Of a DNA stretch of 64,000 bases, positions 1 through 64,000 are shown piece after piece. The stretch spans positions 248,001 to 312,000 of the forward strand of contig NZ_VKOG01000003.1 in the NCBI RefSeq assembly GCF_007474545.1, in the 5' to 3' direction. Position 1 is the first letter of the stretch. Each line of letters begins with the position of its first letter. The notes under the pieces were generated by a model that saw only the letters and a list, made by a program, of their open reading frames with translations, had not been told where the DNA came from and searched no databases. This DNA comes from Chryseobacterium binzhouense. GTDB taxonomy: Bacteria; Bacteroidota; Bacteroidia; Flavobacteriales; Weeksellaceae. The translations under genes and the position numbers were made by a program.

Positions 1-1095
1 AATATTTAAAAGTTTCTGAACCAATTCTTTATCTATATTATACGTTTCAAGAATCTGTTCTTTGGTCATGAATCCGCCAAGCTTTTTGCGAAAACCGATC
101 ATAGAACCTGCACTTTTCTCATCCAGTCCAAATTCCAAAAGCTGTTTAAAAGTTATCGAATTCAGTTCAGCTTTTGTGAAATCTGTTTTTTCCTGTTTTA
201 TTTCTGCTTTTTTCTGCTCAGAATTTTTTGCAGCTGTTGAAGGATCAAGTCTAATAAATGGTTTTAAGCTTTCAAATTTTTCCTGGGAAATTACGAAACA
301 GTTTTTAAGATCGTCCAGAGTTTTAAAACTGCCTTTTAGATTTCTGTCACGATAATTTACAATCACATTAGCCTGTTTTTCAGAAAATCCAAGATTTTCC
401 CAGCCTTTTTTATCTAACTCATTCGGATCAAAAGCTGTAAGTTTAATTGGTGACTTAGATGGTGTGGCAAACGATTTAAAATTTGCAGGAGTTTTAGCAG
501 GCAGAATAATATAAGGTTCCAGCTTTTGGTAGTTTTCATCGCTGATAATAAAACATTCTCTGAATTTTTCTTTGCTTATAAAACTTCCACCCAGATAATC
601 TCTGTACTTTAAAATAGCTGCAGATTGCTTTTCTGAAAAACCCATTGTCTGCCAATCGCTTTTAGTGAAATGATCAGGATTAAATTTACCATTAATGATC
701 AAAGATTTTTTCTTAAAATTTTCAGAATGATAGTTAGATCTAGATTCAGAGCTGTTTTCAGGAAGCAGCAAAAATGGTTCAAGCTCATTGTATTTTTCCG
801 CTGAAACGGCAAAACACTTTTTGAACTGCGCTTTGGAAATAAAATTACCGCCGACAATTTCTTTATACTTTAAAATAGTTTTAGTTTGTTTTTCGGAAAA
901 GCCAAGCTTCTGCCACTGATTTTCATCTAAATCGTTTGGATTGAAGGCTGAAAAGATTTTAGAAGACGAATTTTCCGTAACAAAGGTAATTTCAGGAAAT
1001 TTTTCTTTCTTTGTTGCTGAATATTTTTTGAAAGCAAGTAAAGTCAGGAGCACAACTCCAAGCACAGCCATTTTCTGATAATAATTTTTCCTCAT
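1..1095 (-). CDS. Helix-hairpin-helix repeat protein (ComEA-like), 3' end outside window
   Basis: The frame opens at ATG 1093-1095 on the minus strand and stays open to base 1 (365 codons), so the C-terminus is missing. Residues 9-22 are a hydrophobic segment that could anchor or export the protein. After it come three similar units at about residues 51-112, 138-199 and 222-285. Each has an F-[ND]-P-N-x-[LF] start, a G-F-S-E-K-Q core and a hairpin such as K-Y-[KR]-[ED]-x-x-G-G-x-F. A fourth, more divergent unit fills residues 310-365. This is the layout of ComEA/HHH proteins, which bind DNA non-specifically, although in Bacteroidota the role of the membrane-anchored multi-repeat versions is unclear. 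No competence gene is nearby. The family call is fairly secure; the function is not. Confidence 0.85.
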   Translation of the reverse strand, partial: MRKNYYQKMAVLGVVLLTLLAFKKYSATKKEKFPEITFVTENSSSKIFSAFNPNDLDENQWQKLGFSEKQTKTILKYKEIVGGNFISKAQFKKCFAVSAEKYNELEPFLLLPENSSESRSNYHSENFKKKSLIINGKFNPDHFTKSDWQTMGFSEKQSAAILKYRDYLGGSFISKEKFRECFIISDENYQKLEPYIILPAKTPANFKSFATPSKSPIKLTAFDPNELDKKGWENLGFSEKQANVIVNYRDRNLKGSFKTLDDLKNCFVISQEKFESLKPFIRLDPSTAAKNSEQKKAEIKQEKTDFTKAELNSITFKQLLEFGLDEKSAGSMIGFRKKLGGFMTKEQILETYNIDKELVQKLLNI

Positions 1096-1190
1096 CTTTT
1101 ATGTTTTAATAAACTAAAGATAAGAATTATTTTCTATGCTGAAAATATTGAATATTATTTTAAACTAACAGAAAAGCAATTATTAAATTT

Positions 1191-1535
1191 TTATTCCTCA
1201 TTTTTTTCTGCCAAAGAATCTTTCAGTTTCAAAAGTTCAGCTTTTACAAACTCCAGTCTGTCAATAATAGTGACTGTTTCAGAAATTTTACTGTTGGTAG
1301 TCAATGCGATTTTGGCTCCATCCAATGTGTAACCTTTTTCTTTTACCAAATGATAAATGATTTTAAGATTTTTGATGTCTTCCGGAGTAAAATAGCGGTT
1401 TCCTTTTTTATTTTTTTTAGGCTTAATGATGGGAAACTCCTGTTCCCAATACCTTATCAATGAAGCATTTACATCGAATGCTTTAGCAACTTCTCCTATC
1501 GAATAATACAGTTTGTCGGGTAAATTTATCTTCAT
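1191..1535 (-). CDS. MerR family transcriptional regulator
   Basis: A 114-residue protein. Residues 9-77 form a MerR-type winged helix: the motif Y-Y-S-I-G-E-V-A-K at residues 10-18, the R-Y-W-E-Q-E-F recognition stretch near 28-34, and N-R-Y-F-T-P-E-D in the wing. The remaining C-terminal part is a short helix rich in Lys and Glu, typical of the dimerisation coil. There is no cysteine cluster or effector domain, so metal sensing is unlikely. Short single-domain MerR proteins of this kind are common in flavobacteria and their regulons are mostly unknown. A TATCTTTG box with a TTTG further upstream lies 20 bases before the start. The protein is divergent from the SMP-30 lipoprotein gene, which it might control (inference from position only). 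Confidence 0.88.
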   Translation of the reverse strand: MKINLPDKLYYSIGEVAKAFDVNASLIRYWEQEFPIIKPKKNKKGNRYFTPEDIKNLKIIYHLVKEKGYTLDGAKIALTTNSKISETVTIIDRLEFVKAELLKLKDSLAEKNEE

Positions 1536-1555
1536 TACGTTGAATCCTGAAAATT

Positions 1556-1588
1556 CAAAGATAAATATTTTTGAAACTACAGTACAAA
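1556..1588 (-). promoter_or_regulatory. Promoter of the MerR gene (TTTG / TATCTTTG)
   Basis: On the minus strand a -7 box TATCTTTG (1556-1563) is preceded, 21 bases upstream, by TTTG (1585-1588). This matches the Bacteroidota pattern TTTG-N(about 19-21)-TAnnTTTG. It sits 20 bases before the MerR start codon. Confidence 0.6.
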
Positions 1589-1617
1589 TCGTACATTGTA
1601 ATCTTTAAAATTAAAAA

Positions 1618-2511
1618 ATGACAAAGGAGAAAGTTTTGGGTATTGTTGGTTTAATTTTGGTATTATTCAGTTGCCAATCAACAAAATATAAAAATATGTT
1701 TGAAGAAAACACCGAGCCAAAATTAATTTCAGATCAATTCAGTTTTACAGAAGGTCCTGCTGCCGATAAATCAGGAAATGTTTACTTTACCGATCAGCCT
1801 AATGACAAAATATACTTTTGGGACTGGAAAACCAATAAGATTGAACTTTTTTCGGACAAGACTGGTCGTGCCAACGGAACTTTTTTTGACGAGAATGACC
1901 ATCTGATTACCTGCTCAGACAATGAAGGTGAAATCTGGAAAATCAGTAAAGACAAATCTGTAGAAGTTCTTTCTAAAGGTTTTGAAGGAAAAAGACTAAA
2001 TGGACCAAACGATTTGTGGCTGGATGATTTTGGCGGAATTTATTTTACAGATCCGTTATATGAAAGAGATTACTGGGAAAATTTTAAAGTAGAAATTCCT
2101 GAGAAAAATCTTTATTACAGAAATAAAAACGGTAAAATATCAAAAATTGAGACTTTTGTTCAGCCTAACGGAATTATTGGAAGTAAGAAATTAAAAAAAC
2201 TGTATGTTTCCGATATTGATGGCGGCAAAACGTACGTATATGATATTTTGGGAGAAGGACGGCTGTCTGAAAAAAAACTATTCTGCGAAATGGGCTCAGA
2301 CGGAATGACACTTGACCAGGAAGGAAATCTTTATATTACGGGAGATGGTGTTACTGTTTTTAATAATAAGGGTGAAAAAATTCATCATATTAAAATTCCT
2401 GAAGACTGGACCGGAAACGTTACCTTCGGAGGAGAAAAAAATAATATTTTATTTATTACAGCTTCAAAATCTGTCTACACTTTACCTACAAAAACCAGTG
2501 GTTTACATTAA
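1618..2511 (+). CDS. SMP-30/gluconolactonase family lipoprotein
   Basis: A 297-residue beta-propeller hydrolase of the SMP-30/gluconolactonase/LRE family. The N-terminus is a lipoprotein signal with a lipobox ending at Cys19 (L-F-S-C), so it is probably anchored in the envelope. The expected metal ligands are present: Glu45 in F-T-E-G-P, Asn131 in N-G-P-N-D, Asn184 in Q-P-N-G-I and Asp228 in S-D-G-M-T. The set is that of a working lactonase. Known relatives open sugar lactones such as glucono-1,5-lactone, but the true substrate cannot be read from sequence. It is a single-gene unit, divergent from the MerR gene and closed by a hairpin terminator that also borders rarA. Confidence 0.88.
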   Translation: MTKEKVLGIVGLILVLFSCQSTKYKNMFEENTEPKLISDQFSFTEGPAADKSGNVYFTDQPNDKIYFWDWKTNKIELFSDKTGRANGTFFDENDHLITCSDNEGEIWKISKDKSVEVLSKGFEGKRLNGPNDLWLDDFGGIYFTDPLYERDYWENFKVEIPEKNLYYRNKNGKISKIETFVQPNGIIGSKKLKKLYVSDIDGGKTYVYDILGEGRLSEKKLFCEMGSDGMTLDQEGNLYITGDGVTVFNNKGEKIHHIKIPEDWTGNVTFGGEKNNILFITASKSVYTLPTKTSGLH

Positions 2512-2548
2512 AATTACTGGTGATCGTAAAAACTTACAGAGAAAATTC

Positions 2549-2581
2549 AGGGAATGATCAGTATTGATGATTCCCTTTTTT
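2549..2581 (+). terminator. Hairpin terminator after the SMP-30 gene
   Basis: Imperfect 11-base stem (2550-2560 with 2565-2575, one mismatch) with a GTAT loop, followed by a run of six T. It lies between two convergent genes. Confidence 0.75.
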
Positions 2582-3857
2582 AATATTTATTGCTCCACTT
2601 CTTTTTAAGTTCGTCCCCAATCTTTTTTTCCGTAGCATTATTTCCGGGTTCATAAAATTTCACATCTTTTATTTCTTCGGGTAAAAAATCCTGATCTACA
2701 AAATTTCCTTCAAATGAGTGAGCATATTTGTATTCTTTTCCATAATCCAGATCCTTCATCAGTTTGGTTGGAGCATTTCTCAGATGCAGCGGTACAGGTA
2801 GATTTCCCGTTTTTTTCACGAAAGCTAAGGCTTCGTTAATTGCTGCATAGGCAGAATTGCTCTTCGGGGAAACTGCCAGATAAATTGCCGTTTCGCTCAG
2901 TAAAATTCTCGCTTCAGGATTTCCTATCACATTGATTGCCTGAAAACAGTTGTTTGCAATAACCAAAGCATTCGGATTGGCAAGACCAATATCTTCTGAA
3001 GCTAAAATCAGCATTCGCCGGGCAATAAATTTAATATCTTCACCACCTGCAATCATTCTGGCAAGCCAATATACCGCTCCATTTGGATCACTTCCGCGCA
3101 TAGATTTTATAAATGCCGAAATAATATCATAATGCTGTTCACCATTTTTGTCATAAAGCGCCATTGTTTCCTGTAAAACTGACATCACATCGTCATTGTC
3201 AATCTCGTGCTTACCTGAATTTTTAAACTGGTTCAGAACCAATTCAACAGAATTAATCAGTTTTCTGCCGTCACCTCCGGAATATTGAATGAATGCTTCT
3301 TTTTGTTTGATGATAAAATCTGAATTTGCATCCTTATTGAATCTTTTAACAGCAATTTCAATAAGCTCTTCCAATTTCTCGTAGCTTAAAGCTTTCAGAA
3401 TATACACCTGACTTCTGGAAAGCAGTGCGGAAACTACCTCAAAACTAGGATTTTCTGTTGTTGCACCTATTAAAACCACCCACCCTTTTTCTACCGCATG
3501 AAGCAGCGAATCCTGCTGAGATTTATTGAACCGGTGAATTTCGTCAATGAATAAAATCGGAGATTTTCCTGAGAAAAGATTTTGCTTTTTGGCATCTTCT
3601 ATTACATCGCGAACATCTTTCACTCCAGAGGAAACCGCAGAAAGTTTGAAAAATTTTCGTCCGGATTTTTCTGAAATGATTTCTGCTAAAGTTGTTTTAC
3701 CTGTTCCCGGCGGTCCCCAAAGAATAAGAGAATTTAAGGTGTCATTCTCCAGCATTTTTCTTATCGTGCCTTTTTCGCCGGTAAGATGTTCCTGTCCTAA
3801 AACTTCATCTAAAGTTTTGGGTCTTAACCGTTCTGCTAATGGAATATTTTGAGCCAA
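2580..3857 (-). CDS. rarA: Replication-associated recombination protein A (RarA/MgsA), AAA+ ATPase
   Basis: RarA is a clamp-loader-like AAA+ ATPase that acts at stalled replication forks with SSB. From the TTG start at 3857 the protein has 425 residues and begins M-A-Q-N-I-P-L-A-E-R-L-R-P, the normal family start. Walker A GPPGTGKTT is at residues 48-56 and Walker B (I-L-F-I-D-E-I) near 105-111. The C-terminal half holds the family's helical tetramerisation region. An in-frame ATG at 3929 would add 24 residues unlike any family member, so I prefer the TTG. It converges on the SMP-30 gene. Confidence 0.92.
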   Translation of the reverse strand: MAQNIPLAERLRPKTLDEVLGQEHLTGEKGTIRKMLENDTLNSLILWGPPGTGKTTLAEIISEKSGRKFFKLSAVSSGVKDVRDVIEDAKKQNLFSGKSPILFIDEIHRFNKSQQDSLLHAVEKGWVVLIGATTENPSFEVVSALLSRSQVYILKALSYEKLEELIEIAVKRFNKDANSDFIIKQKEAFIQYSGGDGRKLINSVELVLNQFKNSGKHEIDNDDVMSVLQETMALYDKNGEQHYDIISAFIKSMRGSDPNGAVYWLARMIAGGEDIKFIARRMLILASEDIGLANPNALVIANNCFQAINVIGNPEARILLSETAIYLAVSPKSNSAYAAINEALAFVKKTGNLPVPLHLRNAPTKLMKDLDYGKEYKYAHSFEGNFVDQDFLPEEIKDVKFYEPGNNATEKKIGDELKKKWSNKY

Positions 3858-4006
3858 AGTGATTGATTTAAAATAAATTTGAGAAAAATTCCGCTGATTT
3901 TGTATACAAAGTTTATAATCGACCAACATATTGTTTTACACGACCAAAGCCTTATTTCAGCACTGAAACTTACAACAAATTTAAACTAATTTTCAATTTT
4001 TTACGC

Positions 4007-4014
4007 TATTTTTG
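4007..4014 (+). promoter_or_regulatory. -7 promoter box (TATTTTTG) directly before yidD
   Basis: A perfect TAnnTTTG box ends 7 bases before the yidD start codon. Transcription should begin a few bases downstream, leaving almost no leader. I see no convincing -33 TTTG. Confidence 0.55.
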
Positions 4015-4021
4015 CAATGTT

Positions 4022-4264
4022 TTGAAATTAACATTGAATAAAATCATCACGTTTCCGCTGGTAATTCTCATCAGATTTTACCAATGGTTTATTTCGCCTT
4101 TACTTCCGAAAAACTGCCGCTACGAGCCTACATGCTCACATTATATGGTAGAATCTTTACAGATTCACGGCATTTTTAAAGGATTCTGGCTTGGTGTGAA
4201 AAGAATTTCAAAATGTCATCCGTGGGGAGGAAGCAGTTATGATCCTGTTCCGCCTAAAAAATAA
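4022..4264 (+). CDS. yidD: Membrane protein insertion efficiency factor YidD
   Basis: An 80-residue protein with the YidD hallmark: a short hydrophobic N-terminus, then [21 protein letters not shown], and K-C-H-P-W-G-G near the C-terminus. It is thought to help YidC insert inner-membrane proteins, at the cytoplasmic face. The start codon is TTG at 4022; the ATG at 4018 is in another frame and stops after two codons. The next gene, lgt, starts 19 bases downstream and is probably co-transcribed. Confidence 0.93.
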
Positions 4265-4283
4265 TAAGCTAAAAAATTTCATA

Positions 4284-5534
4284 ATGAATAATTTATTCTT
4301 TCGAATTTATCTTTTGATTTTTGCATTTTTTGTGCAGAATATATTTGCTCAAAATTATCCGGATGGCGTTTCTGATGCCAATCTGGTAGTCAATAATCAG
4401 GCAGTTCCCGTTAAAGTTTTTTCTACCACAGATGCGCAGACTTTTGCTGAGTTTGCCGGAAAAAATACTGCCAACAGCTTAATTATAGTCAATACTGCCA
4501 ATCTTGAATCTAAAGGCGGATGGGGAGCTTTTTATGACAATTCTTTTGCAGTTCTGAAGCAGAATGGCTATCAGTTTTTAAATGAAGATTTTAAGCCGAC
4601 AGAAAATAAAGCAGATTTCAAATATATCACTAAAATCAAGCAACCACTGAAAGAAGAAGATCAGGTTTCGCTTGATACAACGTATAAAATCTGGGATCCT
4701 TCCGTAGGTATTCATTTAGGTCCGGTTACGCTGCATTATTACAGTCTGATGTTTGTTTTTGCATTCGGATTTGGATATATACTGATGAAGAAAATATTTG
4801 ACATTGACCATGTTAATCAAAAATATCTTGATCCTCTTTTTACATGGACTTTGCTTGGAACAATTTTGGGAGCGAGATTGGGACACGTGATCTTTTATCA
4901 GCCAGAGCTCTTCAAAGAGGATTTTTTAAGTGTGTTTTTGCCGATCAGAACAAAACCAGAACTGGAGTTTACAGGATTTTCAGGACTTGCAAGTCATGGA
5001 GCAACCATTGCCTTAATATTTACAACATTATATTATTCATTTAAAATAATTAAGAAAAATCCGTTTTGGGTTTATGACAGATTAGGAATTGTAGTTGCTC
5101 TGGGTGGTGCTTTTGTACGTTTAGGAAACTTTTTCAATTCAGAAATTGTGGGAAAGCCGGCAGATCCCAATTCACCATTTGCGATTCTCTTTCCACAGAT
5201 GAGCGACGAATACGGAATTACTGTTCCAAGATTTCCGGGTCAGCTTTTTGAAGCGACAGGATATGTATTATTGTTTGTTCTTTTGTGGTTTCTGTACAGA
5301 AAAACCGATAAAAAATATCAGCAGGGCTGGTTATTCGGATTGTTTTTTATCATACTTTGGGCCATCAGATTTTTTGTGGAATTTTTGAAAGAACCACAGG
5401 GAAAAGAATTTATTTCTATTGCGGGACTCAATACAGGTCAGGTTTTATCTATTCCTTTTATGATTGCAGGTTTATTGATCATGATCTACTCAAAGAACAA
5501 TAAAATTGCTCCTGAAGCCGATAAAACTTTTTAA
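4284..5534 (+). CDS. lgt: Prolipoprotein diacylglyceryl transferase with an extra N-terminal exported domain
   Basis: Lgt moves diacylglycerol from phosphatidylglycerol to the lipobox cysteine of prolipoproteins in the inner membrane. The Lgt core runs from about residue 137 to the end, with several membrane segments. It keeps the key residues: His238 in S-H-G-A-T, and the signature at 279-290 (R-L-G-N-F-F-N-S-E-I-V-G, Arg279 and Asn282). Unusually, residues 1-22 form a signal peptide and residues 23-135 a soluble stretch before the first Lgt helix, giving 416 residues instead of the usual 260-300. An upstream in-frame ATG at 4239 lies inside yidD and would spoil the signal peptide, so ATG 4284 is chosen. 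Confidence 0.93.
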   Translation: MNNLFFRIYLLIFAFFVQNIFAQNYPDGVSDANLVVNNQAVPVKVFSTTDAQTFAEFAGKNTANSLIIVNTANLESKGGWGAFYDNSFAVLKQNGYQFLNEDFKPTENKADFKYITKIKQPLKEEDQVSLDTTYKIWDPSVGIHLGPVTLHYYSLMFVFAFGFGYILMKKIFDIDHVNQKYLDPLFTWTLLGTILGARLGHVIFYQPELFKEDFLSVFLPIRTKPELEFTGFSGLASHGATIALIFTTLYYSFKIIKKNPFWVYDRLGIVVALGGAFVRLGNFFNSEIVGKPADPNSPFAILFPQMSDEYGITVPRFPGQLFEATGYVLLFVLLWFLYRKTDKKYQQGWLFGLFFIILWAIRFFVEFLKEPQGKEFISIAGLNTGQVLSIPFMIAGLLIMIYSKNNKIAPEADKTF

Positions 5535-5553
5535 GCTAAAATATCAATTATAC

Positions 5554-5584
5554 AAACCGTCTTCTCATAAGACGGTTTTTTTGT
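5554..5584 (+). terminator. Rho-independent terminator of yidD-lgt
   Basis: Perfect 10-base stem (5554-5563 with 5569-5578), loop CTCAT, followed by a T run. Confidence 0.9.
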
Positions 5585-5688
5585 AAACTTAGTGATGATT
5601 ATGCTGAACAAAAGTGAATCTATGGTACATTTTTAATCTCTGTTTTTGCGGAAATTACTTAACTGACATTTAAAATTTTATTAATTTT

Positions 5689-5940
5689 AACCTGAGTTCG
5701 GGATAAGTTTTCTTAAACGCAACGTTAAACAAAGAGATTAATTATTAAGAATTTAGCTTTTATATACAAAGGCGTAAAACTTATCAAAATAATACCATTT
5801 TTGTCTTTTTTAATAAATGAAGTGCCTTTATTTAGCTTAAAAACTTTCAAAAAGTAAAAATCTTTTGTTTTTCTTTGCATAAATTAATATGATGCTATAA
5901 ATCAATTATTTAAATTTGTTTCTTATCCCGAACTGAGGTT
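5689..5940. mobile_element. Putative MITE: 252-bp element with 19-bp terminal inverted repeats and AATTTT target duplication
   Basis: The ends are inverted repeats: AACCTGAGTTCGGGATAAG at 5689-5707 and its complement at 5922-5940, with one mismatch (5935). The element is flanked by the direct repeat AATTTT at 5683-5688 and 5941-5946, as left by transposition. The interior is A+T-rich and has no open reading frame of note, so it would need a transposase supplied in trans. The ends remind me of IS982-type sequences in this group, but I cannot confirm that without a search. It fills most of the gap between lgt and the DUF4256 gene. Confidence 0.7.
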
Positions 5941-5969
5941 AATTTTAGAAACTCCTAAAACTTCATTAT

Positions 5970-6533
5970 ATGGCTTCACAAAAATCGCTCTCAGAACAAC
6001 AGACTTTTGAAATTTTGAATATTTTGAAAAAAAGATTTGATCAGCACAAAAATCGTCATCTTAATATGGACTGGACAAAAATTGAGGACAAATTAAATGA
6101 CAATCCTTCGAAACTTTGGTCTCTTTACCAAATGGAAATTTCCGGAGGTGAACCTGACGTGGTAAGTGTTGATGAAAATACCAATGAGTATACTTTTTTC
6201 GATTGCTCTGCTGAAAGTCCTAAAGGAAGGAGAAGTTTTTGCTATGACCGTGAAGCTCTGGACTCAAGAAAGGAAAATAAACCTCAAAATTCAGCAATTG
6301 AGTATGCTTCAGACATGGAAATAGAAATTCTGAATGAAGAACAATATCGTTTTCTTCAAACTTTGGGAGAATTTGACCGTAAGACATCAAGCTGGATAAA
6401 AACACCGGTCAAGATCAGAAATCTGGGCGGTGCCTTATTTTGTGACCGTCGCTACGATGCCGTTTTTACTTATCATAACGGAGCTTCTTCCTACTATGCT
6501 ACAAGAGCCTTTAGAGGGTATTTAATTGTTTAA
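5970..6533 (+). CDS. DUF4256 family protein
   Basis: A 187-residue soluble protein without signal peptide or membrane segment. I recognise the DUF4256 family from its length and conserved stretches: W-S-L-Y-Q-M-E-x-S-G-G-E-P-D-V, the F-D-C-S-A-E-S-P-x-G-R-R core and the E-I-L-N-E-E-Q-Y-R-x-L-Q segment. No function is known for the family. The gene starts 29 bases after the right end of the putative MITE, so its original promoter may have been displaced, or may lie inside the element. It ends in a bidirectional terminator shared with the M13 peptidase gene. Confidence 0.8.
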   Translation: MASQKSLSEQQTFEILNILKKRFDQHKNRHLNMDWTKIEDKLNDNPSKLWSLYQMEISGGEPDVVSVDENTNEYTFFDCSAESPKGRRSFCYDREALDSRKENKPQNSAIEYASDMEIEILNEEQYRFLQTLGEFDRKTSSWIKTPVKIRNLGGALFCDRRYDAVFTYHNGASSYYATRAFRGYLIV

Positions 6534-6565
6534 TTGCAACAATACCGTAACTTATAGACACAAAA

Positions 6566-6592
6566 AAACCGCTGATCTACAGCGGTTTTATT
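6566..6592. terminator. Bidirectional terminator between DUF4256 and M13 peptidase genes
   Basis: Perfect 9-base stem (6566-6574 with 6580-6588), loop ATCTA, A run on one side and T-rich sequence on the other, placed between convergent genes. Confidence 0.85.
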
Positions 6593-6605
6593 TATAATCA
6601 AAAAT

Positions 6606-8657
6606 CTACCAGATTTTAATTCTTTCTTCAGGTTTTTTATACAATTTATCACCCGGTTTTACATCAAAAGCTTTGTAAAAAGCATCTACATTGATAAGAG
6701 GTCCGAAACTTCTGAAATATCCAGGAGAATGCGGATCTGTTTTTACCTGATTCACCATATACTTTTCGCTTGATAAAGTTCTCCATACTGTTGCCCAGCT
6801 AAGGAAAAATCTTTGATCCTGAGTATATCCGCTGATGTTCCCCGGATTCCCTTTATCTTTAAGATACATTTGTAATGCATCATAAGCAATGCTTACTCCA
6901 CCCAAATCAGCAATATTTTCACCATTGGTAAAAGTACCATTCACAAAAGTTCCTTTTACAGGTTCATATTTATCATACTGAGCTGCCAAAGCTTTGGTTG
7001 CTTTCTCAAAATTAGCTTTGTCTTCAGGAGTCCACCAATCCACAAGATTACCGTCTGCATCAAACTGCGCACCAGAATCATCAAATCCGTGGCTCATTTC
7101 ATGACCTATTACTGCTCCGATAGCACCGAAATTCACCGCAGCATCAGCTTTAGGATTAAAAAACGGAGGCTGAAGAATTGCAGCAGGGAAAACGATCTCG
7201 TTATATACAGGATTATAATAAGCGTTCACCGTCTGCGGAGTCATTCCCCACTCTGTTTTATCTACCGGTTTTCCTACTTTCTCAAGTTCTTTGTTATACT
7301 GCCATTCAGCAATATTCTGAAGGTTAGCATAAAGGTTTCCACCTTTAGATTCAGGAACGATTTTTAATTTAGAATAATCTTTCCATGTATCAGGATATGC
7401 TACTTTAACGGTAAATTTATTCAGTTTTGCCATTGCTTTTTCCTTAGTTACAGGAGACATCCAAGCCAAATTATTGATATGAACAGCAAAACTTTTCTTT
7501 AGATAATCTATCAGCTCAACCATTTGGGCTTTTGCCTCTGCCGGAAAATATTTTTCTACGTAGAGTTTCCCGAAAGCTTCACCCAAAGATCCGTTGATCA
7601 ACTCATACCCTCTTTTGTTCAAAGCTCTCTGTTCCTGCTGTCCTCTTAAATATTTACCATAAAAGTTAAATTTTTTGTTTCCTAAGTCTTCGCTCAGATA
7701 CGAAGCACTTCCGTTGATCATGTGAAACTTAAGATAATCTTTGATTACAGGAAGATTTTTTACATTCACCAACTGGTCAAAGTTTTTATAATAATCCAAT
7801 TCACCAATGATTACTCTGTTGGTATTTACCCCTACTTTCTTCAAATATGAAGTAAGGTCTATATTTTTTACCAAACCTGAAAGCTCAGCCATTGTCTTCG
7901 GATTGTACTGTAATGTATTATCCCGGCTCTGCTCATTGGTAAGCAGGTGCTTTGCAATATTTTTTTCGTAGTTGATGATTCCTTTTGCTGCTTCAGCAGA
8001 GTTTTTGTAACCTAGCTCTGCAAGCATGGAAGCTACATATTTCTCGTATTCTGCAAGAGCTTCTGTATTTTTGGCATCTTGTTTCTGGTAATAGTCTCTT
8101 CCCATTCCCAAAGTAGCATCGCCCAGATAAACCGCATTCATATTAGAATCCTTAAGATCTGCATAGACTCCCCATGCGTAGAAATTATTTTCACCGTCTT
8201 TCGTTACTGAAGTTAAATAATTTTGTAAATCTGTAAGATTTTTAATTGCATCAATTTTTTTGATGTTTTCCTGGATTGGCTTAATTCCGTCAGCATTTCT
8301 CTTATCCATATTCATGTACGTTGCGTACAGATCCTGAATTTTTTTTCCTTCGCTGCCTTCAGCAAATTTATCCTTCAGAAGAGAATTTAAAATTGTCATG
8401 GAATTATTGTCGGTGTCCTCCGCCAATTTGTTGAAACTTCCCCAAGTTGGTTTATCTGAAGGAATTTGAGCTGTTTTCATCCAGCTTCCGCTTACGTAAT
8501 TATAGAAATCATCCTGCGGACGTACTGATTTATCCATCAGGCTAATATCTAAACCATAATCTTTCTGTACTGTCTGACTTGATTTTGTCTGAGCAGTAAG
8601 TGTTGTCTGTGAACAAACCCCGGCTAATAAAAACAAGGAAAATGTTAGCTTTTTCAT
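6606..8657 (-). CDS. M13 family (neprilysin/PepO-type) zinc metallopeptidase, secreted
   Basis: A 683-residue endopeptidase that should cleave peptides outside the cytoplasm. A signal peptide covers residues 1-23. The zinc site is intact: H-E-M-S-H at 519-523 and the third ligand Glu580 in E-N-I-A-D, with Asp584. The N-A-Y substrate-binding motif is at 478-480, and the C-terminal R-I-K-I-W ends close to the family's usual C-x-[VI]-W, without the cysteine. Unlike mammalian neprilysin there is no membrane anchor. The gene stands alone, transcribed away from cinA with a gap of about 200 bases that shows nothing distinctive. Confidence 0.94.
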   Translation of the reverse strand: MKKLTFSLFLLAGVCSQTTLTAQTKSSQTVQKDYGLDISLMDKSVRPQDDFYNYVSGSWMKTAQIPSDKPTWGSFNKLAEDTDNNSMTILNSLLKDKFAEGSEGKKIQDLYATYMNMDKRNADGIKPIQENIKKIDAIKNLTDLQNYLTSVTKDGENNFYAWGVYADLKDSNMNAVYLGDATLGMGRDYYQKQDAKNTEALAEYEKYVASMLAELGYKNSAEAAKGIINYEKNIAKHLLTNEQSRDNTLQYNPKTMAELSGLVKNIDLTSYLKKVGVNTNRVIIGELDYYKNFDQLVNVKNLPVIKDYLKFHMINGSASYLSEDLGNKKFNFYGKYLRGQQEQRALNKRGYELINGSLGEAFGKLYVEKYFPAEAKAQMVELIDYLKKSFAVHINNLAWMSPVTKEKAMAKLNKFTVKVAYPDTWKDYSKLKIVPESKGGNLYANLQNIAEWQYNKELEKVGKPVDKTEWGMTPQTVNAYYNPVYNEIVFPAAILQPPFFNPKADAAVNFGAIGAVIGHEMSHGFDDSGAQFDADGNLVDWWTPEDKANFEKATKALAAQYDKYEPVKGTFVNGTFTNGENIADLGGVSIAYDALQMYLKDKGNPGNISGYTQDQRFFLSWATVWRTLSSEKYMVNQVKTDPHSPGYFRSFGPLINVDAFYKAFDVKPGDKLYKKPEERIKIW

Positions 8658-8856
8658 ATGTAGATTTTATTGTTTTTTTTAAATTAAATACATGCTTAAG
8701 GTGTTTCTGCCTGAGCCGCATTATTTTTCATCGGAGTTTGTGTTTAAAACAACAGATTGTTTTTAGTAACGATATGTTCTGTTATTTTGAGATAAGTATC
8801 TTTTTTTAATTATTTGTTACTCAAAATTAAATTAATTTGAATAGATAAACCACAAA

Positions 8857-10107
8857 TTATTTTTCAATTAAAATCCCGACTAAATCCTGAATAATTTTCT
8901 GAGAAACAAAATAAGCAAAATCCTGTCTTTCCAAATATGGAAGAAAAAGTTTGAAGGTTTGAGAATCATTTTTGACTCTTATAGAATAATAAACCGTTCC
9001 TACCTCTTTACCGTCTTCACCTTTACCAGGACCGGCAACCCCCGTAGTAGAAAGAGCAATATCTGTCTGAAAAAGTTTTTGGCAGCCTTCTGACATTTCT
9101 CTTGCTACCTCTTCGCTTACCACTGTAAATCTTTCTATTGTACTTTCAGACACATTAAGAGTCTTGATTTTCATTTCTGTAGCATAAGTAACAATTCCCC
9201 CTGTAAAAAATTGGGAACTTCCGGGATTTGAAGTAAGCATTTTTGCCAGTTCTCCACCCGTACAGCTTTCTGCGGTAGAAATAGCCATTTTCTTTTCGTT
9301 TAAAATTTCAGCCAGAATTTTCTCTATTTTATCTTCCTTTGTTGCAATAATATGGTCACCGATGATCGGAAATAACTTTTGAATTTGATTTTCCAGCTGA
9401 ATTTGTAGAAACTGTTCGTTCTCACCGCTTGCAGTAAGCTTTAGTTTTACCCGGGTTCCGATTGGAAGATAAGATAATGCCATATTATCCGGAAGCTGCA
9501 ATTCCCAGTTTTCAATCCTATCTGCCAGAATACTTTCAGGAATCCCAACTACAGACACTATTCTTGCAACAATATATTCTAAACTGAATTTTTGCTTTAA
9601 ATAAGGAATAATCTGATCCTTAATTAAAGGTTTTACTTCATAAGGAACTCCCGGCAAACTGAAAGACAGCTTATTTCCGTTGGGCATCATCATACACGGA
9701 GCTGTACCATAATGATTCTGAAAAACCGTACATTTTGTAGGCACAAAAGCCTGTTCGCGGTTTCTTTCTAAAATTTCTGTTCTTCCACGCTTTTCCATGT
9801 AAGCCTTAAGGTGTTCAAAAGTAACCTCATCCAGCGCAATTTCATCATCAAAAAAATCTGCCAGTGCTTTTTTTGTTTTATCATCTCTTGTCGGACCCAA
9901 ACCGCCTGTTGTGATCACCAGATCAGCAAGTTCAAATGCCGATTTAAGGGTATTTTTTATTATTTGTATTTCATCGGAAATAGTAAAAATCTGTACCACT
10001 TTTATTCCTATATTTTTGAGCTCTGTAGCGATAAAATTGGAATTGGTATCAATGGTGTTTCCTGAAAGAATTTCGTCTCCGATGGTAATAAGTACGGCAC
10101 TTTTCAT
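8857..10107 (-). CDS. cinA: CinA family protein (NMN deamidase / ADP-ribose pyrophosphatase type)
   Basis: A 416-residue two-domain protein. Residues 1-170 are a MoaB/MogA-like fold with G-D-E-I-L-S-G-N-T and T-T-G-G-L-G-P-T-R-D-D; residues 255-416 are the CinA C-terminal deamidase domain with T-A-E-S-C-T-G-G and the T-G-G-I-V-T-Y stretch. The C-terminal domain is a PncC-type nicotinamide mononucleotide amidohydrolase in characterised homologues, recycling NAD breakdown products; the N-terminal domain can hydrolyse ADP-ribose. The historic link to competence (CinA) may be relevant in view of the HHH protein at the left edge, but no com operon is seen. Start ATG 10107 is unambiguous. Confidence 0.94.
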   Translation of the reverse strand: MKSAVLITIGDEILSGNTIDTNSNFIATELKNIGIKVVQIFTISDEIQIIKNTLKSAFELADLVITTGGLGPTRDDKTKKALADFFDDEIALDEVTFEHLKAYMEKRGRTEILERNREQAFVPTKCTVFQNHYGTAPCMMMPNGNKLSFSLPGVPYEVKPLIKDQIIPYLKQKFSLEYIVARIVSVVGIPESILADRIENWELQLPDNMALSYLPIGTRVKLKLTASGENEQFLQIQLENQIQKLFPIIGDHIIATKEDKIEKILAEILNEKKMAISTAESCTGGELAKMLTSNPGSSQFFTGGIVTYATEMKIKTLNVSESTIERFTVVSEEVAREMSEGCQKLFQTDIALSTTGVAGPGKGEDGKEVGTVYYSIRVKNDSQTFKLFLPYLERQDFAYFVSQKIIQDLVGILIEK

Positions 10108-10171
10108 ACATTAATTTTATATGCAAATGACGTAAATTTCTTCTTTGCAGACAAAAGAAAATGATTTTTTA

Positions 10172-10179
10172 TATCTTTG
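10172..10179 (+). promoter_or_regulatory. -7 promoter box (TATCTTTG)
   Basis: Perfect TAnnTTTG 29 bases before the start of the 158-residue protein gene at 10209. It lies in the intergenic region shared with cinA. Confidence 0.5.
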
Positions 10180-10208
10180 GATGCAACAGACAATTATTAT
10201 AATTATTT

Positions 10209-10685
10209 ATGCTAAAATATGATGATGCTTCATGGCATTCCGGAGAAAATTTCCCTGAAGATGTGCCTCGTAAAAACTGCGCCACACACATAGGAATGTT
10301 TCTGAGCTGGTGCATGGAAAACAATCTGATCTCGGATAGCCTAAAAGAAAGAACTGCCAATGAAATTGAAAAATTAATCCAGAGAAAGATCACCGGAGCA
10401 GAATTTATCCTTACAGCAATGGATGGAAAATTGTCAGAATCTGATCTGAATAAATTCGGAAACAGTTTTGCCAAAGATTACTATGCAGACGATACCGATT
10501 TTGGAAATCAATACAGTTCTTTTGCTGATGATTATATCAATCTTTTTGATACAAAAGCAGAACAAAATGGAGAATCTTACAAAAGTTTTTATCATATAGA
10601 AGACACCCATGAAAACTACTTTTTGATGCGGCAGATGATTGATTACCGTTTTGAAGAATGGAAGGTTTATAAAAATCTGAATTAA
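10209..10685 (+). CDS. Uncharacterised cytoplasmic protein (possible DUF7832)
   Basis: A 158-residue acidic protein without signal peptide or membrane segment. It starts M-L-K-Y-D-D-A-S-W-H-S-G, and a K-Y-D-D-A-x-W-H opening followed by F-P-x-D-x-P marks a family of small bacterial proteins that I believe is DUF7832. The rest is helical, with a conserved-looking I-G-M-F-L-S-W segment. Members often occur as lone genes or near toxin loci, and an immunity role has been suggested for similar small acidic proteins, but nothing here supports a specific function. It is monocistronic with its own promoter box and a terminator shared with the thioredoxin gene. Confidence 0.7.
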   Translation: MLKYDDASWHSGENFPEDVPRKNCATHIGMFLSWCMENNLISDSLKERTANEIEKLIQRKITGAEFILTAMDGKLSESDLNKFGNSFAKDYYADDTDFGNQYSSFADDYINLFDTKAEQNGESYKSFYHIEDTHENYFLMRQMIDYRFEEWKVYKNLN

Positions 10686-10687
10686 AA

Positions 10688-10724
10688 ATCCGATCTACTT
10701 TATGCAGACCGGATCTTCTTTTTT
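10688..10724. terminator. Terminator between convergent genes
   Basis: A 9-base stem with one G-T type mismatch (10688-10696 with 10706-10714), followed by a T-rich run on the plus strand. Confidence 0.65.
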
Positions 10725-10742
10725 TACTGCAATAAGACAGGC

Positions 10743-11312
10743 TTATTTTCTTACAGTCCATTGTTCAAAAAAATCTTTTACTTTATCCAAACTATAGCCT
10801 TTGTTTTCCTCCAGAACATCGCTTTGCTGTATATGAAGCAACTTTCCGCTCTCATCAAGAACTATAAAGACAGGATAGCCAAATTTTTCACCCGGATTGC
10901 CAAATTTTTCAAAAACCTTTTCATTTTTGTTTTCCGGCGAATAGTTTAGATGATAATATAAAAAATTAGCATCTACCATTTCTTTCAGTTCAGCATTGGT
11001 CTGCACAAATTGGTTAAACCTAAGGCACCAGATACACCAGTTTCCTCCTGCCTGTATCATAATGTTCTTTTTCTCTTTTTTTGCTTTTGCTATAAGATTT
11101 TCCAGATCTTTTTCTGCGTCAGCTTTCGGATTGTAAGGCTTGGGTAATTTCACTTTTTCTTCAGCCGCTTTTTTCTTGGCTTCAAGTTCTGCATGTTCCG
11201 TTTTTATCAATAAAGCCTTATCGGTTTCCTTCTTATCTGTCGTGTCTTTTAATTGCTGAGAATAAGTAAAAATTCCCAGACCTAAAAACGCTGTTAAAAA
11301 CAATTTTTTCAT
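10743..11312 (-). CDS. Secreted thioredoxin-fold protein
   Basis: A 189-residue protein with a signal peptide (residues 1-19) and a thioredoxin-like domain from about residue 66 to 186. The redox pair is W-C-I-W-C, with Cys93 and Cys96. Between the two is a Lys/Glu-rich linker (residues 28-60). Similar periplasmic proteins act as disulphide reductases or oxidoreductases for exported proteins. The C-I-W-C centre differs from the C-G-P-C of thioredoxin and from the C-P-H-C of DsbA and is closer to the DUF255/thioredoxin_7 group. It is monocistronic and converges on the gene at 10209. Confidence 0.88.
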   Translation of the reverse strand: MKKLFLTAFLGLGIFTYSQQLKDTTDKKETDKALLIKTEHAELEAKKKAAEEKVKLPKPYNPKADAEKDLENLIAKAKKEKKNIMIQAGGNWCIWCLRFNQFVQTNAELKEMVDANFLYYHLNYSPENKNEKVFEKFGNPGEKFGYPVFIVLDESGKLLHIQQSDVLEENKGYSLDKVKDFFEQWTVRK

Positions 11313-11375
11313 ACTATAAAAATAAAAAAATAAGTGTAATTATAAGCAAATTTAAAACCATAATAATTTTATCAC

Positions 11376-11383
11376 TAAATTTG
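11376..11383 (+). promoter_or_regulatory. -7 promoter box (TAAATTTG) directly before the acyltransferase gene
   Basis: Perfect TAnnTTTG ending 8 bases before the ATG at 11392, so the message should have only a few untranslated bases. Confidence 0.55.
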
Positions 11384-11391
11384 TCTGTTTT

Positions 11392-12270
11392 ATGAATTTT
11401 CTGATCAAAATACTTTACCTGATTTCTAAATTGCCCTTAAGAATATTATATATTTTTTCGGACATCATTTTCTTCCTGAATTTTTATATTGTGGGATACC
11501 GAAAAAAGGTTATTACTCAAAATTTAAAGAATTCATTCCCGGAAAAATCTGATGAAGAAATAAAAGAAATCAGAAAGAAATTTTATCTTAATTTTTCAGA
11601 TTATCTGGTAGAAACGATAAAGTCTTTCAGTATTTCCGAAACTGAATCGCGTGTGCGGATGCAGCATATCAATCAGCAGATTTTTCATGATGCAAAAGCT
11701 GAAGGAAAGAATGTTATCCTTCTTGCCGGTCACGTTTTCAATTGGGAATGGATCAACGCACTTGCAACTTTAACTCCGCAAAAAAACACACATCCCGTTT
11801 ACAGAAAGGTAAACAGCAGTTTTTGGGAAAATCAGATGAAGAAAGTGCGTAACAAATTTGGAAATGAAGCGCTGGAAGCTAATGAAGTTATCATCAATAT
11901 TTTTCGTAAAAAAAATGACGGCGAGTCTGTTTATATGTTTGTTGCAGATCAGACACCGTACGTGACAAGTGTAAATTATGGTCTGAAGTTCCTCAATCAG
12001 AGAACTCCTGTTTTCATTGGTTATGATAAACTGGCAACAAGAATGGATTTGGTTTTTATCTACTGCGAAATGAAAAAAGTAAAAAGAGGTTTTTATCAGG
12101 TCAATTATCACAGAATATATCCGGATGGTGAGAAATTCGTCAATAACGAAGTGGTAAAAAAATTCCATCATTTGCTGGAAAACACGATCCATAAAAATCC
12201 AGACAATTACCTTTGGTCTCACCGAAAATGGAAATATCAGGATGCTATAAAAACTTATGACGAAGAATAA
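11392..12270 (+). CDS. LpxL/HtrB-type lipid A biosynthesis acyltransferase family protein
   Basis: A 292-residue membrane-associated acyltransferase. Hydrophobic stretches in residues 8-35 anchor it to the inner membrane. The catalytic H-x4-E is His114-Glu119 in A-G-H-V-F-N-W-E-W, and a later F-V-A-D-Q-T-P stretch fits the LpxL/LpxM family. These enzymes add secondary acyl chains to lipid A; in Bacteroidota some relatives instead make aminolipids, so the exact acceptor is open. The stop codon overlaps the start of the glycosyltransferase gene (TAATG), a sign of translational coupling within one envelope-synthesis operon. Confidence 0.9.
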   Translation: MNFLIKILYLISKLPLRILYIFSDIIFFLNFYIVGYRKKVITQNLKNSFPEKSDEEIKEIRKKFYLNFSDYLVETIKSFSISETESRVRMQHINQQIFHDAKAEGKNVILLAGHVFNWEWINALATLTPQKNTHPVYRKVNSSFWENQMKKVRNKFGNEALEANEVIINIFRKKNDGESVYMFVADQTPYVTSVNYGLKFLNQRTPVFIGYDKLATRMDLVFIYCEMKKVKRGFYQVNYHRIYPDGEKFVNNEVVKKFHHLLENTIHKNPDNYLWSHRKWKYQDAIKTYDEE

Positions 12271-13262
12271 TGACACAAAAATCTCAAAAAATTGCCGTTG
12301 TCATTTTAAACTGGAATGGTAAAAACTGGCTTCAGAAATTTCTTCCTAGTGTAATTAATCATTCTTCGGAAGCAGACATATATGTTATTGATAATCAATC
12401 AACCGATGATTCCGTTGAATTATTGCATAAAGAATTTCCTACCGTACAAATTGTTATTAATAATAAAAATTTAGGATTTGCAGGCGGTTACAATGAAGGT
12501 TTAAAAAAAATTGATGCGGAATATTACTGTCTTCTGAACTCTGATGTGGAAGTAACAGAAAACTGGATTACGTCCGTCTTAAATTTATTTGAGCAAAACC
12601 CATCCATTGCAGCAATTCAGCCTAAAATTTTATCCTACGAAAACAAAAGCAAGTTTGAGTTTGCAGGCGCAGCAGGCGGATTGATTGACAATCTGGGCTA
12701 TCCTTACTGCAGAGGAAGAATTTTCGATGATGTAGAAGAAGATTTAGGACAATATGATGATGAAACAGAAATTTTTTGGGCTTCAGGATGTTGTCTTTTT
12801 ATCCGCTCAATAGATTTTTGGAAACAAAATGGCTTTGATGAGAGATTTTTTGCCCATCAGGAAGAAATAGATCTTTGCTGGAGATTAATTAACTCTGGAA
12901 AAAAAATATACTATACTGGAAAATCAAAAGTTTACCATGTGGGTGGAGGAACTTTAAACAAACAAAGCGCCCGAAAGACCTTTCTTAATATGAGAAACAA
13001 TCTTTCCATGATGCTGAAAAACATGCCTTTTCCCAAGCTTCTGCAAGTCATTTTTTTCAGAATGATATTAGATGGTGCCGCCTCTTTTTATTTTGGATAT
13101 AAATACGGAATTGCTCATTTCTGGGCGGTAGCAAGAGCCCATTACGGATTTTACATCCATATTCCTGGAACAATTAAACGCCGTCAAAAAAATCAAATTG
13201 CAAATTTCCATCAGTCTAAATGGCTTATTTTCAGGCATTTTTTGCGAAATAATACAGTTTAA
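12270..13262 (+). CDS. Family 2 glycosyltransferase
   Basis: A 330-residue GT-A fold glycosyltransferase. The nucleotide-sugar site is visible: V-V-I-L-N-W-N near residue 10, D-N at 41-42, N-L-G-F-A-G-G-Y-N at 67-75 and the metal-binding L-N-S-D-V-E at 89-94. A later F-W-A-S-G-C-C-L and the H-Q-E-E-I-D-L-C-W motif match the rhamnosyltransferase-like (WbbL) group of family 2. The C-terminus is amphipathic. It probably adds a sugar to a surface glycan precursor on the cytoplasmic face. It starts on the last base of the acyltransferase stop codon and is followed after 20 bases by the exonuclease gene. Confidence 0.9.
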   Translation: MTQKSQKIAVVILNWNGKNWLQKFLPSVINHSSEADIYVIDNQSTDDSVELLHKEFPTVQIVINNKNLGFAGGYNEGLKKIDAEYYCLLNSDVEVTENWITSVLNLFEQNPSIAAIQPKILSYENKSKFEFAGAAGGLIDNLGYPYCRGRIFDDVEEDLGQYDDETEIFWASGCCLFIRSIDFWKQNGFDERFFAHQEEIDLCWRLINSGKKIYYTGKSKVYHVGGGTLNKQSARKTFLNMRNNLSMMLKNMPFPKLLQVIFFRMILDGAASFYFGYKYGIAHFWAVARAHYGFYIHIPGTIKRRQKNQIANFHQSKWLIFRHFLRNNTV

Positions 13263-13282
13263 AAACTTATATCAACCCGAAC

Positions 13283-13837
13283 ATGGATTTTTGTGCATTA
13301 GATTTTGAAACAGCAACACACGAGAGAAATTCTGCGTGCGAACTGGGTATTTGCGTAGTTCAGAATTCTACTGTCGTTGAAACAAAAACATGGCTTATTA
13401 AACCACCCAGTTTTCCATATTTTCATCAGAGAAATATTGATGTACACGGTATTTATCCTGATGATGTAAAAGATGCTCCCACTTTTGAGGATATATGGTA
13501 CGAAGTTGAAGAGATGATGTACGGAACTTTAATGATTGCTCACAATGCGAGTTTTGATGCAGGAGTGTTAAAAGGATGTTTCAATCATTTTGGAATTTTT
13601 GCTCCTAAAATTAATTACTTATGCAGCATTCAGCTTGCCAAAAAATCATGGAACTATTTACCCAGATATGGATTAAAACATTTGGCAGAGTACCATAACA
13701 TTAAATTTAAACATCACAGGGCTGGAGATGACGCGGAAGCATGCGCAAAAATCTCTCTTTTAGCTTTTGAGAAGCTATTTTTGACAACCAATGAAGAGAT
13801 ATCCGACTTTATGAAAGGAAAAATTAAATCCATTTAG
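13283..13837 (+). CDS. DEDDh 3'-5' exonuclease (DnaQ/epsilon-like)
   Basis: A 184-residue single-domain exonuclease. All catalytic residues of the DEDDh class are visible: Asp7 and Glu9 in L-D-F-E-T-A, Asp92 in H-N-A-S-F-D, and His145 with Asp150 in H-R-A-G-D-D-A-E. Stand-alone proteins like this remove 3' nucleotides during repair or RNA processing; the replicative epsilon subunit is another possibility, but there is no polymerase-binding tail. It is the last gene of the acyltransferase-glycosyltransferase run, and its stop lies only 1 base from the stop of the convergent apaG. Confidence 0.9.
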   Translation: MDFCALDFETATHERNSACELGICVVQNSTVVETKTWLIKPPSFPYFHQRNIDVHGIYPDDVKDAPTFEDIWYEVEEMMYGTLMIAHNASFDAGVLKGCFNHFGIFAPKINYLCSIQLAKKSWNYLPRYGLKHLAEYHNIKFKHHRAGDDAEACAKISLLAFEKLFLTTNEEISDFMKGKIKSI

Positions 13838-13838
13838 A

Positions 13839-14234
13839 TCAGTTGCTCAACACTTCCGAAAGAAGATCAAATTTAGGAATATCAATTTCAAAAGTTTCGT
13901 CTGTTTCAATATTTTTTACAAGGTATTTACCCGACATATTCCCAACTCCGGAACGAAGCATTACATTAGAAAAGTAAGCAAAATCCGCATCAGGTTCTAT
14001 ATCTGGAGTTAGTCCTATGACACCATCACCTACAACCTCAGTAAAACCGAAGCCTACATCAAAAATAAGCCACTTTCTCTTGAGAACTTTAATAGGGAAA
14101 TCTCCTTTATTCTCAATAATAATATTGTACTTAAAAACGAAACGGTTTTCTGATGGATAACTGTTTTTGATATCATATTCGGGAACTACCGAAACCACTA
14201 TATTCGAAGTAATTTTAGAAAACATCTCATTCAA
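13839..14234 (-). CDS. apaG: ApaG family protein
   Basis: A 131-residue protein with the ApaG immunoglobulin-like fold. Conserved stretches are Y-I/N-I-I-I-E-N-K-G, the R-K-W-L-I-F-D region and the V-V-G-D-G-V-I-G-L-T-P-D core, followed by S-G-V-G-N-M-S-G-K-Y. ApaG is often annotated as a Co2+/Mg2+ efflux protein from old Salmonella genetics, but its biochemical role is not established; the fold suggests nucleotide or protein binding. It is transcribed towards the exonuclease gene with a single base between the two stops, leaving no room for a terminator. Confidence 0.92.
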   Translation of the reverse strand: MNEMFSKITSNIVVSVVPEYDIKNSYPSENRFVFKYNIIIENKGDFPIKVLKRKWLIFDVGFGFTEVVGDGVIGLTPDIEPDADFAYFSNVMLRSGVGNMSGKYLVKNIETDETFEIDIPKFDLLSEVLSN

Positions 14235-14251
14235 TTTGAGGTAAAAGATAC

Positions 14252-14280
14252 AAAAATCTCGCCTTTTTAGGGGCGAGACT
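14252..14280 (-). terminator. Terminator of sucA-odhB
   Basis: Perfect 7-base G+C-rich stem (14257-14263 with 14272-14278) followed by T5 when read on the minus strand, located 30 bases after the odhB stop. Confidence 0.8.
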
Positions 14281-14310
14281 ATATTAAATAATGATAAAAG
14301 AAATAATCTA

Positions 14311-15567
14311 TTATAAACCTAGACCTTTTCTTTCGTCACCGTTCATCAAAATTCCTACAGGATTGTCAATTGCTTCTTTTACTGCAACAAGGAATCCTAC
14401 AGATTCTTTACCGTCAATAATTCTGTGATCATAAGACATCGCAACGTACATCATCGGACGAATTACCACCTGCCCGTCAACTGCAACCGGTCTTTGGATA
14501 ATATTGTGCATACCTAAGATAGCAGATTGAGGAGGATTGATAATTGGTGTAGACATCATAGAACCGAATGTACCACCATTGGTAATCGTAAAAGTTCCGC
14601 CTGTCATTTCATCAACCGTGATTTTACCATCTCTTACTTTTGTAGCCAAATCCTTGATATTAGCCTCAACACTTGCAAAAGACATATTTTCTGCATTTCT
14701 CAAAACCGGAACCATTAATCCTTTCGGACCGGAAACCGCAATTGAAATATCGCAGAAGTCATAATTTACTTTAAAGTCGCCATCAATTGATGCATTTACA
14801 TCCGGATACATTTGTAATGCTCTTGTTACTGCTTTTGTAAAGAATGACATGAAACCAAGTCCTACTCCATGTCTTTGGGCAAATTCTTCTTTATATTGCT
14901 TTCTCAATCTGAAGATTTCAGACATGTCAACTTCGTTGAAAGTCGTCAGCATTGCAGTTTCGTTCTTTACAGAAACCAATCTCTGAGCAATTTTTCTTCT
15001 AAGAACTGAAAGCTTAGTAGTGGTAGTAGATCTAGAACCTGTTGCCGTCATTGGATTTCCTCCTAATGCAGGAACAGCAGCTAATTCTGCATCAGATTTA
15101 GAAATTCTTCCATCTCTTCCGGAACCAGAAACCTGAGTGGCATCAATTCCCTTTTCATCAAGAATTTTTTTAGCAGCAGGAGAAGGAGTTCCTGTAGCGT
15201 ACGTTTGAGTTGCGGTTGCTGCAGCAGGTTTTGGAGCTTCTTCCTTTGCAGGTTCAGCAGCTTTCGGAGCCGTTTCCTGTTTTGGAGTTTCTTCAGCTGC
15301 AGGAGTTGAACTTCCTGCCGGTTTTGCAGCATCTCTGTCGATTAAACAAACCACTTGCCCTACCTGTACAACATCACCTTCTTCAGCTTTTAAAGTAATT
15401 ACACCACTTTCTTCAGCAGGCAATTCAAGAGTTGCTTTATCTGAATCTACTTCAGCGATGGGTTGATCTTTTTCAACATAATCACCATCTTTTACAAGCC
15501 AGGTTGCAATTTCAACTTCTGTGATTGATTCGCCCGGTGAAGGAACTTTCATTTCTAAAACTGACAT
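14311..15567 (-). CDS. odhB: 2-oxoglutarate dehydrogenase E2 (dihydrolipoyl succinyltransferase)
   Basis: A 418-residue E2 subunit of the TCA-cycle oxoglutarate dehydrogenase complex (also called sucB). Residues 1-78 are the lipoyl domain, with the lipoylated Lys44 in D-S-D-K-A-T. A long Ala/Pro/Glu/Lys linker follows. The E1/E3-binding domain lies near 130-165 (P-S-A/P-A-A-K-K-I-L). The C-terminal catalytic domain ends with the active-site H-R-I-I-D (His381, Asp385). It transfers succinyl from lipoamide to CoA. The gene is 95 bases downstream of sucA on the same strand. Its lipoyl group depends on LipA, encoded at 54-55 kb. E3 is not in the window. Confidence 0.96.
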
Positions 15568-15662
15568 ATCGTATTTTTTATTTTTTTAATTTTTGTTTTT
15601 TTTGAACTTTAAGGAATAGATAAAAGATTAACTTCTAACCTCTAATTTCTACCTTCTAATTA

Positions 15663-18479
15663 TTAAGCTGTAACAGGTCTTTTTGCAGGAGCATCATCTC
15701 TGTCAAATACTCGATTGATCACTAAATTCTGATTTTTCTCAAACATTTTATGACTTCCCGGAGCAGGTGCACCGCTTGGAACCGGAGCAACTATCTGAAT
15801 TCCTGTATCTCTGAAGTTTCTAAGAATATAAGACCATGCTCCCATATTTTCTGGTTCCTCTTGTGCCCAGATAATTGATTTTACATGATTATACTTCGTA
15901 AAGATCTCTTCTATTGCATCATTTTGTAAAGGATACAGCTGCTCAAGTCTTACTATTGCAATATTTTCGCAATTTAACTCTTCCTGCTTAGCTAAAAGTT
16001 CAAAGTATAATTTACCTGAACAAAGCACTAATTTTTCTATTTTCTTAGGATCTGCGTTTGGATCATCCAAAACAGGCTGGAAACTTCCATTTGCAAAATC
16101 TTCAAGCGGAGAAACTACTTTAGGATGTCTAAGCAAAGATTTCGGACTCATTACAATTAAAGGTTTTCTGAATGACCATTTTAACTGCCTTCTCAGTAAG
16201 TGGAAATAGTTTGCCGGAGAAGTAACATTGGCAACCACCATATTTTCGTTGGCGCAAAGCGTTAAAAATCGTTCAAGTCTTGCTGATGAGTGCTCTGCTC
16301 CCTGTCCTTCCGAACCGTGCGGCAAAAGCATAACCAAACCGTCCTGAATCTTCCATTTCTCTTCTGCTGCTGCTAAATATTGATCAACAATAATCTGAGC
16401 GCCATTTACAAAATCTCCAAACTGAGCTTCCCAGATCGTAAGTGTATTTGGCGATGCCATCGCATAACCGTAATCAAACCCTAAAACTCCATATTCGGAA
16501 AGATGAGAATTGTAAACATCAAATCTGCTTTCAGATACATGTCTTAACGGAATGTATTCTTCTTCTGAATCTTCAGTTTTTACGACAGCGTGTCTGTGAG
16601 AAAAAGTTCCTCTCTCTACATCTTCCCCAGAAATTCTCACATTATGACCTTCTACCAAAAGCGTTGCATAAGCCAGCCATTCTCCTATAGCCCAGTCTAG
16701 ATTATTTGCTTCAATTGCTTTTATTCTGTTTTCAAAAAGTCTGGTAATTTTATTGATAAACTTTTTATCTGCCGGAAGTGTAGACATCTTAATTGCCAAT
16801 TCTTTCAGCTTATCAAGATTGTATTTTGTATCAACAGGTTCTAGTACAGCTCCTCTTTTAGCAATCGGAAAATTCGTCCAGTCTTCTGCCATGAAAACAT
16901 CCATCACGTTTTTCTCAATTTCTTTTGATGCATCGAAATTCTCATCTAAAAGAGCTTTAAATTCTGTCTCCATTTTTGCGATCACATCATTAGACGTAAT
17001 GCTGTCTTTCAGGAGCTTTTCTTTGTAAATTTCTCTTGGATTCGGATGTTTGGAAATCAGTTTATATAAATTAGGCTGTGTAAATCTTGGCTCATCGCCT
17101 TCATTATGTCCATATTTTCTATATCCTAATAAATCAATATACACGTCTTTTCCGAACTTTGCTCTGAAATCAGCCGCAAAATGAATAGCATGAACTACCG
17201 CTTCTGCATCGTCTGCATTTACATGCATTACAGGAGATTCCGTTACTTTTGCAATATCTGTACAATAGGTAGAAGATCTTGCATCCATGTAATTAGTTGT
17301 AAACGACACCTGATTATTTACTACGATATGAACAGTTCCGCCCGTTTTATACCCTTCCAATGTCATCATCTGAGCTACTTCATAAGCAATTCCCTGTCCT
17401 GCAATTGCTCCGTCACCGTGAATAACGATCGGTAATATCTTAGAATAATCTCCTTTGTATTTATCATCTACTTTTGCACGGCAGATTCCTTCCACTAGAG
17501 CCGCAACGGTCTCAAGGTGAGACGGATTCGGTGTTAAATTGATAGAAACCTCTTCTCCTGAAGCTGTTTTAACTATTTTGGATGAACCTAAATGGTATTT
17601 CACATCACCTGAAAACACATCTTCTTCAAATTCTTTTCCTTCAAATTCCGAGAAAATCTGTTTGTAAGATTTACCGAAAATGTTTGTCAACACATTTAGC
17701 CTTCCTCTGTGAGCCATTCCTAGTACAACCTCATCCACTCCCAGCATAGAAGACTTGGAAATCAGTTGATCCAATGCTGGAATCAAAGTTTCTCCACCTT
17801 CAAGTGAAAATCTTTTTTGTCCGACAAACTTTGTATGCAGATAGTTTTCAAACGCAACTGCCTGATTTAATTTTAATAAAATTTCAGTTTTTTCATTGGC
17901 ATTAAGTACTGGATGATTTTCATTAACCTGAATCCACTTTTTGATAAAATCTTTCTCTTCAACATTGTTGATATGCATATATTCTACCCCGATTGAATCA
18001 CAGTAAATATTCTGCAGGTGAGTGATAATATTCTGAAGCGTTGATGGTTCTTTCATCCCTGTTTCGGTAGCGCAGTTGAATTTCGTATTCAGATCTGCAC
18101 TGCTTAATCCAAAATTTTCGATATCTAAAGTCGGAGTATAATGTCTTCTTTCTCGAACGGGATTTGTTTTGGTAAACAAATGACCTCTTGTTCTGTATGC
18201 TTCGATAAGGTTTACTACCTTAAATTCTTTTTTGATATGATCAGGAATTTCACCATTAGATGCAGCCTGAGATACCTGCTGTACCACCGGTGCAGAATTT
18301 CCCGTATTTTGTACGTACTGGATGCTTTCATCGTCACCGTAGTTTTCCAGTGCAAAATCAAACCCTTGAAAAAAGGCTTTCCATGATGGTTCTAAAGAGT
18401 CAGGAAATTTTAAATATTGTTGGTATAAATCCTCAATTAATTGAGAATGAGCTGCGTTTAGGAATGAAAATCTGTCCAT
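15663..18479 (-). CDS. sucA: 2-oxoglutarate dehydrogenase E1 component
   Basis: A 938-residue thiamine-diphosphate enzyme that decarboxylates 2-oxoglutarate and passes the succinyl group to OdhB. The N-terminus (L-Y-Q-Q-Y-L-K-F-P near residues 19-27) is the short E2-contact helix of E1o. The TPP-binding region is clear in I-H-G-D-G-A-I-A-G-Q-G and N-N-Q-V-S-F-T-T, and the C-terminal transketolase half contains R-H-V-S-E-S-R-F-D and the H-G-S-E-G-Q-G-A-E-H-S-S-A-R-L-E-R loop. The length is normal. A TAAATTTG box lies 46 bases before the start. It is co-transcribed with odhB. Confidence 0.97.
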   Translation of the reverse strand: MDRFSFLNAAHSQLIEDLYQQYLKFPDSLEPSWKAFFQGFDFALENYGDDESIQYVQNTGNSAPVVQQVSQAASNGEIPDHIKKEFKVVNLIEAYRTRGHLFTKTNPVRERRHYTPTLDIENFGLSSADLNTKFNCATETGMKEPSTLQNIITHLQNIYCDSIGVEYMHINNVEEKDFIKKWIQVNENHPVLNANEKTEILLKLNQAVAFENYLHTKFVGQKRFSLEGGETLIPALDQLISKSSMLGVDEVVLGMAHRGRLNVLTNIFGKSYKQIFSEFEGKEFEEDVFSGDVKYHLGSSKIVKTASGEEVSINLTPNPSHLETVAALVEGICRAKVDDKYKGDYSKILPIVIHGDGAIAGQGIAYEVAQMMTLEGYKTGGTVHIVVNNQVSFTTNYMDARSSTYCTDIAKVTESPVMHVNADDAEAVVHAIHFAADFRAKFGKDVYIDLLGYRKYGHNEGDEPRFTQPNLYKLISKHPNPREIYKEKLLKDSITSNDVIAKMETEFKALLDENFDASKEIEKNVMDVFMAEDWTNFPIAKRGAVLEPVDTKYNLDKLKELAIKMSTLPADKKFINKITRLFENRIKAIEANNLDWAIGEWLAYATLLVEGHNVRISGEDVERGTFSHRHAVVKTEDSEEEYIPLRHVSESRFDVYNSHLSEYGVLGFDYGYAMASPNTLTIWEAQFGDFVNGAQIIVDQYLAAAEEKWKIQDGLVMLLPHGSEGQGAEHSSARLERFLTLCANENMVVANVTSPANYFHLLRRQLKWSFRKPLIVMSPKSLLRHPKVVSPLEDFANGSFQPVLDDPNADPKKIEKLVLCSGKLYFELLAKQEELNCENIAIVRLEQLYPLQNDAIEEIFTKYNHVKSIIWAQEEPENMGAWSYILRNFRDTGIQIVAPVPSGAPAPGSHKMFEKNQNLVINRVFDRDDAPAKRPVTA

Positions 18480-18525
18480 TATTACAGTTTATCTATTATT
18501 AAATTTTGTTTAACGTATTAATCCT

Positions 18526-18533
18526 CAAATTTA
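18526..18533 (-). promoter_or_regulatory. -7 promoter box (TAAATTTG) of sucA-odhB
   Basis: Perfect TAnnTTTG on the minus strand, 46 bases before the sucA ATG. Confidence 0.55.
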
Positions 18534-18590
18534 ATAAAAAAAACCGACTTGGGAATGACAAAAATAATATTGAATTTTTTTGTCTGGATT

Positions 18591-19631
18591 TTATTTGTAA
18601 ACCGATAATGAAAGTTTCATATTGACCGCATTTCCTTCGGATGGAGATTCTATAAAAGTCTGATACACATCACCAAATCTCATCTCGTCTTTCTTAGCCT
18701 GCTGAATGAGCTGCTGGATCGCTTTTATTCTTCCTTCATAAGATCCTTTATAATAAATCACATAATTTTGGGTTGGACTTACAGATCTGAAACTGAAGTT
18801 ATTGTCGGTGATTCCGATTTTTTTAGACAACGGGATGCCCAGAAAATAAGAAACCTCCTTATCTTTGAAATTGTCTGCATCTGTAATGAGAACAGGATAC
18901 CCTATTTCATCATTTTTCTTACCAAGATCCATCGTCACAAAGTTGTTGACTTTATTAAAATTCATGACGATGTTTTTATACAAAGCATCTTTTTTGTTTG
19001 AAGTACTGACATTGACACCCAGAATCATTTTTTCATCTTCTTTTTCCACCATCACACTGTCGTATTTGATGGTAGCAAGCATATTGTCTTTTTCAACTTT
19101 ATTGCTCAGAACATTCTTTAAGTTGAGCATACTTTTATCAATATTATCGGCAAATTTATCTTCTGTCCAAAAATTCTGAGCTCTTGACAAAAGCGGCAGT
19201 TTTGGAGTATGCACAAACCAGGTTATTTTTGTTTTTTCGGTGGAAATCGGAGTAAATTTAACATCTATCAATGTTGGATTTTCGTCTTCATCTTCAAAAA
19301 GCTGATACCTCAAAGTCTTATTAGGATTTGAATATCTGATAAACATTTCACCTCCGTCTTTACTTGTAGGATCATTGTAGCTTATTGCACTTCCCTGTCC
19401 CTCATAAGGGAGATAATAATCTATTACGATATTTTTTGAGCTTGCAAAAAAATTGTTCCAGCGGGTGAAATTCTGAAGATTATCAAACTGATTAAAAACT
19501 TTTTCCAATGGAAAATCAATTTCTTTTTCAATCGTAAATTTCTTGCTTTCATCCACAAAAAAATACATAGAAGCTGCATAAACTCCTATCAGCAAAGCTA
19601 TAATAACCGTTGTAATTTTGATAAAACGCAT
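18591..19631 (-). CDS. SRPBCC-fold protein with N-terminal membrane anchor
   Basis: From ATG 19631 the protein has 346 residues. Residues 5-25 form a single membrane helix, so the rest probably lies in the periplasm. Residues 35-170 look like a START/SRPBCC (polyketide cyclase) domain: E-K-E-I-D-F-P-L-E-K-V-F near the start, W-N-N-F as the usual R-W-x-x-W equivalent, and F-T-P-I-S-T-E-K-T-K-I-T-W. The C-terminal half resembles the GyrI-like/AraC effector-binding fold (Y-Y-K-G-S-Y-E-G-R, residues 284 on). The pairing of these two folds is known in Bacteroidota, but no ligand is known. An in-frame ATG 6 codons earlier (19649) would add residues before the helix and is less likely. Confidence 0.75.
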   Translation of the reverse strand: MRFIKITTVIIALLIGVYAASMYFFVDESKKFTIEKEIDFPLEKVFNQFDNLQNFTRWNNFFASSKNIVIDYYLPYEGQGSAISYNDPTSKDGGEMFIRYSNPNKTLRYQLFEDEDENPTLIDVKFTPISTEKTKITWFVHTPKLPLLSRAQNFWTEDKFADNIDKSMLNLKNVLSNKVEKDNMLATIKYDSVMVEKEDEKMILGVNVSTSNKKDALYKNIVMNFNKVNNFVTMDLGKKNDEIGYPVLITDADNFKDKEVSYFLGIPLSKKIGITDNNFSFRSVSPTQNYVIYYKGSYEGRIKAIQQLIQQAKKDEMRFGDVYQTFIESPSEGNAVNMKLSLSVYK

Positions 19632-19651
19632 CGCACAAAAGTAATACAAAT

Positions 19652-19680
19652 AAAAAAAGTGACCAATATATGATCACTCT
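19652..19680 (-). terminator. Terminator of the glgB-glgA-glgC operon
   Basis: Minus-strand hairpin: 8-base stem with one mismatch (19658-19665 with 19671-19678), followed by T7. It lies 130 bases after the glgC stop. Confidence 0.65.
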
Positions 19681-19809
19681 TGTTTTTATTTTTGTTGGGT
19701 GATAGAAATTTGATATTAGATGTTTAAGATCCGACTGTAAAATTTTTAATAATAAACTAAAATCATTATTTCTCACAGCACCCAGCCTTCAGCATTAAGC
19801 TTCCTGCCT

Positions 19810-21078
19810 TTATCCTATATGTGTTCCCGGAGTTAGTACCGCTCCTTTTTTCACAACAACAATTCCGTCCTGCACAGAATGCGTTCCATAATCACCATCC
19901 TGCAGGTGTTTTCCGCCAATGATTCTTACATTGTCACCAATATAGCAGTTTTTATCTAAAATTGCTTTTTCAATATAACAGTATTTTCCGATTCCCATAT
20001 TAGGAAGACCTTTCTTGTCGTTATTGATAATTTCCGTTGTATTCTGATAAAAATCGGCTCCCATGATGTACGAATTAACAATTGTACTTCCTTTATCAAT
20101 TCTTGTACGGTTTCCTATTACAGAATTTTCTATTTTATCTGCCAAAATTATACAGCCATCACCAAAAACCGCTTTACTTACGTAAGAACCATTTACCTTA
20201 GAAGGCGGAAGCATTCTGGCACGGGTAAAAATTGGCGAGGAAGAAAACAGATTAAACTGCGGAAAATCCTGACAAAGATCCAGATTGGCTTCGTAGAAAG
20301 ATTCAATGGTTCCGATGTCTGTCCAGTAACCTTCGTATTGGTAGCTCAAAGTTGTATATTTCCCTATAGAGCTCGGGATAATATCTTTTCCGAAATCATC
20401 ACCAGCTCCTTCTTCAAACATTTTCTTGAGAATGGATTTGGTGAAAATATAAATCCCCATCGAAGCAAGATATTCCTTACCCTGCATTCTGTTGTTTTCA
20501 GAAACTTCAGACTGAAGACCATTTAGTGAATCGAAGCCAGGCTTCTCTATAAATGAAGTGATATTCCCTTCATCATCAGATTTTAAAATTCCGAAGCCAG
20601 TTGCATCTTTAGCATTTACGGGAATCGTTGCAATCGTTACATCTCCTCCTTTTTCAATATGGAAATCCAGCATTTCTCTGAAATCCATCTGATATAACTG
20701 ATCTCCCGAAAGAATCAAAATATATTCATAATCGTACTTTTCCAAATGTTTCATAGACTGCCTTACGGCATCCGCAGTTCCCTGAAACCAGCTGTCGCTG
20801 TCAACATTCTGCTCAGCAGCCAGAATATCCACAAAACCTTTGCTGAAAATATCAAAATGATAAGAATTTTTGATATGTGAATTTAACGATGCCGAATTAA
20901 ACTGTGTCAATACAAGAATTTTATTTAATCCTGAATTTAAGCAGTTGGAAATTGGAATATCTACCAATCTGTATTTTCCCGCAATCGGCACAGCAGGTTT
21001 TGATCTCGTATACGTTAATGGAAAAAGTCTGGTTCCTCTCCCACCTCCTAAAACAATTGAAATAACATTTCGGTTCAT
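19810..21078 (-). CDS. glgC: Glucose-1-phosphate adenylyltransferase (ADP-glucose pyrophosphorylase)
   Basis: A 422-residue enzyme making ADP-glucose from ATP and glucose 1-phosphate, the committed step of glycogen synthesis. The nucleotidyl-transferase signature G-G-G-R-G-T-R-L-F-P-L-T begins at residue 12. S-K-P-A-V-P-I-A-G-K-Y-R-L-V-D follows, with the glucose-phosphate site including I-E-K-P and the W-F-Q-G-T-A-D-A loop. The C-terminal 130 residues are a left-handed beta helix, as in allosteric GlgC. It is the last gene of the glg operon, with a 58-base gap after the small coiled-coil gene. Confidence 0.96.
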   Translation of the reverse strand: MNRNVISIVLGGGRGTRLFPLTYTRSKPAVPIAGKYRLVDIPISNCLNSGLNKILVLTQFNSASLNSHIKNSYHFDIFSKGFVDILAAEQNVDSDSWFQGTADAVRQSMKHLEKYDYEYILILSGDQLYQMDFREMLDFHIEKGGDVTIATIPVNAKDATGFGILKSDDEGNITSFIEKPGFDSLNGLQSEVSENNRMQGKEYLASMGIYIFTKSILKKMFEEGAGDDFGKDIIPSSIGKYTTLSYQYEGYWTDIGTIESFYEANLDLCQDFPQFNLFSSSPIFTRARMLPPSKVNGSYVSKAVFGDGCIILADKIENSVIGNRTRIDKGSTIVNSYIMGADFYQNTTEIINNDKKGLPNMGIGKYCYIEKAILDKNCYIGDNVRIIGGKHLQDGDYGTHSVQDGIVVVKKGAVLTPGTHIG

Positions 21079-21136
21079 AAATTATTTGTGGTTTACTTCT
21101 AGATTTAAAATCTATTAAATGGTTTATTATTATTTA

Positions 21137-21541
21137 TTAGTTTTCCGGTAATTTTTTTGCTTCAAGCTTTTCTATTTCGTCCTCTGCTAGCTTTTTGCTT
21201 TTGTTAAGGCTTTCCAGCTTTTGTTCTTTCTTTTCTATTTGGTTCAGTATTTTTTTCTCTTTAGATTTTTCATACTGTATTTTCAGTTCTGATAATTCTG
21301 ACTGGACTTTGGCTGATTTCTCATTCAGGTTATCCAAATATTTATTGTAAAATTTCAACAGTTTTTCCGAAGCCATCAGTGGCTGTGAAGCCAAAAACCT
21401 GTTAAATCTTCTCTGTTCTTCATTAATTATCATCATACGGTTTTGATGCTGCATGGTGCGCATCATATTATTATGATTCTGAGCCATCAATCCTTTGGAT
21501 AAAAGTAAAAATGCAGTAACAGACAAAAGTCGGGAACTCAT
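21137..21541 (-). CDS. Small exported coiled-coil protein inside the glg operon
   Basis: A 134-residue protein not recognised as a named family. Residues 1-20 are a signal peptide ending at L-M-A-Q. Residues 22-45 are rich in His, Asn, Gln, Met and Arg, and residues 60-130 form a long, charged coiled coil (Lys/Glu/Leu). It lies 9 bases downstream of glgA and upstream of glgC, so it is co-transcribed with cytoplasmic glycogen genes although it seems to be exported. I cannot assign a function; cell-envelope scaffolding or chaperoning is possible by shape alone. Confidence 0.75.
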   Translation of the reverse strand: MSSRLLSVTAFLLLSKGLMAQNHNNMMRTMQHQNRMMIINEEQRRFNRFLASQPLMASEKLLKFYNKYLDNLNEKSAKVQSELSELKIQYEKSKEKKILNQIEKKEQKLESLNKSKKLAEDEIEKLEAKKLPEN

Positions 21542-21550
21542 TAATTTGTT

Positions 21551-22957
21551 TTAGTTTTTATATAAAGCTATATATTTTTCTGCTGATTTCTCCCATGCAA
21601 AATCAAATTTCATGTTAGAAATTACCAATTCATCCATTTTTGTTTTGTCTTTGTAAATCTGAAGACCTCTGCTCATCGCATGAACAATATCATCTACTCC
21701 CGGATAAGTGAAATTAAGCCCTGAACCTCCTGTAGAAATATCTTTTACCGTATCTCTCAAACCTCCTGTATAACTTACAACAGGAACGGTTCCGTATCTC
21801 ATGGCGTACATTTGATTGAGTCCGCAAGGTTCTACCCGTGAAGGCATCAACAAAAAATCTGCCGAAGCGTATATTTTATGGGAAAGATATTCTTTATAGC
21901 CAATATCTGATGCAAAATTAGAGTAAACGGAATCTAATTCTTTGAGCTGCTGTTCCAGATAAGGATTCCCAGAACCCAATACGATAATATTTAAACCTCC
22001 AAAAGTTTGCTTGATGCTTCGCCATATTACATCCGGAAGTAAATCTGCCCCTTTTTCGGTAGCAAACCTTCCGATAAATGCAAAAAGGGGAAGGTTAGGA
22101 TTAAGACCATATTCATTACAAAGTTTTTCTTTGTTTTTTCTTTTAATTTTAAGTGCATTTTTAATATTAAAATTAAAATCAATCATCGGATCACTCTGCG
22201 GATTCCAGACATCGGTATCAATCCCGTTGATAATCCCGAAAGCTTTTGAAAACTCTTCTCTTACAAGACTTTCTAATCCCCTGAAGCTTACAAAAAGCTC
22301 TTCAAGATAACCTTCAGAAACCGCCGTAAAAGCATGACAGCATTTAATCATGCTTGCTAAAGGACAAATTAAACCATTCCAGTCTAAAAGTCCCCATTTA
22401 TATTGATCAAAAGAAGGCATATACCTTGCCATTTCCCAACTCATCATTCCCTGATATTCTCCATTGTGAATGGTTCCGATAGTTTTTACCCCCTTCAGAA
22501 AATCGAACTCGCGACAGTTTTCTATCATAAACGGAACCAGACCTGTGTGATAATCATGACAATGCAATACATCGGGACGAATTTTCATAGCAGAAAGCCA
22601 ATGCAGAATTCCATGCTGAAAAGCCAGAAACTGAAAATTTTCATCTTGATAACCGTATGGATTTTCACGGTCAAGCAATCCCGGGACCTTCACCATATAC
22701 AGTTCAAATCCTAAAACATTTGTACGCTCTTTCAAGACCTGAACCTGCAGCATATTAGGTCCCTGGTGAATGAATCCGTCAAAAACAGTTTCAAAATCAT
22801 AATCATAAACAAAATGTTTGTTATACCAAGGCATTACCACCTTTGCATCAATATCTTTTATTTTGTTCTGATATTTTGGAAGTGCTCCTACAACGTCTGC
22901 AAGTCCACCCACTTTAGCAACAGGATAACATTCTGTGCTGAGATGAAATATTGTCAT
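21551..22957 (-). CDS. glgA: Glycogen synthase (ADP-glucose type)
   Basis: A 468-residue GT5 glycosyltransferase extending alpha-1,4-glucan chains from ADP-glucose. The K-V-G-G-L-A-D-V-V motif starts at residue 15, with the ADP-glucose-binding Lys. T-I-H-N-G-E-Y-Q-G, N-G-I-D-T-D-V-W-N-P, F-I-G-R-F-A-T-E-K-G and the P-S-R-V-E-P-C-G-L-N-Q motif are all present. The gene starts only 2 bases after the glgB stop, indicating one operon and probable translational coupling. Confidence 0.96.
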   Translation of the reverse strand: MTIFHLSTECYPVAKVGGLADVVGALPKYQNKIKDIDAKVVMPWYNKHFVYDYDFETVFDGFIHQGPNMLQVQVLKERTNVLGFELYMVKVPGLLDRENPYGYQDENFQFLAFQHGILHWLSAMKIRPDVLHCHDYHTGLVPFMIENCREFDFLKGVKTIGTIHNGEYQGMMSWEMARYMPSFDQYKWGLLDWNGLICPLASMIKCCHAFTAVSEGYLEELFVSFRGLESLVREEFSKAFGIINGIDTDVWNPQSDPMIDFNFNIKNALKIKRKNKEKLCNEYGLNPNLPLFAFIGRFATEKGADLLPDVIWRSIKQTFGGLNIIVLGSGNPYLEQQLKELDSVYSNFASDIGYKEYLSHKIYASADFLLMPSRVEPCGLNQMYAMRYGTVPVVSYTGGLRDTVKDISTGGSGLNFTYPGVDDIVHAMSRGLQIYKDKTKMDELVISNMKFDFAWEKSAEKYIALYKN

Positions 22958-22959
22958 TT

Positions 22960-24909
22960 TTATTTTTTATGCTGTTTAATTCTGTTTAATTTATACTTTT
23001 TATCTTTTTTCTGTTTCAAAACAATTCCTGCCAAAGGCGGAAGGTTAATAGATATTGATTGATTTCTATTCATCCAGAGTTCATGATTCTCCCTAAAAAT
23101 ATGGGCATCTACACCGCTGCCGCCATATTTTTTGTCATCAGAATTCAGAATCACCTCCCACGATGTTCCGCTATTAACTCCGATAGTATAATCTAAAACC
23201 AGCGGGGTGAGGTTAAGAACAATCATCAAAACATCATCCCTTTTTTTTCCCTTTCTTAAATAAATAAAAACAGAACGATCCGTATCGTCTGCTTCTATCC
23301 ACTCAAAACCATCGGTTTTAAACTGATTTTCAAACAAAGCAGTTTCATTTCGATACAAATGGTTGATATCTTTCACCAATGTCTGCAGACCTTTATGAAC
23401 AGGATATTCCAGTAAATGCCAATCCAGACTTTGTTTAAAATTCCATTCGCTGGTCTGCCCAAATTCATCGCCCATAAATAGAAGCTTAGCTCCCGGATGC
23501 GTAAACATGTATACATACAAAGCGCGAAGATTGGCAAATTTCTGCCATTCATCACCTTTCATTTTGTAAATCAGACTCGCTTTTCCGTGCACTACCTCAT
23601 CATGAGAAAGAGGAATCATGTAATTTTCGTTATACATGTACATAGACGAAAAAGTAAGCTTATGATGGTGGTGTTTTCTGTTGATGGGATCTTCTTTAAA
23701 ATAAAAAAGTGTATCGTGCATCCAGCCCATCATCCATTTCATGCCAAAACCGACTCCGCCATCATGAACAGGTTTTGTAAGCAGCGGAAAATCTGAACTT
23801 TCTTCTGCAATAGTCATGATATTATTCCCAAACTCTTTATAAACAGCAGTATTGAATTCCTGCAGGAAAGTTTTAGCTTCAAGATTCACATTTCCTCCAA
23901 AAATATTGGGCTCCCATTCTCCTTCATTTCGAGAATAATCCAGATGCAGCATAGAAGTTACAGCATCTACACGGAGTCCGTCTGCATGATAACGATCCAG
24001 CCAGAAAACCGCATTAGAAATAAGAAAAGATTTTACCTCATTTCGTCCGTAATTAAAAATATATGATTTCCAGTCGGGATGAAAGCCCTTTCTTGGATCT
24101 TCATGCTCATAAAGGTAAGAACCGTCGAATCTGTGCAAACCATTGGCATCGCCCGGAAAATGTGAAGGCACCCAATCTAAGATTACTCCAATATCATTTC
24201 TGTGAAGCTCATCAATTAAAAACATTAAATCCTGTGGAGAACCAAACCGTGAAGTGGCAGCGAAAAAACCCGTAATCTGATATCCCCAACTCGGATCATA
24301 AGGATATTCCATCACCGGCATAAACTCAACATGAGTAAAACCCATTTCTTTAATATACGGAACAAGTTTTGAAGCAATATCCCGGTAGTTAAGAAATTTT
24401 TCCGGATTATCTTCGTTTCTAAGCCACGAACCCAGATGCATTTCGTAAACAGAAATTGGCGACTCCATACTGTTTTTTTTCCAGCGTTTTTCCATCCATT
24501 CAGCGTCATTCCATTCATACCAATTGGTAGAAACCATAGAAGCTGCCTGTAGGTTCTGCTCCCAGCTCAGTGCATAAGGATCACTTTTTTCTAATATTTT
24601 CCCCTGATGTTCTATCGCATATTTGTACAGCGTTCCCCATGTTAGCGCAGGAATAAAACCTTCCCAAATACCAGATTCGTCCCATCTCGGGAACAGAATA
24701 TGCTCACGGTGATTCCAGTTATTAAAATTGCCTACAACAGAAACTTTTTTAGCATTCGGAGCCCAAACTGAAAAATAAACTCCTTTTACACCTTCTCTTT
24801 CTACCGAGTGCGACCCGAATTTTTCGTAGAGTTTATAATGTTTACCTTCTTTAAAGAGATAAATATCCTGATCTGTAAAAAGGGTAAAAGGTTTAACAAA
24901 ATTCATCAT
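22960..24909 (-). CDS. glgB: 1,4-alpha-glucan branching enzyme
   Basis: A 649-residue GH13 enzyme that makes the alpha-1,6 branches of glycogen. The N-terminal CBM48 domain holds V-V-G-N-F-N-N-W-N near residues 58-66. Catalytic residues are visible: nucleophile Asp315 in R-V-D-A-V, acid/base Glu369 in I-A-E-E-S, and the H-D-E-V transition-state motif. The length matches the short bacterial GlgB without a second N-terminal domain. It is first in glgB-glgA-orf-glgC. A second ATG is the next codon, so the start could be 24906. The gene is divergent from the esterase at 25076. Confidence 0.96.
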   Translation of the reverse strand: MMNFVKPFTLFTDQDIYLFKEGKHYKLYEKFGSHSVEREGVKGVYFSVWAPNAKKVSVVGNFNNWNHREHILFPRWDESGIWEGFIPALTWGTLYKYAIEHQGKILEKSDPYALSWEQNLQAASMVSTNWYEWNDAEWMEKRWKKNSMESPISVYEMHLGSWLRNEDNPEKFLNYRDIASKLVPYIKEMGFTHVEFMPVMEYPYDPSWGYQITGFFAATSRFGSPQDLMFLIDELHRNDIGVILDWVPSHFPGDANGLHRFDGSYLYEHEDPRKGFHPDWKSYIFNYGRNEVKSFLISNAVFWLDRYHADGLRVDAVTSMLHLDYSRNEGEWEPNIFGGNVNLEAKTFLQEFNTAVYKEFGNNIMTIAEESSDFPLLTKPVHDGGVGFGMKWMMGWMHDTLFYFKEDPINRKHHHHKLTFSSMYMYNENYMIPLSHDEVVHGKASLIYKMKGDEWQKFANLRALYVYMFTHPGAKLLFMGDEFGQTSEWNFKQSLDWHLLEYPVHKGLQTLVKDINHLYRNETALFENQFKTDGFEWIEADDTDRSVFIYLRKGKKRDDVLMIVLNLTPLVLDYTIGVNSGTSWEVILNSDDKKYGGSGVDAHIFRENHELWMNRNQSISINLPPLAGIVLKQKKDKKYKLNRIKQHKK

Positions 24910-24965
24910 AATTGGTTTTTACATTCTGCACAACATCATATCTTCCAAAATCATGCGATAACAAT

Positions 24966-24973
24966 CAAATATA
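24966..24973 (-). promoter_or_regulatory. -7 promoter box (TATATTTG) of the glg operon
   Basis: Perfect TAnnTTTG on the minus strand, 56 bases before the glgB start, in the divergent 166-base intergenic region. No clear -33 motif. Confidence 0.45.
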
Positions 24974-25075
24974 TACAAAATTTTAGTTTTACCCATGTGT
25001 TTTTAAGTCAATTTTAAAAGCATTTATTTAAAAAAAATTTATACTTTTATAAGTTTATAACAGATAAAACACGAG

Positions 25076-26197
25076 ATGAAGTTTATACTCACAACTGCTG
25101 AAAATGATGCAAGACCTGTTTTCATAACCGGAAATTTCAACAACTGGAATCCCAAAGATTATGATTATCAGCTGAAAAAAACGGAAGACAACACTTTCTG
25201 TATTGAAATAGATAATGAAAGACTCCCTGAAATTATTGATTATAAATTTACCAAAGGAGGATGGGAAAATGTGGAACTGGACAAATACGGAAACATCACA
25301 ACAAACAGAAAAGTAAACAAAACAGACAATGAAACTACAGATTTTGTAGAAAAATGGAGGCTCAACTGGGGACCTTTTAAAGATGAGTTTTTTCCTATTG
25401 TTGAAGTTATTTCTGAAGAATTTTATATTCCGCAACTGGATCGATACCGTAAAGTCTGGGCGCTTTTACCATATGATTATTATGTATCAGAAAAAAAATA
25501 TCCAGTTCTATACCTTCAGGATGCTCAAAATTTGTTTAATGAAGGCAGCCCTTACGGAAATTGGGAAATTGACAAAAAACTTTCCATTCTCTCTGAATAC
25601 GGAAGAGGTGATCTCATCGTAATTGCCGTAGAACATGGCAGCGAAGACCGTATAAAAGAATATATTTTTGACAATGACCATGTTGCCAATGGTTCTGAAG
25701 GAAAGAAATACATCCGGTTTATTACCGACACGTTGAAACCTTTTGTAGATCAGCATTACCGCACAAAAAAAGATCGTGACAATACAGGAATCGGCGGAAG
25801 TTCTTTAGGTGGACTTATCAGTATTTACAGCGGATTTCTTTATCCTGAAGTTTACTCTAAACTGCTGATTTTCTCACCTTCGCTTTGGGTAGAGCCTAAT
25901 AATAATTTCCCGATGATGAATTTCAGAACTCCCTACAAGACAAAAATTTATCTTTATGGAGGTGAGCAGGAAGGATCGAAAATGGTAAAAAGAATCAAAA
26001 TCTTTGAAAATTATCTTAAAAAATGGGAAGAAAAAAATCTTTTTGATTTTGAATTTAAAACAAGCATCAATCCCGATGGTTCACACAGCGAATTTTTCTG
26101 GTCACAGGAGTTTCCGAGAGCCGTAGAATGGCTTTTCTATAATAATACAGAAAATCCTGTAGAAGTAAAACCTCATCAGCAAGAAATACTAAAATAA
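25076..26197 (+). CDS. CBM48-like domain fused to an esterase (Fes/EsD-type alpha/beta hydrolase)
   Basis: A 373-residue protein with two parts. Residues 1-60 look like a carbohydrate-binding/isoamylase N-terminal module (F-I-T-G-N-F-N-N-W-N at 17-25 is nearly identical to GlgB's module). Residues 105-355 are an esterase-D/enterochelin-esterase type alpha/beta hydrolase with nucleophile Ser243 in G-S-S-L-G and a probable His near D-G-S-H-S-E at the C-terminal end. There is no signal peptide, so it acts in the cytoplasm. It is divergent from glgB and precedes the aminopeptidase gene by 7 bases. A role in deacylating glycogen-linked or peptide-ligase products is possible, but the substrate is unknown. 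Confidence 0.85.
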   Translation: MKFILTTAENDARPVFITGNFNNWNPKDYDYQLKKTEDNTFCIEIDNERLPEIIDYKFTKGGWENVELDKYGNITTNRKVNKTDNETTDFVEKWRLNWGPFKDEFFPIVEVISEEFYIPQLDRYRKVWALLPYDYYVSEKKYPVLYLQDAQNLFNEGSPYGNWEIDKKLSILSEYGRGDLIVIAVEHGSEDRIKEYIFDNDHVANGSEGKKYIRFITDTLKPFVDQHYRTKKDRDNTGIGGSSLGGLISIYSGFLYPEVYSKLLIFSPSLWVEPNNNFPMMNFRTPYKTKIYLYGGEQEGSKMVKRIKIFENYLKKWEEKNLFDFEFKTSINPDGSHSEFFWSQEFPRAVEWLFYNNTENPVEVKPHQQEILK

Positions 26198-26204
26198 CTA
26201 AAAA

Positions 26205-27620
26205 ATGAAATTATACAATAAGATAAACAAGCATTACAATCAGATATTCCAGCTTTTTACTGAAGAATCATGGAGCAGTAATTCAAAAAAATACAATAAT
26301 AATACAGCACTTTTTTTTTCGGGGAAAAAAAATGAAATTTTCGTCCAAACCAGTAAAGACAGTGTTACTTACTTCATTGGATTAGGAAAGGAGGATCTTA
26401 AAAATTTTGAGTTTCAGCAAGCAGGCTTGAAGTTTTCTCAATCACAAAAAAATAATATTCAACCTGTTTCCACACTTTTGTGCGCAGATTTCATTTCAGA
26501 AAAACAGGCTGCAGAATTCATCAAAGGACTTTATTTAGGAACTTATTCCTTTCCTTTTCAAAAAACCCATCCCGTTTGGAACGACTCTTTTGAGTTGCAT
26601 TTCGGAAACTTGAGTCAGAAAAAACTAGATAAAATTTCAGAAAAAACACTTGCAATCTGTGAAGGTCAGTTTGCTTGTCAGGACTGGCTCAACAAACCTG
26701 CTAATTTTAAAAAGCCTGAAGCACTTAGCGATTATCTAAAAAATATAGCAGCAAAAAATAACCTGAAATATACCGTATTCAATAGAAAAAAATGTAAAGA
26801 ACTTGGTCTAGGAGCTTTTTTGGCCGTAAATCAGGGAAGTGCTTATGATGCCGCCTTTACTATTCTGGAATACAAATCTTCAGAAAAAAATGCAAAAACT
26901 TTCGGGCTGGTTGGGAAATGTGTATTATTTGACACGGGAGGAATCTCTATTAAACCTTCTGACAATATGCATTACATGAAATCCGATATGGGCGGCGCAA
27001 CAGCCGTAATAGGAGCATTGATCTACGCTTCAAAAATGCAGCTTCCCGTCAATATTACAGCTATTTTACCGATCACCGATAATGCGGTTTCAGAAAACTC
27101 ATATCTTCCAAGTGATGTAATTACCGCTTACAACGGTAAAACAATTGAAGTCCTTAACACCGATGCAGAAGGCAGAATGACATTAGCAGACGGATTGTCA
27201 TATATGGTTAAAAATTACAAAACTGATGTTCTGATTGATTTGGCAACGCTTACCGGAAGTTCCGTAAGAATGTTTGGCGATACTTGTGGCGCAATGTTTT
27301 CTAATAATGATGACCTAAAAAGCCTTCTGATCAAAAGTGGAGATAAAACCAACCAAAGACTTTGGAATCTGCCGCTTTGGGATATTTGGATGGATGATTT
27401 CAAATCAGATGTTGCAGATTTTAAAAATATTTCAATGAAACCTATCGGAGATTGTATTGTCGCAGCAAAATTTTTAGAGCAATTTATAGAAAATCATCCC
27501 AACTGGGCGCATCTTGACATCGCCGGAGTTGCTTTCGGAAATGTAGGATATGCAAAAGAAAAGGCTGCAACAGGCTACGGAGTGCAATTATTAGCCGATT
27601 TAATTGAAAATTATCATTAA
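26205..27620 (+). CDS. M17 family leucyl aminopeptidase
   Basis: A 471-residue cytosolic aminopeptidase. All expected two-metal and catalytic residues are present with canonical spacing: Lys238, Asp243, Lys250, Asp261, Asp320, Glu322 and Arg324; the signature is N-T-D-A-E-G-R-M, with Met instead of the usual Leu. The N-terminal domain is poorly conserved, as normal for the family. It removes N-terminal residues from small peptides, including some dipeptides. Being 7 bases after the CBM-esterase and next to peptide-ligase genes, it could trim or recycle the cluster's product, but a general peptide-turnover role is equally compatible. Confidence 0.93.
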   Translation: MKLYNKINKHYNQIFQLFTEESWSSNSKKYNNNTALFFSGKKNEIFVQTSKDSVTYFIGLGKEDLKNFEFQQAGLKFSQSQKNNIQPVSTLLCADFISEKQAAEFIKGLYLGTYSFPFQKTHPVWNDSFELHFGNLSQKKLDKISEKTLAICEGQFACQDWLNKPANFKKPEALSDYLKNIAAKNNLKYTVFNRKKCKELGLGAFLAVNQGSAYDAAFTILEYKSSEKNAKTFGLVGKCVLFDTGGISIKPSDNMHYMKSDMGGATAVIGALIYASKMQLPVNITAILPITDNAVSENSYLPSDVITAYNGKTIEVLNTDAEGRMTLADGLSYMVKNYKTDVLIDLATLTGSSVRMFGDTCGAMFSNNDDLKSLLIKSGDKTNQRLWNLPLWDIWMDDFKSDVADFKNISMKPIGDCIVAAKFLEQFIENHPNWAHLDIAGVAFGNVGYAKEKAATGYGVQLLADLIENYH

Positions 27621-27761
27621 AAATTAGTTTTTTTCAAAATTTCTCTGTATAATTGATTAGTAAATTTTCAAAAGCTCAGTGATTATTAAAATTTAGTATT
27701 AAATAATCAATAAATAAAAGCTTTTATTTTTTAAAATTTAACAAAATTTAAAAATCACTAT

Positions 27762-28973
27762 ATGAAGGAGAAAACTATCGTATGTATTTCGTGCTATTAT
27801 AAAGGATACGATTTTATGGACGAAATGAAAAATCTCGGCAATAAAATTATCCTGATAACATCCGAAAATTTAAAAGAAAAAAACTGGCCGTGGCATGCAA
27901 TAGATGAAGTTTTCTATATGCCCGAAATAAAACCTTCAGTATGGAATCTTGATCATCTTGTACAAGGCTTTTCTCATCTGATGAAAAGCCGCAAAATAGA
28001 TGCTGTTATTGCACTGGATGATTATGATGTGGAAAAAGCAGCTTTAGTGAGGGAAACTTTCCGGATTCCGGGAATGGGACAGACTACTCACCGTTATTTC
28101 AGAGATAAGCTTGCTATGCGCCAAAAAGCAAAAGATTCGGGAATTAATGTTCCTGAGTTTACGGCTATTTTCAATGATCAGGAAGTAAGAGATTTTACTG
28201 AAACAGTCCCCGCTCCATGGGTTTTAAAGCCAAGATCTGAAGCTTCTGCATCAGGAATTAAAAAATTAAAAAATCAGGAGGAGCTATGGACAGCATTGGA
28301 CGAACTAGGAGAAGAAAGACATTTGTTTCTTTTAGAAAGTTTTAAACCCGGTGATGTTTATCATGTTGACAGCCTTACTTTTAACAAAAAAACAGTATTT
28401 ACTTCAGCTTCAAAATATCTTGCTCCACCTATGCAGGTTTCACATGAAGGCGGAGTTTTCAGAACTAAAACCTTAGGAAGATATTCAGAAGAATTTAAGG
28501 CTTTGGACGAAGTTAATGCTAAAGTTTTATCAAGTTTCGGACTGCAAAACGGAGCTACTCACACCGAGTTTATCCGTAGTAAAGAAAACGGAAAATGGTA
28601 TTTCCTTGAGACTTCGTCCCGTGTAGGCGGAGCACATATTCCAGATCTTGTGGAAGCTTCAAGCAACATCAATATCTGGCGTGAATGGGCAAAAATAGAA
28701 GATGCCCTCCTTAAAGGAAAAGATTACGAAGTAGCTAAACCTACAGGCTATTATTCCGGTTTGATTGTTGCCTTAATCAAAGATATATCTCCGAACTATA
28801 AGGACTTTGAATGTGAAGAAGCCGTAAAATTTATCCCTATTGATTATCATGTCGGGATCGTATACAAATCTAACGATGCCAATATCGTTCAGGAAAGACT
28901 GGATACTACTGCAGAGAAAATTCATGCGGAACTTCTTAATATTATCCCCCCTAAAGACAAACCGACAAGCTAA
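27762..28973 (+). CDS. ATP-grasp carboxylate-amine ligase (biotin-carboxylase/DdlA fold)
   Basis: A 403-residue ATP-grasp enzyme with no membrane or signal sequence. The N-terminal third is a Rossmann-like preATP-grasp domain. The ATP-binding core lies at about 110-310: V-L-K-P-R-S-E-A-S-A-S-G near 165-177 with the phosphate-binding Lys, L-L-E-S-F-K-P-G-D-V-Y, and T-E-F-I...E-T-S-S-R-V-G-G, which carries the Mg2+ ligands. ATP-grasp ligases join a carboxylate to an amine or thiol through an acylphosphate. The substrates cannot be deduced. It is the first ligase of the 27.8-34.0 kb cluster, separated from the aminopeptidase gene by 141 bases. Confidence 0.85.
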   Translation: MKEKTIVCISCYYKGYDFMDEMKNLGNKIILITSENLKEKNWPWHAIDEVFYMPEIKPSVWNLDHLVQGFSHLMKSRKIDAVIALDDYDVEKAALVRETFRIPGMGQTTHRYFRDKLAMRQKAKDSGINVPEFTAIFNDQEVRDFTETVPAPWVLKPRSEASASGIKKLKNQEELWTALDELGEERHLFLLESFKPGDVYHVDSLTFNKKTVFTSASKYLAPPMQVSHEGGVFRTKTLGRYSEEFKALDEVNAKVLSSFGLQNGATHTEFIRSKENGKWYFLETSSRVGGAHIPDLVEASSNINIWREWAKIEDALLKGKDYEVAKPTGYYSGLIVALIKDISPNYKDFECEEAVKFIPIDYHVGIVYKSNDANIVQERLDTTAEKIHAELLNIIPPKDKPTS

Positions 28974-29063
28974 CAAGTTAGAAGTTAGAAGTTACTAAAA
29001 TTATTTTTTAGTACTTCAATATATTCTGTCGTTATTAAAAATCAAATATTATTAAAACTATAT

Positions 29064-29777
29064 ATGCCAAAAATAGAACACACTGATTATTATTCCCACA
29101 TCCTTGGAACAAGTCTGAAAGTTGAAGTTACGGGACATTACGGCTATCCGATCATCATGTTTCCGACTTCACAGGGACAATATACCCAAAACCATGACTT
29201 TCACCTTAACAGCAGCATCAATTATTTTGTAGAACAAGGGAAAGTAAAACTTTATAACATTCAAACCATTGATGCATGGAGTTTTTATGACGAAAAAATA
29301 TCTCCACAGCAGAGAATAAGAAATTATGAAAAATATGTACAGTTCTTAATACAGGAGTTTGTTCCTTATATCCAGAAACTCCATCAGACACACAGAGTTG
29401 CCGTTGCAGGAGCAAGCTTTGGTGGTTATCATGCGGCTAATTTCGCATTCAGATTTCCTGATGTTGTGTCGCACTTATTCTGTCTTTCGGGTGCTTTCAG
29501 CATCAGGAACTTTATGGACGGATATTCTGATGAGCTGGTTTATTTTAATTGTCCGCGCGAATTTGTAAAAAATGATGAAGCATGGAAATACAAACATATG
29601 CATATTGTTCTAAGCACTTCAGACGAAGACATCTGTAAAGATAAAAATATTGAAATGGCGGAAATTTTAGCTTCAAAAGGAATAGATTTCTGGTATGATG
29701 AAAAAAAATGGATCAACCACGACTGGCCTTTATGGAGAATGACTTTCCCTAATTATATAGAAGCTTTTTTCTCTTAA
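29064..29777 (+). CDS. Esterase family alpha/beta hydrolase
   Basis: A 237-residue cytoplasmic protein of the esterase (EsD/antigen 85-like) fold. The nucleophile is Ser118 in A-G-A-S-F-G-G, and the C-terminal N-H-D-W-P-L-W holds the likely catalytic His219, with Asp188 as a possible acid. Unlike the protein at 25076 it has no N-terminal carbohydrate module. It sits between two ATP-grasp ligase genes (90 bases after one, 37 before the next). In such a setting a hydrolase may edit or release ligated intermediates, which is inference only. Confidence 0.82.
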   Translation: MPKIEHTDYYSHILGTSLKVEVTGHYGYPIIMFPTSQGQYTQNHDFHLNSSINYFVEQGKVKLYNIQTIDAWSFYDEKISPQQRIRNYEKYVQFLIQEFVPYIQKLHQTHRVAVAGASFGGYHAANFAFRFPDVVSHLFCLSGAFSIRNFMDGYSDELVYFNCPREFVKNDEAWKYKHMHIVLSTSDEDICKDKNIEMAEILASKGIDFWYDEKKWINHDWPLWRMTFPNYIEAFFS

Positions 29778-29814
29778 AAATAAACTAAAATAAAAACATT
29801 AAAAATAAAAAATT

Positions 29815-30768
29815 ATGGCAAAGAAAGTAGGAATATTATTCGGAATGGAAGATACTTTTCCCTGGGCATTTATTGATAAAGTGAACGAAATGGGTGGCGG
29901 AGAAATCATTGCAGAACCCGTAAATATTGATAAACTTGAACAAGGCGCAGATTACGGATATGCAGTTATTATCGACAGGATTTCTCAGGATGTTCCTTTT
30001 TACAGAGCATACCTTAAAAACGCAGCGCTCCACGGAACCTATGTGATCAATAATCCTTTTTGGTGGAGCGCAGACGAAAAGTTTTTCAATAATGCATTAA
30101 TGTCAAAACTGGGAATTCCGTTACCTAAAACAGTATTGCTGCCTTCCCATGAAAGACCGACCAACACTTCAGAAACATCTTTCAGAAATCTGAAATTTCC
30201 TCATGACTGGGATTATATTTTTAATTACGTAGGATTTCCGGCGTATATGAAGCCGCATGATGGCGGAGGCTGGAAAAGCTTCTATAGAGTGGAAAATCCT
30301 GAAGATCTTTGGGAAAAACTTAGCGAAACCGAGCAACTGGTAATGATGGTTCAGGAAGAAATCGTATTTCAGGATTATTACAGAGTATACTGTCTCGGAC
30401 AGAAATACGTTCATATTATGCCTTACGAACCAAGAAATCCGCATCATTTGAGATATGCTACAACCCACCAGACAGAAGGTGAGGATTTAAAAAAACTGTT
30501 GAAAACGATACATGATTATACCATAAAAATGAATCAGGCTTTAGGATATGATTTCAATACTGTAGAATTTGCTGTGAGAGACGGCATTCCTTACGCGATT
30601 GATTTCTGCAATCCTGCTCCGGATGCTGACAAAAATTCTGTAGGAGAAGAAAATTTCGCATGGATTGTAGAGCATGCTGCTAAATTAGCTATTGAAAAAG
30701 CTAAAGAATATGTTCCGGGAAAACCCAATATCTCTTGGGGAACATTTGTAAAAAACTCAGTTAAATAA
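29815..30768 (+). CDS. ATP-grasp ligase, short form
   Basis: A 317-residue ATP-grasp protein, distinct in sequence from the one at 27762. An N-terminal pre-ATP-grasp domain occupies residues 1-95. The core includes F-P-A-Y-M-K-P-H-D-G-G-G-W near 141-153 (glycine-rich phosphate loop with Lys), M-V-Q-E-E-I-V near 180 and V-E-F-A-V-R-D-G...I-D-F-C-N-P-A-P-D (metal-binding Asp and Asn) near 250-270. The fold is that of RimK/tubulin-tyrosine-ligase relatives, which add amino acids to carboxyl groups. The neighbours downstream (29 bases) and upstream (37 bases) are probably co-transcribed. The product is unknown. Confidence 0.83.
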   Translation: MAKKVGILFGMEDTFPWAFIDKVNEMGGGEIIAEPVNIDKLEQGADYGYAVIIDRISQDVPFYRAYLKNAALHGTYVINNPFWWSADEKFFNNALMSKLGIPLPKTVLLPSHERPTNTSETSFRNLKFPHDWDYIFNYVGFPAYMKPHDGGGWKSFYRVENPEDLWEKLSETEQLVMMVQEEIVFQDYYRVYCLGQKYVHIMPYEPRNPHHLRYATTHQTEGEDLKKLLKTIHDYTIKMNQALGYDFNTVEFAVRDGIPYAIDFCNPAPDADKNSVGEENFAWIVEHAAKLAIEKAKEYVPGKPNISWGTFVKNSVK

Positions 30769-30797
30769 TTCAATCAGACCATAAAAAAAGCACAAAA

Positions 30798-31916
30798 ATG
30801 CATCAGTTTACTATCGGAATCGAGGAAGAATATCAGATTATTGATGTTGAAAGCCGCGATTTAATATCTCATGTTTCGAAAATCATTGAGGGCGGAAAAT
30901 CTGTTTTAAGTGAAAACTTAAAGCATGAAATGCACGAATCTATGATTGAGATGGAAACCGGAATCTGCCAGAATATTCAGGAGGCAACAGCTGAGCTTAC
31001 CAACCTGAGGAGGCATCTCATTAAAACTGCACACGAACAGGGACTGCGTGTATCAGGAGGTGGAACCCATCCTTTTTCCAATTGGGAACACAATACAATT
31101 ACCAATGGCGAAAGATATAATAAAATTGTTGATGATATGGGTGATGTGGCGAGAGGAAACCTAATTTTCGGGTTGCATGTTCACATTGGGATTCCAAATC
31201 GTGAAGAAGGGGTGAGAATTCAGAATGTTATGCGTTATTTTCTTCCTCATGTCTATGCACTTTCAGTAAATTCACCTTTCTGGATCGGAAGAAATACGGG
31301 ATTTAAATCTTACCGTCAGGAAATTTTTGTGAAATTTCCAAGAACGGGTATTCCAAGTTTTTTCAACTCTTTGGCTGAGTTTGACAGCTATGTAGATCTT
31401 TTGGTAAAAACCGGAACTATTGATAACGCCAAAAAAATCTGGTGGGATCTGAGAGTTCACCCTTTTTATCCAACCATTGAGTTCAGAATCTGCGATATGC
31501 CTTTAAGAATTGAGGAAACCGTATGTCTTGCTGCCATCATGCAGAGTCTTGTCGCAAAAATTTACAAACTTCACCAGCAAAACTTAAGCTTCCGAAGCTA
31601 CAGAAGACTGCTTCTGAATGAAAACAAATGGCGCGCTTCCAAGGATGGTATTCATTCTAAACTTATAGATTTTGGTAAAGAAGAATCTGTACCTTATCCT
31701 GATCTGCTGAAAGAACTTCTTGAGTTTATTGATGATGTAGTAGATGATCTAGGGTGCAGAAAAGAAGTAGAATACGCATGGAAAATACTGGAAAACGGAA
31801 CAGGAGCCGACAGACAGCTTAAAGTATATCAGGAAACAGGAGATCTGAAAAAAGTAGTTGATTATATGATTTCTGAAACAGAATACGGAATCACTCACAG
31901 CGAAAATGCTTTGTAA
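30798..31916 (+). CDS. COG2170 carboxylate-amine ligase (glutamate-cysteine ligase 2 / YbdK family)
   Basis: A 372-residue enzyme of the GCS2 (YbdK) family, which is related to glutamate-cysteine ligase and glutamine synthetase. The start I-G-I-E-E-E-Y-Q (residues 6-13) supplies metal-binding glutamates, and H-E-M-H-E-S-M-I-E-M-E, G-G-G-T-H-P-F and F-G-L-H-V-H-I-G are all conserved. The E. coli member has weak glutamate-cysteine ligase activity in vitro, but the true reaction of most homologues is unknown. In this place, between an ATP-grasp ligase and a glutamine amidotransferase, it probably forms an amide on an acidic amino acid. The stop is 32 bases from the amidotransferase start. Confidence 0.92.
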   Translation: MHQFTIGIEEEYQIIDVESRDLISHVSKIIEGGKSVLSENLKHEMHESMIEMETGICQNIQEATAELTNLRRHLIKTAHEQGLRVSGGGTHPFSNWEHNTITNGERYNKIVDDMGDVARGNLIFGLHVHIGIPNREEGVRIQNVMRYFLPHVYALSVNSPFWIGRNTGFKSYRQEIFVKFPRTGIPSFFNSLAEFDSYVDLLVKTGTIDNAKKIWWDLRVHPFYPTIEFRICDMPLRIEETVCLAAIMQSLVAKIYKLHQQNLSFRSYRRLLLNENKWRASKDGIHSKLIDFGKEESVPYPDLLKELLEFIDDVVDDLGCRKEVEYAWKILENGTGADRQLKVYQETGDLKKVVDYMISETEYGITHSENAL

Positions 31917-31924
31917 TTTTTTAA

Positions 31925-31932
31925 TAACTTTG
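31925..31932 (+). promoter_or_regulatory. Internal -7 promoter box (TAACTTTG) before the amidotransferase gene
   Basis: Perfect TAnnTTTG in the 32-base gap, ending 16 bases before ATG 31949. It could give the amidotransferase gene a start of its own within the cluster. Confidence 0.4.
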
Positions 31933-31948
31933 CCTAAATTTTAAAATT

Positions 31949-32782
31949 ATGACAGAGGTAAGAATTGCGTTGCTGGATATGAACAACAACCATGTCAATC
32001 AAGGATTTAGAAATATTAAAGAAATTTCGGAAGCTTTTAAGCAAGAGTCAAAAGAAGAAATTTCCATCCGGACTTTTGATGTAAGATACAAAAATGAAAT
32101 TCCGGCAATAGAAGATTTTGACATATTTATTTCTTCGGGAGGTCCAGGAAACCCTCACAGAGAAGGTCATGAATGGGAAGATCAGTTTGCAGATTTTCTG
32201 GATGCTGTGTATAATCATAATCTTCAAAACGAAAACAAAAAATATCTTTTCCTGATTTGTCATTCTTTTCAATTGGCAAGTATTCATTGGAAATTGGGCA
32301 ATATCTGCAAAAGAAAATCTTATTCCTTTGGCGTGATGCCCGTTCATAAAACCGAAGAAGGTAAAAACGAGTTTTTATTTAAAAACCTTCCGGATCCTTT
32401 CTATGCAGTAGATTCCAGAGCATATCAGTTTATAGAACCGGATGCAGACCGTTTTGAAGAACTGGGAATGCAGATTGTTGCGATTGAAAAATTCAGACCG
32501 CATATCAATCTGGAAAGAGCGGTAATGGCAGTTCGTTTTTCTGATGAGATTTTCGGAACCCAATTCCATCCTGAAGCAAACCCTTCTGGAATGATTGAAA
32601 ATCTCAAGGATGAAAAAAATAAAGAAGCGATGATTGAAAACTACGGAATGGAAAAATATCTTGAGACGGTTGACCGGATGAATGATGAAGATAAGATTGT
32701 CTTAACACAGGCTCAGATTTTACCGAGATTTTTACGTTCAGCAAAAAAGAATATTTTAAAAAAAAATGAAGCTTTAGTCTGA
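31949..32782 (+). CDS. Class I glutamine amidotransferase-like protein
   Basis: A 277-residue protein with a class I glutaminase domain in residues 1-210. The triad is complete: Cys104 in L-I-C-H-S-F-Q, and His207 with Glu209 in Q-F-H-P-E-A. The nucleophile elbow is C-H-S-F-Q, not G-x-C-x-G-x-Q, so it is a divergent member. A tail of about 65 residues follows. Such domains release ammonia from glutamine for a partner enzyme or hydrolyse gamma-glutamyl bonds, as PuuD does. The partner could be the COG2170 ligase just upstream. A terminator hairpin separates it from the next ligase gene. Confidence 0.88.
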   Translation: MTEVRIALLDMNNNHVNQGFRNIKEISEAFKQESKEEISIRTFDVRYKNEIPAIEDFDIFISSGGPGNPHREGHEWEDQFADFLDAVYNHNLQNENKKYLFLICHSFQLASIHWKLGNICKRKSYSFGVMPVHKTEEGKNEFLFKNLPDPFYAVDSRAYQFIEPDADRFEELGMQIVAIEKFRPHINLERAVMAVRFSDEIFGTQFHPEANPSGMIENLKDEKNKEAMIENYGMEKYLETVDRMNDEDKIVLTQAQILPRFLRSAKKNILKKNEALV

Positions 32783-32803
32783 ACAAATTAAAAATAAACA
32801 ATG

Positions 32804-32832
32804 AAAATCGAGCATAACTGCTCGATTTTTTA
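32804..32832 (+). terminator. Hairpin terminator inside the ligase cluster
   Basis: Perfect 11-base stem (32804-32814 with 32819-32829), loop TAAC and a six-T tail, between the amidotransferase and the last ligase gene. It suggests partial or full termination before the gene at 32855. Confidence 0.85.
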
Positions 32833-32854
32833 AATCACAAAAAAGAAAAAGAAT

Positions 32855-34039
32855 ATGATTTCAAAATACAGAAAACAGTTTAATCAGGAATTTTCTCAGG
32901 AAAAATACGAAAAGGTAAAAAATTTAATTAAAGAAAAAAGCGGGATCGAATCAGGATTTCGGCTGTCAGAAAGCCCTCTTTTTCTAACGAAAGAATTTGA
33001 AGCCAAACTTCTGGATGCTAGCGAAAGCATTATCGACCAAATCAAAAATCTCCGTGAAGGTATTCTGGAAAAAGCAATTCCCGAGAACTGCAAAGTACCG
33101 AATGACACCAGACAACCCCATTTTTTCACCATAGATTTTGGAATCTGCAGAAGCGAGAATGGTAAGATTGAGCCTCAATTGATAGAACTTCAGGCTTTCC
33201 CTTCTTTGTATGCTTTTCAGAAAATTTTTGAAGATACTCTTTGTGAAGTCTACCCTTTTCTTTCCGAAATTAAAAACAAAATGACTTCGGAAGAACTGAA
33301 ACAACATTTAACAGAATTAATCATCGGAGACGAAAATCCCGAAAATGTTATTTTACTTGAAATTTTTCCTGAAAAACAAAAAACATTGATTGATTTTGTT
33401 TTAACTGAAAAACTTTTAGGAATCAAAACGGTTTGCCTTACTAAAGTAAAAAAAGAAGGCAAAAAACTTTTCTACGAAAATGAAGGAAAGAAAACTGAGA
33501 TCAAACGTATTTATAACCGTGTAATTTTTGATGAACTGGACAAGATTCCGGATCTTAAAATAGAATTTGATTTTCGTGAAGAGGCAGATGTAAAGTGGAT
33601 CACCCATCCTAACTGGTTTTTCAAAATTTCAAAATTTCTTTTACCCATGCTTAATCATCAGTTTGTACCGAAAAGTTACTTTCTGCATGAGTTTCCGAAA
33701 ACTGAAAATCTTGAAAATTTTGTATTGAAACCTCTATTTTCATTTGCAGGAAGCGGAGTCAATCTAAATCCGACAACAGAAATTACTGATGCTATTGAGG
33801 ATAAAGAAAATTACATCTTACAAAGAAAAGTAAACTACGAACCGATTTTTGAAGACATCAACGGTGAATTTTCAAAAGCTGAAATCCGTTTATTGTACAT
33901 TTGGAGAGAAAATGAAGACCGCCCTGTTCTTTTGGAAAATCTCGGAAGAATGACGAAAGCAGCAATGGTAAATGTAGATTTCAATAAAAAAGACGCTATC
34001 TGGATCGGAAGTTCTAATGCTTTTTTTGCTGAAGAATAA
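32855..34039 (+). CDS. Divergent ATP-grasp-like protein
   Basis: A 394-residue cytoplasmic protein with no recognised family name. Its N-terminal part is helical. The segment D-T-R-Q-P-H-F-F-T-I-D-F-G-I with I-E-L-Q-A-F-P-S at about 84-130, and the C-terminal part with V-L-K-P-L-F-S-F-A-G-S-G-V, L-Q-R-K-V and E-I-R-L-L-Y-I-W, resemble the permuted ATP-grasp fold of glutathionylspermidine synthase-like enzymes. The phosphate-loop Lys (in V-L-K-P) is conserved. It is preceded by a strong terminator, so it may have separate control or depend on read-through. It converges on cphA. Confidence 0.7.
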   Translation: MISKYRKQFNQEFSQEKYEKVKNLIKEKSGIESGFRLSESPLFLTKEFEAKLLDASESIIDQIKNLREGILEKAIPENCKVPNDTRQPHFFTIDFGICRSENGKIEPQLIELQAFPSLYAFQKIFEDTLCEVYPFLSEIKNKMTSEELKQHLTELIIGDENPENVILLEIFPEKQKTLIDFVLTEKLLGIKTVCLTKVKKEGKKLFYENEGKKTEIKRIYNRVIFDELDKIPDLKIEFDFREEADVKWITHPNWFFKISKFLLPMLNHQFVPKSYFLHEFPKTENLENFVLKPLFSFAGSGVNLNPTTEITDAIEDKENYILQRKVNYEPIFEDINGEFSKAEIRLLYIWRENEDRPVLLENLGRMTKAAMVNVDFNKKDAIWIGSSNAFFAEE

Positions 34040-34054
34040 TCATATGTTGAAAAT

Positions 34055-34090
34055 AAATTTCGGCGGCATCTTCGATGCCGCCGAAAATTT
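34055..34090. terminator. Strong bidirectional terminator between ligase cluster and cphA
   Basis: Perfect 13-base stem (34058-34070 with 34074-34086), loop TTC, A run before and T run after. The stem sequence is almost the same as the terminator at 43271-43297. Confidence 0.88.
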
Positions 34091-34109
34091 TAACTTCTTT
34101 TATTTTTAA

Positions 34110-36737
34110 TTAAATCTTGCCATCTTCAAGCAATTCTCTTGCCTGATAATCCTGTACCAGATCAATAGCATTCGAAATAACATCACTCAACGCGGTGATG
34201 AAAGTTCCTTCTTCAGCCATACTCATTGCATGTTTTAGTGCTTCAATTTCTTTTGGAATAATCTCATAGCTTACATCTCGACCTGATTGCTGAATACCGT
34301 CTATAATCAGACCGTTGATCTCATCTTCCGTTCTTCCGCGCAGATGTTTTTCGTTACGGATGATGATATAATCAAACATTCTTCCGGCAATTTTTCCGCA
34401 AAGTTTAATGTCTTCATCTCTTCTGTCACCCACTCCGGAAATGATTCCTATCTTTTTAGTTGACTCTACATTTTTCAGATAATCTTCAATAGCTTCATAA
34501 CCTGCAGGATTATGGGCAAAATCAATTAAAACTTTAAAGTTTTTAAATTTAAAAACATTCAGTCTTCCGGGTGTAAGCTGTGCACTGGGAATAAAAGTGC
34601 GCAGAGAGTTGGAAATATCCTCAATTCCAAAACCATACAGATAACATGCTAAACTCGCTGCTAAAATATTAGAAATCATGAATTTAGCCTTACCTTCCAT
34701 TGTAATAGGAAAATCTTTAGCCTTTCCGATTCTTATTTTCCAGTCACCTTTTTTGATGGTCACAAAACCTTCTTCATAAACACAGGTAGTCCTTCCCTCT
34801 TTTGCAAATTTTTTGATATGCTCATTATTTTCGTCCAGACTAAAAATAGCCACTTGACTCGGTAAGTCATTGATGATCCGCATAGAATATTCATCATCAG
34901 CATTCATTACACTCCATCCGTTTTTCTTCACGCTGTCAAGCACTACCCTTTTTACCCTTGTAAGATCTTTAAGATTGTGAATATCATTCATTCCTAAATG
35001 ATCTTCTTTAATATTGGTTAATACACCGATATCACATTGTCCGAAACCTAAGCCCGAACGAAGAATCCCTCCTCTTGCAGTTTCCAGGACAGCAAATTCC
35101 ACCGTTGGATCTTTTAAAATAAATTCAGCTGAAATAGGACCAGTTGTATCTCCTTTTGTCAGCATCGTATTCTGTATGTAAATTCCGTCAGAAGTTGTGA
35201 ATCCTACTCTGTAGCCGTTACTTTTAACGATATGGGCAATAAGTCGGGTTGTGGTTGTTTTTCCGTTAGTTCCCGTTACTGCAATAATAGGAATAGTAAA
35301 AGGTCTTCCCGGCGGATAAAGCATATCAACAACAGGAGCAGCGACATTTCTTGGCAGTCCTTCGCTCGGAGCAAGGTGCATTCTGAAACCGGGTGCCGCA
35401 TTAACTTCAATAATAGCACCGCCGCTTTCTTTCAATGGCTGCGTCAGATTTTCCGCCATGATGTCAATTCCACATACATCAAGCCCGATAATTTTCGAGA
35501 TCCTTTCTGCCATTGTGATATTTTCAGGATGTACCATGTCGGTTACATCAATAGAAGTTCCGCCTGTAGAAAGATTCGCTGTGGATTTCAGATAAACGAC
35601 CTCTCCTTTTTGAGGAACTGTTTCCAGCGTATACTGAAGCTTTTCCAGTAATTCCAGCGTGTCTTTATCAACATTGATTTCCGTTAGGACATTTTCATGA
35701 CCATATCCCCTTCTAGGATCCTGATTTTCTTTATCAATAAGGATTTGAATATTAGACTCACCATCTCCTACTACATGAGCAGGAACTCTTCTTGCGGCAG
35801 CCACCATTTTGTTGTTGATGACCAAAACTCTGAAATCGTAGCCTGTAATATATTTTTCTACAATTACTTTTTTAGAATATTTCTGAGCATGCTCCAGACC
35901 AATTAATGCAGAGTCAAAATCATTTACATTAATAGAAGACCCTTTTCCGTGATTGCCGTCTAAAGGCTTGATCACCACAGGAAAACCAATCTTTCTGATA
36001 ACATTTCTTAATCCGTCCTCATCTATTACCAAATCTCCCATCGGAACAGGTATAGCAGCATCATGAAGCATTCTTTTTGTAAGTTCTTTATTGCACGCAA
36101 TATCTACAGCAATAGAACTGGTTTTCCCTGTAATTGTTGCCTGAAAACGCTGTTGATTAACACCGTATCCTAATTGCACCAATGAGTTGCTTCCCAATCT
36201 TATCCAGGGAATTTTTCTGGAAACTGCCTCTTCTACGATACTTCCTGTAGAAGGTCCCAATCTCACACGTTCTCTGATTTCCTTAAGCTTTTGAATACAG
36301 GCATTAATATCGTATTCTCTATTTTCAATAAGAGCTTCGGCAATGGCAACAGACTGTTCGGCTGCGTAAATTCCGGCATTTTCTTCTATATAGTCAAATA
36401 CAACGTTGTAAACACCCGGAGTTTTTGTTTCTCGGGTTCGTCCAAAACCGGTATCCATTCCTGCAAGAGTCTGAATTTCGAGAGCAATGTGTTCAATAAC
36501 ATGTCCCATCCATGTTCCGGTTTCTATTCTGTGGAAAAACCCGCCTTTAACGCCTTCTGAACAGCGATGGCTGATAAGCGAGGGCAGAAGCTTTTCTATT
36601 CTTTCTCTGAAACCATCAATTTTATTGGTAGGAAAATTTTCCATCTCCTCAAGATCCAGTCTCATCTGGATCAGCTTTTTTCTTCTTATACTCCAGATAT
36701 TCGGACCGCGAAGCGCCTGTATTTTTTCAATTTTCAT
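34110..36737 (-). CDS. cphA: Cyanophycin synthetase
   Basis: An 875-residue enzyme that polymerises Asp and Arg into cyanophycin, a storage polymer. It has the CphA layout: an N-terminal domain (residues 1-160), an ATP-grasp domain (about 220-470, with P-V-V-I-K-P-L-D-G-N-H-G-K-G at 253-266 and E-V-N-A-A-P-G-F at 444-451), and a Mur-ligase-type domain with the P-loop G-T-N-G-K-T-T-T at 489-496. The length is normal for CphA1. A TATCTTTG box lies 49 bases before the start. It faces cphB, with which it shares a 203-base intergenic region. Confidence 0.96.
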   Translation of the reverse strand: MKIEKIQALRGPNIWSIRRKKLIQMRLDLEEMENFPTNKIDGFRERIEKLLPSLISHRCSEGVKGGFFHRIETGTWMGHVIEHIALEIQTLAGMDTGFGRTRETKTPGVYNVVFDYIEENAGIYAAEQSVAIAEALIENREYDINACIQKLKEIRERVRLGPSTGSIVEEAVSRKIPWIRLGSNSLVQLGYGVNQQRFQATITGKTSSIAVDIACNKELTKRMLHDAAIPVPMGDLVIDEDGLRNVIRKIGFPVVIKPLDGNHGKGSSINVNDFDSALIGLEHAQKYSKKVIVEKYITGYDFRVLVINNKMVAAARRVPAHVVGDGESNIQILIDKENQDPRRGYGHENVLTEINVDKDTLELLEKLQYTLETVPQKGEVVYLKSTANLSTGGTSIDVTDMVHPENITMAERISKIIGLDVCGIDIMAENLTQPLKESGGAIIEVNAAPGFRMHLAPSEGLPRNVAAPVVDMLYPPGRPFTIPIIAVTGTNGKTTTTRLIAHIVKSNGYRVGFTTSDGIYIQNTMLTKGDTTGPISAEFILKDPTVEFAVLETARGGILRSGLGFGQCDIGVLTNIKEDHLGMNDIHNLKDLTRVKRVVLDSVKKNGWSVMNADDEYSMRIINDLPSQVAIFSLDENNEHIKKFAKEGRTTCVYEEGFVTIKKGDWKIRIGKAKDFPITMEGKAKFMISNILAASLACYLYGFGIEDISNSLRTFIPSAQLTPGRLNVFKFKNFKVLIDFAHNPAGYEAIEDYLKNVESTKKIGIISGVGDRRDEDIKLCGKIAGRMFDYIIIRNEKHLRGRTEDEINGLIIDGIQQSGRDVSYEIIPKEIEALKHAMSMAEEGTFITALSDVISNAIDLVQDYQARELLEDGKI

Positions 36738-36786
36738 AGTTTAGCTCAAATAATTTTTTCTAATTAATAAATACATCATTTCAAAT

Positions 36787-36794
36787 CAAAGATA
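36787..36794 (-). promoter_or_regulatory. -7 promoter box (TATCTTTG) of cphA
   Basis: Perfect TAnnTTTG on the minus strand, 49 bases before the cphA ATG. Confidence 0.5.
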
Positions 36795-36927
36795 ATGCAA
36801 AACATGAAAAAAATACGCACCACCGTTGAAGATTTATGAAAAAAAATATTTAATAGTTAAGATCTTTAAAATCAAACTAATTACTTTAAAAAACTTTATT
36901 AAATTTCATCAACAATGAATAATTTTC

Positions 36928-36935
36928 TACTTTTG
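36928..36935 (+). promoter_or_regulatory. -7 promoter box (TACTTTTG) directly before cphB
   Basis: Perfect TAnnTTTG ending 5 bases before the cphB ATG. Transcription should begin at or very near the start codon, so the message would be leaderless. Confidence 0.6.
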
Positions 36936-36940
36936 TAAGC

Positions 36941-37825
36941 ATGAAACCTGTTGGAAAATTAATTATTATCGGCGGAGCGGTGAATAAAGGCAGCTTTACC
37001 GAAACAGATTACGATCAGAATGTTGAAAAAAATCTTAACTTTTTCGAAAGAGGAATTCTAAGAAAAATCATTACTGAATCTAAAAACAAAGAAAATTCTA
37101 TTATTGAAGTGATAACTACCGCTTCACAGATTCCCCAAATTGTAGGAGCAGAATACAAGAAAGCTTTTGAATTTTTGGGAGCTAAGAATGTAAATATTCT
37201 GGATATTCATAACCGTGAAGAAGCCAATTCTGACGCTATTGTAGCAAGAGCCAACGCAGCAGATGTGGTAATGTTTACGGGCGGTGATCAGCTCAGACTG
37301 ACTTCTATTCTTGGCGGGACAAGATTTCACGATGCTATTTTGCTGAAATATCAGGAGCAGGATTTTATCTACTCCGGAACTTCCGCAGGTGCAGCAGCAG
37401 CTTCTGAAAACATGATATACCAAGGAAGTAGTTCCGAAGCTTTGCTGAAAGGAGAAATAAAAACAACGCAGGGATTAGGTCTTATTGATAATGTCATCGT
37501 TGATACGCATTTTGTTCAGAGAGGAAGAATAGGACGGCTTTTTCAGGCTGTCGTAAGCAATCCGAGAACTTTGGGAATTGGTCTTGGGGAAGATACGGGT
37601 CTTTTTATTCATAACGATGTCATGACTGCAGTGGGATCCGGACTTGTGATCATTGTTGACGGAAGATTTATAAAAGATACCAATCTTACCAATATTAATC
37701 TTGGAGAGCCAATTTCAATTGATAATCTTACCGTTCATGTAATGTCTATGAATGATCACTATGATCTGAAGACAAAAACATTAACGATTGAAAATTCTCA
37801 GTTTAACCCGATTCCACAAACTTAA
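36941..37825 (+). CDS. cphB: Cyanophycinase
   Basis: A 294-residue S51 family peptidase that cuts cyanophycin to beta-Asp-Arg dipeptides. The nucleophile is Ser148 in Y-S-G-T-S-A-G-A, followed by F-T-G-G-D-Q-L-R (113-120) and the D-T-H-F-V-Q-R-G-R stretch (188-196) that is typical of cyanophycinases. No signal peptide, so it works on intracellular granules. It is divergent from cphA and 54 bases upstream of the isoaspartyl dipeptidase gene, so synthesis and breakdown are arranged as opposing units. Confidence 0.95.
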   Translation: MKPVGKLIIIGGAVNKGSFTETDYDQNVEKNLNFFERGILRKIITESKNKENSIIEVITTASQIPQIVGAEYKKAFEFLGAKNVNILDIHNREEANSDAIVARANAADVVMFTGGDQLRLTSILGGTRFHDAILLKYQEQDFIYSGTSAGAAAASENMIYQGSSSEALLKGEIKTTQGLGLIDNVIVDTHFVQRGRIGRLFQAVVSNPRTLGIGLGEDTGLFIHNDVMTAVGSGLVIIVDGRFIKDTNLTNINLGEPISIDNLTVHVMSMNDHYDLKTKTLTIENSQFNPIPQT

Positions 37826-37879
37826 AAGCAATTATTGATTAATAACAGCTTATCAATTATCATCTTATCAGACTACATT

Positions 37880-38722
37880 ATGAAAATCATCATACACGGC
37901 GGATTTTTTTCCGAAAGCGACCAAAGCAAGGATACCAAAATCGCCAAGCAAAACTCTTTGAAAGATATTGCTGAAAAATCTTTTAACTATCTAAAAAATA
38001 ATTCGGCTGTAGAAACAGTTGCTTTTGCAGTTTCGCTTTTAGAAGATGACGAACTGTATAATGCAGGAATAGGCTCACAGATTCAAAGTGACGGCATCAT
38101 AAGAATGAGTGCTGCCTTAATGGACGGAAACACCCAGAAAATGAGCGGTGTTATCAATATTGAAGATGTGAAAAATCCTGTTTTTGTTGCTCAGGAATTA
38201 ATGAAAGAAGAAGACAGAGTCCTGGGAGGAATCGGAGCTAAAAAATATGCTTCCGAACATGGTTTTGAAAATTTTTCTACAGAAATACCACAACGCAGAA
38301 GCGAGTATGAGGCAAAACTGCAAAATGGCGGAAAAGGAACTGTTGGATGTGTAGCTTTGGATAAAGATGGCAGACTTGCTGTGGCAACCTCAACAGGCGG
38401 AAAAGGCTTTGAAATTCCCGGAAGAATTTCAGATTCTGCTACTGTAGCAGGAAATTATGCCAATGAATTTTGTGCAGTAAGCTGTACCGGTGTGGGTGAA
38501 GATATTGTAAGCAATGCAACGGCAGCTAAAATAGTAACTCGTGTAACAGACGGTTTAAGCTTAAAAGATGCTTTCGGTAAAACATTCTCCGAATTAAAGC
38601 TCATCGACGGTTTTGCAGGTGCTATCGCAATTGATAAAAACGGAAATATTTTTCATCAGGATTCTCATCCCACAATGGTTTTCGCAAGTTTCGACGGAAC
38701 TGATTTTGAGATTTTTGAATAA
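37880..38722 (+). CDS. Isoaspartyl peptidase / L-asparaginase (Ntn-hydrolase, IaaA type)
   Basis: From ATG 37880 the protein has 280 residues. It is an N-terminal nucleophile hydrolase that cleaves itself; the predicted nucleophile is Thr154 in G-K-G-T-V-G-C-V-A-L-D. M-K-I-I-I-H-G-G is the standard family start, and N-A-G-I-G-S at 61-66 and A-T-S-T-G-G at 169-174 are conserved. It hydrolyses beta-aspartyl dipeptides, so it should take the beta-Asp-Arg made by CphB to free Asp and Arg. An in-frame ATG at 37835 gives an atypical 15-residue extension and is rejected. Confidence 0.92.
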   Translation: MKIIIHGGFFSESDQSKDTKIAKQNSLKDIAEKSFNYLKNNSAVETVAFAVSLLEDDELYNAGIGSQIQSDGIIRMSAALMDGNTQKMSGVINIEDVKNPVFVAQELMKEEDRVLGGIGAKKYASEHGFENFSTEIPQRRSEYEAKLQNGGKGTVGCVALDKDGRLAVATSTGGKGFEIPGRISDSATVAGNYANEFCAVSCTGVGEDIVSNATAAKIVTRVTDGLSLKDAFGKTFSELKLIDGFAGAIAIDKNGNIFHQDSHPTMVFASFDGTDFEIFE

Positions 38723-38824
38723 AAATTAACATATTTTTATTACTGTCTTCTGGTTTTTTGGCACGTATTTTACATACTTATTATTAACAAATTTAATATT
38801 ATAACATTTTAAAAATCAGAAATC

Positions 38825-39067
38825 ATGGGAAATAAAACAAGCGGACTTTTAGCTTTATTAGGACTAGGTGCATTAGCTTACTGGAAGTATAAAAAATCTA
38901 CTCCTGAAGAACAACAAGCTGTAAAAGACAAAATCAATAATGCGAAAGATAATATCAACAAGTGGGGAAATGATTTAAAAGATAAAGCCAATGAAGTTGT
39001 TTCTCAGGCACAAAATAAAATGGATGAAGCTAAAACAAAAGTAGAAGATACAGCTTCCAACATTTAG
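38825..39067 (+). CDS. YtxH-domain small stress-type protein
   Basis: An 80-residue protein. Residues 5-22 are a Gly/Leu/Ala-rich helix (L-L-A-L-L-G-L-G-A-L-A) that may associate with the membrane. The rest is a highly charged, repetitive helix rich in Lys, Asp, Asn and Ala (K-D-K-x-N at several places). This pattern matches the YtxH/CsbD-like small proteins induced by stress in many bacteria. The function is not known in detail. A TGGCACG motif 66 bases upstream hints at a sigma-54-like promoter (see findings). Confidence 0.75.
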   Translation: MGNKTSGLLALLGLGALAYWKYKKSTPEEQQAVKDKINNAKDNINKWGNDLKDKANEVVSQAQNKMDEAKTKVEDTASNI

Positions 39068-39108
39068 AAAAGCGACATATATATTATTCAAAACATTCAT
39101 ATACGAAG

Positions 39109-39135
39109 AAAGTCATCATCACGATGACTTTTTTT
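39109..39135 (+). terminator. Terminator after the YtxH gene, overlapping the methyltransferase stop
   Basis: Perfect 9-base stem (39109-39117 with 39123-39131), loop ATCAC and a seven-T run. The convergent methyltransferase gene stops inside the loop (39119-39121). Confidence 0.85.
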
Positions 39136-39916
39136 GTGCTTTAATAGAATAAACCATAGGAATTTTATTTCCAAATCTTTTAGTGCGCCATTTTCCTTTT
39201 TCAAATTCTTCAATATGTTTGAAGCAAGGATAAGGAGACCAGTCGAACTCCTTAAAAGTTTTGATTTCTAAATTTTTGCTGATTAAATTCTGTAAAACTT
39301 CAGATAAAGAATGATTCCACATTACATAATCCTGAACAATATCGGCAGAAAAATCTGCGTAAGTTCCCTCATACGTCTCTGAGATTGGTTTTTCATTAAA
39401 ATAATTATAAGATACTTCTGTAAAATCATCATCATACATCCAAACTACAGGATGAAACTCCGCCATGATAAAATGTCCGTCTGGTTTCAAAAAATGCGAA
39501 ACCACATTTGCCCATTTTTCAAGATCGGGCAGCCAACCAATAGTTCCGTAGCTGGTATAAACAACATCAAATTTTTCATGCAGAATATTGGGTAATTCAT
39601 AAACATCAGAACAAATAAATTCAACTTTTTCATGGCATTTTTCAGCTAGACTTATTCCTGCCTCAATGGCCTTATCAGACAAATCTACCGCCGTGACTTT
39701 TGCTCCCATTCTTGAAAGTGAAATGGAATCCTGTCCAAAATGACATTGAAGATGCAAAACAGATTTGCCTTTAAGATCATCTAAAAGTTCCAGTTCTATT
39801 GAATTTAAAGAAGTACGTCCTTTTATAAATTCATCAACAAAATAAAAATCAGATTGAAGGTGCGTTTCTACCTTTGCATTCCATGAGTTTTTATTGATTT
39901 CGAGATAATTTTCCAT
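39119..39916 (-). CDS. Class I SAM-dependent methyltransferase
   Basis: A 265-residue cytoplasmic protein with a Rossmann-type methyltransferase fold. Motif I is S-V-L-H-L-Q-C-H-F-G-Q-D-S at about 52-64, and A-K-V-T-A-V-D-L-S-D at 74-83 gives the acidic residue that binds the ribose of SAM. Motif II lies near F-D-V-V-Y-T-S-Y-G-T. The nearby family is UbiE/Methyltransf_25-like, acting on small molecules. The substrate is unknown. It is monocistronic, and no neighbour points to a pathway. Confidence 0.85.
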   Translation of the reverse strand: MENYLEINKNSWNAKVETHLQSDFYFVDEFIKGRTSLNSIELELLDDLKGKSVLHLQCHFGQDSISLSRMGAKVTAVDLSDKAIEAGISLAEKCHEKVEFICSDVYELPNILHEKFDVVYTSYGTIGWLPDLEKWANVVSHFLKPDGHFIMAEFHPVVWMYDDDFTEVSYNYFNEKPISETYEGTYADFSADIVQDYVMWNHSLSEVLQNLISKNLEIKTFKEFDWSPYPCFKHIEEFEKGKWRTKRFGNKIPMVYSIKAQKKSS

Positions 39917-40120
39917 AGATATTGATTTAGTTATTCATCATTTAATTTGATAAAACGAAATTTAATTTTTATTAATAAGCTTTATATCATTTATTTAATC
40001 TGACAAAGTCATTTATACACTTTTTAAACTGCGGTAAAGAGTATTAAATGATAAATGTACTAAATATTCTATTGACAGATGTTTTGTAACAAAAAACTCT
40101 TTAATATGTGTACTACCTCA

Positions 40121-40151
40121 TTTGCCAAATTCATTTAAAAACTTATCTTTG
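40121..40151 (+). promoter_or_regulatory. Promoter of the cobalamin-regulated btuB operon
   Basis: TTTG at 40121-40124 and TATCTTTG at 40144-40151 are 19 bases apart, the ideal flavobacterial layout. The start of transcription should lie about 40156, at the beginning of the riboswitch. Confidence 0.8.
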
Positions 40152-40154
40152 CAA

Positions 40155-40310
40155 AAATTTTGGTTTCCAAGAGATTGGAACTAAGAGGGAATTGGGCGAA
40201 AATCCCAGACTGTCCCCGCAACTGTAAATCGTATAAAAAATTTTCTGCAAAAAACCACTGTGTACAACGGGAAGGTGCAGAAAAACGAAAGTCAGGAGAC
40301 CTGCCAGAAT
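40155..40310 (+). promoter_or_regulatory. Cobalamin riboswitch (B12 element)
   Basis: Conserved elements appear in order: AAGAGGGAA at about 40183-40191, GGCGAAAATCCC at 40195-40206, GTCCCCGCAACTGTAAATC at 40212-40230, CACTG at 40256-40260, GGGAAGGTGCAG at 40269-40280, and the B12 box AGTCAGGAGACCTGCC at 40290-40305. When adenosylcobalamin binds, this class represses the downstream genes, here the BtuB-like receptor and its lipoprotein. It lies between the promoter and the btuB start at 40355. I read 39917-40120 by eye and see only A+T-rich sequence there. Confidence 0.96.
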
Positions 40311-40354
40311 TTAAATATAAAAAGAATTGCTTTCGGAGGAAAGGCAAATGTATT

Positions 40355-42184
40355 ATGAGTTTAAAGAAATCATTCGTCTTCGTTTCTGCGTTTTTCTGTC
40401 TGGACCTGTATTTCGGTCAGGAAACCCCAATTGATACGGTTTACATTTTTGATAATCAGATGAAAAAGGCTAAACTTTTTCATGAGGTTACTACATTAAC
40501 TGCATCAGATATTCAAAAAAACTCTTCTAATTTATCTGAAGTTTTACGATTTCAGTCTCCAGTTTACATTAAAGAAAATGGTCGTGGAGCTGTTTCCTCA
40601 CCTTCATTCAGAGGAACTACCGCACAACAGACTGCATTTGTATGGAACGGAATCAATATCAATTCTCAGTTTCTCGGACAAGGTGATGTAAACAATATTG
40701 CACTTTTCGGATATGACCAATTGGAAATAAAATCCGGTGGCGGAAGTGTGATCTATGGAAGCGGTGCTATTGGCGGAAGTATTCACCTTAATAATGAGCT
40801 GAGTTTTAACAAAGGATTTAACGGAGTGATTCATTCTGAACTTGGCTCGTTTGATACCTATAATAACCTGGCAAAAGTATCTTTCAGCAATGACCGATTT
40901 AGTTTTAAAGTTTCCGGAAATTATCTGATTAGCGAAAACAATTATCAGGTAGAGGAAGAAAATTATATCAACCGAAACGGGAAATTTTACAATACCACCT
41001 TCAATATCGGAGCTTCATACAGGATTTCCAAAAAAAATGCAGTCTCTTGGCAAAGCCAATGGTATAACGCTGTACAGAACTATCCGGTTTTTGAAGATAA
41101 CGGAAACCGTACAAAATATGAATCTCAGACTGTAAGAAGTCTGCTTGCCTGGGATTTCAATCACAAAAAAATATCCAACAGTCTGAAAGCAGCATACACT
41201 GAGGAAAATTTTCAATATTTCGGGATTGAAAAAGCCCCTGAAACCAGCGGCGGAACAGGGAAAAATTATATTGTAAAAAATGATTTTAATTTCTATATCA
41301 TCCCAAAACTGAATCTTAACTTTATTGGAGAATTTCAGCATAACAAAGGAGAAGGATATAAATCAGGAATTGCAAACGTAAGCAGAAATGTTGGTTCTGC
41401 TGCGGTATTATTAAGATATTTTATTTCACCAAAATTTTCTTTTGAAGCTGGTGCAAAGCAGGATTTTGTAGAGGATATCAATTCGCCGTTTTTATATTCT
41501 TTTTCAGGGAAATGGAATGCAAACAAATGGTATCGGCTTACAATGAATTTTTCAAAAAACTTCAGATTTCCCTCATTTAATGATTTATACTGGGAACAAG
41601 GCGGAAACCTCAACCTGAAACCTGAAACTTCCATTCAAACTGATATGACTCATGAGCTTAAAGTCTTTGATTTTACGCTGAAAGTAAGTCCGTATTACAT
41701 GAAAATCGACCAGATGATCCGCTGGCTTCCGACACCTTTTGGTTATTGGTCTGCATTTAACACTCAAAAAGTAGAATCTTATGGTTTAGAATCCCAATTG
41801 ATGTATCAAAAAAAACTGAATCATCATCAATTAAGATTAACCGCAGGATATATCTACGCAAAATCTACTGATTTGGAAACACACAAACAGCTCATGTATG
41901 TTCCGCTGCATAAGTTTTCTGCCAATATTGATTATGAATATGATTTTGTGAAAATATACGCACAGGGATTGTTTAACGGACTGACTTACACCACTTCCGA
42001 TGAAAGTAAAAAATATGCAATCTACCCATATTTTGTAATGAATGCAGGAGCTTCGGCAACATTAGCAAAAAAATACACTATAGGATTAAGAGTGAATAAT
42101 ATTATCAATACCATCTACGAAACGGTAGCGTATTATTTTATGCCTAAAAGAAACTACAGCGCTTATGCAACAATTAATTTTTAA
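40355..42184 (+). CDS. btuB: TonB-dependent cobalamin receptor (BtuB-like)
   Basis: From ATG 40355 the protein has 609 residues. A signal peptide (1-21) precedes a plug domain with L-T-A-S-D-I-Q-K-N-S and F-R-G-T-T-A-Q-Q-T-A-F, then a 22-strand type barrel ending with Tyr/Phe-rich strands (last residue Phe). It should take up corrinoids across the outer membrane using TonB energy, in line with the cobalamin riboswitch upstream. The frame stays open back into the riboswitch through a TTG at 40160, but that would translate RNA-structure sequence and is rejected. Followed after 20 bases by the BtuG-like gene. Confidence 0.93.
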   Translation: MSLKKSFVFVSAFFCLDLYFGQETPIDTVYIFDNQMKKAKLFHEVTTLTASDIQKNSSNLSEVLRFQSPVYIKENGRGAVSSPSFRGTTAQQTAFVWNGININSQFLGQGDVNNIALFGYDQLEIKSGGGSVIYGSGAIGGSIHLNNELSFNKGFNGVIHSELGSFDTYNNLAKVSFSNDRFSFKVSGNYLISENNYQVEEENYINRNGKFYNTTFNIGASYRISKKNAVSWQSQWYNAVQNYPVFEDNGNRTKYESQTVRSLLAWDFNHKKISNSLKAAYTEENFQYFGIEKAPETSGGTGKNYIVKNDFNFYIIPKLNLNFIGEFQHNKGEGYKSGIANVSRNVGSAAVLLRYFISPKFSFEAGAKQDFVEDINSPFLYSFSGKWNANKWYRLTMNFSKNFRFPSFNDLYWEQGGNLNLKPETSIQTDMTHELKVFDFTLKVSPYYMKIDQMIRWLPTPFGYWSAFNTQKVESYGLESQLMYQKKLNHHQLRLTAGYIYAKSTDLETHKQLMYVPLHKFSANIDYEYDFVKIYAQGLFNGLTYTTSDESKKYAIYPYFVMNAGASATLAKKYTIGLRVNNIINTIYETVAYYFMPKRNYSAYATINF

Positions 42185-42204
42185 AATATTTAAAATATAT
42201 ACTT

Positions 42205-43248
42205 ATGAAATTTAACAAATTACTACAGATTATTTGCGGGTTCGTACTGTTTTTTTCACTTTCCTGTACCTCAGAATACGAAGAAACCATAACCGAAATT
42301 AGTTACCAAAACGGATATTTCATTACTAATGAAGGAAATTACGGACAGCCGAATGCCGAAGTTAGTTTCGTTACAAAAGATCTGAATCTCCTTCAAAATG
42401 ACATTTACAAAGCGAACAACAATAACGAAAATCTGGGAGACGTTCTTCAAACCATGGTAGTCAGCGGAGATAAAGCATTTTTATTATTGAACAATTCCAA
42501 TAAAATTCAGGTTGTCAACCGTTATACATTCAAAAAAATCGGGACTATTACCAGCGAGATCAATCAGCCTCGTTACATGGCAGCTGCTAATAATATGCTG
42601 TATGTTTCTAATGATCAGTATTTAGGTGCTAAATATGTAAGTGTTTATAAAACTTCAGATCTGTCTTTTGTGAAAAAAATCACGTTTTCTGATACTGCGG
42701 AAAGAGTTGTATCAGCAGGTGGAAATATTTTCGTGCAAAATGCCACTTACGGCTTTGGAAATACACTTACTAAAATTAATACCACAACCAACGAAATTGA
42801 CGGCACACCTATCCCTGTTCCCAACGGAAACATCAACAAAACAATTGCTTATAACAACAATGTGTATGTAATTGCAGAAGGAACTGCCAATTCTTACCTT
42901 TATGAAATTTCCCCTGCAGGTACCATTACAAAGAATATAACATTGACCAATATTCCCAATGCAACCAATCTGCAGATTGATGGTGGAAAATTCTTCTTCA
43001 GCTCAGCAAACAAAATCTATTCTATGGATTTGAATGCAACAGCTGCTCCTACTGCTCCTATCATTACAGCAGTTGACGGCGGACAGTATTATACTTTATA
43101 CGGATTCAATGTAATGGACGGAAGAATTTTCACTTCTGATGTGAAAGGATTTTCTCAGGCAAGTGAAATGAATGTGTACACCACATCAGGAACTTTAATC
43201 AAGAAATTTACTGTCGGAATGGGCGCAAACGGAGTTTATTCTAACTAA
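42205..43248 (+). CDS. Surface beta-propeller lipoprotein, BtuG-like (YncE/DUF5074 type)
   Basis: A 347-residue lipoprotein: signal peptide with lipobox ending at Cys21 (S-L-S-C). The mature part is built of repeating blades such as G-D-K-A-F-L-L-L-N-N-S-N-K-I-Q-V-V and N-N-M-L-Y-V-S-N-D, a YncE/DUF5074-type beta propeller. In Bacteroides such a lipoprotein (BtuG) sits on the cell surface next to BtuB and captures cobalamin with very high affinity. Being 20 bases after btuB and under the same riboswitch, this gene most likely encodes the equivalent. Residues at the binding site cannot be checked without a structure. Confidence 0.85.
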   Translation: MKFNKLLQIICGFVLFFSLSCTSEYEETITEISYQNGYFITNEGNYGQPNAEVSFVTKDLNLLQNDIYKANNNNENLGDVLQTMVVSGDKAFLLLNNSNKIQVVNRYTFKKIGTITSEINQPRYMAAANNMLYVSNDQYLGAKYVSVYKTSDLSFVKKITFSDTAERVVSAGGNIFVQNATYGFGNTLTKINTTTNEIDGTPIPVPNGNINKTIAYNNNVYVIAEGTANSYLYEISPAGTITKNITLTNIPNATNLQIDGGKFFFSSANKIYSMDLNATAAPTAPIITAVDGGQYYTLYGFNVMDGRIFTSDVKGFSQASEMNVYTTSGTLIKKFTVGMGANGVYSN

Positions 43249-43270
43249 TTGTAAAACGTCTTTTAACAAG

Positions 43271-43302
43271 TTCGGCGGCATCAAAGATGCCGCCGAATTT
43301 AT
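43271..43302 (+). terminator. Terminator of the btuB operon
   Basis: Perfect 12-base stem (43271-43282 with 43286-43297), loop AAA, followed by a T-rich run. The stem is the same 12 bases as at 34059-34070. Confidence 0.85.
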
Positions 43303-43317
43303 TTTATGACTAAACTT

Positions 43318-44739
43318 CTAAGCTAATTTCAAACCTAACTTCCCAGCTTCTGAAATCACAAAATTCCGGGCTTCTTCACTGTTATTGGCAATTTCACCTT
43401 CCAGAATAGCTTCCTTTACTTTCTCCTTTAAAATACCAATTTCACGTCCCGGCTGCAGATTAAACATCATCATAATTTCTTCACCTGAAATAGGCGGCTG
43501 AAAATTTCTTACCTGATCTTTTTCCTCAACCTCTTTTATTTTTACCGCAACATATTCAAAATTCTTTTTAAATTTCTCCTGTTTTCTGGAGTTTTTGGTG
43601 GTAATGTCAGCTTTGCAAAGCGTAAAAAGATCTTCAATATCTTCACCTGCATCAAAAAGCAGTCTTCTCAATGCAGAATCTGAAGCATCATCTGTAATCA
43701 GAGCTATGGGTCTGGAAGAAAGTTTCACCATTTTCTGAACATATTTCATATCATTTCCCAATGGCAGTTTTAATCGCTGAAAAAGATTTTTTACCATTTT
43801 TGACCCTAAAAATTCATGCCCGTGAAAAGTCCAGCCTATTCCTTCCACAAATTTTTTGGTAGGCGCTTTTCCTATATCGTGAAGCAAAGCAGACCATCGC
43901 AGCCACAGATTATCAGTATTTTCAGAAATGTTATCAACAACTTCCAGAGTGTGATAAAAATTATCTTTATGAGTCTGTCCTTCTACTTCTTCTACTCCTT
44001 TTAAATCAATCAGTTCGGGGATAATAATTTTCATTAAGCCAACTTCCGCCATTAATTTTAGCCCCACAGACGGTTTTCTGGAAAGCATAATTTTATTAAA
44101 TTCCACCATAATTCTTTCCATAGAAACAATTTTGATTCTTTCTGCTTCCTGTTTGATGGCATTCAGCGAATTTTCTTCAATCTGAAATTCTAAAGTAGAG
44201 GCAAACCTGATGGCTCTCATCATTCTCAGCGGATCATCTGAATAGGTTTGTTCAGGCTCAAGCGGCGTCTTCAAGATTCCATTCTTTAAATCTTCCATTC
44301 CGTTGAAAGGATCAATCAATTCACCAAAATTATTCTTGTTAAGTGAAATTGCCATTGCATTAATGGTAAAATCACGTCTTTTCTGGTCATCTTCAATTGT
44401 TCCGCCTTCTACTTCGGGCTTGCGGCTGTTTTCAGTATAGCTTTCCTTTCTGGCTCCAACAAATTCAAGTTCCAGATCTTTATAGCGGATCATCGCTGTT
44501 CCGTAAGTTTTAAAGACCGAAACCTTCATTTTAGGATCAATTTCTTTTCCTACATTTTGAGCAAGTTCAATTCCGCTCTGCTCAGTAACAAAATCAATAT
44601 CGGTAGAAGCTTTTCTTTTCATAAGCAGATCACGCACATATCCTCCGACAATATAAACCGACTGATTATTCTGTGATGCAGCTTCAGAAATGAGCTTAAA
44701 AAGTGTAAGATTTTTATTTTGAGCTAGATTAATGAACAT
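43318..44739 (-). CDS. cca: CCA tRNA nucleotidyltransferase with HD domain
   Basis: A 473-residue tRNA nucleotidyltransferase of class II that adds or repairs the 3' CCA. The head domain has G-G-Y-V-R-D-L-L-M-K at about 32-41 and D-I-D-F-V with the catalytic Asp pair; R-R-D-F-T-I-N-A-M-A follows near 126. An HD domain with L-L-H-D-I-G-K in the C-terminal half makes it the long form with 2'-phosphatase/phosphohydrolase potential. The ATG at 44739 is the clear start; TATCTTTG lies far upstream (44881-44888). It converges on the btuB operon terminator. Confidence 0.92.
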   Translation of the reverse strand: MFINLAQNKNLTLFKLISEAASQNNQSVYIVGGYVRDLLMKRKASTDIDFVTEQSGIELAQNVGKEIDPKMKVSVFKTYGTAMIRYKDLELEFVGARKESYTENSRKPEVEGGTIEDDQKRRDFTINAMAISLNKNNFGELIDPFNGMEDLKNGILKTPLEPEQTYSDDPLRMMRAIRFASTLEFQIEENSLNAIKQEAERIKIVSMERIMVEFNKIMLSRKPSVGLKLMAEVGLMKIIIPELIDLKGVEEVEGQTHKDNFYHTLEVVDNISENTDNLWLRWSALLHDIGKAPTKKFVEGIGWTFHGHEFLGSKMVKNLFQRLKLPLGNDMKYVQKMVKLSSRPIALITDDASDSALRRLLFDAGEDIEDLFTLCKADITTKNSRKQEKFKKNFEYVAVKIKEVEEKDQVRNFQPPISGEEIMMMFNLQPGREIGILKEKVKEAILEGEIANNSEEARNFVISEAGKLGLKLA

Positions 44740-44880
44740 TTTTTTGGATGTTAAATTTTTTGACTGCAGATATTGACTTCAGATATTTTTAATTAAAAAG
44801 CCTTCATCAAATATATAACCACTAAGAAATCTTAGATAGTTTTTAACTAAATCTCCGGTTTCTTAATGGTTTTAGGATGG

Positions 44881-44888
44881 CAAAGATA
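44881..44888 (-). promoter_or_regulatory. -7 promoter box (TATCTTTG), probable cca promoter
   Basis: Perfect TAnnTTTG on the minus strand about 140 bases before the cca start. The leader between (44740-44880) holds only A+T-rich sequence and degenerate copies of a common intergenic repeat. Confidence 0.4.
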
Positions 44889-44954
44889 ACCATTTAAGGC
44901 AAAAACTACAAAAGACAGTTGATGATTACGCCTCGAAAGCTTTTGCTGAAATCA

Positions 44955-45503
44955 TTATTCTCTTAAAACTTTAATGCGGTTATCATTCCAGATCTTTATA
45001 ACAGATGAGCCTGAATATTTTGAAACTTTTTCTCTGTCTTCCTCTACCGCATAATCTACAAGACTAATCATTTCGGGAGAAATATCAGAAAATTGCAACG
45101 GACTTTTGTCGCCGCTGAAATTTGCAGAAGTAGAAACCAAAGGTTTGTTGAGTCTGGAAATAAGCTTTTTGCAAAAATCATTTTTTACAAGGCGAATTCC
45201 TATGCTGCCATCTTCTGCCAATAATTCTTTGGGTAATCCTCTGGGATTTTCGTAAACGATGGTAACCGGTTTTTCGCTGAGATCAATGATTTCCCAAGCC
45301 ATTTCCGGAACATCTACCAGATCCTGCAGCCTTTTTTCAGACTCGACGAGAATAATCATCGACTTATTTTTTTCCCTTTTTTTTATCTCAAAAATTTTTT
45401 TGACTGCCTCAACATTTGTTGCATCACAGCCAATGCCCCAGATGGTATCTGTAGGATAGAGTATCGTTCCGCCCGACTGAAGTATTTTTATGATTTGTTC
45501 CAT
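44955..45503 (-). CDS. YrdC/Sua5-family protein (threonylcarbamoyl-AMP synthase type)
   Basis: A 182-residue single YrdC-domain protein. The pattern G-T-I-L-Y-P-T-D-T-I-W-G-I-G-C-D-A near the N-terminus, K-K-R...K-S-M-I near residue 43, and S-T-S-A-N-F-S-G are conserved. These enzymes make threonylcarbamoyl-AMP from threonine, bicarbonate and ATP, the first step of t6A37 in tRNAs. The C-terminal Sua5 domain is absent, as in the TsaC form. A YciO-type paralogue without that activity cannot be excluded. TAAATTTG lies 25 bases before the start. Confidence 0.85.
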   Translation of the reverse strand: MEQIIKILQSGGTILYPTDTIWGIGCDATNVEAVKKIFEIKKREKNKSMIILVESEKRLQDLVDVPEMAWEIIDLSEKPVTIVYENPRGLPKELLAEDGSIGIRLVKNDFCKKLISRLNKPLVSTSANFSGDKSPLQFSDISPEMISLVDYAVEEDREKVSKYSGSSVIKIWNDNRIKVLRE

Positions 45504-45528
45504 AAAGATCTTTTGTAGTAAATTAAAG

Positions 45529-45536
45529 CAAATTTA
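45529..45536 (-). promoter_or_regulatory. -7 promoter box (TAAATTTG) of the YrdC gene
   Basis: Perfect TAnnTTTG on the minus strand, 25 bases before the start codon. Confidence 0.5.
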
Positions 45537-45604
45537 CGGTTTCTTGATGGAAGATGATTTACTGTACAAAATCAATGTTATAAGATATTTGAAATATAAA
45601 TTAA

Positions 45605-45635
45605 AAAAATCCTTAGAAAATATCTAAGGATTTTT
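45605..45635 (-). terminator. Terminator of hemB
   Basis: Perfect 13-base stem (45605-45617 with 45623-45635) with loop AAATA; read on the minus strand it is followed by a T run. Confidence 0.85.
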
Positions 45636-45651
45636 GTTCTTTCAGCTTTCT

Positions 45652-46641
45652 TTATTGATTCAGAATCATTGCCGCTTCTTTTGCAGCATAGGTGAAAATC
45701 ATGTCAGCTCCGGCTCTTTTAAAGCACGTAAGGCTTTCAATAATCGCTTTATCATTATCAAGCCAGCCGTTTTGGACAGCCGCTTTTAACATTGCATATT
45801 CTCCGCTTACATTATAAACCGCAATAGGCAGATCAATCGCTTCACGAACTTTAGAAACAATATCCAGATACGGAAGTCCGGGTTTGATCATAATAATGTC
45901 TGCTCCCTCTTCTACATCTTTGAAAACTTCATTAAGGGCTTCACGGGAATTGTGAAAATCCATCTGATATGTTTTCTTATCCTTAGGAATTTCCATCGTA
46001 TCTTTTGGTGCACTATCTAATGCACTTCTGAAAGGCCCATAAAATGAACTTGCATATTTTGCGGCATAACTCAGAATACCAACATCCTGAAAACCGTTTT
46101 CTTCCAAAGCTTCACGGATAGTCAAAACTCTGCCATCCATCATATCACTCGGTGCCACAATATCAGCTCCTGCTTCAGCCTGCGAAACTGCCATTCTTGC
46201 CAAAGCATCATTGGTAGCATCGTTTACAATTTTTCCGTTTTCTATAATTCCGTCATGACCATATATAGAATAAGGATCTAAAGCAACATCTGGCATTACG
46301 ATCATTCCGGGAACAGCATCTTTAATCGCTTTAATGGTATTCTGCATCAGTCCGTCTTTATTCCAGGCTTCTTTTCCGGTATTGTCTTTTAGATTTTCAG
46401 AAACTTTCATATAGAGATTAACGGCTTTTACGCCTAAAGAAAAGAGGTCTTTGCATTCTTTTACCGTAAGATCAATGCTTCTTCTGAAAATTCCCGGCAT
46501 TGAAGGAATGGCTTCTTCTTTATTTTCACCTTCCATCACAAAAACAGGCATTACAAAATCATTGACAGAAAGACTGCATTCTCTTACTAAGCTTCTCACA
46601 GACTCGTTTACTCTCAGCCTTCTGTTTCTAGAATATATCAT
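45652..46641 (-). CDS. hemB: Delta-aminolevulinic acid dehydratase (porphobilinogen synthase)
   Basis: A 329-residue enzyme joining two 5-aminolevulinates to porphobilinogen in haem (and possibly corrinoid) synthesis. Active-site lysines are in Y-A-A-K-Y-A-S-S-F-Y-G-P-F (about residue 200) and I-M-I-K-P-G-L-P-Y-L-D (about 254), the usual Schiff-base Lys. The metal-site stretch D-V-A-L-D-P-Y-S-I-Y-G-H-D-G has no cysteines, so it is the Mg-dependent type, not the zinc type. It is transcribed alone with TAAATTTG 29 bases before the ATG, sharing its upstream region with the T9SS-domain gene. Confidence 0.96.
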   Translation of the reverse strand: MIYSRNRRLRVNESVRSLVRECSLSVNDFVMPVFVMEGENKEEAIPSMPGIFRRSIDLTVKECKDLFSLGVKAVNLYMKVSENLKDNTGKEAWNKDGLMQNTIKAIKDAVPGMIVMPDVALDPYSIYGHDGIIENGKIVNDATNDALARMAVSQAEAGADIVAPSDMMDGRVLTIREALEENGFQDVGILSYAAKYASSFYGPFRSALDSAPKDTMEIPKDKKTYQMDFHNSREALNEVFKDVEEGADIIMIKPGLPYLDIVSKVREAIDLPIAVYNVSGEYAMLKAAVQNGWLDNDKAIIESLTCFKRAGADMIFTYAAKEAAMILNQ

Positions 46642-46670
46642 TTTTGGAATACTTTTTGAATAATTTATTG

Positions 46671-46678
46671 CAAATTTA
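46671..46678 (-). promoter_or_regulatory. -7 promoter box (TAAATTTG) of hemB
   Basis: Perfect TAnnTTTG on the minus strand, 29 bases before the hemB ATG. Confidence 0.5.
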
Positions 46679-46699
46679 ATACAACTTAAGCAAAAACTG

Positions 46700-46730
46700 T
46701 TGCATTGTATTATAGAATATATTATTTTTG
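46700..46730 (+). promoter_or_regulatory. Promoter (TTG / TATTTTTG) of the T9SS-domain gene
   Basis: TATTTTTG at 46723-46730 is preceded by TTG at 46700-46702 with a 20-base spacer, 29 bases before ATG 46760. Divergent from hemB. Confidence 0.6.
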
Positions 46731-46759
46731 TTAGTAATATTTAAGCAAATTATTTGTTG

Positions 46760-47110
46760 ATGAGAAAATTTTTACTTTTAATTATATTAATCAATGCTTC
46801 TGTCGCTTTTTCCGACGGAGCAAAAGCTCAGACAAGAGAGCCTTCGTCACTATCCCAGAAGTCGGATGATGGTGTGCTTACGGCATATCCTAATCCTGCT
46901 AAAGATTTTCTGATGGTGAAAGCTAAAGATGCCTCTTTAAAAATAAAAAATGTAAGCTTTTACTCTATTTTAGGAACACAGGTTGCGAGTTACAATATCA
47001 ACAGCAATAGCGCAGAGATTAATATCCAAAAACTGAAACCCGGGAAATATCTCATCAGATATATTCTGAGTGATAATACCCAAAAGGTTACCCAAATAGT
47101 GAAACAATAA
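46760..47110 (+). CDS. Small protein made of a signal peptide and a T9SS type A sorting domain
   Basis: A 116-residue protein from ATG 46760 (a TTG two codons earlier is less likely). Residues 1-24 are a signal peptide, 25-40 a short Ser-rich linker, and 41-116 a type IX secretion C-terminal domain with A-Y-P-N-P-A near the start and V-x-Q-I-V-K-Q at the end. There is no room for a normal passenger protein. It may be carried to the surface as a minimal cargo or be a remnant of a longer gene. The reading frame itself shows no sign of decay, and it has its own promoter and terminator. Confidence 0.82.
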   Translation: MRKFLLLIILINASVAFSDGAKAQTREPSSLSQKSDDGVLTAYPNPAKDFLMVKAKDASLKIKNVSFYSILGTQVASYNINSNSAEINIQKLKPGKYLIRYILSDNTQKVTQIVKQ

Positions 47111-47115
47111 AACTT

Positions 47116-47142
47116 AAATCCTGATAATCATCAGGATTTTTT
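47116..47142 (+). terminator. Terminator of the T9SS-domain gene
   Basis: Perfect 10-base stem (47116-47125 with 47130-47139), loop AATC, followed by a T run. Confidence 0.85.
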
Positions 47143-47214
47143 CTTTTGGCAATATTTTTTTCAATTATTCCGTAACTTTCGGATTATTTTTAAACTAATT
47201 GTAAAAACAATTGC

Positions 47215-48126
47215 ATGTTAAAAGCTGAAAACATTACTAAAACTTACAATGCAGGAAAAAAAACTGCTTTGGATGATTTTAGCATCCATGTTCCCAAAGG
47301 AAGTATTTATGGACTTCTGGGACCTAACGGAGCCGGAAAAACCTCTTTTATCAGAATCATTAATCAAATTACACAGGCAGATTCAGGAGTAGTTTTAATC
47401 AACGGACAAAAACTAAATCCCGAACACATCAAAGATATTGGCTATATGCCTGAAGAAAGAGGACTTTATAAAAATATGAGTGTCGGAGATCAGATTCTAT
47501 ATTTCGGTGAGCTGAAAGGAATGAAAAAAAACGATGCTCTGAACGAAGCTAAAAAATGGTTTGAAAAACTTCACATTGATCAATGGTGGAAGAAAAAGCT
47601 GTCTGAACTTTCCAAAGGGATGGCTCAGAAAATACAGTTTGTTGTTACGGTGCTTCACAGACCTCATCTTTTGATTCTGGATGAGCCATTTTCAGGATTT
47701 GATCCTGTAAACGCAAATCTTATCAAAGATCAGATTATTGAGCTCAAGAATAATGGTACTACCATCATTCTTTCTACCCACAGAATGGAAAGTGTAGAGC
47801 AAATGTGTGATTATGTAGCTTTAATCAACAATTCTAAGAAAATTATTGATGGAAGAGTTTTTGATGTTCGCGAAAAATTCAAAAAGAATATTTTCGGCGT
47901 TACTTTATCTGATGTGAACGAGCAGCAGTTTGATTATTTTAAAGACAGGTACGGAATATTTAATATTACCAATGAAAATAAGCTTGTTTCATTTGATTTG
48001 AAGAATGAAAACGATCAGAATCTTATTTTATCGGATCTTATCAACGTAGGCAAAGTAAGATCGTTTGATGAGAAAATTCCAAGCATGAATGAAGTATTTA
48101 TTAATGCCGTAAGCAATCATTCTTAG
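47215..48126 (+). CDS. ABC transporter ATP-binding protein (NatA/CcmA type)
   Basis: A 303-residue ATPase. Walker A is G-P-N-G-A-G-K-T-S at about 38-46, the signature is L-S-K-G-M-A-Q-K, and Walker B is L-L-I-L-D-E-P-F-S-G-F-D-P, with H-switch in S-T-H-R-M-E-S. The C-terminal 80 residues are the extra domain usual for NatA-like exporters. It powers the permease encoded 3 bases downstream. Substrates of this type include Na+ and drugs, and the substrate here is not known. An inverted repeat at about 47198-47213 just before the ATG could affect translation. Confidence 0.94.
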   Translation: MLKAENITKTYNAGKKTALDDFSIHVPKGSIYGLLGPNGAGKTSFIRIINQITQADSGVVLINGQKLNPEHIKDIGYMPEERGLYKNMSVGDQILYFGELKGMKKNDALNEAKKWFEKLHIDQWWKKKLSELSKGMAQKIQFVVTVLHRPHLLILDEPFSGFDPVNANLIKDQIIELKNNGTTIILSTHRMESVEQMCDYVALINNSKKIIDGRVFDVREKFKKNIFGVTLSDVNEQQFDYFKDRYGIFNITNENKLVSFDLKNENDQNLILSDLINVGKVRSFDEKIPSMNEVFINAVSNHS

Positions 48127-48129
48127 ATT

Positions 48130-49440
48130 ATGAATAATATTTTTTTAATTACCAAAAGAGAATTTCTTACGCAGGTTAAGAAAAAATCTTTCATCATACT
48201 TACTCTTTTAGCTCCATTGATGATTATTGCTTTTGGGACGGTCATCGGGATGATGTTTAAAGCCAATGAGTCTCATGTGGCAATACAGGTAGTGGACAAC
48301 AGCGGACTTTTTAAAGACCAATTGAAGTCTGATGATAAAATCAACTATGAATTTATATCTTCAGCCGAAGAACAGTCAAAAATCAAAACTTTAAAAGGCA
48401 ACGAAAATCTTGACGGAATTTTGGTTTTACCTGCTTTAACGACAAATAATTTTGATGATCTTGAAAAAAACACCCGCCTTGTAATCAATACAAAAATCGG
48501 GTTTGATACGAAGCAGCGAATTGTTTCAGACATTACTGACGTAATCAAAAAAGAGAAAATAAAAAAGCTGGGAATACAGGAAAGCCAGCTAAAAAATCTT
48601 GATAAAAGCTTTAGCCTGAAAACCATTAATGTTTCTGAGAACAATCAAGAAGATTCTGATCTTGCAGTAGGGATCAAAAGCGGACTGAGCATGATCCTTA
48701 TGTATGTTACATTTATGTTTATCATCATCTACGGTGTGCGCGTTATGCGAAGCGTTTTGGAAGAAAAAAATAACCGCGTGGTAGAAATTATCATTTCATC
48801 GGTAAAGCCTTTTGAACTCATGATGGGAAAAATTCTGGGTGTAACAATGGTTGCTCTTACCCAGTTTATTGTCTGGATTTCTATGTCGGTTGTTGGTGCG
48901 CTTATTTTAAATACAGGCTTCAATTCTATTCAGAAAAATATTCCCGGCGGAGATGAAACAGTTCTCAGCAAACTGGATATTCCTCAGATTGCCACGCAGA
49001 TTTCTCATGGTCTGCTGGAACTGAATTTCCCGCTGATCATTTTTGTGTTTATCGTTTATTTTCTTTTAGGCTATATTTTTTACAGCTCTGTTTATGCCGC
49101 CATCGGATCAGCTGTAGATAACGAAACTGAAACACAGCAATTTACTTTATTTGCAATTTTACCTCTTACTTTAGGAATGTACGGAAGTTTTTCTATCCTG
49201 AATAATCCGGACGGTCCGGTAGGATTCTGGATGTCTATGATTCCGTTTACTTCTCCTGTCGCAATGATCGCAAGAATTCCTTTTGGTGTTCCGGCGTGGG
49301 AAATTGCACTTTCTATTGCTCTTCTTTTAGGAACTACTGTTTTTATGATTTTCCTTGCCGGTAAAATTTACCGTGTCGGAATTTTGATGTATGGAAATAA
49401 GGCAACAATGAAAGAGCTTTGGAAATGGATAAAAAATTAA
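48130..49440 (+). CDS. ABC-2 type transporter permease (NatB-like)
   Basis: A 436-residue membrane protein. One N-terminal membrane helix (about 17-41) is followed by a periplasmic domain of about 140 residues, then five or six helices in the C-terminal half (near 182-202, 235-258, 300-325, 340-362 and 390-415). That is the pattern of ABC-2/NatB permeases. It starts 3 bases after the ATPase gene, and together the two form an exporter. The large periplasmic loop separates it from the drug-type ABC-2 family. The substrate is unknown. Confidence 0.9.
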   Translation: MNNIFLITKREFLTQVKKKSFIILTLLAPLMIIAFGTVIGMMFKANESHVAIQVVDNSGLFKDQLKSDDKINYEFISSAEEQSKIKTLKGNENLDGILVLPALTTNNFDDLEKNTRLVINTKIGFDTKQRIVSDITDVIKKEKIKKLGIQESQLKNLDKSFSLKTINVSENNQEDSDLAVGIKSGLSMILMYVTFMFIIIYGVRVMRSVLEEKNNRVVEIIISSVKPFELMMGKILGVTMVALTQFIVWISMSVVGALILNTGFNSIQKNIPGGDETVLSKLDIPQIATQISHGLLELNFPLIIFVFIVYFLLGYIFYSSVYAAIGSAVDNETETQQFTLFAILPLTLGMYGSFSILNNPDGPVGFWMSMIPFTSPVAMIARIPFGVPAWEIALSIALLLGTTVFMIFLAGKIYRVGILMYGNKATMKELWKWIKN

Positions 49441-49511
49441 TAATTGAAAATACTTTTAAGCTCAATTGATAAATTGATTTTTCATTTAACATAATTAAAA
49501 TTAATCTTACG

Positions 49512-49519
49512 TAAATTTG
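49512..49519 (+). promoter_or_regulatory. -7 promoter box (TAAATTTG)
   Basis: Perfect TAnnTTTG 19 bases before the SDR gene at 49539. Confidence 0.5.
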
Positions 49520-49538
49520 TTCTGTAAAATTATTATTA

Positions 49539-50252
49539 ATGAAAATACAGGGTAAAAATGCCATCATTACAGGAGGTGGAAGAGGTTTGGGAAAAGCAGT
49601 TGCTTTGATTCTTGCAAGCGAAGGTGTAAATATCGGAATCACAGGAAGAAATGAAGAAAACCTGAAAATGACGGTGGACGAGATCCAGAAACTGGGTGTA
49701 AATGCACATTACGCAGTTTTCAGTATGGATAACGAAATTCAGGTAAAAGCAGGATTAGACTCTTTAGCTCAGCAACTGGGCGGTGTAGATATTCTGATCA
49801 ATAATGCAGGAATCGGTGATTTTGGTTCTATTGAAGAAATGCCGACAGAAACCTGGGAACAGGTAATAAAGACCAACCTTTTCGGAGTTTATTATGCTGC
49901 AAAGACAGTATATCCTTATATGAAAGAAAAAGGACAGGGTGACATTATCAACGTTGCATCAACTGCAGGTCTGAAAGGTGGTCCCAACATGTCTGCTTAT
50001 GCTGCTTCTAAAGCTGCTGTAATTTCACTTTCACAGTCTATGATGGCAGAATGGAGAAAACAGAATATAAGAGTTATCACTCTAACACCAAGTACTATTG
50101 CATCAGACATGTCGATTCAGGGAGGTCTTACCGACGGAAATCCGGAAAAAGTACTTCAACCGGAAGATTTTGCAGAATGGGTAAGAGATATTCTTAAAAT
50201 GAACAGAAGAGCAATGATCGCCAATGGTTCTATCTTTTCTACTAATCCGTAG
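49539..50252 (+). CDS. Short-chain dehydrogenase/reductase (3-ketoacyl-ACP reductase-like)
   Basis: A 237-residue classical SDR. The NAD(P) motif is G-G-G-R-G-L-G-K-A at 12-20, followed by N-N-A-G-I-G near 87-92, the catalytic Ser in V-A-S-T-A-G, and Y-A-A-S-K at about 152-156. In domain architecture it is like FabG, the 3-oxoacyl-ACP reductase, but flavobacteria have several such paralogues and the substrate of this one is not evident. No fatty-acid genes are next to it. Transcribed alone between a promoter box and a hairpin terminator. Confidence 0.9.
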   Translation: MKIQGKNAIITGGGRGLGKAVALILASEGVNIGITGRNEENLKMTVDEIQKLGVNAHYAVFSMDNEIQVKAGLDSLAQQLGGVDILINNAGIGDFGSIEEMPTETWEQVIKTNLFGVYYAAKTVYPYMKEKGQGDIINVASTAGLKGGPNMSAYAASKAAVISLSQSMMAEWRKQNIRVITLTPSTIASDMSIQGGLTDGNPEKVLQPEDFAEWVRDILKMNRRAMIANGSIFSTNP

Positions 50253-50319
50253 AGGAGTATATTTCTACTTTGCATCTTATAAAGATGTATTGTTTAATAA
50301 ATATCCATTATTCAATATA

Positions 50320-50348
50320 AAAGACAATTCTCACGAGTTGTCTTTTTT
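50320..50348 (+). terminator. Terminator of the SDR gene
   Basis: An 8-base perfect outer stem (50320-50327 with 50338-50345), with extra pairing in the loop, followed by T7. Confidence 0.75.
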
Positions 50349-50452
50349 TATTCTCTGACCTTCACCAAGTGAAAACATCCGTTCACCAAGTGTTCAAAAT
50401 TTCAGCTTTCATTCGTGGTAATTTTACTTTAGAAATTTAAATAATAAACATT

Positions 50453-51127
50453 ATGAAACTGAAACATCTTTTATTAGCAGGAATTTTCGCTGCAGGAAGT
50501 CTAATGAATGCGCAGGAAATAAAGAAAAACTTCATCGAAGTAACAGGAGTTGCAGAAATGGAAGTAGAGCCGGATGAAATTGTTTTCAATATCGGAATCA
50601 AGGCCGAAAACAAAAATCAATTGGCAGACAATGAAAAGCTTTTATTTGAAACCCTTAAAAAAAGCGGTGTGAAAAATGAAGACATCAAGTTCAAGTCAAT
50701 GCATCAGAACTTATATTCAAAAACAACAAAATTTACCAAAAGTTTTCAGTTTAAAGCAAATGCTAAAACCAATATAAGTAAGCTTTTTGAAGATCTGAAT
50801 CAAAAATGGGTAAGCAGCCTGAATATTGCTGAAGTTAAAAACACAAAAATTGCAGATTTCAGAAAAGCAGTTAAAATTAATGCATTAAAATCAGCTAAGG
50901 AAAAAGCAGATTATCTTTTAGGGAGCATCAGCAAAAAAACAGGAGATGCAATTGAAATCATTGAGATTGAAGATTATATGAGTGATTCTGTTCTTCCTGT
51001 CGCATATAAAAGTAAAATAGCAAATATACAGCTGGAAATCGCAGACCAAATTGTTGACTATTCGTTTGACAATATTGAAAACATCAAGCTTAAGTACAGC
51101 ATCAAAACAAAATATGAGATTCTTTAA
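50453..51127 (+). CDS. SIMPL (DUF541) domain protein, exported
   Basis: A 224-residue protein with a signal peptide (residues 1-20, ending M-N-A-Q). The remaining 200 residues are a SIMPL/DUF541 domain: I-E-V-T-G-V-A-E-M-E-V-E-P-D-E at 26-40 and the F-x-F-x-A-x-A-K-T-N region are conserved. The family is widespread in the periplasm, with links to oxidative stress in some bacteria, but no defined activity. The gene for a VWA-domain protein follows after 11 bases and is probably co-transcribed. Confidence 0.87.
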   Translation: MKLKHLLLAGIFAAGSLMNAQEIKKNFIEVTGVAEMEVEPDEIVFNIGIKAENKNQLADNEKLLFETLKKSGVKNEDIKFKSMHQNLYSKTTKFTKSFQFKANAKTNISKLFEDLNQKWVSSLNIAEVKNTKIADFRKAVKINALKSAKEKADYLLGSISKKTGDAIEIIEIEDYMSDSVLPVAYKSKIANIQLEIADQIVDYSFDNIENIKLKYSIKTKYEIL

Positions 51128-51138
51128 AAGCAAATGAC

Positions 51139-52335
51139 ATGAATACTTTAAAAATTTTAACAATTACAGCTGGTGTGGCTGCTCTTTTAAGTGCAGGTAA
51201 ATTATCCGATAATCAACGCAGTAACAAAACGATTGCAACAAATATAACAGAAAGTAAAAGCGAAGAGTTCCCAAAACCGATAGAGATTTCAAAGGATAAT
51301 AAAATTCAGGTGGCTTTACTTCTTGATACTTCCAACAGTATGGATGGTCTGATTGATCAGGCAAAATCAAGGCTTTGGAATATCGTCAACACTTTAACTA
51401 CTTTAAAATATAACGGAAAATCTCCACAGATAGAAATTTCTCTTTATGAATACGGAAATGACGGATTGCAGGATGAAAACTACATAAGACAGATTACATC
51501 TCTTACACAGGATCTGGATCTTGTTTCTGAAAAGCTTTTCGCATTAAGAACCAACGGCGGAAGTGAATATTGTGGAGCGGCCATTCGGGATGCAGCCAAT
51601 AATCTTAAATGGGACGGAAACGAAAAGAGTATGAAACTGATTTATATTGCCGGAAATGAGCCTTTCGATCAAGGAAATATCAATTATAAAGATGCCGTCA
51701 CTCAAGCCAAAAATAAAAATATCTATACCAACACTATTTTTTGCGGAAACAGAGAAGAAGGAGTCAGAAGTTTCTGGCAAAATGGAGCAAACCTGGGGAA
51801 CGGCAGATATTTCAACATCGACAGCGATCAGAAGGTTATTTATATTGAAACACCTTACGATATAAAAATTTCCCAATATAACTCTCAGCTCAATAACACT
51901 TACATTTCTTACGGAAATCGCGGGTATGAAATGAAAAATAAACAAACTTTGCAGGATGTAAATGCTGAGTCGCTGTCTTCATCAAATGCTGTAGAGAGAG
52001 TTGTAAGCAAATCTAAAAAAAATGCATACAAAAATGATCATTGGGATCTGGTGGATAAAGTTGAAAAAGACAAAGCCTATATTTCATCCATAAAAGAAGA
52101 GGAACTGCCTTCTGAACTGAAAGGTAAAACTAAAGCTGAAATTACAAAAATTGTTGCTCAAAAAGCTTCAGAACGGGAAAAAATTCAAAAAGAGATTGAG
52201 ATTTTAGCTAAAAAAAGACAGGAATTTATAGATCTGGAGATGAAAAAAAGAGGAAATTCAGACACCGATGATCTGGGGAAGGCAATTGAGCAATCTATTG
52301 CCGAAATTGCAAGGAAAAACGGATATAGTTTTTAA
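51139..52335 (+). CDS. VWA-domain protein, exported
   Basis: A 398-residue protein. An uncleaved or weakly defined signal/anchor lies in residues 5-21. Residues 55-240 are a von Willebrand A domain with a complete MIDAS start, D-T-S-N-S-M, and a matching conserved Thr/Asp region (N-G-G-S-E-Y-C-G-A; F-C-G-N-R-E-E-G-V). A charged tail of coiled-coil character (residues 330-398) follows. VWA domains bind ligands through a metal ion and often act in protein assembly. It is paired with the SIMPL gene (11 bases), but the function of the pair is unknown. Confidence 0.85.
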   Translation: MNTLKILTITAGVAALLSAGKLSDNQRSNKTIATNITESKSEEFPKPIEISKDNKIQVALLLDTSNSMDGLIDQAKSRLWNIVNTLTTLKYNGKSPQIEISLYEYGNDGLQDENYIRQITSLTQDLDLVSEKLFALRTNGGSEYCGAAIRDAANNLKWDGNEKSMKLIYIAGNEPFDQGNINYKDAVTQAKNKNIYTNTIFCGNREEGVRSFWQNGANLGNGRYFNIDSDQKVIYIETPYDIKISQYNSQLNNTYISYGNRGYEMKNKQTLQDVNAESLSSSNAVERVVSKSKKNAYKNDHWDLVDKVEKDKAYISSIKEEELPSELKGKTKAEITKIVAQKASEREKIQKEIEILAKKRQEFIDLEMKKRGNSDTDDLGKAIEQSIAEIARKNGYSF

Positions 52336-52380
52336 TACCTTACTTAATTGCAAAAGCTATAGGTTAATATTGTTTATCAC

Positions 52381-52411
52381 TTTCGAGGTTCGGCGAAGCC
52401 GAACCTCGAAA
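52381..52411. terminator. Strong intergenic hairpin between convergent genes
   Basis: Perfect 14-base stem (52381-52394 with 52398-52411), loop GAA. No T run follows, so termination may be partly by structure alone. It separates the VWA gene from the FAD oxidoreductase gene. Confidence 0.6.
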
Positions 52412-52426
52412 CATTTATATAGTAAT

Positions 52427-53632
52427 TTATCTTCCAAATTTGAAATATTCTGTAAGATGATGTTTTTTGTTCTTTAAATATGCCGAAGCCATTTCCATTC
52501 CGGTCACCGAAAAGGTAATTCCGTTTCCGCCAAAGCCTAAAACAAAATATGAATTTTTAAAATTTCCGTGAGTTCCTATATAAGGAAGTCCGTCTTTTGT
52601 CTCACCAAAGGTTCCTGCCCATACAAAATCCGAATAAAAAGGATAATCTGGTTTAATCTTTTTCAATATTCTTAAAATCTCTTTTTCCTTTTTATTCAAT
52701 AGTGAATCTCTCTTTTCAGGATTAGAAAAATCTTCATCACCCCCTCCTATCAAAAGCCGGTTGTCATCTGTGGAACGCATGTACATATAAGGAGTATCTG
52801 TATTCCAGACTAATGTGTTTTCTATATTTTTAAACTGATCCTGATCTATTTCAGAAACAACGGCATACGTAACCTTTAGATTTACAAAATGCTCCTTAAT
52901 CATCATACTGCTTTCATAGCCAACACAATAAATGATTTTTTTTGCTTTAATATTGAATCCTTCTGTTGTTAGGGCTAAATTATGATCTCTCAGATATTTT
53001 ACAGATTTCATTTCTGCTTTATCATAAACTTTAAGACCTTTTTTCACATTAAATCTCAGCAGTTCATGAGCAAATTTAAATGCATCAATACTTGCGCCTT
53101 GCTTAGACAGAATAGCTCCGTATGTATTCTGAAAACCAAACCTATCTTCTACATCTTCACTTCCAAGCCACGAGACTTCAAAACTTGCTTTTTTCCTGAT
53201 TTCAAACTCTTTTTCCAGCCATTTTACATCTTTTTTTTTAGAAGCATAGTAAAGTGACTGCTTTTTCCTGAAGCCCGCCCGTGATTTAATTTCCTTCGTA
53301 AGCTTTTCCAGCTGATCTATTGCTTTTGAACAGGCTTTGTAACTTTCTACGGCACCCTTCTCACCAATCAGTTCTATTAATTTGTAAAGCGGAGTATCAA
53401 TTTCGTACTGAAGCATTGAAGTGGTTGCAGCAGTACTGCCGTTGCACACTTCCCTTTTATCAATCAAAATAGTATTGTAGCCATCTTTCATCATCTGATG
53501 AGCTATAAGACTCCCTGTAATTCCCCCGCCAATGATGAGCACATCACATATTTCGTCTGATTTCAGCGATGGATAAGAAGATACCAAACCATTTTTTATC
53601 AGCCAAAAAGGTTCGTTAGATTTAAGGTTCAT
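52427..53632 (-). CDS. FAD-dependent oxidoreductase (DAO family)
   Basis: A 401-residue flavoenzyme of the D-amino-acid/glycine oxidase (DAO) superfamily. The dinucleotide-binding motif is V-L-I-I-G-G-G-I-T-G-S at about 30-40, the ATG motif and E/D ribose contact follow (L-I-D-K-R-E-V), and near the C-terminus G-L-P-Y-I-G-T...G-F-G-G-N-G-I-T-F contacts FAD. It oxidises amines or amino acids in general, but the true substrate is not known. A cytosolic location is likely since there is no signal peptide. Monocistronic, divergent from the STAS/SEC14-type gene. Confidence 0.87.
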   Translation of the reverse strand: MNLKSNEPFWLIKNGLVSSYPSLKSDEICDVLIIGGGITGSLIAHQMMKDGYNTILIDKREVCNGSTAATTSMLQYEIDTPLYKLIELIGEKGAVESYKACSKAIDQLEKLTKEIKSRAGFRKKQSLYYASKKKDVKWLEKEFEIRKKASFEVSWLGSEDVEDRFGFQNTYGAILSKQGASIDAFKFAHELLRFNVKKGLKVYDKAEMKSVKYLRDHNLALTTEGFNIKAKKIIYCVGYESSMMIKEHFVNLKVTYAVVSEIDQDQFKNIENTLVWNTDTPYMYMRSTDDNRLLIGGGDEDFSNPEKRDSLLNKKEKEILRILKKIKPDYPFYSDFVWAGTFGETKDGLPYIGTHGNFKNSYFVLGFGGNGITFSVTGMEMASAYLKNKKHHLTEYFKFGR

Positions 53633-53745
53633 AAAAAATATTTTTCAAAGACTTATCAATAATTGCGCCTTAAACTATGTTAATATATAATTATGGTTTA
53701 ATTATTGATAAATTAATTTATCATACACCATTTAAAATTAAAATT

Positions 53746-54135
53746 ATGATCACAATTATTAATGATGCACCGGAAAACGTAGCTGCATTCTGCGCTACAG
53801 GAGAAATAACCAAAGAAGATTTCGAAAATATTGTAATTCCGCGTGTGAAGAAAAAGGTAGAGCAGTTTAATGAACTTAATTATTTACTGTATTTAGATAC
53901 CGACCTTGGTAATTTTACTGCAGGAGCGTGGCTTCAGGATGCTTTACTGGGAATTAAAAACCTTACCCGATGGAACCGCGCTGCCATTGTAACAGACAAA
54001 GAAGGCGTTCAAAATTTCACAGAAATTTTTAGTGTACTGATGCCGGGAGAATTCAAATCTTTCCCTAAAAAGAATCTATATAACGCATTATTTTGGTGTC
54101 AAAACGGAAATGAAGTAGAAACATCGGCAGTATAA
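53746..54135 (+). CDS. STAS/SEC14-like (SpoIIAA-like, PF11964 type) protein
   Basis: From ATG 53746 the protein has 129 residues, all cytoplasmic. The pattern I-x-F/A-x-A-x-G-x-I-T-K-E-D-F near the N-terminus, L-L-Y-L-D-T-D-L-G-N-F near 50-60, and R-W-N-R-A-A-I-V-T-D-K-E-G at about 78-90 match the SpoIIAA-like STAS fold of unknown ligand. An in-frame ATG at 53677 would give a 23-residue extension rich in Ile and Tyr that does not match the family and is rejected. It ends in a terminator that borders lipA. Confidence 0.82.
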   Translation: MITIINDAPENVAAFCATGEITKEDFENIVIPRVKKKVEQFNELNYLLYLDTDLGNFTAGAWLQDALLGIKNLTRWNRAAIVTDKEGVQNFTEIFSVLMPGEFKSFPKKNLYNALFWCQNGNEVETSAV

Positions 54136-54140
54136 ACAAA

Positions 54141-54175
54141 ACAGCTCAGAAAATTTCTGAGCTGTCATTATTTTT
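54141..54175. terminator. Terminator after the STAS-like gene and before lipA
   Basis: Perfect 10-base stem (54141-54150 with 54156-54165), loop AAATT, followed by T-rich sequence. Confidence 0.8.
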
Positions 54176-55041
54176 TAATGAATATGCTTTTCTGCGTGAT
54201 AAGAACTTCTTACCAAAGGCGAGCTTTCCACATGTCTGAATCCTAAGCTTCTCGCAAAATCTCCCAACTCATCAAATTCTTCCGGAGTAATGAATCTTTT
54301 TACCGGTAAATGCTTTTTCGTTGGCTGAAGATATTGTCCTAAAGTAATAACATCCACATCAGCATTTCTAATGTCTTCAATGGTTTGAAAAACCTCATCT
54401 TTCGTTTCTCCTAAACCAAGCATTACTCCTGTCTTCGTACGTCTTTGTCCGGCTTCTTTTAGATATTTCAATACATCAAGACTTCTCTCATATTTTGCCT
54501 GAATTCTTACTTCTCTGGTAAGTCTTTTTACTGTTTCCATATTGTGAGAAATCACTTCGGGAGCTACATCAACCAATCGGTCGATATGTTTTGTAATCCC
54601 CTGAAAATCGGGAATAAGAGTTTCCATAGTTGTTCCCGGAGAAATTCTTCTTACAGCATCCACTGTTTCGGCCCAAAGTATAGATCCCATATCTTTCAGA
54701 TCATCACGATCTACCGATGTAAGCACTGCATGTTTTATTTTCATCAGCTTAATAGATCTTGCCACTTTTTCCGGCTCATCCCAGTTTACATCAAGAGGTT
54801 TTCCTGTTTTTACGCCGCAGAATCCGCAGCTCCTTGTACAGATATTCCCAAGAATCATAAATGTTGCAGTACCTTCGCCCCAACATTCTCCCATATTCGG
54901 GCAGCTTCCGCTTTGACAAATGGTGTTTAATTTATATTTATCAACCAAAGTTCGGAGTTCACGGTAATTTTTTCCTGTCGGAAGTTTTACTCTGATCCAT
55001 TTTGGCTTTTGAACGGTTGTATCCTGTAATAAATTTTCCAT
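54175..55041 (-). CDS. lipA: Lipoyl synthase
   Basis: A 288-residue radical-SAM enzyme that inserts two sulphurs into octanoyl-lysine of lipoyl domains. The auxiliary cluster is in [12 protein letters not shown] (Cys42, Cys47, Cys53), and the SAM cluster is C-T-R-S-C-G-F-C (Cys68, Cys72, Cys75). The length and the C-terminal R-S-S-Y-H-A motif with the Ser ligand are normal. Its targets include OdhB, encoded at 14.3-15.6 kb, but LipB is not in the window. A TAACTTTG box lies 16 bases before the start. Confidence 0.97.
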
Positions 55042-55057
55042 TTCTAAAATTGAACTT

Positions 55058-55065
55058 CAAAGTTA
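55058..55065 (-). promoter_or_regulatory. -7 promoter box (TAACTTTG) of lipA
   Basis: Perfect TAnnTTTG on the minus strand, 16 bases before lipA; a TTTG at 55088-55091 is 22 bases further upstream. Confidence 0.5.
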
Positions 55066-55194
55066 GTGATTTTTTTATCGAAACCATCAAAGATGATGAT
55101 TGATGAAAAACTATATCAACATAAATATATACATGGCATCAAGTTGAAAATGCAATAAACAAAACAAGTTTATTAAAAGAAAAGTTTCTGTAAA

Positions 55195-55224
55195 AAAAAT
55201 AGGTCCCAATAATTGAGACCTATT
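55195..55224 (-). terminator. Terminator of the RlpA-like gene
   Basis: Hairpin with an 8-base outer stem (55198-55205 with 55217-55224) and further inner pairing, followed on the minus strand by a T8 run. Confidence 0.8.
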
Positions 55225-55244
55225 ATTTTAATTTAAATCATAAA

Positions 55245-55616
55245 TTAATCGACAATTTCAAATTCAACCGGAATGGTACCGTGGTCCATATCTCCGATCT
55301 CATCGAACGCCGCCTTAGACATATCTAATGCCCTTGACGAATGGAAAGGTCCTCTATCATTAATCACCACTATCACCTCTTTTCCATTATTCAGATTGGT
55401 AACTTTTACTTCAGTTCCAAAAGGAATCGTTCTGTGTGCTGCAGTGAGTTTTGAATTATCAAAAACATCTCCGCTGGCTGTTTTTCTACCGTTAAACTTA
55501 TCGTGGTAGTACGATGCATAACTTGTTTTCTTCGCTTCTGCGGCATCATATTTGAAAGAATAAATACCGAAGGTTGAAATCATCATTATGATTACGAGAA
55601 TGAATCTTTTCATCAT
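55245..55616 (-). CDS. RlpA-like (double-psi beta-barrel) exported protein
   Basis: A 123-residue protein with an N-terminal signal (residues 1-22). The rest is the RlpA-type double-psi barrel: A-S-Y-Y-H-D-K-F-N-G-R-K-T-A-S-G, then L-T-A-A-H-R-T-I-P-F-G-T and V-V-I-N-D-R-G-P-F, the hallmark of the family with its catalytic Asp. RlpA cleaves denuded peptidoglycan strands at the septum. There is no SPOR domain, so it is the short, unspecialised form. A TACTTTTG box lies 26 bases before the start. The first two codons are both ATG. Confidence 0.9.
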   Translation of the reverse strand: MMKRFILVIIMMISTFGIYSFKYDAAEAKKTSYASYYHDKFNGRKTASGDVFDNSKLTAAHRTIPFGTEVKVTNLNNGKEVIVVINDRGPFHSSRALDMSKAAFDEIGDMDHGTIPVEFEIVD

Positions 55617-55910
55617 TTTGAACTTTTACTTGTTTGACGAGGCAAAAGTATACTGAAACTTTTTATCCGCCTATTTTAAATGTTAACAAATGTTAACAAA
55701 ATGCAAAATAAAAGTTAAATATATTTATAAATGCCTATAAACAGGTAACTTAAGAGATGTTGTTAAAAAATGTTAAAAAAAAACCTTAAAAGTTAACATA
55801 ATTAACGGAAATCATCAACATTCACCAACCTAACACATGATAAACTGTTTATAATCAACATATTATAACAATTATAACATTCCTTAAAGCTATGGTAATT
55901 CTAAGGCATA
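55617..55910. other. Intergenic region with repeated TGTTAAC-type motifs
   Basis: This gap of 294 bases has no coding sequence that I can support. It contains several copies of A+T-rich, partly palindromic words based on TGTTAAC or TGTTAA (about 55681-55698, 55750-55770 and 55790-55800). Read as a group these could be protein-binding sites, but there is no independent support. Confidence 0.5.
55643..55650 (-). promoter_or_regulatory. -7 promoter box (TACTTTTG) of the RlpA-like gene
   Basis: Perfect TAnnTTTG on the minus strand, 26 bases before the start codon. Confidence 0.5.
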
Positions 55911-57254
55911 TTATTCGTCTTTCTCCTGTTTATTTTGAAAACCGATAGCTCTTCTGGGTTCTTCTACTACCTGATATGTTTGAAGCTCTGTTTTTATATC
56001 CTGAACTCTTTTCTGAAAATCATCAAAATTATTGATTACAACATCGGTTAAGAATCTTGCAACCAGATTAAGATATTCCTGCGTAAGTTTGGCAGCAGCA
56101 TCCCTCAAAGCACCATGAAGAAGAGTTTCATCTATGATAAGATTTTCATTTCTGGTACGTTGATAAGCATTTTTAATTCTTTTCTTAAGACTTTGCGTAA
56201 AGTCTATCAGCATGGTATTGCTGAATACTTTCATTTTTGAGGCAACTTCACTCCAGAACGGAACTTTGTCTGCATGATTTCTTTTCAGGATTTTATAAAG
56301 CAGTGAATCTTTATCCAGGTTTCTGGTAATATGGAACAAAATAATTTCTGCCCTTTCAGCTGCATTTGGCGGAAAAATGGGAATCATCACATCAAATCTG
56401 CCGGGCGCAAGTATTTCCTCATCAATTTCTGCAACAGAGTTTGCCGAGCCCACCATCAGCAGATTTTCGCTTTCAAACTTAGAAATGTGATGCAAAACTA
56501 TTTCCTGAGTTTCCAGATTAGCATAGGCAACATCTTTTTCTGCCTTTCGCTGCATCATTATTTCATCAAAATCTTCAAGGAACATCAAAACACGGTCATT
56601 TTTCATCATGGTTAAAAGAAAATCGTTGAAGCTCGTCTGATTTCCATCTACAAAAGAAGTTCCGAGATAATATTTTTTGATTTCCTTAAACTCATAATTA
56701 ATAATTTCTGCAATTTTATTTGCCCAGAAAATCTTTCCGCTTCCGGGAGGTCCGTAAAGAATAATTCCGGCAGGTTTATTAATGCCCCAATCTTTGATTT
56801 GCTGAGGATTTAAAAAAGGTTCCAGAACACTCGAAATATAAAAGAATAAATCTCTGTAACCAATAAAATCACGTTGCTGAAGACTGGTTTTATTTCCGAA
56901 ATAATCGTAGACAAATTTGTAGTTTCCGCCTAATTTATTATCAATTCCGTAGCTGGAAACGGAGGAACGGTAAAAACCATTATCGAAGATGTTTTTTTCC
57001 TTTATGGCTTTTTCTATCTGTTCTTTAGGCTGATTGATTTTCTCGGCAATCTGCTCAACGGTTTTCCTTTTGTCTAAATCTTTCTCGTATTCTTTTAGAA
57101 AATCAACATTTTCCCGAATAAATTTTTCGAAATCTTCCTTAACCTCAAAGTTGGCAGAAATACAATCTGTTAAAACCAGATCAAAATCCTGAATAAAACG
57201 TTTAATGGCTTCGGGGGAAACATCCAGTTCTTTTGCAAGCTGTATTAACTTCAT
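55911..57254 (-). CDS. AAA+ ATPase with altered Walker motifs and an IF2_N-like N-terminus
   Basis: A 447-residue AAA+ protein. Residues 1-50 resemble the helical IF2_N domain of translation initiation factor IF-2 (L-A-K-E-L-D-V-S-P-E-A-I-K-R-F). The AAA+ core lies at about 130-345. Walker A at 168-175 is G-P-P-G-S-G-K-I, so the Thr/Ser that binds Mg2+ is Ile175; Walker B at 222-228 is V-L-M-F-L-E-D, with Glu and Asp in swapped order. Sensor-1 Asn271 (G-S-A-N-S) and Arg286 in G-R-F-D remain. A weak or non-hydrolysing ATPase is likely. The gene is monocistronic, and no partner is visible. Confidence 0.82.
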   Translation of the reverse strand: MKLIQLAKELDVSPEAIKRFIQDFDLVLTDCISANFEVKEDFEKFIRENVDFLKEYEKDLDKRKTVEQIAEKINQPKEQIEKAIKEKNIFDNGFYRSSVSSYGIDNKLGGNYKFVYDYFGNKTSLQQRDFIGYRDLFFYISSVLEPFLNPQQIKDWGINKPAGIILYGPPGSGKIFWANKIAEIINYEFKEIKKYYLGTSFVDGNQTSFNDFLLTMMKNDRVLMFLEDFDEIMMQRKAEKDVAYANLETQEIVLHHISKFESENLLMVGSANSVAEIDEEILAPGRFDVMIPIFPPNAAERAEIILFHITRNLDKDSLLYKILKRNHADKVPFWSEVASKMKVFSNTMLIDFTQSLKKRIKNAYQRTRNENLIIDETLLHGALRDAAAKLTQEYLNLVARFLTDVVINNFDDFQKRVQDIKTELQTYQVVEEPRRAIGFQNKQEKDE

Positions 57255-57395
57255 ATAATCATCTTTAATTATTTAAAAATAAGAATTTTTAGTGATTATA
57301 TAAACCTTCAGACAAAAATCAAACGCGGTATTTCAAAAAAATATTAAACTCTGTTTTCATCAATCTTCCAATGCGTAAACGGCAAAACTTGCCAG

Positions 57396-58427
57396 TCAAT
57401 GGTCGCCGCCATAATTCCCTTGGAAAAGTAAAGGCAATCCGTTATGAAGGAATATATTGGCTGTTTTTATGAAATCCTTTTTCAAAGGATGATCTTTAGG
57501 AAGACTTTTCGCAATGCCTTTCATACACCATGCTTTTGAAAATGACAAACCCACCAAATGAACAGTCTGGTAATCGCTTAAATCACTTACGACAGGAATT
57601 TTTTCAATATTTTCTAGACTTCTTTTATCGTAAAACTTATTCAGCCATTGTACAAAGTCTTTTTGAGGAAGTACTCTTCTCATCAAATCTGCAATTTCCA
57701 GACTCGGAGAAAAAAAATCTGAACCATCAGGTTCCAGATATGCCGGTGTTTTTTGATCTTTAAGATAAAAATATCTTGCCTTTTCTGTAAGCTGCTTTTC
57801 AAATTCCGAATCTTTGTTTGCTCTTGCCCAATCTATCGCAAATGCCATCGCAAAAGCGGTATTGGGATGCACTCCAGTTCTGTTAGGATAAGTTTGTTTG
57901 GGAAGATAAGTTTTCCACGAAGCTAAAATTTTATCGGTTAACGGCTTTAAATTCTGATGCCATATTTTGGCTTTTGGATGATTCCAATCAGTAAGTTCTT
58001 CGTCAAGCTTTAAAAGCCACGCCCATCCGTAAGTTCTTTCAAAAGTTCCGGTAAGCTGATATTTAGTAAAATAATCTGCTTCAGTCTGAAGATGTTCCTT
58101 TTTAAATGAATAATCCAGAATTTCTTCAATATTTTTCGTTATCGAAAGATTAGGTTTTGTTTTAAGGAGTCTTACCAACATCCAATGACCATGAACAGAG
58201 CTATGCCAATCAAAGCATCCGTAAAAGCTGGGATGAAGATCTTTCGGACTTAGAGCAACCTCATTTTCATTGTTGATAATATGTGCCGTTTTGTTGGGAT
58301 ATTCCTGACTGATGCAGTGAAGCGGCTTCTCAGCTAATTTTACAGCCATTTCGTCAGAAAGTCTGGGAACTTCCTGTGCAAAAAGAATAGAAGGAAAAGT
58401 GACAATAGCGAATAAATATTTTCTCAT
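57396..58427 (-). CDS. DUF2891 family protein, exported
   Basis: A 343-residue protein with a signal peptide (residues 1-17, ending F-A-Q). The conserved core is C-F-D-W-H-S-S-V-H-G-H-W at about 71-82, E-R-T-Y-G-W-A-W-L-L-K-L near 130-142, and D-G-S-D-F-F-S-P-S-L near 230-240. All three match DUF2891, a helical-barrel family of unknown function. It is the last gene of a three-gene run (epimerase, deacetylase-like, DUF2891) with spacings of 21 and 23 bases. The family's helical toroid suggests glycan or cell-wall work, but there is no direct evidence. Confidence 0.88.
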   Translation of the reverse strand: MRKYLFAIVTFPSILFAQEVPRLSDEMAVKLAEKPLHCISQEYPNKTAHIINNENEVALSPKDLHPSFYGCFDWHSSVHGHWMLVRLLKTKPNLSITKNIEEILDYSFKKEHLQTEADYFTKYQLTGTFERTYGWAWLLKLDEELTDWNHPKAKIWHQNLKPLTDKILASWKTYLPKQTYPNRTGVHPNTAFAMAFAIDWARANKDSEFEKQLTEKARYFYLKDQKTPAYLEPDGSDFFSPSLEIADLMRRVLPQKDFVQWLNKFYDKRSLENIEKIPVVSDLSDYQTVHLVGLSFSKAWCMKGIAKSLPKDHPLKKDFIKTANIFLHNGLPLLFQGNYGGDH

Positions 58428-58450
58428 TAGGCTCGACTTTAATTTATTAT

Positions 58451-59203
58451 TTAAAAAATATAATCTTTAACTCTTGATGTTGCCAGTTCTTTTTCATTAA
58501 TCCAGCTGAGAAAAGATTCCAATTTATCTTCCATTTTCTTTCCCGTATTCCATCTTCTGTAAAAAGGAATTTTAAAATGATATTTTTCTACATCTGTAAA
58601 CTGCCATGAGTCTAAATAAATCAAAACAAAATCATCCTTTTTGAGTGTTTCGTACACCATATTCTGATAATACTGCATCGGCAAAACCTGAAATACAAAA
58701 TCATTGTAAGGAAGCTGACTGTAAGGAGAAATACTCTCCGGGATGATGCTTAAGCCATTTTCTTCAATAATTTCCGGAGATTTTTTGAGTCTTTTAAAAG
58801 GAAAAAGTATATCGGCATGATCAATACCGGAAACGTAGTTGAATCCGCAAAGCTTTAATTCATCCACAGAAAGACCGGTGTTTTTATAACGGATTCCGCG
58901 TATATTTTTTTCAAGAAAATCCTGAGTGCTTTTCTTGATTTTATCTACATATTCCAGTGAGCCGCCCTGATAATAAAAGGCAATTTCGTGTCCCTGAACC
59001 GAAATTGCCTTTAAAAGTTGCTGCAGCTTTTCAGCAATAGAAATTTCTATAAAAAAACTCGCTTTAAGATCATAAAGATTCAATATTCTGAGAATTGCTC
59101 TGGTATTACTTTCCGTTATTTTTAATCTCTCTTCATCAGAAATCTGAAAACCTTTTTTAGTTTCAGCTTTAATAGAAATGATGTTGAAAGTAAGTAATAT
59201 CAT
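58451..59203 (-). CDS. Polysaccharide-deacetylase-fold protein with degenerate active site
   Basis: A 250-residue protein. The fold resembles the NodB homology domain: an L-T-F start, A-S-F-F-I-E-I-S-I near 48, G-H-E-I-A-F-Y near 72, and a C-terminal L-I-Y-L-D-S-W-Q-F. However, the T-F-D-D motif is T-F-N-I, and the H-x3-H motif reads H-E-I-A-F-Y, so the catalytic Asp and one metal-binding His are missing. It is therefore probably not an active deacetylase. It lies between the TDH-type gene and DUF2891 (21 and 23 bases). Confidence 0.75.
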   Translation of the reverse strand: MILLTFNIISIKAETKKGFQISDEERLKITESNTRAILRILNLYDLKASFFIEISIAEKLQQLLKAISVQGHEIAFYYQGGSLEYVDKIKKSTQDFLEKNIRGIRYKNTGLSVDELKLCGFNYVSGIDHADILFPFKRLKKSPEIIEENGLSIIPESISPYSQLPYNDFVFQVLPMQYYQNMVYETLKKDDFVLIYLDSWQFTDVEKYHFKIPFYRRWNTGKKMEDKLESFLSWINEKELATSRVKDYIF

Positions 59204-59224
59204 GCAGGGATGGTATCAGAACTA

Positions 59225-60190
59225 TTAGTTTTTATTTAATTTAACCTTAAGGTTTTTAATCATATCTTTTGTCATCTCAGAAATTCCGAAATCATAAGAA
59301 AGTCCCCAGTCTTTCTTTGCTACCGAATCATCAATAGAAGCCGGCCATGAATCTGCAATTGCCTGTCTGAAATCCGGTTTATAATCAATTTCAAACTCAG
59401 GAATTTCTTTTTTGATCTCTTCTGCCAATTCCTTAGGAGTGAAAGACATTCCGCCAAGATTATAAGAAGAGCGGACTGTTAAACTCTCTTTTGGAGCTTC
59501 CATCAGCTTCAAAGTAGCATTAATGGCATCATCCATATACAACATGGGCATTCCGGTATTTTCTGAAATAAAACTTGTGTATTTTCCTTTTTCAATGGCT
59601 TCATAAAAAATTTCAACAGCGTAATCTGTAGTTCCGCCGCCTGCAGGAGTTTTCCACGAAATCAATCCTGGATAGCGAATGCTTCTTACATCTACACCAT
59701 GCTTATCAAAATAGTATTCGCACCATTTTTCACCTGCCATTTTAGAAATTCCGTATACCGTGGTAGGATTCAGCACCACATCCTGCCCTACGTTCTCCTT
59801 AGGAATTCCTTTCCCGAAAACAGCAATAGAGCTTGGCCAGAATATTTTTTTGATGAGTCCTTCTTTTGCCATTTCACAAAAATGCAGCAAAGGCTCAAGA
59901 TTGAGCTTCCATGCAAAAATTGGCTGTTTTTCTGAAGTTCCGGATAATAGAGAAGCCAAATGATACACCGTGGTGATTTCGTAATCCTTAATCACCTGTC
60001 TTACCAGCTGAGTATTGGTAACATCCATTCTTTCATAATATCCTGCTGAGGTAATACCCTGCTGATATCTGTCTAAGCCTGAAGCAACCACATTCTCTGC
60101 CCCATGAATTTCTACAAGTCTGTTGGTAAGCTCAGTCCCGATTTGTCCTAAAGCTCCTGTAATAAGTATTTTTTCCGTGAAGGACTCCAT
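59225..60190 (-). CDS. NAD-dependent epimerase-fold enzyme, L-threonine 3-dehydrogenase type
   Basis: A 321-residue extended SDR. The NAD motif is G-A-L-G-Q-I-G near residues 12-18, with catalytic Tyr and Lys in T-V-Y-G-I-S-K at about 142-148. The segments P-G-L-I-S-W-K-T-P-A-G-G-G-T-T-D-Y-A-V-E and M-P-M-L-Y-M-D-D-A match the epimerase-like threonine dehydrogenases of Flavobacterium. That enzyme oxidises L-threonine at C3 to 2-amino-3-oxobutyrate. It is the first gene of a probable three-gene unit with a TACTTTTG box 27 bases before the ATG. Confidence 0.87.
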   Translation of the reverse strand: MESFTEKILITGALGQIGTELTNRLVEIHGAENVVASGLDRYQQGITSAGYYERMDVTNTQLVRQVIKDYEITTVYHLASLLSGTSEKQPIFAWKLNLEPLLHFCEMAKEGLIKKIFWPSSIAVFGKGIPKENVGQDVVLNPTTVYGISKMAGEKWCEYYFDKHGVDVRSIRYPGLISWKTPAGGGTTDYAVEIFYEAIEKGKYTSFISENTGMPMLYMDDAINATLKLMEAPKESLTVRSSYNLGGMSFTPKELAEEIKKEIPEFEIDYKPDFRQAIADSWPASIDDSVAKKDWGLSYDFGISEMTKDMIKNLKVKLNKN

Positions 60191-60217
60191 TTTTATTTAT
60201 TATTAGTTGATGAAAAG

Positions 60218-60225
60218 CAAAAGTA
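60218..60225 (-). promoter_or_regulatory. -7 promoter box (TACTTTTG) of the three-gene unit
   Basis: Perfect TAnnTTTG on the minus strand, 27 bases before the start of the TDH-type gene. Confidence 0.5.
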
Positions 60226-60450
60226 AAAATTTTGACTGCGATAAGAAAACAAAATGATGAATTAACATCAAAATTTGATTATTCTTTGGATTTACACAAA
60301 TGTAAGTATTTTATATGTTTTATTTTCAGCGGTTTAAAGACCTGAATGAGTTTTTATAATAGCTGGTCTTGTGCTTCAGAATATAATTTTATATCAATAA
60401 TTATTGCAAAATTGATTACATTTCGGAATTATTTTTAAATAAATGCGTTC

Positions 60451-61731
60451 TTGAAAACCAAAAAACTTTATCAGCAGCTCTATTTTCAGGTAATTATTGC
60501 CATTACTTTAGGAATTTTATTAGGAAAATTTTATCCCGAACTCGGAGAGAAAATGAAACCGCTGGGTGATGGCTTTATTAAACTTGTAAAAATGATTATC
60601 GCACCAGTGATTTTCATTACCCTGACTTTGGGAATTGCTCACATGACCGATTTGAAAAAAGTTGGAAGAATTGCCATAAAAGCAATGATCTATTTTTTCA
60701 CATTCTCAACTCTGGCTCTGATTATCGGCTTAATTGTTGGAAACCTTATCAGGCCGGGTTCCGGTCTGAACATTGATCCGGCGGGTTTATCAGGGGACAT
60801 TTCGCAATATCAGCAAAAAGCGCACGACACAACACTTACTGGTTTTGTGATGAATATTATTCCTGAAACATTATTCAGTCCGCTGATCGGTGATAATATT
60901 CTTCAGGTTCTTCTGGTTGCTATTCTGATGGGTGTTGCCTTGGTTTTAACCAAAGAAAAAAGCGGAAAAATTACAGATTTGCTGCAGTCACTTGTCGCTC
61001 CCGTTTTCAAGATCGTTCATATGCTCATGAAACTGGCTCCCATCGGAGCATTTGGTGCAATGGCTTTTACCATAGGCAAATATGGTTTAGCCTCTGTTCT
61101 CAATTTAATTTTTCTTGTCGGAACATTTTACATTACCTCAATTTTATTCGTGGTTGTAATATTGGGAGCAGTTGCATGGTATAATGGTTTTAACATTTTT
61201 AAGCTAATGTATTATCTGAAAGAAGAATTGCTTCTTGTTTTGGGAACAAGCTCTTCTGAATCTGCACTTCCGGGCGTTATGGAAAAGCTTGAAAAAGCAG
61301 GCTGTTCCAGAGCCATTGTAGGCTTGGTTGTCCCTACCGGATATTCTTTCAATCTTGACGGAACCAATATTTATATGACACTTGCTTCACTTTTTATAGC
61401 GCAGGCTTTAAACATTGATCTCTCCATCGAAAAACAGCTCATGCTTCTTTTGGTCGCGATGCTGAGCTCAAAAGGAGCTGCCGGTGTTACCGGAGCCGGT
61501 TTTGTAACTTTAGCCGCAACTTTAGCCGTAGTTCCCGAAATTCCCATTGCCGGAATGACATTGATTTTAGGAATTGATAAATTTATGAGCGAATGCCGCG
61601 CTTTAACCAACGTGATCGGAAATTCTGTGGCAACGGTTGTAGTAGCTAACTGGGAAAAACAACTGGATAAAGACCAGCTGAAATACTGCCTTGAAAATCC
61701 CAATGAAATTGAAGAGAAACTGGAAGTCTAA
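60451..61731 (+). CDS. Dicarboxylate/glutamate:cation symporter (DAACS family)
   Basis: A 426-residue transporter with eight membrane helices and two re-entrant loops. The Ser-rich loop [11 protein letters not shown] at about 270-280 and the N-L-D-G-T motif near 309 (N-M-D-G-T in most members) are those of GltP/DctA. It imports aspartate, glutamate or C4-dicarboxylates with H+ or Na+. The start is TTG 60451, as the only ATG nearby (60443) leads to a stop in another frame. It is monocistronic. An aspartate supply would match the cyanophycin genes in the window (inference). Confidence 0.93.
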
Positions 61732-61763
61732 ATAATTCTATGGTTTATTTTGATATTAAACTA

Positions 61764-61795
61764 AATCCTCCCGAATTTTTCAGGAGGATTATTTG
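61764..61795 (+). terminator. Terminator of the symporter gene
   Basis: Perfect 8-base stem (61764-61771 with 61783-61790) with a loop of 11 bases, followed by ATTT. Located between convergent genes. Confidence 0.7.
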
Positions 61796-61800
61796 CTGGT

Positions 61801-62184
61801 TTATGCTTTCTTTTTAAATTCTGCAAGCTTCAGAGCATCCTTGATCATCTTACCCGGTCGGAAGATGGTTTTTATCGTTTTGATGCTGGAAGCGTTTACT
61901 TCTTCTGCGGTGTCTTTGCCTTCGCTGGAACCGCCTGCCTGTAGGGTGAAATACTCACCTACATAAACAATCTTACCGTCGGCTACATCGTCGGCAATTT
62001 TAGAAAACGTGCTTTCGAGTACGGCAAGAATGTCGGCTTTTGAAACGGTGGAAACTGAGGCAGCATGCTTGGCAAGATCTGCAAGAGTGGTTTTCCCTTC
62101 GCCAATGATGTTGGCATAATACTTTGGGGGATTGTTGGGCTGCTGAGGGTTCTTCTTAGGAACTACACTGAATGTAATAGGCAT
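61801..62184 (-). CDS. HU family DNA-binding protein (Bacteroidota HU-like type)
   Basis: A 127-residue protein, larger than classical HU (about 90). A 35-residue N-terminal extension precedes a domain in which L-A-D-L-A-K-H-A-A, S-K-A-D-I-L-A-V-L-E, and G-K-I-V-Y-V-G-E-Y-F-T-L match the HU/IHF core, with R-P-G-K near the C-terminus; the DNA-contacting arm region has S-S-E-G-K-D in place of the classic beta-arm. It belongs to the HU-HIG type that is abundant in Bacteroidota. It probably acts on nucleoid structure. The gene faces the symporter's terminator and has no clear -7 box upstream. Confidence 0.87.
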   Translation of the reverse strand: MPITFSVVPKKNPQQPNNPPKYYANIIGEGKTTLADLAKHAASVSTVSKADILAVLESTFSKIADDVADGKIVYVGEYFTLQAGGSSEGKDTAEEVNASSIKTIKTIFRPGKMIKDALKLAEFKKKA

Positions 62185-62298
62185 TTTCTTTTCGATTATT
62201 TGTGTTAAACAATATTTTAAATAACAGAACTAAATTAAGAAAAAAAATAAAATGAAAAGCAAAAAAATATCTATTACAAAAACTTGTTTTTATCTTAT

Positions 62299-62386
62299 AA
62301 AAAAACGTCCGCACGTTTTAATAAAAAGATACGGACGTTTTGCTCAAAAGATACGGACGTTTTCGTAAAAACGTCCGTATCTTTTT
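62299..62386. repeat. Repeats of an 18-bp word, direct and inverted, between the XRE and HU genes
   Basis: The 18-base word AAAAGATACGGACGTTTT appears directly at 62324-62341 and 62346-62363, and inverted at 62367-62384. A shorter half-copy is at 62302-62319. The second direct copy and the inverted copy form an 18-base perfect hairpin with only 3 bases between. As the XRE gene reads toward this region, the inverted pair may act as a terminator; the direct copies look more like binding sites. Only G+C in the core is raised. Confidence 0.8.
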
Positions 62387-62422
62387 GAAGTGTTGTTTTT
62401 AGGCTTTTGTAAAAACATTCTT

Positions 62423-62806
62423 TTACTTCTTCAATAGCTGCTCTATCAGCCTGTTCTGGATCTCCATCAGCTGAGACATCTGCTCCTGATTCTGCACCAG
62501 ACTTTTGACTAAGTCATCGGCAAATGTGTTATTGATAGTTACTGTACTATTATGCATATTTCCTACAGCAGAATTATGTGTATCAGAAATATTCTGAATG
62601 ATTTGATCATCCAAAAAGTACTGCGGTTCTACTTTGAAAAACTCTGCTACTTTCTGCATGAATAAGAAATCTAATTTTTCGATGGTTCCGTTTTCTATCT
62701 TGCTGAGATAGCTCTGTGAGACATCCAGCTGCAATGCCAGATGTTCCTGCGAAATATTCTTCTGCTCCCTCAGTTCTTTTATTTTGTAGCCTATACTTTT
62801 GTTCAT
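62423..62806 (-). CDS. XRE family helix-turn-helix regulator
   Basis: A 127-residue protein. Residues 8-62 form a helix-turn-helix of the Cro/C1 type (K-I-K-E-L-R-E-Q-K-N-I-S-Q-E, then S-Q-S-Y-L-S-K-I-E-N-G). The rest has no ligand domain, with an N-rich linker and a C-terminal coiled stretch rich in Gln and Leu for oligomerisation. It is a stand-alone regulator. Its site is unknown; the repeats at 62299-62386, just downstream of its own gene, are a candidate. Only a near-consensus -7 box (TATCTTTA) is seen upstream. Confidence 0.88.
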   Translation of the reverse strand: MNKSIGYKIKELREQKNISQEHLALQLDVSQSYLSKIENGTIEKLDFLFMQKVAEFFKVEPQYFLDDQIIQNISDTHNSAVGNMHNSTVTINNTFADDLVKSLVQNQEQMSQLMEIQNRLIEQLLKK

Positions 62807-63148
62807 ACTTTTTATTTTTACCGGATAAAGATAAACTTTTTTTGAATGTTTGCTTTTAATAATAATGTCTTTTTAGCGCAAAGTTCACAAAGTTTTTTTA
62901 AACAATTCGCCGTTTTTAAGCTCTCAAAGGCGTTTGACTTCGTCGAATCTTCGATTTCACTCAGCAAAGATTTCAAAGTTTCTCCAAAAAATGACAAAAA
63001 CGGGATAGTCAGTAACTTTTTATGAGAAATACATTATTCCAAACGGAATGATATTTTATTCCGTTTGGAATTGCACCCGTGTGATTTATTTTGCATTTTT
63101 ACCGCTCATAAAAAAATTATATCTTTAACCATTCAAATTTTTCAGCAC
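62807..63148. other. Intergenic region with a degenerate repeat and a 14-bp perfect inverted repeat
   Basis: The gap of 342 bases is not coding as far as I can see. From about 62870 to 62990 it has words such as CGCAAAGTTCACAAAG that look like decayed copies of the A/C-rich intergenic repeat common in Chryseobacterium. At 63036-63049 and 63058-63071 two copies of a 14-base word form a perfect inverted repeat (loop 8 bases) with no T run after. It could be an operator or a structured element. Confidence 0.55.
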
Positions 63149-64000
63149 ATGATGAAAAAACATTTATTCCTCAGGCTCTGCCTGATGTTCCTGGTCGGTG
63201 TCTCGGCGTTCTCCTGCCGCACCGAAGAATTTCACAACGAAGAAGAAGCGCACGGCAACCCAGGATTGCGACTGACTTTCAAAAGGATTTCCCTCAACGA
63301 AGCTAAACACAGAACCCAGCTTGTACCTGAGCTTCAAAAAGCAGAGATTGGGATTAAAGCCTTTGCACAGAAAAATGCTAAAGGTAAAATTAATTATGCC
63401 GATGGAGTATCTATTGATACCGATCAGGTAACGTATATTGAGAATGGTCCCAACTTTCACACCTACACTTTTCATCTTACGCGTCAAAACGCTTTACCGA
63501 CAGATCCTATAGAAAATCTGGTGCTGATCCCGGCAACAGACGGGAGTTACCGCGAAATGCTCATCAGCTATAATCTGACGCCTCAGGAAAAGCAGCTGAT
63601 GATGGCGGGTGAATATGTAGATACTCAGGATAAAACAACGGTAACGCTTTTGGATGGTATGGTATATAATCCGCTGGGAGCTAAATCTAACCAAAGCTGT
63701 GTGTGGCAGTCGTATATCGTGGGGTATACAGCATGCAGTAAAAATGCGCATTTTAATGGAGAAGGCAGCAATAAATGTGATGCTATAATAAAATCTAAAC
63801 CTATAAAAGAATATTATCTGCAATGCAAGAGTATCGCAGAAGCACCCATAGATAATGGATGGTGGGCAGGTCCCGGAGGCGGAACCAACAGCGGAGGTGG
63901 TGACTGCTCCTCCTGTCCTGCAGAAAACCCGACTCCTGAGCCGGAACCCTGCAATGGTAACGGGGTTTCTATTCAGCCTGTAGATCCTATCGGCGGTATT
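63149..64000 (+). CDS. Putative surface lipoprotein, 3' end outside window
   Basis: The frame opens at ATG 63149 (or 63152) and continues through base 64000 without stop (284 codons seen). A lipoprotein signal ends at Cys23 (A-F-S-C). The seen part has no recognised domain but carries eight cysteines after the lipid one and, from about residue 241, a Gly/Ser-rich and then Pro/Glu-rich linker (P-A-E-N-P-T-P-E-P-E-P), as often precedes a second domain. Its base composition is visibly richer in G+C than its neighbours. A secreted multi-domain protein such as a polymorphic toxin or adhesin is possible but not shown. It is cut by the window edge. Confidence 0.8.
   Translation, partial: MMKKHLFLRLCLMFLVGVSAFSCRTEEFHNEEEAHGNPGLRLTFKRISLNEAKHRTQLVPELQKAEIGIKAFAQKNAKGKINYADGVSIDTDQVTYIENGPNFHTYTFHLTRQNALPTDPIENLVLIPATDGSYREMLISYNLTPQEKQLMMAGEYVDTQDKTTVTLLDGMVYNPLGAKSNQSCVWQSYIVGYTACSKNAHFNGEGSNKCDAIIKSKPIKEYYLQCKSIAEAPIDNGWWAGPGGGTNSGGGDCSSCPAENPTPEPEPCNGNGVSIQPVDPIGGI

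Follow-up and report, generated by a model that had tools for sequence, protein, structure and literature searches.

A block of six genes in the 64,000-nt stretch of DNA analyzed here (the window) is conserved across Bacteroidota and probably encodes a non-ribosomal pathway in which successive ATP-dependent ligations build one small peptide-like or amide compound. The block is real and conserved, and we found no named product for it in the literature searched. It belongs to the predicted class of amidoligase clusters, and two of its ligase families, E and H, pass no model cut-off. We base the one-compound reading on gene order, on co-occurrence, on the folds of the ligases, and on the active-site residues that these proteins keep. 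The F-H pair occurs in 56/198 sampled Bacteroidota, and a named product would explain proteins found in soil, marine, and host-associated bacteria, including genes now called hypothetical; E and H would moreover be candidate biocatalysts for amide-bond formation.

The six genes follow one another on the + strand of the 3.6 Mb host genome, at 27762-34039, and we refer to them as C, D, E, F, G, and H. C (27762-28973) encodes an ATP-grasp_4 ligase that loosely resembles the dipeptide ligases DdaF and BacD (PF13535, 36.9 bits, cut-off 27), and D (29064-29777) encodes a PF00756 esterase and predicted serine hydrolase (39.3 bits, cut-off 22). E (29815-30768), by its predicted model, is an ATP-grasp ligase of the RimK/LysX/ArgX fold without a Pfam family above cut-off. 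F (30798-31916) is a COG2170 (YbdK-type) carboxylate-amine ligase (PF04107, 220 bits; PRK13515, 534 bits, cut-off 371). G (31949-32782) resembles class I glutamine amidotransferases and may be either an ammonia donor or a thiol peptidase (PF00117, 37.9 bits, cut-off 22.8). H (32855-34039) has the predicted fold of glutathione synthetase, GspS, and YgiC and no Pfam or NCBIfam family above cut-off. The earlier note had described three ATP-grasp ligases (C, E, H), a COG2170 ligase, an amidotransferase, and an esterase on one strand, and the open reading frames bear this out. From C to H, the intergenic gaps are 90, 37, 29, 32, and 72 bases. Of the range of 29 to 141 bases given before, the 141 bases separate the end of an upstream aminopeptidase gene (27620) from C.

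This upstream gene (26205-27620, + strand) encodes an M17-family aminopeptidase (PF00883, 354 bits) and is preceded by a second esterase gene, A (25076-26197, + strand), whose product matches PF00756 at residues 120-300 (82.3 bits). The N-terminal ~115 residues of A have no assigned domain; they include the sequence GNFNNWNPKDY, which by eye resembles a glycogen-binding CBM48 module, and Pfam gave only esterase-type domains. A adjoins glgB-like and glgA-like genes. Both A and the M17 aminopeptidase travel with C in other genomes, so that the originally proposed set of six is real but too small.

Between G and H lies a perfect inverted repeat of 11 pairs with a 4-base loop and a T run on its + side (32804-32829), which may act as an attenuator or a processing site within the operon. 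A hairpin of 13 pairs (34058-34086) follows H; it is terminator-like by consensus match only and faces a convergent cyanophycin synthetase gene. That gene (TIGR02068, 1262 bits) belongs to an adjoining block at 34110-38722, together with genes for an S51 cyanophycinase-like peptidase and an isoaspartyl peptidase-like protein.

Gene order and co-occurrence across Bacteroidota

We scanned an alignment of E over named genomes and compared the Bacteroidota loci of the best 80 of 584 confirmed matches. Within these best 80, the named genomes closest to the host by protein E are those of Chryseobacterium species (up to 95% identity). In 66 of the best 80 E-selected loci, D-E-F-G-H follow one another in this order on a single strand, and several of the remaining 14 lie on short contigs. 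Carriers of the block include Dyadobacter soli (L107) and Maribacter antarcticus (L109). The earlier note had named scattering of the genes in relatives as part of what would count against its idea of one pathway; for the most part, we observed the opposite. C occurs in 32 of these best 80 loci. In 23 it is upstream with the same orientation as the block, and in the other nine it is downstream, seven times on the opposite strand and twice on the same strand. The M17 aminopeptidase is found in 30 of the best 80 loci; among the 32 loci that hold C, M17 is present in 30 and A in 23. The persistence of C, M17, and A beside the block through three different arrangements is an argument for shared function and not for inherited order alone.

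We also fetched the surroundings of H for 40 of the 60 genomes that contain it, scoring neighbors at 85% coverage. Within the fetched stretch, H is accompanied by E in 25 loci, F in 24, G in 21, and D in 16, and in part of the 40 loci E and F are not near H. One distant Bacteroidota locus (L019:67-2670) carries a sodium:solute symporter and H in a single uninterrupted 867-residue frame, which is either a real fusion or a start-site artefact.

While the ligases stay constant, the hydrolases around them vary. An alpha/beta hydrolase lies between D and E in seven loci (Pfam was run on one of the seven). Of a cluster of six Amidohydro_3 proteins (Pfam was run on two of the six), five are encoded next to H and the sixth, in L047, between F and G. 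In L061 and L066, an M29 aminopeptidase gene separates F from H, and in L063 a creatininase-family protein is encoded next to H. This variation suggests that the system includes the breaking of amides or esters. Apart from the block genes, M17, and the A-like esterase, which is present in 48 loci, the commonest neighbor within 1.5 kb is a class III aminotransferase, in 13 loci, and the surroundings therefore do not name the product.

A variant block is found in five loci (L152, L154, L158, L159, and L160), where E is followed by a gene for a 451-474-residue protein, G, and an esterase, with C added in L152 and L154. H is absent from all five of these genomes. Compared to models of circularly permuted ATP-grasp proteins, the product of the second gene scores over the cut-off in L152 and under it in L158, and no model matched in L160.

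Across 198 Bacteroidota genomes, we found E in 72, F in 62, H in 60, G in 50, and C in 43. Outside the genomes with both H and F, H occurs without F in four and F without H in six. H occurs with E in 58 genomes, with G in 39, and with C in 33, and all five genes are present in 19. G is accompanied by E in 49/50 genomes, and C, counted at 290 bits or more, in 43/43. In these counts, we retained weak matches to E in three genomes (G007, G087, G160) and to F in two (G004, G167), and we left out a weak match to gene G in genome G188 and matches to C below 290 bits in 18 genomes.

As the nominal hypergeometric values for these counts ignore relatedness, we turned to the 11 families in which H is present in some members and absent from others (69 genomes). 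Here the presence of H agrees with that of F in 65/69 genomes and with that of E in 66/69. In 20,000 within-family shuffles of F, the H/F agreement was at most 53, compared to the observed 65. All four disagreements fall in one family (f5), where H and E are present and F is absent. We note that the set is not fixed, with G missing in 21 and C in 27 of the 60 H-plus genomes, and that the block genes co-occur also in genomes where they stand apart. The D-E-F-G-H order and the co-occurrence of H and F indicate that the block is one functional unit, in agreement with the original proposal that these genes act together.

Folds and active-site residues

We assigned families with Pfam and NCBIfam models at their curated cut-offs and read residues from the aligned homologs of each family; active-site residues are kept across 17 to 40 aligned sequences per family. 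C, E, F, and H all have folds whose known members form amide or peptide-like bonds, as had been supposed of the four ligases from the outset. F also exceeds the curated cut-off of the COG2170/YbdK model TIGR02050 (303.6 bits, cut-off 176.4). Its GIEEE signature (Glu9, Glu10, Glu11) is present in 17/17 aligned sequences and conforms to GhExE, the active-site signature of this family (PMC2588565, available in part). Compared to the GshA-type equivalog TIGR02048, F scores 68 bits, below the cut-off of 249. In G, the triad Cys104, His207, and Glu209 is kept in 22/22 aligned sequences, so that the catalytic motifs of G and of F (Glu9 and Glu11) are intact, as first reported. The serine of the D motif GxSFGG is kept in 10/12 aligned sequences; the homologs at L058:12567-13268 and L063:12761-13468 have no GxSxGG serine, and in this lineage D may be a non-catalytic partner. 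C falls far below the L-amino-acid ligase equivalogs DdaF (34.4 bits, cut-off 840) and BacD (24.1 bits, cut-off 850).

E and H are assigned to ATP-grasp folds by predicted models. The only models that E matched are TIGR02144 and the RimK model TIGR00768 (33.5 bits, cut-off 143.4), both far below their cut-offs, and PF08443 gave no match. H matched no Pfam or NCBIfam family at E 0.001. It scores 17.8 bits with GSP_synth PF03738, below the cut-off of 29.3, and none of the eight PF03738 matches in 99 genomes falls at an H gene. The predicted model of H nevertheless has the fold of YgiC and GspS, with structural neighbors taken from VIA-align and limited to Foldseek's top 1000. At G000:C14:114107-115174 (L198), this genome has a GSP_synth gene distinct from H (PF03738, 223 bits), and H is thus not its sole ligase of this fold.

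The RxD and ExN motifs are not found in H, which has no arginine at position 92 and keeps D94 and E111-x-Q113 in 40/40 aligned sequences. Because the RxD arginine is absent and glutamine replaces the ExN asparagine throughout, the chemistry of H may differ, and the protein is a natural test case for the divergence that the glutathione-synthetase fold allows in its catalytic motifs. E343-x-R345 is invariant in H and R190 is invariant in E. We take these residues as the conserved ExR arginine that marks an assemblage of ATP-grasp proteins making peptide-like linkages (PMC4431377, available in part).

Proposed product and alternative readings

Operon-linked ligases of distinct types often perform successive ligations (PMC4431377, in its accessible part), and the pathway we favor follows this pattern. 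Judging by its fold, F would phosphorylate a carboxylate and couple it to an amine to form the first amide; the superfamily of F often uses the gamma-carboxylate of glutamate (PMC2588565, in its accessible part). E, which is RimK/LysX-like, would add an amino acid and lengthen the product, and H, which is glutathione-synthetase/GspS-like, would probably attach a last amine or amino acid to the acid built so far. Where present, C may make or add a further piece. The hydrolases (D, A or a relative, an M17 or M29 aminopeptidase, and G) could trim, deprotect, or recycle the product, with G proposed to act in the pathway as a thiol peptidase or an ammonia donor. The order of these steps and the substrates are guesses. 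Against the favored pathway stand the lack of F in all four H-plus genomes of f5, the frequent absence of G and C from H-plus genomes, the altered motifs of H in every aligned sequence, and the loss of the D serine in 2/12.

An unlikely but more specific form of this pathway would have F and E make a glutamate-based peptide that H caps with a polyamine (homospermidine in Flavobacteriia), yielding a new peptide-polyamine conjugate across Bacteroidota. With similarly low probability, this conjugate would be a bacterial counterpart of the trypanothione/glutathionylspermidine idea, made by a ligase family in which RxD and ExN have been replaced. A polyamine is a reasonable candidate for the amine, as homospermidine is the major polyamine of Flavobacteriaceae (PMC3072086, available in part). 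PF01916 is found in 56/60 H-plus genomes, including this one; of the four others, three have nspC over cut-off and one (G066) has neither. This distribution is compatible with a polyamine as a possible amine substrate of H. It does not support the polyamine reading, however, because PF01916 is common anyway (103/138 H-minus genomes). Over cut-off, nspC is present in 8/198 genomes and speA in 35/198, and the polyamine genes (PF01916, nspC, and speA) do not separate this reading from its rivals.

There is a minor chance that the block instead makes a nitrogen-rich amide for storage or osmotic balance, in which the ligases would build a short acidic peptide, ammonia from G would amidate it, and the hydrolases would later release the nitrogen. 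The intact G triad, the near-constant pairing of G with E, the many hydrolases nearby, and the cyanophycin locus next door in near relatives are consistent with this account. However, G is absent from more than a third of the H-plus genomes (21/60), and cyanophycin synthetase, over cut-off in 12/116 genomes, occurs with H in six of the 12, showing no clear association (Fisher p 0.11). With this neighboring gene as the control, F and H on the same 116 genomes are both present in 32 and both absent in 78, with F only in four and H only in two. We rejected a link to cyanophycin; the synthetase gene is found in near relatives, in 13 of the 121 loci first compared. A glutathione-like thiol was likewise set aside, as PF10079 (BshC, bacillithiol) is present in 196/198 genomes including this one and F is not of the GshA type.

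In the Puu and ergothioneine routes, a glutamyl group is put on an amine and removed later. Gamma-glutamylation of this kind, for amine use or detoxification, would have F or H add the glutamyl group and G or an aminopeptidase remove it. The family of F points in this direction, as do the M17, M29, and Amidohydro_3 proteins near the block and the occurrence of GAT-like thiol peptidases in the vicinity of ligases from a related family (PMC2588565, in the part available). We consider it quite improbable, since three further ligases exceed the need of such a route and no oxidase or transporter is a constant neighbor among the listed neighbor clusters.

Peptide tagging, in which E would act in the manner of RimK and F in that of its relative PafA to add amino acids to a protein, is very unlikely: the 29-90-base gaps are too short to hold a small tag gene within the block, and H is nearest to small-molecule ligases. 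That the genes serve separate pathways and share only an operon is scarcely credible, for although single genes are missing in some lineages and H stands without nearby E or F in part of the 40 loci, H and F keep company in 56/198 genomes and in the mixed families (65/69), also where the genes stand apart. For anti-phage defense, none of C, D, E, F, G, and H matched a PADLOC model at E 0.001, and a plasmid search with E and H gave no match.

Relation to known ligase systems

Reportedly, amidoligase gene neighborhoods were predicted in a 2009 survey by Iyer et al. In our literature search, which left most subscription journals outside, we found no title or abstract opening that describes this gene set.

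Compared one by one, the ligases of the block depart from their characterized relatives to different degrees. F is a full member of the YbdK family (COG2170) with GhExE, but it is found in a conserved operon with other ligases. E shares the fold of RimK, LysX, and ArgX and does not reach the curated RimK score. H has 10-16% identity in structural alignments to GspS and to the E. coli peptide-spermidine ligases YgiC and YjfC; it has xxD and ExQ (40/40) in place of RxD and ExN, which in YgiC are R100xD102 and E115xN117. Unlike YgiC, YjfC, and GspS, H falls under the PF03738 cut-off and sits in a ligase operon. We found no sequence match between H and the eukaryotic glutathione and trypanothione synthetases or the fungal Cp1B of the E-64 pathway. 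Cp1B keeps R139, D141, E163, and N165 (PMC12568646, available in part), whereas only the corresponding aspartate and glutamate remain in H.

As a whole, the block resembles a predicted class of systems in which ATP-grasp and GS-fold ligases are linked with peptidases (PMC4431377 and PMC2588565, both in their accessible parts). Like those predicted amidoligase neighborhoods, the block described here combines ligases that differ in fold with peptidases whose folds are unrelated.
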